From the NCBI GenBank assembly GCA_012518595.1, contig JAAYRV010000046.1, forward strand, positions 1-32,140: 32,140 nt of DNA, read 5' to 3'. The notes under the pieces are model-generated. The model made no database searches. It saw only the letters and a program-made list of their open reading frames with translations, and was not told the DNA's origin. Below are positions 1 to 32,140 of the stretch, one piece after another. The translations under genes were made by a program, and so were the position numbers. Source of the stretch: Bacillota bacterium (GTDB lineage Bacteria > Bacillota > SHA-98 > UBA4971). Position 1 is the stretch's first letter. Each line of letters opens with the position of its first letter.

Positions 1-1302
1 GAGAAAAACAAGATGCTCCAGAGGATTTACGGGACTGCGTTCCCTACAAAAGGCGAACTCGACCACTATCTTGAGATGCTGGAGGAAGCTGAAAAGCGTG
101 ACCATAGGAGACTTGGCAAAGAGCTTGATATCTTCAGTCTTCATGAAGAAGGCGGCGCAGGCCTTGTGTACTGGCACCCGAAAGGCGGCATTATCAGGAA
201 AGTTATTGAGGATTTCTGGCGGGACGAGCACCTCAAGCGCGGCTATGACTTGGTCTTTTCTCCTCACATAGCCAAACGGGATCTCTGGGAGATCTCAGGC
301 CACTGGGGCTGGTACAGAGACGATATGTACTCTCCTATAGATATCGACGGAATCGAGTATCTCCTGAAGCCTATGAATTGCCCGTTCCATATTCTTATGT
401 ATAAGACCAAAACCAGGTCTTACAGAGATCTGCCTCTCAGGTGGGCGGAGCTTGGCACAGTCTATAGATATGAGCGATCAGGCGTTCTCCATGGAATGCT
501 CCGGGTCAGGGGATTTACACAAGATGATGCCCACTTGTTCATGCGCCCCGATCAGCTTGAAGATGAACTCGTCGGTGTAATCGATTTAGTGAAGTTCATG
601 ATGGAGTCATTCAGCTATAGGGAATATGACTTTGAACTGTCAGTAAGGGATCCCCTGAACAAGGACCAGTATGTGGGGTCAGACGATGTATGGGAGATGG
701 CGGAAAACGCTCTTGTTGCAGCTATGGATAGGGCAGGCATCAAGTTTAAACGCATGGAAGGGGAAGCCAAATTCTATGGGCCTGCAATAGACGTGCAAAT
801 CAAGGACGCGTTAGGTCGCGGATGGCAAGGTCCCACAATCCAGGTAGACTTCAATTTGCCGGAGCGATTTGATATTCACTATATAGGAGAGGATAACGCG
901 CAACATCGACCTGTAATGATCCACCGTACAGTGCTGGGTTCGATGGAGCGGTTTGTCGCAGGCCTCATTGAACACTACAACGGGGCATTTCCAGTGTGGC
1001 TGGCGCCGGTCCAAGTACGTATCATACCGATAGCGGATCGCCACTTTGACTATGCCAAGCGTGTGGAGAAGGCTTTTCGGGATCAGTCTCTTCGAGTTGA
1101 AACCGATGCCAGGTCTGAAAAGGTTGGATACAAGATTCGTGAAGCTCAGATGGAAAAAATCCCATACATGATAGTGGTGGGAGATAAAGAAGTTGAGGAA
1201 GAGAAGATCTCAGTTCGCTCGCGAAGCGAAGGGGATCTCGGAGTTATGGGATTACCTGAATTTTCTGCCCGGATAGCCCGGGAGATCCGCGAAAGACTCT
1301 GA
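1..1302 (+). CDS. thrS: threonyl-tRNA synthetase, C-terminal part (5' end outside window)
   Basis: Frame open from base 1; class II aaRS motifs (LKPMNCPFHILMYKTKTRSYRDLPLRWAELGTVYRYERSGVLHGMLRVRGFTQDDAH) and anticodon-binding C-terminus (VWLAPVQVRIIPI...). Confidence 0.97.
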   Translation, partial: EKNKMLQRIYGTAFPTKGELDHYLEMLEEAEKRDHRRLGKELDIFSLHEEGGAGLVYWHPKGGIIRKVIEDFWRDEHLKRGYDLVFSPHIAKRDLWEISGHWGWYRDDMYSPIDIDGIEYLLKPMNCPFHILMYKTKTRSYRDLPLRWAELGTVYRYERSGVLHGMLRVRGFTQDDAHLFMRPDQLEDELVGVIDLVKFMMESFSYREYDFELSVRDPLNKDQYVGSDDVWEMAENALVAAMDRAGIKFKRMEGEAKFYGPAIDVQIKDALGRGWQGPTIQVDFNLPERFDIHYIGEDNAQHRPVMIHRTVLGSMERFVAGLIEHYNGAFPVWLAPVQVRIIPIADRHFDYAKRVEKAFRDQSLRVETDARSEKVGYKIREAQMEKIPYMIVVGDKEVEEEKISVRSRSEGDLGVMGLPEFSARIAREIRERL

Positions 1303-1322
1303 CTTTGCCTGGTAAACCCTGA

Positions 1323-1351
1323 TTGACTATGTATGCGGGTTATGTTATATT
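1323..1351 (+). promoter_or_regulatory. sigma-A-type promoter for infC operon: TTGACT-N17-TATATT with TGn extension
   Basis: TTGACT 1323-1328, 17-nt spacer, TATATT 1346-1351 preceded by TGT. Confidence 0.6.
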
Positions 1352-1357
1352 TAACAT

Positions 1358-1650
1358 TGCTATTGCCATTAACGATATGGCTAATTGTAACATGGAAATA
1401 TGAATAAGCTTAAGAAGAAGCCGTCTGCTTCTCACCTTGCGGCGCCCACTATCGGGTTTAGTTGATTGTTATTTGCACACCACAGCTTGATTAGTAGGTT
1501 GCTAGCATGGTTACGTAAGAGGTGAGCCTGCACTTTAGTAATAGTTAGACTATGGTTGGGCTTACGAGAAACGTTTCTTACTGTAATTAATTGTGAAAGC
1601 GGGCGGTATGCCCGCTTTTCATGTTTCATATTGGGACTGCAAATATTTCA
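1358..1650 (+). ncRNA. infC leader, probable ribosomal protein L20-type autoregulatory leader with attenuator
   Basis: ~300-nt leader between thrS and infC; local hairpin AGAAGC/GCTTCT (1416-1421/1427-1432), long-range complementarity CTCACCT (1431-1437) with AGGTGAG (1520-1526), terminator hairpin before infC. Synteny matches known L20 leaders. Confidence 0.6.
1596..1619 (+). terminator. intrinsic terminator/attenuator in infC leader
   Basis: AAAGCGGGC-GGTAT-GCCCGCTTT stem followed by T-containing tail. Confidence 0.7.
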
Positions 1651-1664
1651 GGGGGTGAGGCACA

Positions 1665-2180
1665 ATCGCAAGAGACTTGAGAGTGAACGATGGCATTCGT
1701 GCGCGTGAGATCAGGCTGATTGACGAGACAGGGGAGCAACTAGGGGTTATGGTTCTTAAGGAGGGTCTCCGTATTGCAGCCGAAAGAGGTCTTGACTTGG
1801 TTGAGGTCGCGCCGAATGCAAGGCCGCCGGTTTGCCGCTTGATTGATTATGGTAAGTACAAGTATGAGCAGGCAAAGCGTGAGAGGGAAACCAGAAGAAA
1901 GCAAAAGATTGTCGATGTCAAGGAGGTCAGGATGACTCCGAAGATCGAAGGACATGACTTCCAGGTGAAGGCTAGAAACGCAATCAGGTTCCTTCAAGAT
2001 GGGGATAAAGTTAAGGCTACTGTGAGGTTTCGGGGCCGCGAAATCGTTCACGCTGATATCGGGCGAGCGCTGCTTCAGGACCTGGCTGAAGAAGTTAAGG
2101 ATTATGGGACAGTTGAACGGGAACCCCGGGTCGAAGGAAGACATATGGTCATGATTTTGGCGCCTTTGACTTCTAAATAG
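1665..2180 (+). CDS. infC: translation initiation factor IF-3 (probable AUC start at 1665; ORF track begins at TTG 1677)
   Basis: IARDLRVNDGIRAREIRLIDETGEQLGV...; SD GGGGGTGAGG (1651-1660) placed for ATC at 1665; IF-3 C-domain present. Confidence 0.95.
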   Translation: MARDLRVNDGIRAREIRLIDETGEQLGVMVLKEGLRIAAERGLDLVEVAPNARPPVCRLIDYGKYKYEQAKRERETRRKQKIVDVKEVRMTPKIEGHDFQVKARNAIRFLQDGDKVKATVRFRGREIVHADIGRALLQDLAEEVKDYGTVEREPRVEGRHMVMILAPLTSK

Positions 2181-2261
2181 AGTCATTGATTCTGCACAAT
2201 CATGGGTTGAGTGATTAGGTGATTATTCCGTCCTGATCCCAGTAAAGGAGAGAGACATACT

Positions 2262-2456
2262 GTGCCAAAGAAGAAAACGCATCGAGGCGCAGCCAAACGT
2301 TTTAAAGTTACCGGCACCGGTAAGATCATGAGACGTAAGGCGTGCATGAGTCATAAGACCGGAAAGAAATCATCAAGGGTGAAGAGGCGCTTAAACAAGC
2401 CGGCAGTGCTTTCGCAGGGAAATGCTGCTAAGGTGAAGCAGCTTCTTGGCAAGTGA
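2262..2456 (+). CDS. rpmI: 50S ribosomal protein L35 (GTG start)
   Basis: MPKKKTHRGAAKRFKVTGTGKIMRRKA..., infC-rpmI-rplT order. Confidence 0.97.
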   Translation: MPKKKTHRGAAKRFKVTGTGKIMRRKACMSHKTGKKSSRVKRRLNKPAVLSQGNAAKVKQLLGK

Positions 2457-2501
2457 CACCGTTTTGAACGCCGCAAGTGCCAAATCTGAGGGGGAATTAA
2501 T

Positions 2502-2864
2502 ATGCCTAGAGTCAAAGGCGGTTCGGCTACGAAACGCCGACGTAAGAAGGTCCTGAAGAGGGCGAAGGGATTTACCGGCGCGAATAGTAAGCTATACCGC
2601 CGTGCCAATGAAGCAGTCATGAAGTCTCTTCATTACTCTTATCGAGATAGGCGCAACAAGAAGAGAGATTTTCGCAGGCTATGGATTACAAGAATAAATG
2701 CTGCTGCGCGCATGAATGGTATGTCGTACAGCCGGTTCATGGACGGTCTGCAGAAGGCTGGGGTTGACATAAACAGGAAGGTTCTTGCTGAACTTGCTGT
2801 CAATGATCAGGAGGCTTTCAGCGAACTGGTAAAGATTGCTCAAAACAGCGTAGATAACACGTAG
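2502..2864 (+). CDS. rplT: 50S ribosomal protein L20
   Basis: [70 protein letters not shown]. Confidence 0.98.
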
Positions 2865-2873
2865 TGAGGTCAA

Positions 2874-3686
2874 GTGAAAATCGATATCACGATTACCAGT
2901 CGACGCAATGCGAGAATACTGGAAGCAAGGAAGCTGAAACGGCGCCTGCACCGAGAGGAGCAGGGCCGGTTTTTGTTGGAAGGCATTCGTGGAATTGAAG
3001 ATTCGCTAAATACGGGCGCCAGGATTCATGAAGTTCTGATAAGCCCGTATTTGCTTAGAAACGCCAGGGGACGTGCTTTGTATGAAAGGCTCGTAGCCGG
3101 CGGAATAACCGTTTATGGCGTTACAGATGAGGTCTTGGATTATGTGGCAGATACGGACTCGCCTCAAGGCGTCGTGGCAATTGTTGAGATTCCTGATATA
3201 GATTTCTGTCTTCACGGATTTCCTTTGGTTTTGCTGGCTGATGAAATCAGGGACCCCGGCAACCTGGGCACACTTATCCGGAGCGCTGACGCTTTTCAGG
3301 TAGCAGGTATAATCCTTAGCGGGGATGTTGTAGATCCATTTAATTCTAAGTGTGTCAGGGCGACTATGGGTGGCATACTTAGAATGCCCCTTCGGAGTTT
3401 CAGAACGGCCAAGGATTCAATGGAATTCCTAAGAAGGCACGAGTTCCGAATAGTCGCAGCAGATGCAAAAGCTGAAACATTGTGCTACGATTATGATTTT
3501 CGAGGAAGATGTGGGGTTCTTGTGGGAAGCGAGGCTCACGGCCTTACCTCGGACGTTCTTGAGCTTTGCGATGCAACCGTAAGAATTCCTATGATAGGAG
3601 ATGCAGAATCTCTCAATGCAGGGGTTGCAGGTTCTATCCTAATGTATGAAGCTTACAGGCAGAGGCAAAGAGAGAATCGCAAGTAA
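2874..3686 (+). CDS. TrmH/SpoU-family RNA 2'-O-methyltransferase
   Basis: SPOUT motifs: DEIRDPGNLGTLIRSADAF, GVLVGSEAHGLT, IPMIGDAESLNAGVAGSILMYEAYRQ. Confidence 0.93.
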   Translation: MKIDITITSRRNARILEARKLKRRLHREEQGRFLLEGIRGIEDSLNTGARIHEVLISPYLLRNARGRALYERLVAGGITVYGVTDEVLDYVADTDSPQGVVAIVEIPDIDFCLHGFPLVLLADEIRDPGNLGTLIRSADAFQVAGIILSGDVVDPFNSKCVRATMGGILRMPLRSFRTAKDSMEFLRRHEFRIVAADAKAETLCYDYDFRGRCGVLVGSEAHGLTSDVLELCDATVRIPMIGDAESLNAGVAGSILMYEAYRQRQRENRK

Positions 3687-3732
3687 GAGCGGGAGAGAGA
3701 ATACACAGGCAAAATAAGAGATGGGCGGCATG

Positions 3733-3762
3733 TTGCAGACAGGGGAGACGCTATGATATAAT
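3733..3762 (+). promoter_or_regulatory. promoter TTGCAG-N18-TATAAT upstream of YqzL-like small ORF / pheS leader
   Basis: TTGCAG 3733-3738, TATAAT 3757-3762. Confidence 0.5.
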
Positions 3763-3778
3763 TGGTCAACAAGAGTAC

Positions 3779-3901
3779 ATGAAAAAACTCTTGAAAGGGC
3801 GTGGTTCCTGGATGTTAGGCGCTGATTTCTTTTGGAGGCTTTTTGAGCTGACCGGATCCGTTACTGCGTATCTGATATATAAGATGCTTGTGACCCAATG
3901 A
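3779..3901 (+). CDS. YqzL-family-like small protein (40 aa; alternative ATG at 3812 gives 29 aa)
   Basis: Translated by hand: MKKLLKGRGSWMLGADFFWRLFELTGSVTAYLIYKMLVTQ*. The W+LFELTGS+.AYL+YK pattern resembles the short YqzL family. Below the track's length cutoff. Confidence 0.65.
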   Translation: MKKLLKGRGSWMLGADFFWRLFELTGSVTAYLIYKMLVTQ

Positions 3902-3953
3902 TGTTTTGCGTCTTCTTCTCCGGGAACGTTTGAAATCTATTGTATTATTGAAA

Positions 3954-4267
3954 GAGCGATGAAGGAGAAGAGTAAGCACGATAAGGCTCGAAGGAAGGGC
4001 ATGTCTGAGACTGAGAGCATGCCTGCGCCGGTCTTGCTGAAGTTCGCTCCGGAGCTGCAAGCTGAAAGCTTTTGAGAATAATGCTATTTGCAAGTAGGCT
4101 ATGTCGGCACCCTACCGTTACATAGGGAAACATGAGTTTGCTTTGTAAAAGAAGCTTGCATGTGGTTTAAGAGGTCAGGAGTCGCTTGTGGATTGCGATT
4201 TCCCTGACAATGAGGGTGGTAACGCGGGGCCACAGTCTTCGTCCCTTGAAGACTGTGGCCCCTCTCC
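3954..4267 (+). ncRNA. T-box leader (tRNA-Phe responsive) upstream of pheST
   Basis: T-box core GAGGGTGGTAACGCGGG (4213-4228); stem I base GAGC/GCTC (3954-3957/4046-4049); AGTA/GAA loop-E pair (3971-3974/4039-4041); helix AGCA/TGCT (3975-3978/4035-4038); specifier TTC at 4043-4045 = Phe codon; TGGT bulge (4217-4220) complements ACCA 3' end. Confidence 0.92.
4226..4262 (+). terminator. T-box terminator-type hairpin (15-bp stem, poor U-tract)
   Basis: GGGGCCACAGTCTTC-GTCCCTT-GAAGACTGTGGCCCC. Confidence 0.8.
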
Positions 4268-4286
4268 ATAACTAGGAGGAATACGT

Positions 4287-5318
4287 ATGGATGAGAAAGC
4301 AAAGAAGATCATATCTGAAGCTAGAAAGAGTATTGAGTCTGTGGTGAAGCTGCCGGAATTGGAAGAAATCCGCGTAAAGTATTTGGGAAAAAAGGGTGAG
4401 GTAACTCAAGCCCTCCGCAGTCTGGGTGAGTACCCCGAAGACGAAAGGCCTGTAGTCGGCCGGTTTCTCAATGAAGCAAGGGAAACCGTAAAAGAGATGA
4501 TAGAGGCAAGACGCAGCCACATAGCTGCCATTGACTTAGAGAACAAGCTTAAGGCCGAGGACCTTGACATAACGCTTCCGGGGAAAAGGCCTTCCCTTGG
4601 CGCGAGGCACCCTGTGAGTGTGGTCTATGAGGAATTGGAACGTATTTTTGCGCATCTCGGGTTTGAAGTATTGGAAGGGCCCGATGTAGAGCTGGACTAC
4701 AATAATTTCGAAGCCTTGAATGTGCCAAAGAACCATCCGTCCCGTGATATCCAGGACACTTTCTACATTACTGACGAATCTGTGCTCAGGACTCACACGA
4801 CTTGCGTGGACATTAGAATCATGAAAAACCGTAAACCGCCAATCCGAGCCATTATCCCCGGTAAGGTTTACAGGTCTGATGCATCTGACCCGTCGCACTT
4901 GCCTGTATTTCATCAGTTGGACGGGCTTGTGGTTGAGGAGGGAATAACCTTTGGAGACGTCAAAGGTGTGTTGGGAATGTTTGCCCATGAGTTCTTCGGT
5001 CCTGACACTGATGTGAGGTTCAGGCCGAGCTATTTCCCATTTACCGAGCCCAGCGCTGAGATGGATGTCTCCTGCGTCATATGTCACGGTTCCGGTTGCC
5101 GCCTCTGCAAGCATACAGGCTGGCTTGAAATCCTAGGATCAGGACTGCTTCACCCGAGAGTGCTTCGGGAAGTGGGCTATGATCCGGAGGAGGTTTCGGG
5201 GCTTGCGTTTGGGATGGGAATTGACAGAGTGACAATGTTGAAATACGGGATAGACGATATCCGGCTTCTTGCTGAAAACGATATGGCATTTAATCAGCAG
5301 TTTATACATGTTTGGTAA
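4287..5318 (+). CDS. pheS: phenylalanyl-tRNA synthetase alpha subunit
   Basis: Class II motifs (RTHTTCVDIRIM, FRPSYFPFTEPSAEMDVSC, LEILGSGLLHPRVL, GLAFGMGIDRVTMLKYGIDDIR); SD AGGAGG. Confidence 0.98.
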   Translation: MDEKAKKIISEARKSIESVVKLPELEEIRVKYLGKKGEVTQALRSLGEYPEDERPVVGRFLNEARETVKEMIEARRSHIAAIDLENKLKAEDLDITLPGKRPSLGARHPVSVVYEELERIFAHLGFEVLEGPDVELDYNNFEALNVPKNHPSRDIQDTFYITDESVLRTHTTCVDIRIMKNRKPPIRAIIPGKVYRSDASDPSHLPVFHQLDGLVVEEGITFGDVKGVLGMFAHEFFGPDTDVRFRPSYFPFTEPSAEMDVSCVICHGSGCRLCKHTGWLEILGSGLLHPRVLREVGYDPEEVSGLAFGMGIDRVTMLKYGIDDIRLLAENDMAFNQQFIHVW

Positions 5319-5333
5319 AGGGAGGTTCCTTTG

Positions 5334-7427
5334 ATGCTTGTCCCATATAAATGGTTAGCTGAATATGTCCCGGGGCTTCCGCCTCCGGGTGATGTAGCAG
5401 AGGCGCTTACTTTGAGCGGGACTGCTTGTGAATCTATGACCGGAGAAGGGGAGGATGTTGTATTCGATTTTGAGATCACGCACGACCGTGCTGACTGCCT
5501 TAACATCTTTGGCATAGCTCGGGAGGCAGCAGCTGTGCTCGGCCTCGAACTGAAACATCCTGACCTTGTCGTCAACGAGGAAGGGCATGCAGTGGACGGA
5601 CTTGCGACAGTGAAGATTATTTCTCCGGACTTGTGCCGGCGTTATGTTGCGCGTGTGGTAACAGAGGCAAATATCCGTCCGTCACCTGAATGGATGCAAG
5701 AACGGCTTATCTCATGCGGGATTCGTCCCATTAACAATGTAGTGGATATCACTAACTACGTTATGCTTGAACTGGGCCAGCCTCTCCATGCTTTCGACTT
5801 GGATCGTATCCGCGAACGCACTATAGTCGTAAGACGGGCGCGGAGCGGAGAGTCCATCGAAACCATTGACGGGGAGACCCGTGAATTGAGCGAAGATATG
5901 TTGGTCATAGCGAATAACAGGTCCCCGGTGGCTATCGCAGGAGTGATGGGGGGCATAGATACTGAGGTTGACGAATCCACCACCCAGGTGCTCATCGAGG
6001 CTGCTGCTTTTGATTCAGTCAGTGTATGGAGGACATCGCGTGCGCTTAAAATGAGGACAGAGGCTTCTATACGGTTTTCCGGAGGTGTGTGGCCTGAGAA
6101 TGCCAGATTAGGTGTAGACCGGGCTGCAGCTCTCATGGCTGAACTCAAAGTGGGGAAAGTCGCCGAAGGAAGGGTTGATGAGTATCCCGGTCTTGAGACG
6201 CCTGTTTACATTCGGCTCCGCCCCGCCAGGGTTAACCGCTTACTGGGGATTACAATAGATCAAGACGAAATGAAATTGATCCTGATGAGACTGGGATTTG
6301 TCTTGGATGAATGGAATGGGGATTCATGTCGTGTGCTTGTTCCTAACCATAGAATGGATGTAGTCCAAGAAGAGGATCTTGTTGAAGAGATTGCACGTGT
6401 TTATGGATATGACAAGATTCCTCCTACGATTCCGAAAGGAGTGCCCCCCGAGATACAGCTGAATCCTGAGAGAGGTTTGGTGTCTAAGGTAGGCGAGGTT
6501 CTGAGAGGCTCAGGTCTCACAGAGGTAAACACTATGACTTTTACGTCAGAGGCTGCTTGTCGTGGGTTGAGGCTCCCTGAAGAAGACACTGAACGGCTGA
6601 AGGTAAAGATCAAAAATCCCATTACCGGCGAACACACAATGCTCAGGACAACGCTCCTGGTGAGTCTTGTGGATGTTCTTGCGAGAAACGCGTCCAGGCA
6701 ACGGGATGATGTGGCCATCTATGAGGTGGGTAAGGTTTTCCAAAGACAGCGTGTGGAGAAGGCTGAAGAGGCGGACAAAGAGGCTCACCTCCCACATGAG
6801 CGAAAGATGATTGGTCTTGCACTAATGGGAAAACTACAAGAGTCTACATGGGGAAATCAGACTCCGGATGCCGATTTCTTTCATATGAAAGGCGTCATTG
6901 AAGCGCTTTTTGAAAGCATTGGGATTTCAGGATACAGGTTCGAGAAGACAACCCATCCCTCACTGCATCCTGGAAGGACTGCTAAGGTAGTAATAGGTGG
7001 CGAGGACATCGGTTATTTAGGAGAACTCCATCCGGTAATTAATGAAACTTTAGGCCTCAAGAAAGGTGCATACCTGGCTGAACTGGACTTAGAGACGCTC
7101 CTTGGCAACGTGCAGACAGACTGGGAAGTCAAGCAGCTTCCGAGGTTCCCTGCAGTTACAAGGGATATCGCAGTTGTGGTGCAAGAAGACGTAGAGAGCG
7201 GTAGAGTTGAGGATAAGATATGGGAGGCAGGCGCCGGCCTTGTTGAGCGCGTAAATCTGTTTGACGTGTATTTTGGGCCCCAGGTTCCTCCCGGTCATAA
7301 GAGCCTGGCTTATTCAATAACATACCGGAGCCTTGATCGCACACTTACCGACGAAGAGGTCGAGCCGGTTCATGCAGGCATAGTGGAGAATCTTACTTCC
7401 GGAGTGGGGGCTTCCATTCGAAGTTAG
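5334..7427 (+). CDS. pheT: phenylalanyl-tRNA synthetase beta subunit, short form lacking the EMAP-like tRNA-binding domain
   Basis: N-term MLVPYKWLAEYVPG..ALTLSG, B3/B4 region FEITHDRADCLNIFGIARE, C-terminal FDX-ACB (LPRFPAVTRDIAVVV...). ~698 aa. ATG 5334 is preferred over TTG 5331. Confidence 0.95.
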   Translation: MLVPYKWLAEYVPGLPPPGDVAEALTLSGTACESMTGEGEDVVFDFEITHDRADCLNIFGIAREAAAVLGLELKHPDLVVNEEGHAVDGLATVKIISPDLCRRYVARVVTEANIRPSPEWMQERLISCGIRPINNVVDITNYVMLELGQPLHAFDLDRIRERTIVVRRARSGESIETIDGETRELSEDMLVIANNRSPVAIAGVMGGIDTEVDESTTQVLIEAAAFDSVSVWRTSRALKMRTEASIRFSGGVWPENARLGVDRAAALMAELKVGKVAEGRVDEYPGLETPVYIRLRPARVNRLLGITIDQDEMKLILMRLGFVLDEWNGDSCRVLVPNHRMDVVQEEDLVEEIARVYGYDKIPPTIPKGVPPEIQLNPERGLVSKVGEVLRGSGLTEVNTMTFTSEAACRGLRLPEEDTERLKVKIKNPITGEHTMLRTTLLVSLVDVLARNASRQRDDVAIYEVGKVFQRQRVEKAEEADKEAHLPHERKMIGLALMGKLQESTWGNQTPDADFFHMKGVIEALFESIGISGYRFEKTTHPSLHPGRTAKVVIGGEDIGYLGELHPVINETLGLKKGAYLAELDLETLLGNVQTDWEVKQLPRFPAVTRDIAVVVQEDVESGRVEDKIWEAGAGLVERVNLFDVYFGPQVPPGHKSLAYSITYRSLDRTLTDEEVEPVHAGIVENLTSGVGASIRS

Positions 7428-7456
7428 GCCTAGTGCCCATGTGCATGGAGGAGGTA

Positions 7457-7498
7457 ATGGCGAAAGGAAGTAGAATTAATAGCTGTAACCACAGGTAG
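7457..7498 (+). CDS. possible 13-aa leader ORF upstream of zapA
   Basis: GGAGGAGGTA immediately upstream of ATG; MAKGSRINSCNHR*. No homology evidence. Confidence 0.25.
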   Translation: MAKGSRINSCNHR

Positions 7499-7515
7499 CC
7501 ATGGAGGTGATGGGT

Positions 7516-7803
7516 TTGCTGGGCCAGGAGGCCGGAGGAGAAGTTGAACCCATTGGGAAAAGGAATCGGGTTGCAGTCAGTATTCTCGGGGAAGAGTATA
7601 TTATCCGCTCTGATGCTGAAACTGATCACGTAAAGGAGCTTGCAGAATCAGTGGACAAGCGGATGAGGACTGCCCTTCGCATGAATCCGCGGCTTTCCCG
7701 AGGCCAAGCGGCGATTCTGGTATGCCTTTCGCTGGCTGATGATCTTAAGAAAGCCAGACGCCGCTATGAAGAACTCATGAGCCTCGTAGAGGATGTAAGG
7801 TAG
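7516..7803 (+). CDS. zapA: cell division protein ZapA-like (track start 7501; TTG at 7516 better placed after SD GGAGGTGA 7503-7510)
   Basis: NRVAVSILGEEYIIRSDAETDHVKELAESVDKRMR...AILVCLSLADDLKKARRRYEEL typical of ZapA; located after pheT. Confidence 0.85.
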   Translation: MLGQEAGGEVEPIGKRNRVAVSILGEEYIIRSDAETDHVKELAESVDKRMRTALRMNPRLSRGQAAILVCLSLADDLKKARRRYEELMSLVEDVR

Positions 7804-7819
7804 AACAGGGGGAGCTGAA

Positions 7820-8407
7820 ATGGATTGGCTTAGCCTCGTGCTCTTAGCTTTCATTGGACTAATGGCTGTTACGGGGCTTAGAAAGGGCCTTGTGAGGCAA
7901 GTTCTGGGCCTTGTAGGGCTGGTCGCCTCAGTATTGCTGGCATTGCAGTACTATGATGTGGCATCAGACTATATTCTCCGGTATTTTGCTGTTCCTGAAG
8001 GGGTTGCCACTATCCTTGGTTTTGCGGCAGTCTGTCTCGGCGTGGCAGCGATAATTTCGATTTTGGGGTGGATCTGGGGAAGGCTCGTGAAATATTCGCC
8101 TGTATCAATCCTTGATTCCTTGGGAGGCGCACTGTTGGGGTTTGCAAAAGGCGCCTTGCTCGCTATGATATTGCTTTTTGTGATTTATGCCCTTCCCTTT
8201 GAAGGTGCACGCCAGACCATAGATAGTTCGTCTATTGCCAGGGAGTTGATGAACTTATCCCCGGTAATTTTCAAAAGTCTTGAGGATGTATTCCCAGGCG
8301 GAATTCCATATCTGACAAATCCGGGTAACGCAAAAACCGATGATAAGGCAGTCCCCCCCTTTTCGGTGAAGTCCGGTAAGAAGGTTAGGACAGGGGATAC
8401 TGTTTAG
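7820..8407 (+). CDS. CvpA-family membrane protein
   Basis: DWLSLVLLAFIGLMAVTGLRKGLVRQVLGLVGLVASVLLAL.. followed by DSLGGALLGFAKGALLAMILLFVIY; CvpA signature, zapA-cvpA-polX-mutS2 neighbourhood. Confidence 0.88.
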   Translation: MDWLSLVLLAFIGLMAVTGLRKGLVRQVLGLVGLVASVLLALQYYDVASDYILRYFAVPEGVATILGFAAVCLGVAAIISILGWIWGRLVKYSPVSILDSLGGALLGFAKGALLAMILLFVIYALPFEGARQTIDSSSIARELMNLSPVIFKSLEDVFPGGIPYLTNPGNAKTDDKAVPPFSVKSGKKVRTGDTV

Positions 8408-8437
8408 GTGAATCAAGGTTAACAGGGGGTTGTTTGT

Positions 8438-10171
8438 TTGGCTAACGCCGGCATTGCGGCGATTTTCCGTGAATTCGCAGAGTTTTTGGAGCTTAAGGGT
8501 GAAAACCCATTTAAGATAAGAGCCTACAGACGAGCTGCGGACATTCTGGAAGACCTCAATGAAGATGCTGCCGAGCTCGCCAGGGAAGGGCAGCTGAAGA
8601 ACATCCAAGGGATAGGCAAGGCCATGGAAGAGAAAACTCGGGAGATTGCGGACACCGGGACTCTTGAGGCGCTGGAGGACTTAAGAGCTGAGTATCCTCC
8701 CGGCGTGATGGACATGATGAGAAGGGTTCCCGGAATAGGGCCAAAGACGGCATCATTGGTATTCCGCCGGCTCGGAGTGGCCGGTATTGACCAACTGGAA
8801 GAAGCCGCCCGGTCAGGAAAGTTGAGGACGCTCCCGGGTATGGGGCAAAAGTCCGAGGAAAACATACTGATAGCTATAGAAAAACTAAAAAAAGAAGATA
8901 TGACTCGCATCCCTCTTGTGATAGCGGATAGGCTTTGTGCGAGCCTAATTAATTTCATAAGTTCTCACGTAGGGCCGAGTGAGATATCTGCGGCAGGCAG
9001 CGTAAGAAGACGCAAAGAAACCTGTGGTGACGTAGATGTGGTCCTGGGGATCGACGATTCATCCCGCATTTCAGATCTTATAAGGTCATGGAGTGGGTTC
9101 CTTTCCATGAACTCTTCCAATGAAGACAGGGTCGTGTTTACCGCCGGCGGTGATGTGGAGGTGGATATCTCCATTGTGAAGCCGGAGGAGTTTCCATTTG
9201 CGCTTTTGTCGACAACCGGTTCAAAGTTGCACTATAACGGTCTTAAGTCTATTGCAAGTAGACTAGGGCTGAAACTGACAAGACACGGTCTTTTCCGTGA
9301 AAAAGGTGAAAGCTTGGATGCGGGAGATGAGGCAGACATATACGAAGCCCTGGGGATGGAGTATATCCCGCCCGAGCTGCGTGAGATGACAGGTGAAATC
9401 GAGGTTGCATTAGAGCGGCGCTTGCCTCGGCTTTTGGTTGCCGAAGACATCCGCGGGGACCTTCATATGCACACAAATTGGAGTGACGGCACGGAGTCTG
9501 TTGAGTCTATGGTTGAGGCTGCTCAAGCCTTAGGATATGAATATGTTGCAATCACGGATCATTCAAAATCCCTGAAGGTTGCGAGAGGACTCTCGGAAAC
9601 GAGGCTTTTCAAGCAGTTGGAGATTTTGAGACGGCTTCGGGACAGATTTCCCGGAATCCATGTGCTATCCGGAATTGAGTTGGAGATTCTAAAAGACGGC
9701 AATCTCGATTACCCTGATACCGTCTTGTCTCATCTTGACATAGTCGTAGCGTCTGTGCACTCTGCCTTCGGGCAGCCTGAAGACGTTATGACCAGTCGTA
9801 TAGTTAAGGCAATTCAAAGTGGAAGCGTAGACATAATTGCTCATCCTACAGGGCGGGTGCTTGGCAGGCGCTTAGGTTATGACGTAGATATGGATACTGT
9901 CATACAGGAAGCAGCCAGGCACAATGTAGCCTTGGAGATTAACGCGTACCCTGAAAGAATGGACTTGGACTCTGTGTGGGCGCGAAAGGCAGCGGAAGCC
10001 GGCGCTTACATCGTCATCAACACAGACTCTCATAATACGAATGAGCTTCGTTTCATGTCATACGGCCTGGATGTCGCAAGACGCGCATGGCTTGAACAGT
10101 CCCACGTGATTAACACTTGGCCTCTGTCAAAGCTCCAAGCTTGGCTCAAGAGACGTCGCATGAGAGTCTGA
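8438..10171 (+). CDS. polX: DNA polymerase/3'-5' exonuclease PolX (Pol X + PHP domains), TTG start
   Basis: HhH motifs (NIQGIGKAMEEK, VPGIGPKTA), GSVRRRKETCGDVDVVL, PHP motif DLHMHTNWSDGTESVESMVEAA and ITDHSKSLKVARGL. Confidence 0.96.
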   Translation: MANAGIAAIFREFAEFLELKGENPFKIRAYRRAADILEDLNEDAAELAREGQLKNIQGIGKAMEEKTREIADTGTLEALEDLRAEYPPGVMDMMRRVPGIGPKTASLVFRRLGVAGIDQLEEAARSGKLRTLPGMGQKSEENILIAIEKLKKEDMTRIPLVIADRLCASLINFISSHVGPSEISAAGSVRRRKETCGDVDVVLGIDDSSRISDLIRSWSGFLSMNSSNEDRVVFTAGGDVEVDISIVKPEEFPFALLSTTGSKLHYNGLKSIASRLGLKLTRHGLFREKGESLDAGDEADIYEALGMEYIPPELREMTGEIEVALERRLPRLLVAEDIRGDLHMHTNWSDGTESVESMVEAAQALGYEYVAITDHSKSLKVARGLSETRLFKQLEILRRLRDRFPGIHVLSGIELEILKDGNLDYPDTVLSHLDIVVASVHSAFGQPEDVMTSRIVKAIQSGSVDIIAHPTGRVLGRRLGYDVDMDTVIQEAARHNVALEINAYPERMDLDSVWARKAAEAGAYIVINTDSHNTNELRFMSYGLDVARRAWLEQSHVINTWPLSKLQAWLKRRRMRV

Positions 10172-10215
10172 CTTCATACGGACTTCTTTCTATTCCCTCG
10201 AGAATCACACATGCA

Positions 10216-10245
10216 GAATACATGTCTGAGATTGCACTCATACTA
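10216..10245 (+). promoter_or_regulatory. candidate sigma-G (forespore) promoter GAATA-N18-CATACTA
   Basis: GAATA 10216-10220, exactly 18 nt, CATACTA 10239-10245; matches published GnATR-N18-CATnnTA style consensus; ~50 nt upstream of the DUF421 gene. Confidence 0.45.
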
Positions 10246-10296
10246 CAATCAAGAAGCACCGACGCCTGAAAAGTAAGGGCGAAGGGGTGTTTATAG

Positions 10297-11001
10297 ATGC
10301 TTTCCACTGTACTCAAAACAGTATTTATGTATACATTCGTGCTCTTTGTCACGAGGGTGATGGGGAAGAGGGAAATCGGGCAACTGTCCCCCTTTGACCT
10401 TGTTGTGGCTATCATGATTGCGGATCTTGCAGCTATGCCGCTGGAGGAGAAGTCAATCCACATACATGATGCGATCGTTCCCATTGCTGTATTGGCCATT
10501 GCTGAGGTGCTGTTCGCATTTTTGACACTAAGGAGCGAAAAGGCCAGATCTTTAATCAGCGGGAAATCTTCTATTGTTGTGAGAGACGGGAAAATATTAG
10601 AAGGCGCGTTAAGGGAACTCCGTTATAACATAGATGACCTATTATCAGGGTTACGTGAGAAAGACGTATCCAATATCCAAGATGTGGAGTTTGCGATCCT
10701 GGAAGGGTCAGGCAGATTAAGCGTGATTTTGAAATCTCAAGCAAGGCCCGTGACCCCCAGGGATCTTGGAATCACAACTTCATATGAAGGCTTGCCTTAT
10801 CCCCTTGTTACAGACGGAGAGGTAAAGTACAAGTACCTGGACCAGCTCGGGCTTACCATAGCGTGGCTTAAGGAAGAACTCCGAAAAAAGGGTGTAAAGG
10901 ACCCTGCTGACGTGTTGCTTGCAAGTCTGGACACATCCGGGGAACTCTATGTTGTGAAGAAAGAAAGCGCTGAACTCCGTGATCTGAAAACTAAGGAATA
11001 A
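10297..11001 (+). CDS. DUF421 domain-containing (YetF-like) membrane protein
   Basis: FVTRVMGKREIGQLSPFDLVVAIMIADLAAMPLEEKSI and later GKILEGALRELRYNIDDLLSGLREKDVSNIQDVEFAILEGSGRLSVI are hallmark DUF421 blocks. Confidence 0.92.
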   Translation: MLSTVLKTVFMYTFVLFVTRVMGKREIGQLSPFDLVVAIMIADLAAMPLEEKSIHIHDAIVPIAVLAIAEVLFAFLTLRSEKARSLISGKSSIVVRDGKILEGALRELRYNIDDLLSGLREKDVSNIQDVEFAILEGSGRLSVILKSQARPVTPRDLGITTSYEGLPYPLVTDGEVKYKYLDQLGLTIAWLKEELRKKGVKDPADVLLASLDTSGELYVVKKESAELRDLKTKE

Positions 11002-11016
11002 GGTGGGACCTTCACT

Positions 11017-11607
11017 ATGGAGCTTTCAAAGGAATTCCGCGAGCGGTTCATCAAGACTCTCCAAGGCAGAGACTATGTTCTTTACGGAGGTCTTCTGGAG
11101 CTTGCGAGACAGCGTGGCTTGAAGCGCATCAGCACTAAGGTCATTCAGATCCCTTCTATGGATAACGGGATGTACGGTGTGGTAGAGGCTGAAATTGAGA
11201 CTGAAGACGGGTTGTTTACGGAAGTAGGGGATGCGTCACCTGATAGCGTAAATCGAGCGATACAGCCTCACCTCTTGAGAATGGCTGCGACACGAGCGAA
11301 GGCTCGAGCCATGCGAGACGCTGTGGGTATAGATATGGTGGCCCTGGAGGAACTTGGGGATACGCTTCTTTCAGATGAAACAACTGTACCTGATAATCCC
11401 GAGGATCTGATTCTCACCTTTGGCAAGTACGTCCGAAAATCCCTTGGACAGGTAGTAAGGCAGGATCCCGGATATGTGGCTTGGCTTGCAGAAAATGCCA
11501 GGGATGAAGGTGTGAAGCAGGCTGCCCGGAACGTCCTGGAGCAGCAAGCTCAAGTGGAACCAGGCGACTTTCCCGAGGTTCGTATTGAGAGGCCGCCTGC
11601 TCATTAG
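11017..11607 (+). CDS. uncharacterised protein; possible Rad52-like single-strand annealing core plus ExoX-C-like tail
   Basis: VVEAEIETEDGLFTEVGDASPDSVNRAIQPHLLRMAATRAKARAMRDAVGI resembles Rad52/SSAP pattern; LTFGKYVRKSLGQVVRQDPGYVAWLAENA resembles the FGKYxGxxLxxVxxxDPxYxxWL ExoX-like C-terminal motif. Confidence 0.5.
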   Translation: MELSKEFRERFIKTLQGRDYVLYGGLLELARQRGLKRISTKVIQIPSMDNGMYGVVEAEIETEDGLFTEVGDASPDSVNRAIQPHLLRMAATRAKARAMRDAVGIDMVALEELGDTLLSDETTVPDNPEDLILTFGKYVRKSLGQVVRQDPGYVAWLAENARDEGVKQAARNVLEQQAQVEPGDFPEVRIERPPAH

Positions 11608-11631
11608 AACCTGTTCTCAAAGTCCCCGTAA

Positions 11632-11640
11632 TGTTATAAT
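11632..11640 (+). promoter_or_regulatory. extended -10 promoter element TGTTATAAT upstream of mutS2
   Basis: TGnTATAAT; no strong -35. Confidence 0.5.
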
Positions 11641-11690
11641 GATCCCTGACAGCTGAGGAAAGCCCAGCGCATGTCAGGGGGTTTATCAAT

Positions 11691-14102
11691 TTGGACGAAA
11701 GGTCAATTCGCGTACTGGAATTTCACAAGATAAAAGAGCGTCTGGAGGCGTGTTGCGCAACGAACCTGGGAAAGGAACTTGCACACAGCCTTCGGCCGGT
11801 AACCGAGGCGTACGAGGTTAAGAGGAGACAGAGAGAGACTACTGAAGGCAGGGCAATCTTATCTGCAGGCAGTGCCGTATCCCTTGGAGGAGTCCGTGAT
11901 ATCCGCACTATTGTGGAGCGGGCTGTCATCGGGGGAACTCTTACGCCCGAGGAGCTCCTTGACGTGTCATCGACACTTAGCGCGGCTATGAGACTTAGAA
12001 AATTCATCAAAGAGCTGGACTCGGATTTTGAGATCCTCAGGGAATATGCTGAACGGATTGTCCCGCAACCTGATATTGTCAGGGAAGTTGAACGATGTAT
12101 TGACGAGTATGGCAATGTGGTAGATCACGCCAGTTCCGAACTGGCCAGGGTAAGATCGCAGATACGGACAGCAAACAACAGGATTCGTGAGAAGCTTGAT
12201 TCTATAATCAAATCACAGGAGTTCCATCGCCACCTCCAGGAGTCCATTATTACCCTGCGTTCAGGGAGATTTGTGGTTCCTGTAAAGCAGGAGTCGCGAG
12301 CGTCTGTGCCAGGGATAGTCCATGACAGATCTCAAAGCGGCCAAACTCTCTTTATCGAACCCATGCCTATAGTAGATCTTAACAACGAGCTGACACAACT
12401 TGCCGGCAAAGAGAAGGAAGAAGTCGAGAAAATTTTGAGGGCGCTGTCTTCCGGAGTGAGTGGGGCAAGCCCTGAGATCCTTGATACAGTGAGCGCGCTT
12501 GGCGCCATAGATTTTGCTTTGGCCAAGGGCAGGCTCAGTCTTGACATGAAGGCTCAGGAACCTGATGTGAACAGCCGGGGATATCTTAAGATCCGTGAAG
12601 GCAGGCATCCGCTTCTTAGAGGTGACGTTGTCCCTATCGATGTGGAACTTGGGAAGGATTTTAGAACATTAGTGGTAACCGGGCCGAATACAGGGGGCAA
12701 AACCGTCACTCTAAAGACCATAGGGCTTTTCGCGCTTATGACTTTGGCCGGGTTGCACCTTCCGGCTTTATCCGGGACTCAAATGCCTGTATTTTCCCAG
12801 GTTTTCGCTGATATCGGCGATGAACAGAGCATTGAACAAAGCTTGTCCACATTCTCATCGCATATGACTCACATAGTTAAGATCCTGCAGCAGGTGGACT
12901 TGCGCTCCCTGGTTCTCCTGGATGAACTCGGTGCAGGCACTGATCCTCAGGAAGGGGCAGCCCTTGGTGTAGCAATCTTGAAATACCTGCATGAGCGGGG
13001 CGCTTCCACTGTGGTCACTACCCACCTTAGTGAGCTAAAAACATTCGCTTATGAATACGAAGGCGTAGAAAACGCGTCATGTGAATTTGATGTTGAAACG
13101 CTGAAGCCCACGTACCGCTTGATTATGGGCCTGCCTGGAGGCTCTTGCGCGCTTGCTGTCGCGTCCAGGCTTGGGTTGCCTGAAGAGGTAATCACTGTTG
13201 CCCGGAGCCATCTTGGGGAAGATAGGATTCAGGTGGATTCGATCATAGCCGAAATGGAGCGAACCATGCGGGATCTGGAATCGCAAAGAGCGGAAGCTGA
13301 GAGGGCCAGGGAAGATGCGGAAAGACTGAGACAACAACAAGAAAGTGCAATCAAACAGATTGAAGAGAAGAGACTTGAGGTCTTAAGAAAGGCAAAGGAT
13401 GAGGCTGACAGCATGTTAGCGCAGGCAAGAGGTGACATAGCAGTAATCATCAAACGTCTGCGCGAAGGATCCCGGCTGCAAAGGAGTGTCATTGATGACG
13501 AAGCGCGAAAGGCCAGGGAGGCTCTGAAGGACGTATCTGACAGAGCGCTTTCCATCGAAGAGGAATTACCCGGTAGAGACATGGCAGGGGTAGCGACAGA
13601 CAGCCTGAGACCTTTGAAGCCTTATGAAGCGGAGGCAGGCGTTGAGGTTTTTGTGGGGAGACTGGGTCAAATAGGGCAAGTTAATTGGGTATCAGGTGAA
13701 GGTGATGATGTAGAAGTTCAGGTAGGCAGTATGAAAGTTCTTGTGCCGGTTGAAGATTTGTTCGTACAGGAAGACGGCGACGATTCTCCAAAGAAGCCTT
13801 CTCATAAAGGACAAGTCTATCTTTCACCGATTACCCGGGAAAAAGCCCTGGTTGTTTCTACAGAGCTGGATGTACGCGGGCATACCGTGGACGAAGCCAT
13901 AGCTGAAGTGGATAAGTACTTAGACGATGCTTGTCTTGCGGGATTATCAAGGGTAACGATTATTCACGGCAAGGGGACAGGCGCTCTGAAGCAAGCAGTG
14001 CGTAAGTTTTTGAAGGAACATTCTCATGTAGACGCAGCCTTGCCCGGAGGACTGTCTGAAGGCGGTGACGGAGTAACCATAGTCTCAGTGCGTGGAATGT
14101 AG
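11691..14102 (+). CDS. mutS2: endonuclease MutS2 (TTG start), with C-terminal Smr domain
   Basis: Walker A VVTGPNTGGKTVTLKT, LVLLDELGAGTDPQEGAALG, STVVTTHLSELK; Smr domain ELDVRGHTVDEAIAEVDKYLDDACLAGLSRVTIIHGKGTGALKQAV. Confidence 0.98.
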   Translation: MDERSIRVLEFHKIKERLEACCATNLGKELAHSLRPVTEAYEVKRRQRETTEGRAILSAGSAVSLGGVRDIRTIVERAVIGGTLTPEELLDVSSTLSAAMRLRKFIKELDSDFEILREYAERIVPQPDIVREVERCIDEYGNVVDHASSELARVRSQIRTANNRIREKLDSIIKSQEFHRHLQESIITLRSGRFVVPVKQESRASVPGIVHDRSQSGQTLFIEPMPIVDLNNELTQLAGKEKEEVEKILRALSSGVSGASPEILDTVSALGAIDFALAKGRLSLDMKAQEPDVNSRGYLKIREGRHPLLRGDVVPIDVELGKDFRTLVVTGPNTGGKTVTLKTIGLFALMTLAGLHLPALSGTQMPVFSQVFADIGDEQSIEQSLSTFSSHMTHIVKILQQVDLRSLVLLDELGAGTDPQEGAALGVAILKYLHERGASTVVTTHLSELKTFAYEYEGVENASCEFDVETLKPTYRLIMGLPGGSCALAVASRLGLPEEVITVARSHLGEDRIQVDSIIAEMERTMRDLESQRAEAERAREDAERLRQQQESAIKQIEEKRLEVLRKAKDEADSMLAQARGDIAVIIKRLREGSRLQRSVIDDEARKAREALKDVSDRALSIEEELPGRDMAGVATDSLRPLKPYEAEAGVEVFVGRLGQIGQVNWVSGEGDDVEVQVGSMKVLVPVEDLFVQEDGDDSPKKPSHKGQVYLSPITREKALVVSTELDVRGHTVDEAIAEVDKYLDDACLAGLSRVTIIHGKGTGALKQAVRKFLKEHSHVDAALPGGLSEGGDGVTIVSVRGM

Positions 14103-14219
14103 CAGGTATGCAGTCCCCGAGTGCAACACCGGCCTTAGAAAACGTACATACCTTGCGGGGCCACCCTGTACAGTACGTACACTTTCTGGAACCGGCGACC
14201 ACTTATGGTGGTGATCTAC

Positions 14220-16475
14220 TTAGTTGGGGTTATCTTCGTATGAAAACGATGAGTCTTCAGGCTCCAAAGATTCTTGTGAACGGGCGCTATGGGAATCCGT
14301 TGTCCACCAGGTATGCACTTGACATGTTACCCGTGGAATTGACTGCCCTTGCGCAATCGTCCCGTCATGGAGGATCCTAAGGCCGTTAGACGCCAAGTAC
14401 CTGCGCCTTTCAACTTGATCAGGAGGGCAATATCTGCCTGCAAGCTGTCCTGATTCAGCGCAGACATCCACCTCTTGGATTCGCGTGTGTAAATAGCAGA
14501 GCTGCCTGGGTTCAGTACCTTCAACGAAAACTTCCGTTGTTGTGTTAGGACATGATTCACCTGCGAGCATACCTGATTCGGTGCAGATCTTGGAGAAAAC
14601 AACACCGCTTGGCACAGGGAATTCACTTACGGGCATGTCTTTGAGGGCTTCTTTCATATATGCTCCCCAGATTGCTGCTGCTTTACCGCTTCCGATTCTG
14701 GTCCCCCCGTAAATCATGGGCTTTTGCTGAACATCATTGCCTATCCAGATGCAGGTTACAAGTTCAGGAGTGAACCCCACAAACCAGGCGTTTGTATATT
14801 CCGTAGTTGTGCCTGTCTTTCCTGCTGCCGGTCTGCCTATATTCGCTGACTTCCCTGTCCCCCGTGTAATGACTCCTCGAAGCATATCAGTGACTACGTA
14901 AGCAGTCTGTTCGTCCAGCGCCACCTGTCTCTTGGGAGTATTTCGTTCCAGCACATTGCCGTTTGCGTCTTCGACTCTGAGTATCGCTACAGGTTCAGCC
15001 TTAATGCCCTGATTAGCGAAAACAGCATAGGCTGTCGCCATCTCCAAAGGAGTTACACCACGGGTCAGTCCTCCAAGCACAAGAGAGAGATTCATGTCAT
15101 TAAGGCGTCCTGATTCCACGAGACTCGTTATCCCCAAGGATTTTGCCATCTTGATTGCATTGGATGTTCCGATTTGATCCAAGAGCTTCACAGACGGGAC
15201 ATTAATGGAATCTTCAAGGGCTTGACGAGCGGTCACCGGGCCGCGAAACTTCTTATCGTTGTTTACCGGCGCCCACGGTTCGGCTTGTCCGGGGATGACA
15301 TACTCCACAGGTGAATCATCCAGTATAGTTGCAGGAGTATAGCCGGCTTGGAGTGCAGCAGTATACACAAAAGGCTTAAAAGCGGAGCCCGGCTGTCTAT
15401 AGGACATAACAGCTCTGTTAAACTCATCCTCACCTCTACCGCCTACCATTGCCCTGATATAGCCTTCCCGCGTATCCAGAACTACCATGGCTGCTTGGGG
15501 CTGGGTAAGTCCTTTTGAATCCTTACCTCCATCAGGCAGGTTGGAAAGGAGTATCTGGTTGGCCAGATTCTGAAGCCTAAGGTCGAGAGTTGTGTAAACC
15601 TTTAGGCCACCTTTGTATACTGTCTCATGCCCATACTTTGATACCAGGTAATCCCGGATATAATCAACAAAATAGGGCGCTATTTGCTTAGAAGGCCTGG
15701 GCTCGATTACACCAAGAGGGGCTTCCATGGCAGATTGGGCTTCATCTTCTGATATGTATCCGAGAAGCGCCATACGTTTTAGCACAACCGACCGGCGCGT
15801 CTTGGCGGATTCCGGGTGTTGTGTCGGCGAGTAGATGTATGCATTGCGTAGAATACCCCCGAGAAGCGCTGATTCAGGCAGGTTCAGGTAGCGAACGCTT
15901 TTGCCGAAATATCCTTGAGATGCAGCTTCCACTCCGTAGACTGCTTGACCGGGAAAGAAATAGACTTCGTTCAGATATAGTTCGAGGATTTGGTCTTTTG
16001 TATAAGTACGTTCCAATTGGATAGCGTACAGCAGTTCTTGAAGTTTTCTTGTCCATGTTCTTTCATGGGTAAGGAAGGCATTCTTTGCAAGTTGCTGGGT
16101 GATAGTGCTTCCGCCTTGTACGATTTTTCCTTCACGGATATCTACGAGGGCAGCCCTGATTATCCCCATAAAGTCCACACCGTGATGATCACGGAATTTC
16201 CAATCTTCAACTGCAATGACTGCATCTTGCAACTCTTTCGGGATTTCAGAGAGGGGTACCCATACTCGATTCTCAATGTATAGTCGGGAAATGAGTTTGT
16301 TATTTACGTCATATATTCTAGTGGCTTCAATCGGCCTGTACTCGAAATCTTCCAGCGCGGGCATACTCTTTAGCGCTGCTGAGATCACACCGATTAGGAC
16401 TCCGGATCCGATGCACAGCAAGAAGATAAGCCCGATAGCCAGGATGGACAGAATACGGCCACTACCTTTCGACAT
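14220..16475 (-). CDS. class A penicillin-binding protein (PBP1A family)
   Basis: Transglycosylase EDWKFRDHHGVD, GGSTITQQLAKN; transpeptidase SAFKPFVY, KTGTT. Start set at MSKGSGRIL (16475) with upstream GAGAGG; the track start 16559 lies upstream of the promoter -10. Confidence 0.95.
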   Translation of the reverse strand: MSKGSGRILSILAIGLIFLLCIGSGVLIGVISAALKSMPALEDFEYRPIEATRIYDVNNKLISRLYIENRVWVPLSEIPKELQDAVIAVEDWKFRDHHGVDFMGIIRAALVDIREGKIVQGGSTITQQLAKNAFLTHERTWTRKLQELLYAIQLERTYTKDQILELYLNEVYFFPGQAVYGVEAASQGYFGKSVRYLNLPESALLGGILRNAYIYSPTQHPESAKTRRSVVLKRMALLGYISEDEAQSAMEAPLGVIEPRPSKQIAPYFVDYIRDYLVSKYGHETVYKGGLKVYTTLDLRLQNLANQILLSNLPDGGKDSKGLTQPQAAMVVLDTREGYIRAMVGGRGEDEFNRAVMSYRQPGSAFKPFVYTAALQAGYTPATILDDSPVEYVIPGQAEPWAPVNNDKKFRGPVTARQALEDSINVPSVKLLDQIGTSNAIKMAKSLGITSLVESGRLNDMNLSLVLGGLTRGVTPLEMATAYAVFANQGIKAEPVAILRVEDANGNVLERNTPKRQVALDEQTAYVVTDMLRGVITRGTGKSANIGRPAAGKTGTTTEYTNAWFVGFTPELVTCIWIGNDVQQKPMIYGGTRIGSGKAAAIWGAYMKEALKDMPVSEFPVPSGVVFSKICTESGMLAGESCPNTTTEVFVEGTEPRQLCYLHTRIQEVDVCAESGQLAGRYCPPDQVERRRYLASNGLRILHDGTIAQGQSIPRVTCQVHTWWTTDSHSARSQESLEPEDSSFSYEDNPN

Positions 16476-16540
16476 CTGCGATGCCTCTCTTTCAAGTTTA
16501 GCGTTTCCTTTTGAGCTGTCTACCCAACTATTAGAGTTAA

Positions 16541-16579
16541 TTATAACACAGTGGTCCATGTTTGCGTCAACACAGTGGT
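16541..16579 (-). promoter_or_regulatory. PBP promoter region: TTGACG-N19-TATAAT with extended -10, overlapped by two AACACAGTGGT direct repeats
   Basis: Minus strand ...CCACTGTGTTGACGCAAACATGGACCACTGTGTTATAAT...; repeats (plus-strand form AACACAGTGGT) at 16545-16555 and 16569-16579. Confidence 0.5.
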
Positions 16580-16665
16580 GCTGCTGTGATCTGAGTCAAG
16601 TTCCGGTGGGCAGAAGTTCACCTGTTATTCCTATGTCTCAAGGATAATCCGCAAGGCGCCGCTTA

Positions 16666-18624
16666 CTATCGGTAAAAAGATATCTTCATCCATGAGGGCA
16701 AAGATGTAGGTAGCCGCAGGCCGGCTAAGCCAAGATCGAAGTATGTACAGCACACAATCAGAATAGCCAAGGTTACCAGTAAAATTGCTGCATCAGCGCT
16801 AATACCTGCCAAAGCAATCTTACCGATAGCACCGTCCCTGGAATGATCCAGCCTGTGGCAGGCTGATAGTAGGCGCGATCTGATTGTCCTGCCAATTTCG
16901 GAAATACTCGCGATTGCCAAGTGATAGGACTCTTCTCCTGTCCGGATGACAGCAGCCAGGCTATGGCAGACAATTGCTCCTAAACCCTCCAAAGTCAAGA
17001 AGCCAGGAGGCGTCCAGTGAAATGCTCCGGTGGCAAGTCCGGCATAGCATACTAATATGCCAAGACCCAAAGTGATTATCATACCTGCGACATCACCGGT
17101 ATTCCAGAAGGAAAGATCTGCTATGCCGGCAAAAGCAGTCTCCATGCCCAAGCCTTGAGCTGCCGGTACTGCTAAGGCTTTGGGGAAAAGCTCCGGCCGG
17201 AGCCCAATGCCTACCATTACCACGGCAAGTACAGCCATAGATATGTGGAATTTCTGAGATGTTTCGCCTGAGATCTCAATCTCCGTGGGTTTGCCCAAGA
17301 AAATAAGATAGAAGAGCTTGGCAAAGGAAGCTGCTGTGCCTACCCCTACCAATAAGAATAACCTTTCTGCCCAAACCATCAAAGGCGCACCTGTTTGAGC
17401 AGCTCCACTCACTGCATGGTGGAGCAGAGTCTTGCTGGCATACCCATTGAGCCCAGGTGCGCCGGCAATACCTAAGACCGCCAAAAACATTAGGATTGCA
17501 GTAACCGGGAACCTGCGCCACAGCCCGCCCAGATTATACAAATCAGTCTCGCCGGTGCGAATGTAGATGACACCGACACCCAAGAATAAGGCTGCTTTGA
17601 ACAAAGCATGGTTGACAATATGGTAAATGCTTCCCAGAAGACCCAGACTGCCTGCTTTCCCCAAGGAAAGGCCGATACCCAACCCTAGGATGATATAACC
17701 CATCTGGCTTACACTGTGATAAGCCAAAAGCCGCTTGGCATCACTTTGCAATAGAGCGGCAAGTACCCCTACCAGCATTGTGCAGGTGCCCAGGGCAGTC
17801 AGGACAGGTCCTAACCATGGTGCCGCAGATGCGAACTCTAAACCCCAACCTGCGATCTCACCTGTGCGAATCAGACCATAGGCGCCTACCTTGATTAAGA
17901 GCCCGGACAGAAGGGTACTGGCGGGGGTTGGCGCTACTGAGTGTGCATGAGGCAGCCAAAGATGTAAAGGCGCCATACCTGCCTTGATTCCGAATCCGGC
18001 TACGATCACTGCCACGCCCCATGAAAAGGCCTGGGGCTTGAGGGGGGTTACCGGGCCAACGCCGATGGCAGGCAAACCAGAGGTAGCTATTCCAATCAGC
18101 ACAATCCCCAGGGCTAGGAGAAGTCCTCCGGCAATGCTAAAGAACAGATAGAAATACCCGGCCCGAATCGCGTGTTCATCTCGCCGATGGACGACCCAAA
18201 AAAACGAAGTTATGGTCATTAACTCAAAGAAAAGGAGCAAAGTAAAAAGGTCCCCGGCCAGAAACACTCCTAAGACCGCAGACAGCGTCAAAAGCGTGGA
18301 GATGTCAAAGCTTCGGGCTCTGCCTTCTTGTTTCATATACTCGGGAGAATATATGGAAACTACCCACCAAAGAAATGCAGCCAAAAGCACAAATATGGCA
18401 GATAGGGCATCAGCGCGAAAAGTTGGGACATATGGACCGGAAACAGGCAATCTATAGGTTAACGGGTTGCCCCCAAGCACGTCTCTTAACACCCGCTGCC
18501 CTAAAAAAAGAGTAAGAGAGCTAACGACAAAGGGAATATTGATACTCTTACCCCTTGTGCGCCTTGTCCCAACCAAGGCGAAAGCCCCTAAGAGAGGGAT
18601 AATCGGAAGGAGTACGAGCAGCAT
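16666..18624 (-). CDS. Mrp/NuoL-M-type proton antiporter subunit (third MrpD-like paralogue, 652 aa)
   Basis: Proton_antipo_M features: GYFYLFFSIAGGLLLALGIVL, KAGMAPLHLWLPHAHSVAPTPASTLLSGLLIKVGAYGL, LLAYHSVSQMGYIILGLG. Confidence 0.9.
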   Translation of the reverse strand: MLLVLLPIIPLLGAFALVGTRRTRGKSINIPFVVSSLTLFLGQRVLRDVLGGNPLTYRLPVSGPYVPTFRADALSAIFVLLAAFLWWVVSIYSPEYMKQEGRARSFDISTLLTLSAVLGVFLAGDLFTLLLFFELMTITSFFWVVHRRDEHAIRAGYFYLFFSIAGGLLLALGIVLIGIATSGLPAIGVGPVTPLKPQAFSWGVAVIVAGFGIKAGMAPLHLWLPHAHSVAPTPASTLLSGLLIKVGAYGLIRTGEIAGWGLEFASAAPWLGPVLTALGTCTMLVGVLAALLQSDAKRLLAYHSVSQMGYIILGLGIGLSLGKAGSLGLLGSIYHIVNHALFKAALFLGVGVIYIRTGETDLYNLGGLWRRFPVTAILMFLAVLGIAGAPGLNGYASKTLLHHAVSGAAQTGAPLMVWAERLFLLVGVGTAASFAKLFYLIFLGKPTEIEISGETSQKFHISMAVLAVVMVGIGLRPELFPKALAVPAAQGLGMETAFAGIADLSFWNTGDVAGMIITLGLGILVCYAGLATGAFHWTPPGFLTLEGLGAIVCHSLAAVIRTGEESYHLAIASISEIGRTIRSRLLSACHRLDHSRDGAIGKIALAGISADAAILLVTLAILIVCCTYFDLGLAGLRLPTSLPSWMKISFYR

Positions 18625-18643
18625 ATGACTTAACCTCCTTACT

Positions 18644-20089
18644 TCAGAAAAACCAGTTTACAACAGCGTCAACTCCGGGCCAAACCAGTCCCGGCCAAAG
18701 CCCTATCAAGAGCGCAATCCCTGCCAAGAGTAGCGTGGGGGCTAACATAAGACCCATCGCGCTTCCCTTTTCAAGGACAGGCTGCTCTCCTTTTTCGGCA
18801 AATGCAGCTACCACAGTGGGGATGAAGCAAAAAGCATTGATTAGGCCGCTGGCGATCAAGACTAAGGCCAACTGCCATTTCCCCATAGCTACACTGCCTC
18901 TCATCAAGTAATACTTACTCCAAAAGGTATTAAGAGGCAGCATTCCTATCATCCCGAGACTGGCTATACCAAATGCTGCCATAGTCCGGGGCAACTGCCA
19001 GCCTACCCCGCTCATCTCGCTGACTCTTACCTTGCCGGTTCCTTTGGCAATGATCCCTGCGCCAAAGAAAAGCGTGACTTTAAGAGTGGAGTAACTAATC
19101 ATATGGCAAATAGCTCCCGCTAATCCCCAAGGATGTAGCGTAAAAGCGCCCAGAAGAATATATGAGAGCTGGCTGACGGTATGATAAGCCAGCCGCCGCT
19201 TTAGGACATCCTGCTGAGTGGCAATTATGACCCCTACCAAAATGGTGAACGCAGCGACCCAGGGGAGGATGTGACTGAGATGTAGTTGTCCTGCCAGCTC
19301 ATGTCCGAACACGGAATATACTACCCTGACAATCCCATAGACACCGGAATAAACCACTGCTACAGCATGTAAGAGAGCGCTTACGGGAGTGGGGGCGCAC
19401 ATGGCTGCCGGCAACCAGCGATGCAGAGGCATTATGGCTGCTTTTACTCCGAACCCGGCCACAAATAAAGCCAGCACCCAGCCTAATCCCGGCCTGAGGC
19501 CACAGTCGGCCAACAGAGGCCCGCCTGTAAAATCCAGGTTGCCTGTCCAGCTGTAAACGATGATTATTGCTATCAAGATAGCCCCTGCGCCGGACAAGCT
19601 GTAGATAATGTATTTGGAGCCGGCTTTCATGGCTTCGCTGTTTCGTTCATGGATGACCAGGGGATATGTGGCAAAGGTGAGCAGCTCATAGAATAAATAC
19701 AGAGCCAATAGGTTTCCGGAAAAAGCCACCCCCAGCGTCACACTGAAAGCCAAAAGGAAATAGGTATAATAAGTTCGCTGTTTTTGCTCTTCTGCCATAT
19801 ATCCAAAAGAATAGACCCCTGCAAAGAGCCACAAGGTCGAAACAATCAGCCCAAAGACCGCTCCTAAGGGATCCGGATGCAGGCTCCAAGCCAATCCTGC
19901 GATTTCACCGGATATCCTTATGGTCCGGCCGGCAAATACCGCCCCGGCCACTCGCCAACTGAAAAGTGTGCCGGCTGCAGAAAATATTAATGCGACTATA
20001 TTGCGCAGGCGGTCACCTGCCCGGGGCATCAAAGCTATGAGTATTCCACCTGCTGCCCCGCTTGCGAGAGCCAGAACTAAATCAGTCAT
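18644..20089 (-). CDS. Mrp/NuoN-type proton antiporter subunit (second MrpD-like paralogue)
   Basis: GSKYIIYSLSGAGAILIAI, KAAIMPLHRWLPAAMCAPTPVSALLHAVAVVYSGVYG, RRLAYHTVSQLSYILLGAF. Confidence 0.9.
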   Translation of the reverse strand: MTDLVLALASGAAGGILIALMPRAGDRLRNIVALIFSAAGTLFSWRVAGAVFAGRTIRISGEIAGLAWSLHPDPLGAVFGLIVSTLWLFAGVYSFGYMAEEQKQRTYYTYFLLAFSVTLGVAFSGNLLALYLFYELLTFATYPLVIHERNSEAMKAGSKYIIYSLSGAGAILIAIIIVYSWTGNLDFTGGPLLADCGLRPGLGWVLALFVAGFGVKAAIMPLHRWLPAAMCAPTPVSALLHAVAVVYSGVYGIVRVVYSVFGHELAGQLHLSHILPWVAAFTILVGVIIATQQDVLKRRLAYHTVSQLSYILLGAFTLHPWGLAGAICHMISYSTLKVTLFFGAGIIAKGTGKVRVSEMSGVGWQLPRTMAAFGIASLGMIGMLPLNTFWSKYYLMRGSVAMGKWQLALVLIASGLINAFCFIPTVVAAFAEKGEQPVLEKGSAMGLMLAPTLLLAGIALLIGLWPGLVWPGVDAVVNWFF

Positions 20090-20121
20090 GCGCCAAATCC
20101 TCCTCGCACACCCTACTTCAT

Positions 20122-21618
20122 TTACTTCATTACCAAGAGATCAATCGCCGCTCTTTTAGCCAGTTCCAGAAAAGGCCCTGGTACCACACCTAGGATTATC
20201 ACCCAGGCGGCTAACATAATCAGCGCAATCATCTGCGGCAAACCAGGATCCCTGCAATCTGCCACAGGTGTAGGCTCAAAATAGGCAACTCGAATAATTG
20301 GAAAAAGGTAAGCTGCACAAAGTACGCTTCCTACGATGATCACTGCTTGAGCAAGGCGGTTCCCTGCTTCCAGGCTTCCGAGTAAAAGATGCCATTTGCC
20401 AACGAAACCGGAAAAGAGCGGTATACCAACGAGACTTACGCTACAGATGGTGAAAACCGCCATGGTTATAGGCATCTTTCTGCCGACACCGGCCATTTCA
20501 CTGATTCGGTTTTTGCCCGTAGTCGCGATTATCGCTCCTGCTGCCAGAAATAAGCCGGACTTGATCACGGCATGGCTGGCCATGTGAAACAGCATGCCGG
20601 TAAGGCTCTGGGAATTTGCAAGACCTAATCCTAAGAAGATGTACCCTACCTGTGCAACAGTGGAAAACGCTAACCTGCGTTTGAGCTTGTCTTGAGTCAA
20701 TGCAAATACGGATCCGGCAATTATTGCGATCATACCCAAAAGTGTCAGTATCCTGTGTATGCCGAAGTCCTGTATCAAAGCAATACCGAATACGTTGTAT
20801 AAGACCTTTATGAGGCAAATTGCATACCCTTTGACTGCGAGACCGGACAAGATTGCACTTGCAGGTGACGGAGCTGCGGAGTGAGCGTCAGGCAGCCAGA
20901 CGTGCAGAGGAAAAAGGGCGGATTTTACACCAAATCCCACCAAGAGAAAACTGGCTGCTATCCACACCACATGAGGATAGCCCTGCCAAACGCGATTGAG
21001 CTCGTGAGAGGCAAATTCCATATTCAAGTGCCCGGTGATAATGTACAAAAAGCCGATACCGCCGAGGATGAGAGCAGAGCCCAGTGTCGCCAGGATCAGA
21101 TAATTGAAAGCGGCTTCGGATGCCCAAGGATGATTCGAGGAGCTTACAAGACCGCAGCAGCTCAAGGTTGCAACTTCCACCAAGACAAAGACGTTGAAAA
21201 GATCCGAGGTCACAGCCATACCTGCCAATGCGCCGCCAAGCAAGAGATAAAGCGCGTAGAACCGGGTAGTCTGTTGGGGGCCCCCTACTTCATGGGTCAT
21301 GTTGTCAGCGGCAAAGAGGGCTATCGGCAGACTGACGCCGGCCACCATAAGTAGGAAGAAGCAACTTAAGTTGCTCACCTGAATTTCTATGCCCCATGGG
21401 GCCGACCAACCTCCCAAGCTGTAATTAATGGGATTGCCGTTCTGAATGAGGATGAGCGATGCCAAATAGCCCGCCCCCAAGAAACCCAGAGCCGTAGTGG
21501 CTGTCACCAGGCCCTCCACCAACCGGATCCGCCGGGCGAAAGTCGGCAAAACAAAGGCAACAAATAGGGGCATAATGACAACAAACACCGGTAAGTTAGA
21601 TTTGATTGTTGCCGTCAT
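20122..21618 (-). CDS. Na+/H+ antiporter subunit MnhD/MrpD (MbhH-like)
   Basis: FNYLILATLGSALILGGIGFLY, KSALFPLHVWLPDAHSAAPSPASAILSGLAVKGYAICLIKV, RRLAFSTVAQVGYIFLGLG; downstream of MrpC by ATGA overlap. Confidence 0.93.
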   Translation of the reverse strand: MTATIKSNLPVFVVIMPLFVAFVLPTFARRIRLVEGLVTATTALGFLGAGYLASLILIQNGNPINYSLGGWSAPWGIEIQVSNLSCFFLLMVAGVSLPIALFAADNMTHEVGGPQQTTRFYALYLLLGGALAGMAVTSDLFNVFVLVEVATLSCCGLVSSSNHPWASEAAFNYLILATLGSALILGGIGFLYIITGHLNMEFASHELNRVWQGYPHVVWIAASFLLVGFGVKSALFPLHVWLPDAHSAAPSPASAILSGLAVKGYAICLIKVLYNVFGIALIQDFGIHRILTLLGMIAIIAGSVFALTQDKLKRRLAFSTVAQVGYIFLGLGLANSQSLTGMLFHMASHAVIKSGLFLAAGAIIATTGKNRISEMAGVGRKMPITMAVFTICSVSLVGIPLFSGFVGKWHLLLGSLEAGNRLAQAVIIVGSVLCAAYLFPIIRVAYFEPTPVADCRDPGLPQMIALIMLAAWVIILGVVPGPFLELAKRAAIDLLVMK

Positions 21619-21998
21619 CTGCTTGCCACCTCTTTTTTCAGCTCTGCTATGCGACGGGCATCAGTTGTGCCGTAAAATTGATATAGCTTAATAATAAGTG
21701 CCAGAGCGAATGCGGTCACACTGACACTGACTACAATACCGGTTAACATTAAAGCTGATGGCAGTGGGTTGATATACAAGGCTTTCGGATTGGCTTTATC
21801 GAGTATGGGCACTGCGCCGCCGCGAATGTTGCCTGCTGCGATAAACATCAGGAAAATTGCGCTTTCCATGATGTTAATTCCGATTAACTTCTTGAACAAG
21901 TTCGAGCGGGTCAGCACGGTGAAAGCTCCGATAATGAAAAGAATCATGGCTGCAAAGTAAGGGTAATTGACCATTAGGCTATCCAGTAGTGTTTTCAT
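21615..21998 (-). CDS. Na+/H+ antiporter subunit MnhC/MrpC (NuoK-like)
   Basis: YFAAMILFIIGAFTVLTRSNLFKKLIGINIMESAIFLMFIAAG...PLPSALMLTGIVVSVSVTAFALALIIKLY. Confidence 0.93.
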   Translation of the reverse strand: MKTLLDSLMVNYPYFAAMILFIIGAFTVLTRSNLFKKLIGINIMESAIFLMFIAAGNIRGGAVPILDKANPKALYINPLPSALMLTGIVVSVSVTAFALALIIKLYQFYGTTDARRIAELKKEVASR

Positions 21999-22420
21999 GG
22001 CTCTTCCTCCATCATCGTAAAGAACAAAGTAATCATAGTGCTGGCAACCCTTATGCCGACACCAAGGCCGATGAGTCCGATCAACCCCCCGGAAGACAAT
22101 GCTCCCAGTTCTCCCAAATCAATTCCTGCCATCTTGTTGGCCAGAAAAGGAGCTCCCTTGAAAACGCCAACCATACCCATCATGCCGTACCAGAGTGTGC
22201 CATAGCTTTCTACCAGAGTGGTGACCTTTTCCGGCACTTTGGCTCTGCCCCTTTCCAGGCCATAGATGGTGGTAAAGGCGATAAAGGCCAGTCCCACCAC
22301 GATACCTCCGGCGAAGGAGCCCCCCGGAGAGACATGTCCGTGAAGAATTACATATAATCCGTACATCTGAATGAAAGGCAGAAGCAATGCGGCTACCCGT
22401 TTCAGGATGAAGTCTCTCAC
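21995..22420 (-). CDS. Na+/H+ antiporter subunit MnhB/MrpB (MbhF-like), GTG start at 22420
   Basis: VRDFILKRVAALLLPFIQMYGLYVILHGHVSPGGSFAGGIVVGLAFIAF; GTGA overlap with preceding gene. The longer track ORF (to 22570) is out-of-frame read-through of the upstream gene. Confidence 0.9.
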   Translation of the reverse strand: MRDFILKRVAALLLPFIQMYGLYVILHGHVSPGGSFAGGIVVGLAFIAFTTIYGLERGRAKVPEKVTTLVESYGTLWYGMMGMVGVFKGAPFLANKMAGIDLGELGALSSGGLIGLIGLGVGIRVASTMITLFFTMMEEEP

Positions 22421-22713
22421 TTCCCGCCACCCTCCTTTTCCGTGGTTTTCAGGGTGATGATCACTGCGAGTACGGCTGTAAACAGCACGATAGTCTCGAA
22501 CATGGTATCGTAAGCCCGGTAGTCGAGAACAATTGCAGTAATCATGTTGAGGACTCCCGTCTCTTCCCATGCGTTTTCAATATAGCCCTCGGATACTTGG
22601 TTCTGGACGGGATTCCCGGACATGCCGTAAGGAGGCAACTCGGCTACAGCGACAAGGACTACATAGGCAGCCAGCAAAAGAATGAAGAGTATTGGCAGAG
22701 TTCGCAATTTCAC
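22417..22713 (-). CDS. MbhE-like / MrpA-MrpB linker subunit
   Basis: Small membrane protein between DUF4040 and MrpB; ...LNMITAIVLDYRAYDTMFETIVLFTAVLAVIITL typical of this subunit. Confidence 0.8.
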   Translation of the reverse strand: MKLRTLPILFILLLAAYVVLVAVAELPPYGMSGNPVQNQVSEGYIENAWEETGVLNMITAIVLDYRAYDTMFETIVLFTAVLAVIITLKTTEKEGGGK

Positions 22714-22715
22714 CG

Positions 22716-22967
22716 TTAGTCCTCCTTTCGGGCGGTGCGAGAAATGACTACCATCATTAGAACAGTCATGGCGATTCCTGCGGCTGCTTCAGTAATGGCA
22801 ATATCAGGGGTGTTCATTTGCAGCCAGACTAAAGCCATAATCAGGGTATAGGCGCCGTAAACAATGACAGCATGCAATAAATCTTTAATGAAGTACATAG
22901 CCAAAGATGCCACCACCAGGATAAGGAGCATTACCATGGTTCCGTAATCAACAGCCGTAAAGCCCAT
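22716..22967 (-). CDS. DUF4040 / MbhD-like subunit (MrpA C-terminal-domain homologue)
   Basis: KDLLHAVIVYGAYTLIMALVWLQMNTPDIAITEAAAGIAMTVLMMVVISRT. Confidence 0.85.
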   Translation of the reverse strand: MGFTAVDYGTMVMLLILVVASLAMYFIKDLLHAVIVYGAYTLIMALVWLQMNTPDIAITEAAAGIAMTVLMMVVISRTARKED

Positions 22968-22977
22968 ATGCCTATCT

Positions 22978-23298
22978 TCACTCCTTGATCACTTTCGTGC
23001 CTTCCACAGGATACACTCCATGAATCAGTCCGGCTTTAGCTACCAGATGAGTCATGGTTGGATTAATTGTCCAAAACAAAACGAGGACAATTACTAGTTT
23101 AATACGTAGCGCCCAAGTAGGACTGAGCAAGAAAAGGCCTAACCCTGCCAACCCCACGCCCAATGTGTCCCCCATACCTACCCCATGCAGGCGAGTATAT
23201 GGATCCGGCAAGCGAAATAATCCTAAGGTACCGAGCGCAAACGCCAAAAAAGATCCGGCAAAACAGAGGTTTGCTAAGAATCTAATCAATCTAATCAC
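22978..23298 (-). CDS. Na+/H+ antiporter subunit MnhG/MrpG (GTG start 23298 preferred over 23334)
   Basis: GTLGLFRLPDPYTRLHGVGMGDTLGVGLAGLGLFL; SD GAGGAGG ~8 nt before GTG at 23298. Confidence 0.9.
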   Translation of the reverse strand: MIRLIRFLANLCFAGSFLAFALGTLGLFRLPDPYTRLHGVGMGDTLGVGLAGLGLFLLSPTWALRIKLVIVLVLFWTINPTMTHLVAKAGLIHGVYPVEGTKVIKE

Positions 23299-23602
23299 AA
23301 GACGCAGCCTCCTCTTCTTCGCCTTCAAATCCACCTAAACCCGGGAGCTTGAGCTGCCAATCACCTGGAGTCATCACTCGTAGTATCCAAAGCCCTCCCA
23401 CAAATCCACACAATACAAAGACAAAAGCCACATCGATAAATCCATAATCGCCTCTCATGAATGCCAGCAGTAAAATGATTACACTGACCTTACTGCTGAT
23501 AGCATTAATAGAAAGCAGCCGATCAATGACTGTCGGACCGATGATCGCCCGTAAGAGCACGAAAAGAATCAGTATCATGAGACCTACCAGTAGCCATAGC
23601 AT
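23291..23602 (-). CDS. Na+/H+ antiporter subunit MnhF/MrpF
   Basis: LLRAIIGPTVIDRLLSINAISSKVSVIILLLAFMRGDYGFIDVAFVFVLCGFVGGL; SD GGAGG. Confidence 0.92.
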   Translation of the reverse strand: MLWLLVGLMILILFVLLRAIIGPTVIDRLLSINAISSKVSVIILLLAFMRGDYGFIDVAFVFVLCGFVGGLWILRVMTPGDWQLKLPGLGGFEGEEEEAASCD

Positions 23603-24101
23603 GCTCTGTCCTCCTCCGTTTCCAAGATTCCAAGTGGCTTATTTCACGGATGATTTGCCAATTAAATAATTCGGCTGCTGCCTCACCTGTCAGCACATGG
23701 ACGATGAACTGACCGGTTTTGGGATCGATGTCCACAGTGACAGTACCCGGCGTGATGGTTATGCAGTTAGCCAAAAGCACCCTCCCCCAGTTGCTTTCAA
23801 TGGGAGGCCGCATGACTGCGAATACCGGCCCCACCGGAGGACTCGACAGCAAGATTGTCTTGGCAACAGCGATATTCGATTGAATTATGAAACGAACGAG
23901 AGTCAAGAGGCAGTGACCTAAGAGAAGCAGTTCTCCTGCAGAAAGCAAGCGGGGCAGCCTCGGGCCAAGATCCTGCCAGAACCAAACAGTCAAGATTGCC
24001 AAGACAGCTCCGACCAGAAGATGCTGCATGTCCACTTCTGCGGAGACCGCCAACCAAAATGCCACTAACAAAGCGCATAAGAGAAGAGATCTCTTGCGCA
24101 C
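23523..24101 (-). CDS. Na+/H+ antiporter subunit MnhE/MrpE (GTG start)
   Basis: FIIQSNIAVAKTILLSSPPVGPVFAVMRPPIESNWGRVLLANCITITPGTVTVDIDPKTGQFIVHVLTGEAA. Confidence 0.92.
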   Translation of the reverse strand: MRKRSLLLCALLVAFWLAVSAEVDMQHLLVGAVLAILTVWFWQDLGPRLPRLLSAGELLLLGHCLLTLVRFIIQSNIAVAKTILLSSPPVGPVFAVMRPPIESNWGRVLLANCITITPGTVTVDIDPKTGQFIVHVLTGEAAAELFNWQIIREISHLESWKRRRTEHAMATGRSHDTDSFRALTGDHRSDSH

Positions 24102-24211
24102 AATTATCCCTCCTGTCCACTATCAAAAGGATCTGTTTCCCACAGGGTTTTGCTCAATTGCGATAACAACACTACCCACAAGAACTAATCACGGTAAACA
24201 CACAAATGCGA

Positions 24212-25723
24212 TTAAGAGGCTGACGTTTGTGCCGCGTCCCGGGAAGCCTTACGCAAAGTGCTTTCCAGTTCCGGACATACCCTGCCACCAAAGTCACTCA
24301 TCAGGCCCATTCTTGTAAACATGTGCAAAGGCTTCTTCTTGAGCCCGCCTATGTAAAGGGTTTTACCTTCTTTTTGAAGTCTCCGGGCTAAATCCCTAAG
24401 AGCCAAGGCGCCGGTTTCGTCCATGGCAGGTACGTCAGAAAAATCCAAGACCAAAAAGGGTTTAGTGGAAATCTCCTTCATCTGATTTCTCAAGTTTTCC
24501 GTTCCGACAAAAAACAAAGGACCATTGAAAGTTACCACTTGGACATCAGGGTGAACTAACATGTCAGGAACGGAAGAACTCTCCTTATGGGTTACCTCAC
24601 TACCACCGGGTGAGGAAGCCAGCTCGACAATGACCGCAATCGCAGCTAAACCTACCCCGACTGCCACGGCAATCGTGAGATCCCGTACCACCGTCAGTAT
24701 GGTAGTTGTGGTCATAATTACCCCATAGCTCCAGCGGGCTCGGGGCATGAGCTTCAGGCTTTGCCAATCGGCTGTGCGCACTGAAGCCACCATGAGGATA
24801 GCTGCCAACGAAGCTAATGGTATACGTTTAGCAACAGGCCCCAGAACCAAGACGATGAGCAGTAAAAACACGGCATGTAGAATGCTGGAAAGACGAGTGC
24901 GTCCTCCGCTATAGACGTTTACTCCTGAGCGGGCGACAGCTCCGGAGACGGGGACTCCGCCGATGAAGGAAGAAACCAGATTCCCCAGACCCTGGCCGAT
25001 CAGCTCTTGGTTGCTATTGTGTTCGGCACCTATCATTCCATCGGTAACCTCGGCTGATAATAGCGCGGAGATACTTCCTAAGAGGCAAATTGTGATAGCC
25101 GGTCTGATTAACGGACCGACATCCGCGAAAGGCATGAGCGCCAGTTGAGGCCGGGGTATGCTAAAAGGTAGAGCTCCCACCACATGGGGGGTATGTACAA
25201 TGAGCTCATTCATTAGTAGACCTGCTATGAGTCCGAAAAGTGATTCAGGTACTTGTTTGAAAAACCGCAATGCAAGAAGAATCGCTAAGGTAGTAACTAA
25301 GGTGATGGAGGGTGTTGCCAGCGCATCGCCAATCGCCGTCATGAAAAACAGGATGGAAACGCCATTAGTGAAGCCTGCGATTACAGGTTGGGGAAGAAAC
25401 TTGACAAACTTGCCCAGCCGTAGAAGACCCAGGGCGACTTGCATCAGGCCGGCCAAAGCACCGGCCAAGAGCATACCGCCTACTCCATGCTTGCTGACAA
25501 TACTAACCAAAACCGCTGTCATTGCGCCGGTAGGCCCGGTGATCTGCACACCACAACCGCCAAACACGGCTGCTGTCAGACCGCCGAAAATTGAAGCATA
25601 TAAACCCGCTACAGCTCCCGCCCCGCTTGCAATTCCAAAGGCTAAAGCCAGGGGAAGGGCTACAACTGCTGCGGTAGCTCCTCCGATCACGTCACCCTTC
25701 ACACGCTCCCACCAGGATCTCAA
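24212..25723 (-). CDS. SulP-family anion transporter with STAS domain (start TTG 25723 preferred; track start 25783 falls in leader U-tract)
   Basis: GDVIGGATAAVVALPLALAFGIASGAGAVAGLYASIFGGLTAAVFGGCGVQITGPTGAMTAVL; C-terminal STAS (VVTFNGPLFFVGTENLRNQMKE...VLDFSDVPAMDETGALALRDLARRL). SD GAGGTGAG 5 nt before TTG. Confidence 0.9.
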   Translation of the reverse strand: MRSWWERVKGDVIGGATAAVVALPLALAFGIASGAGAVAGLYASIFGGLTAAVFGGCGVQITGPTGAMTAVLVSIVSKHGVGGMLLAGALAGLMQVALGLLRLGKFVKFLPQPVIAGFTNGVSILFFMTAIGDALATPSITLVTTLAILLALRFFKQVPESLFGLIAGLLMNELIVHTPHVVGALPFSIPRPQLALMPFADVGPLIRPAITICLLGSISALLSAEVTDGMIGAEHNSNQELIGQGLGNLVSSFIGGVPVSGAVARSGVNVYSGGRTRLSSILHAVFLLLIVLVLGPVAKRIPLASLAAILMVASVRTADWQSLKLMPRARWSYGVIMTTTTILTVVRDLTIAVAVGVGLAAIAVIVELASSPGGSEVTHKESSSVPDMLVHPDVQVVTFNGPLFFVGTENLRNQMKEISTKPFLVLDFSDVPAMDETGALALRDLARRLQKEGKTLYIGGLKKKPLHMFTRMGLMSDFGGRVCPELESTLRKASRDAAQTSAS

Positions 25724-25781
25724 GAAACTCACCTCGTCTATGGTAGTGGCGCCAAGTAGTCCCGAGGCGAACGTTGCCAAC

Positions 25782-25826
25782 AAAAAAGCGCAGGCAAAGT
25801 CCCACTAGGGCTAAGACACAACGCTT
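25782..25826 (-). terminator. candidate expression platform/attenuator hairpin with U6 tract
   Basis: Minus strand AAGCG...AGCCCTAGTGGGACT...CGCTTTTTTG; outer AAGCG/CGCTT and inner hairpin, followed by T-run 25787-25782. Confidence 0.4.
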
Positions 25827-25972
25827 GGACCACTCCTACGGGGTTAGCTGACGGGTTCGGGCACCCAAGTTGCCCTACCTGATCTGGTATTCAGGATTCA
25901 CCCCAATTAAGGGATCCCCCGTTTCCTGGTGAGGAATTCGGAGATAACGTGTATTCTTTTGCTTAAACAAGC
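25823..25972 (-). ncRNA. ydaO/yuaA-type (c-di-AMP) riboswitch
   Basis: Minus strand GGGGGATCCCTTAATTGGGGTGAATCCTGAATACCAGATCAGGTAGGGCAACTTGGGTGCCCGAACCCGTCAGCTAACCCCGTAGGAGTGG...; closing GCTTG/CAAGC (25972-25968/25827-25823). Confidence 0.9.
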
Positions 25973-25982
25973 CACAATTTTA

Positions 25983-26010
25983 ATCCTAGCACAAAACCGG
26001 CTGAAGTCAA
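25983..26010 (-). promoter_or_regulatory. promoter TTGACT-N16-TAGGAT (extended -10, TGC) for riboswitch-SulP-Mrp transcript
   Basis: Minus strand TTGACTTCAGCCGGTTTTGTGCTAGGAT; predicted TSS just before the riboswitch P1. Confidence 0.6.
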
Positions 26011-26039
26011 GGATAAAAGACAGAATGGCGACGGAATCG

Positions 26040-26069
26040 TTGACGTTACAAGCCGGCGTATGCTAAACT
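26040..26069 (+). promoter_or_regulatory. promoter TTGACG-N18-TAAACT (extended -10, TGC) for tyrS
   Basis: TTGACG 26040-26045, TAAACT 26064-26069. Confidence 0.5.
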
Positions 26070-26084
26070 GAACCTAATCTTGCG

Positions 26085-26336
26085 ACGAGCTGTCACAGTC
26101 AAGAATAACGGCAGGAATCGCCTGCGGATATTCCTCGCCAACAACTGGACGTAACCGTAGAAGATACGCAACACTGTGAGGTGGAAGAAGTGACAGTTAA
26201 GGAGCAAGCTGTCGCAGTCGGGGAAAACGGCTAAAACCGCAAACGGGTGTTTAGTTGTGGAAATTCCCGGCCGGCTGCAGTGGCCGCAGAAGAGATGTAA
26301 TATTGGGAGGCGGAGGAATTGCAAGTCAAGGAGCAA
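26085..26336 (+). repeat. two diverged tandem copies (~120-130 nt) forming the tyrS leader
   Basis: GCTGTCACAGTC (26089) vs GCTGTCGCAGTC (26208); GTAACCGTAGAAGATACGCAACACTGTGAGGTGGAAGAAGTGACAGTTAAGGAGCAA (26151-) vs GTGGCCGCAGAAGAGATGTAATATTGGGAGGCGGAGGAATTGCAAGTCAAGGAGCAA (26280-), ungapped. Confidence 0.75.
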
Positions 26337-27539
26337 ATGGACATCCTCAGAAGAGGATGCGCTGAGATAATTTCTGAAGAGGACCTGGAAAGCAAACTGG
26401 AGCAATCGATAAAAACCGGGAAGCCTCTTCGGGTTAAGTTGGGATTAGACCCTTCCGCTCCTGATATTCATTTGGGACATGCGGTGGTCCTTAGAAAAAT
26501 GCGTGAGTTCCAGGAGCTGGGTCACGAAGTGTTCTTAGTGGTAGGGGATTTCACCGGCCGTATCGGAGACCCTTCCGGCAGATCCGAAACCAGACCGGAG
26601 CTTTCAATGGAGAAGATAATGGTAAACGCCAAAACCTATGAGGAACAGGCATTCAAGATATTAGACCCTGCCCATACCCATACTGTGTTTAATGGGGAAT
26701 GGCTTTCAAAGCTCACTTTTGAAGATGTAATCAACTTAGCTTCCAAGTATACGGTAGCAAGGATGCTTGAGAGAGAAGAGTTCCGCGATAGATTCCATGA
26801 AGAAAGACCTATCTACATTCATGAGTTTTTCTACCCTTTTATGCAGGCCTACGACTCAATTGCCCTGGACATAGATATAGAGCTCGGGGGTACTGATCAG
26901 AAGTTTAACATACTGTTCGGCAGGACACTCCAGCGAGAATTCAACCAAGAACCCCAGGTTGCAATACTCATGCCCATACTTGTGGGGCTTGACGGCGTAA
27001 AGAAAATGAGCAAAAGCCTGGGCAACTATATAGGTGTAACAGAGGATCCCAAAGAAAGCTATGGTAAGGTTATGTCCATACCGGATGAAGTGATGATGAC
27101 CTACTATGAACTCGCGACTAAGCTTCCCGAGGATGAAATCGTATCTATCGGTAAAGCGCTCACTTCCGGCGAACTACACCCCCGTGACGCCAAAAGGAGG
27201 CTTGCCAGAGAGATTGTGGCGCTCTACCACTGCCATGAGGCTGCCCTTGAAGCCGAAGCGGAATTTGATACTGTTTTCCGCGAAGGAGGCCTTCCTGAGG
27301 ATATTCCTGACATAGTGGTTTCCAAGGGGAATCTTGTGGAAGGTAAAATATGGTGTCCTAAGCTCCTGGTAGCGGCGGGTCTTGCAGGCAGTAACAGTGA
27401 AGCGCGCAGGTTGATCGAGCAAGGCGCGGTAACTGTTGACGGTGAAAAACTGCTGGATTCCAATGAGGAGCTCGCTGTGCGCTCCGGCATGATCTTGAAA
27501 GTCGGTAAGCGCAGATTTGCCAGAATCCAAGTAAGTTAA
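26319..27539 (+). CDS. tyrS: tyrosyl-tRNA synthetase (TTG start)
   Basis: LGLDPSAPDIHLGHAVVLRKMREFQELGHEVFLVVGDFTGRIGDPSGRSETRP, KMSKSLGNYIGV, C-terminal S4 domain. Confidence 0.97.
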   Translation: MQVKEQMDILRRGCAEIISEEDLESKLEQSIKTGKPLRVKLGLDPSAPDIHLGHAVVLRKMREFQELGHEVFLVVGDFTGRIGDPSGRSETRPELSMEKIMVNAKTYEEQAFKILDPAHTHTVFNGEWLSKLTFEDVINLASKYTVARMLEREEFRDRFHEERPIYIHEFFYPFMQAYDSIALDIDIELGGTDQKFNILFGRTLQREFNQEPQVAILMPILVGLDGVKKMSKSLGNYIGVTEDPKESYGKVMSIPDEVMMTYYELATKLPEDEIVSIGKALTSGELHPRDAKRRLAREIVALYHCHEAALEAEAEFDTVFREGGLPEDIPDIVVSKGNLVEGKIWCPKLLVAAGLAGSNSEARRLIEQGAVTVDGEKLLDSNEELAVRSGMILKVGKRRFARIQVS

Positions 27540-27635
27540 TAAGGCCTTTCTTTTCTTGGTTTCCGATGAATATGATCTAATGCGAAATGGCGCTGTGCGA
27601 AGATAACGAATGTAGGGGCAGGAGGCTATGGAGAA

Positions 27636-28532
27636 ATGGCCGGATATTACCGGTGGTCCAGGGGCCTCTTCCCACGCCCCTGGTGGGTAGAGTTTGGTCG
27701 TTGGCTTACCAGGCTGCTCCATGGAACGAGACGGATGCCCAGGACTTGGGGGGTTAGCGTCAGTAGACGCCCGAGATATTTCAGCAAGCGGAAAAGGGAT
27801 CCCATATTTCATGCCAGATCTCGAGGTTTCACTCACCGGAGGACAAATCCCGAACAATCCAATTGGTCCCAAACAGCTTCAAAACCCCGGAGGTGGGGGG
27901 TATTCTTCGGTCGGCTCTTCTTGCTGTCACTCTTAGGAATAATGATTTTTGCAATAATAGACTGGCGTCTCAGGCCTACCCTTGATCAGTTAGCTACAGC
28001 CAAAGCCAGGGTGCTTGCAACAGAAGCAGTGACTTCCGCAGTTGCGTTGGAAATTGCGGAAGGCATAAGATGGGAAGATCTTTATGCGCTTCGTCCTGAC
28101 AGCGCAGGAAAGGTTGTGCTTGTCCAGCCGAACACAGGGGAGATTGACAGGCTGACTTCAAAAGTGACCCTTAGAGTACAAGAATACCTGAACAAAATCA
28201 GCGACACGAAGATTAGAATCCCTCTGGGTCAGATCCTGGGGACTCATGTTCTTGCAAACGTGGGTCCGAGAATTGTCATTTCAATAACGCCTATAGGTAC
28301 TGTTACCACAAGAATACTCAGCGATTTTGAACAAGCGGGCATAAATCAGATTCGTCATAAAATCTACCTTGAAGTCATTGCCCACATGCAAGTTATAGTC
28401 CCTATGGTAGTGACTACAGACGATATCGTTGCGCAGGTTCCCATAACTGAAGTTCTGATAATGGGAGATGTCCCTCAAACCTTCATTCAGGTCGACGGAA
28501 AAGAGATCAAAAGCTTGCTGCCTGTAGATTGA
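27636..28532 (+). CDS. yunB: sporulation protein YunB, with unusual basic N-terminal extension (start uncertain)
   Basis: IIDWRLRPTLDQLATAKARVLATEAVTSAVALEIAEG...IPLGQILGTHVLANVGPRIVISITPIGTVTTRILSDFEQAGINQIRHKIYLEVIAHMQVIVPMV. Confidence 0.85.
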   Translation: MAGYYRWSRGLFPRPWWVEFGRWLTRLLHGTRRMPRTWGVSVSRRPRYFSKRKRDPIFHARSRGFTHRRTNPEQSNWSQTASKPRRWGVFFGRLFLLSLLGIMIFAIIDWRLRPTLDQLATAKARVLATEAVTSAVALEIAEGIRWEDLYALRPDSAGKVVLVQPNTGEIDRLTSKVTLRVQEYLNKISDTKIRIPLGQILGTHVLANVGPRIVISITPIGTVTTRILSDFEQAGINQIRHKIYLEVIAHMQVIVPMVVTTDDIVAQVPITEVLIMGDVPQTFIQVDGKEIKSLLPVD

Positions 28533-28589
28533 CACACCCCATAGCTAAACCAAGGGGCCTTACGGCGTATACGACACATACGGTAAGAC

Positions 28590-28622
28590 AAAAAACAGTC
28601 CCGGAGCGGATCCGGGACTGTT
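28590..28622 (-). terminator. intrinsic terminator downstream of groEL (possibly bidirectional, also serving yunB)
   Basis: Minus: AACAGTCCCGGA-TCCGC-TCCGGGACTGTT-TTTTG. Confidence 0.92.
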
Positions 28623-28643
28623 TATGGATGCCAGTGACCTGAC

Positions 28644-30266
28644 TTAGTAGTCCATGCCTCCTGGAGGATATGGCGGCATTGGTGGTTCTTCCTTAGGCAC
28701 ATCAGTTATCAGAGCTTCAGTTGTCAGAAGCATTGACGCGATGCTTGCTGCGTTCTGCAGTGCAAACCTGGCCACCTTTACCGGGTCGGCTATACCTGCT
28801 TTCAAGAGATCCACATAAGTTTCGGTTACGGCATCAAAGCCGATACCGGGCTTGTTCTGATTCTTGACGCGCTCTAAGACAACTGACCCTTCCAAGCCTG
28901 CGTTGTTAGCGATTTGACGGAGGGGCTCCTCAAGCGCTCTCTTTACAATCTTTACGCCAACCTTCTCATCGCCCTCAACCTCAACTTTGTCAAGTGCAGG
29001 TGCGATGTTAACGTAAGTGGTACCGCCTCCGGGGATTATTCCTTCTTCTACTGCTGCACGAGTTGCTGACAAGGCGTCTTCCACGCGGTGCTTCTTCTCT
29101 TTGAGTTCAGTCTCAGTTGAAGCTCCGACTTTGATTATTGCTACGCCTCCTGCCAGCTTGGCAAGGCGCTCCTGAAGCTTTTCACGGTCATAGTCAGAGT
29201 CTGACTCTTCAATCTGCTTCTTGATTTGTGCGATACGCCCCTTAATCTTTTCAGCGTCTCCGTTTCCTTCTACGATGGTAGTGCTTTCGCGATCAATCTT
29301 CACTGTCTTCGCCTGGCCCAGTGAGTTGAGGTCTAAGTTCTCCAGTTTTATGCCAAGATCTTCAGAAACAAATTGCCCACCTGTAAGGACAGCGATATCC
29401 TCCATCATAGCCTTTCTCCTGTCACCGAATCCCGGTGCTTTGACTGCTGCTACCTGGAGTGTTCCTCTTATCTTGTTGACTACGAGAGTCGCCAAGGCTT
29501 CGCCTTCGACATCTTCAGCGACAATGACAAGAGGCCTGCCTGTGCGGGCTATCTTTTCGAGAAGCGGTAAAAGATCCGCTACTGCAGTAATCTTTTTCTC
29601 ATACAAGAGGATGTAAGGATCGTCAAGGACGGCTTCCATTGCCTCGGTATTGGTTACGAAGTAAGCTGAAATGTAGCCTTTGTCGAACTCCATTCCTTCA
29701 ACTTTGTCGACAGTTACTTCGATGCCTTTGGATTCTTCAACTGTGATTACTCCGTCTTTGCCCACAAGCTCCATTGCTTCAGCGATCATTTGGCCGATAT
29801 CATGATCGTTGCCGGATATGGCTGCGACGTTGGCTATGTCTTCCTTGCCTTCAACAGGTATGGCAACTTTCCGGAGTTCCTCGACTGCTGCGGCCACTGC
29901 CTTGTCAATACCCTTCTTTATGAACATGGGGTTTGCGCCTGCTGCAACATTCTTCAGACCTTCTGAGACAATTGCCTGAGCAAGCACAGTCGCAGTTGTG
30001 GTGCCGTCACCTGTTACATCGTTGGTCTTGGATGCGACTTCTTTGCAGAGTTGAGCTCCCATATTTTCATATGGATCCTCAAGTTCGATTTCCTTAGCGA
30101 CGGTTACGCCGTCTTTAGTAATAGTAGGAGACCCGAATTTTCGCTCGAGGACAACATGTCGTCCTCGCGGGCCAAGAGTAACCTTCACAGCAGAGGCTAC
30201 CTGGTCTACGCCCCTCTCCAGGGCCCGTCTGGCTTCCTCACTGAAAGCAAGCTGTTTAGCGCCCAT
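28644..30266 (-). CDS. groEL: chaperonin GroEL
   Basis: [71 protein letters not shown]. Confidence 0.99.
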
Positions 30267-30299
30267 TCTATGTATACCCCCTCTTCAACAATTGTTGGA

Positions 30300-30581
30300 T
30301 TACTTAATTGCAAGAATGTCACTTTGGCGGAGGATCATGTACTCTTCACCGTCGATTTTTATTTCAGTTCCGCCGTACTTGGCAAAGATCACCTTATCGC
30401 CGGGTTTAACGTCCATTGGCGCTCTTTCACCACTATCCAGCAGTTTACCTGGACCGACTGCGATGACTTCGCCCTCCTGAGGACGCTCCTTGGCGGTGTC
30501 AGGCAATACGATTCCGCCCTTAGTGCGTTCTTCTTCAGTACTGGGTTTAACCACTACTCGATCTTCTAACGGCTTTACCAC
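30300..30581 (-). CDS. groES: co-chaperonin GroES
   Basis: [46 protein letters not shown]. Confidence 0.99.
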
Positions 30582-30607
30582 TCACTATACCCCCTTTAGG
30601 TGGAAAT

Positions 30608-30634
30608 TTAGCACTCACCAGGGGAGAGTGCTAA
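30608..30634 (-). promoter_or_regulatory. CIRCE element (HrcA operator)
   Basis: Perfect TTAGCACTC-N9-GAGTGCTAA upstream of groES. Confidence 0.98.
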
Positions 30635-30646
30635 CAATCTGTTATA

Positions 30647-30676
30647 ATATTACTAGACCTCATTCGGACTTGTCAA
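30647..30676 (-). promoter_or_regulatory. groESL promoter TTGACA-N18-TAATAT
   Basis: Minus TTGACAAGTCCGAATGAGGTCTAGTAATAT immediately upstream of CIRCE. Confidence 0.65.
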
Positions 30677-30749
30677 TAGGTCTCTTCATAAATTCTTCAA
30701 AAACCGCAGATCTTTTCCTTTCTTTGTGGTATGAGTCTACAAAAATCCG

Positions 30750-31373
30750 TTACCCATCAGTCCAGCTTGCCAGTGCCTCTAAGACGCGTAACAGTTCTTC
30801 TTCACCGGAAATAGGTATGCCCGCTTTTAAGTCGTCGAGTTCTCCGGGGGGAAGATCTGATGACCTGATTCTTGTTGCGCTTTTTGGTCGGCAGCGATTA
30901 TCCGGGGTCCCGTAGAATACCGTAACCCAGCCGTCTTTTTCTCCAATATGCATGGTCTTGAGACATGACGGCGACATCCCTTGCCTTTTTTGAAACAAGA
31001 TTATTAGATTTTCAGAGAACTCAGCAACAGCCCAAGGTTCTATCTGCCTGGCAAGGTCATCCCTGGAGAGCCCTATCATTTCGGCAGGCGCAGGTATTCT
31101 GTCTGCCTCTTCATGGCCACATTCATAAACAGTTCTATAGAGGATTTCCGTAAAAGAGCGAACCTTGGCCGGATTGCCAAGCTCCATTGTTGCCTGTTGA
31201 AGCTCACGGGAGGATGCGTTGCCTTGATATTCAAGCTTAGGCAGGTCAGGAGGATTTTTATCCGTTTTCTGCAAGTCGCCCGGGGCTTTGAGGCTAAGAT
31301 AAGCATAGCTCAAACCGGCAGATAAAAGCATAAGGGTTAAACAAACAGTGAGCAGCTTGTTTCTACGGTCCAT
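30750..31373 (-). CDS. BofC-like (bypass-of-forespore C) C-terminal-domain protein
   Basis: YRTVYECGHEEADRIPAPAEMIGLSRDDLARQIEPWAVAEFSENLIILFQKRQGMSPSCLKTMHIGEKDGWVTVFYG; yebC-bofC synteny. Start at MDRRNKLL (31373) with SD AGGGGAG. Confidence 0.75.
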   Translation of the reverse strand: MDRRNKLLTVCLTLMLLSAGLSYAYLSLKAPGDLQKTDKNPPDLPKLEYQGNASSRELQQATMELGNPAKVRSFTEILYRTVYECGHEEADRIPAPAEMIGLSRDDLARQIEPWAVAEFSENLIILFQKRQGMSPSCLKTMHIGEKDGWVTVFYGTPDNRCRPKSATRIRSSDLPPGELDDLKAGIPISGEEELLRVLEALASWTDG

Positions 31374-31546
31374 AATAATATCACTCCCCTTGGGTCTCGG
31401 ATTGCACGCCTTATTTGACCCCATAGGAGGTATAGCCCTAAATGCATAATATGTTCACCGCAACAGCCATAACAACATCCGGACATCCGAAATCCCAAAT
31501 CCCCTTGCTATAATGCCCTACGTAGAGGATAGTATTCGCACAAATG

Positions 31547-31578
31547 AGAAGAACATGGCATGCATGCCATGTTCTTCT
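31547..31578. repeat. 32-bp perfect palindrome
   Basis: AGAAGAACATGGCATG|CATGCCATGTTCTTCT. Confidence 0.95.
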
Positions 31579-31673
31579 GAAATCGCCGGATGACAGTTCT
31601 TACCCGGATTCAGGCAAAGACTCTTCGTCTACCATTCTTAATGATGTTTGATGTTTAATGGGCGAGGGGGATG

Positions 31674-32140
31674 TCAATGGGCGATAGCTTCCATTTCCTC
31701 GTCAGGAATGTCAAAGTTGGCATAGACTTGCTGTACGTCGTCAAGATCTTCTAAGGCCTCCACCAGGTTTAAGACCTGTTCAGCAGCTTTTCCTGCTACT
31801 TTGACTGTGTTTTGTGGGAGCATAGTGACTTCAGCAGTGGAAAAAGTGATGCCCTTTGACTCAAAGAATTTTTCGACTTCCTCAAAGTCTTCAGGTTCGG
31901 TATAAACCTCAATAGTCGTATCATCAGACTCATAATCTTCCGCGCCTGATTCTATGGCAAGGTCCACAAACTCATCTTCACTCATGCTGATCTCATCCAG
32001 GTTCACAACAATGAGGCCTTTTTTCTGGAACATCCATGCCACACAGCCGGTCTCCCCCAGGTTACCCCCATTCTTGGAGAAGACATGGCGTATATCCGAG
32101 GCAGAGCGGTTTCTATTATCTGTCATTGCAGATACCAGAA
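31674..32140 (-). CDS. yebC: YebC/PmpR-family regulator, C-terminal part (5' end outside window)
   Basis: MTDNRNRSASDIRHVFSKNGGNLGETGCVAWMFQKKGLIVV...DEFVDLAIESGAEDYESDDTTIEVYTEPEDFEEVEKF. Confidence 0.97.
   Translation of the reverse strand, partial: LVSAMTDNRNRSASDIRHVFSKNGGNLGETGCVAWMFQKKGLIVVNLDEISMSEDEFVDLAIESGAEDYESDDTTIEVYTEPEDFEEVEKFFESKGITFSTAEVTMLPQNTVKVAGKAAEQVLNLVEALEDLDDVQQVYANFDIPDEEMEAIAH

Follow-up and report, generated by a model that had tools for sequence, protein, structure and literature searches.

Among characterised c-di-AMP riboswitches, the ydaO RNA of Bacillus subtilis is described in review as an OFF switch (PMC5575661). In a tandem Na+/c-di-AMP riboswitch of Dehalobacter, c-di-AMP raises termination, and the P1 right shoulder/pseudoknot strand of the aptamer competes with the terminator (PMC9337991). 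A c-di-AMP riboswitch is also described for kdpFABC of Bacillus thuringiensis, which encodes a K+ uptake ATPase (PMC6488665).

Here we describe a member of the same class (RF00379) that stands before a SulP transporter gene and an Mrp-type antiporter module, in a 32,140-nucleotide stretch of Bacillota DNA (hereafter the window). The leader has the full-length aptamer, terminator platform and ion-transport target of its class, and is set apart by what that target is, an Mrp-type antiporter together with SulP. It shares with the Dehalobacter RNA a c-di-AMP aptamer joined to a terminator and a link to ion stress; that RNA, however, serves an osmolyte-precursor gene and includes a Na+ riboswitch (PMC9337991), whereas an Rfam search of the window returned no Na+ riboswitch over threshold. 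As with kdpFABC (PMC6488665), a multi-subunit cation transport operon is concerned, but here one for a cation/proton antiporter. Subunits E, F, G, B, C and D-like are common to the Mrp, MBH and MBS complexes (PDB 6cfw, 6u8y, 7qru, 6z16, 7d3u) and to the window's module, which also has the gene order and split MrpA parts of MBH/MBS; MBH and MBS possess a hydrogenase or oxidoreductase module, whereas no such partner was found for the window's module, which has three D-like subunits. The SulP fold and STAS domain are shared with BicA, although the acidic Na+-coordinating residue of BicA TM8 is Ser in the window's SulP clade. In the literature searched we found no earlier report linking RF00379 to Mrp, or to an Mrp-type antiporter plus SulP, although the original target lists of the class may name Mrp or SulP. 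Judged from sequence, this known class of riboswitch gains a new target in the SulP-antiporter operon.

Results

A first-pass annotation of the window had proposed a ydaO leader behind a promoter on the minus strand, followed by a SulP gene and then, with no obvious terminator between, the antiporter genes; all of these points are borne out. A covariance-model search places a full-length RF00379 aptamer (model positions 1-134) at 25953-25817 (-), with 92.8 bits (E 7.6e-21) against a gathering score of 38 bits. The promoter-like site TTGACT-16-TAGGAT, with TG before its second hexamer, was found by consensus scan at 26010-25983 (-), and a similar TTGACTT box occurs in most related leaders. The annotated span of 24102-26010 is correct, and the antiporter genes carry the feature on down to 16666. 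The window's genome encodes a diadenylate cyclase (DAC domain PF02457, E 4.5e-47), so the ligand c-di-AMP should be made.

RF00379 occurs twice in this genome. The second copy (L078 6932-7076, G000:C165) and its relatives in families f1 and f63 lie upstream of an oligopeptide-type ABC transporter; the group (L078 with L073, L080-L083, L085, L086 and L107-L109) carries a paired core change, GGGGCGAA with CCGAG[TC]CC in place of the usual GGGGUGAA with CCGAA[CU]CC, and the variant core was counted in 12 records, the usual one in 66. Divergent from the operon, upstream, lies tyrS, and between it and the riboswitch promoter is a 53-nt direct repeat (26155-26207 and 26284-26336; 75% identical, spacing 129), the second copy of which extends into the first codons of the tyrS ORF. 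Past the module lie PBP1A and, on the other strand, mutS2. Elsewhere in the window, a T-box leader (RF00230, 97.3 bits) at 3950-4249 (+) ends about 40 bases 5' of the ORF 4287-5318, a putative pheS.

Directly 3' of the aptamer is an intrinsic terminator at 25826-25782 (-), AAGCG...CGCUU followed by a U run, which stem conservation and fold energies identify as the expression platform. Its stem is kept in 17 distinct leaders with 92.4% of cells paired, compared with at most 67% once the register is slid, and its fold energy ranges from -10 to -20 kcal/mol in those related leaders having a U run; in leader L066 the U run is not clean. A candidate antiterminator strand, CGUAGG at 25840-25835 (-) in the 3' strand of the aptamer, pairs with CCUGCG at 25794-25789. 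Complementarity of CGUAGG to the right arm of the terminator is 6/6 in 15 of 18 leaders and 5/6 in the other three. Compensatory changes were seen in neither helix; since most pairs in both never vary, covariation counts are uninformative, and because the antiterminator pairs scarcely vary, their complementarity is no independent proof. When the leaders are folded with no ligand, the terminator is in most of them preferred to the candidate antiterminator, with no clear energy rule. The pairing proposed here also differs from that in Dehalobacter, where the alternative partner is the left arm of the terminator (PMC9337991).

The first gene of the operon encodes a SulP/SLC26 anion transporter with a STAS domain (24212-25723 (-); PF00916, E 1.9e-60; PF01740, E 1.5e-14). 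Its start is likely the TTG at 25723, behind GAGGTGAG; the mechanical ORF start at 25783 would fall within the terminator T-run. The nearest solved relatives are SLC26Dg and BicA, with a sequence match to 6ki1. Matched through the alignment and BicA numbering, the TM8 Asp that binds Na+ in BicA corresponds to Ser in 17/17 SulP sequences of the main clade, fragments included, and an Arg common to prestin and SULTR4;1 (eukaryotic SLC26) is also present in the clade. In this family an acidic TM8 residue is associated with coupling to cations, and the lack of that residue with proteins that exchange anions or act as anion channels (PMC8298490). The label "BicA-like" given at first-pass is therefore not supported; by this rule, the clade's SulP more probably exchanges anions or transports them uncoupled than works as a Na+/bicarbonate symporter. 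G035 has a second SulP gene (L076 6388-7884 (+)), 66% identical to that of the window, near which no riboswitch was found.

Between SulP and mrpE lie 110 bp, in which a simple scan, which might miss a promoter, found no terminator-like and no minus-strand promoter-like site. In G035 and G251 only 1 nt separates the two genes. Ten same-strand genes then follow (24101-16666), all identified by Pfam matches: mrpE (23523-24101; MNHE, PF01899, E 1e-26), mrpF (23291-23602; PF04066, E 1.2e-8), mrpG (22978-23334; MnhG, PF03334, E 3.7e-19), mbhD-like (22716-22967; PF13244, E 3e-14) and mbhE-like (22417-22713; PF20501, E 3.4e-9) subunits that are parts of MrpA in fused Mrp systems, mrpB (21995-22570; MnhB, PF04039, E 1.5e-23), NuoK-like mrpC (21615-21998; PF00420, E 1.9e-22) and three antiporter-like subunits with Proton_antipo_M domains (PF00361). 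These last are D1 (20122-21618; E 2.7e-57; best solved match 6u8y chain H), D2 (18644-20089; E 2.7e-51; best 6cfw chain H, then NDH-1 NdhF, 6hum chain F) and the 652-aa D3, the last gene of the module (16666-18624; E 1e-51; best 6cfw chain H).

Mrp subunits B, C, D, E, F and G are thus all encoded in one operon, whereas the large fused MrpA is absent: its MbhD and MbhE parts are separate genes, as are the three D-like subunits. The description of the module as a complete Mrp system can accordingly be made more precise: its type is split-MrpA and MBH/MBS-like, with three D-type subunits. Neither PF00374 nor PF00346, sought as marks of a hydrogenase/49-kDa partner, was found in the window's genome and 13 others (14 of 15 genomes examined), the exception being G132, a genome in which the SulP-antiporter operon was not found. 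A complex I partner for the module was also sought and not found. The gene content of the module best fits an Mrp-type antiporter that stands alone and whose A subunit is split.

Comparison of related SulP-Mrp loci, suggested along with the initial annotation, recovered the same leader. RF00379 lies just upstream of SulP in 9/9 close SulP relatives from named genomes, and the orthologous antiporter genes follow in these nine loci as far as the contigs reach. In total, the riboswitch was found ahead of an orthologous antiporter module at 19 loci in five families (f1, f18, f22, f63 and f141, as numbered for genomes with handles): the nine named-genome loci, of which L063-L065 coincide with G258, G325 and G161, the window, and G004, G005, G006, G031, G035, G179, G251, G295 and G394. 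In a tree of D1, all 15 riboswitch-linked rows fall in one clade (100/97). A fuzzy-motif scan of a phylum sample, with a motif that recovered all of L001-L032, found no riboswitch in 71 of 72 other Mrp upstream regions, some of which end early at contig ends. The single match is G394, counted among the 19 because of its identity to the window's SulP (67%) and MrpE (54%). Other Bacillota Mrp operons of the same gene order are without the riboswitch, and the simplest reading is that the riboswitch was recruited once to the SulP-antiporter operon.

Several relatives lack part of this arrangement. In G006, all that lies between the leader and mrpE is a ribosome-binding site, the opening codons of sulP and a fragment from the middle of that gene. 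G004 has the same sulP remnant, with half of the aptamer masked by N, and Rfam missed its riboswitch for that reason; we rejected G004 as an Mrp locus without riboswitch, since half of the aptamer is readable beside the N run. The two are sisters in the D1 tree, so that SulP decay there was probably one event. Independently, G031 keeps an intact aptamer and mrpE with only a broken piece of SulP between them, while its genus mate G295 retains an intact SulP. The riboswitch thus outlives SulP in two lineages, although in these three genomes SulP may have gone too recently for its loss to prove that the riboswitch is under selection. The opposite case is G078, in which a frameshifted SulP follows the riboswitch but no Mrp genes come after it. 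In the f44 genomes G132 and G097, RF00379 precedes a distant SulP (31-41% identical; L102 9671-11209 (-), L079 4817-5173 (+)) with no adjacent Mrp genes seen, the G097 contig ending there. In the G132 protein, the TM8 position is occupied by Glu.

Discussion

We consider it probable that the c-di-AMP riboswitch acts as a transcriptional OFF switch of a single operon, sulP-mrpEFG-mbhD-mbhE-mrpBC-D-D-D. This model builds on the aptamer, the terminator, the gene order, their conservation, and the decay of SulP with riboswitch and antiporter kept. By analogy with characterised members of the class, c-di-AMP most likely leads to termination, with the operon on when c-di-AMP is low. At high concentrations the ligand would bind, the folded aptamer would hold its 3' strand, including CGUAGG, and the terminator would form, lowering expression of SulP and antiporter alike. 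At low c-di-AMP, as under osmotic or salt stress, the freed 3' strand of the aptamer would base-pair with the terminator's right arm, letting RNA polymerase read on through the SulP and antiporter genes. Their products would expel Na+ (or K+) against H+ and also carry an anion, probably through exchange or without coupling, balancing pH, charge and volume.

It is improbable, in our view, that the riboswitch controls SulP only and that the antiporter genes merely follow with a promoter of their own. Such an arrangement would suit the riboswitches found before SulP without Mrp genes in G078 and before the distant SulP in G132, as well as the absence of the riboswitch from most Mrp operons; yet riboswitch and antiporter outlast SulP in two lineages, SulP and mrpE are 1 nt apart in G035 and G251, and the simple scan found no promoter-like site in the window's gap. 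The decay of SulP and the 1-nt gaps support the view that control takes in the antiporter and does not stop at SulP. Taken together with the G078 and f44 loci, where Mrp genes were not seen, they support joint control of both, as the first-pass annotation had supposed, and the conserved linkage agrees with this.

As to direction, an ON switch, with readthrough favoured by c-di-AMP binding, appears very improbable: the aptamer-flanking UCCAAG overlaps the left arm of the terminator, part of which a bound aptamer could in principle take, but the overlap is limited to the outer A-A-G of the stem, and both the Dehalobacter member (PMC9337991) and the B. subtilis ydaO RNA (PMC5575661) work in the opposite sense. 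Nor do we give much credence to a circuit in which the antiporter recycles Na+ brought in by a SulP that works, like BicA, as a Na+/bicarbonate symporter. BicA is among the closest solved relatives, and a cyanobacterial Mrp-like complex has been proposed to power SbtA, another Na+/bicarbonate symporter (PMC4390856); against this, the clade has Ser for the TM8 acid throughout and the eukaryotic SLC26 Arg instead, so Na+/bicarbonate symport is not supported.

The place of the riboswitch ahead of both, seen in a group of uncultured Bacillota bacteria, suggests that the levels of an anion carrier and a large Na+/H+ antiporter are set by a single osmotic-stress signal. We put forward only tentatively, as rather unlikely, the further idea that c-di-AMP controls a Na+(K+)/H+ antiporter and an anion exchanger as a unit, moving salt and acid/base for volume and pH control. 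If true, the unit would be the bacterial equivalent of the Na+/H+ and Cl-/HCO3- exchangers that animal cells use as a pair. Species in which the riboswitch is kept and SulP is lost offer a simple test of which gene it really serves. The best-known role of c-di-AMP is to limit the uptake of K+ and osmolytes; a conserved riboswitch before an Mrp-type module would bring the export of cations and the return of H+ under that signal too.
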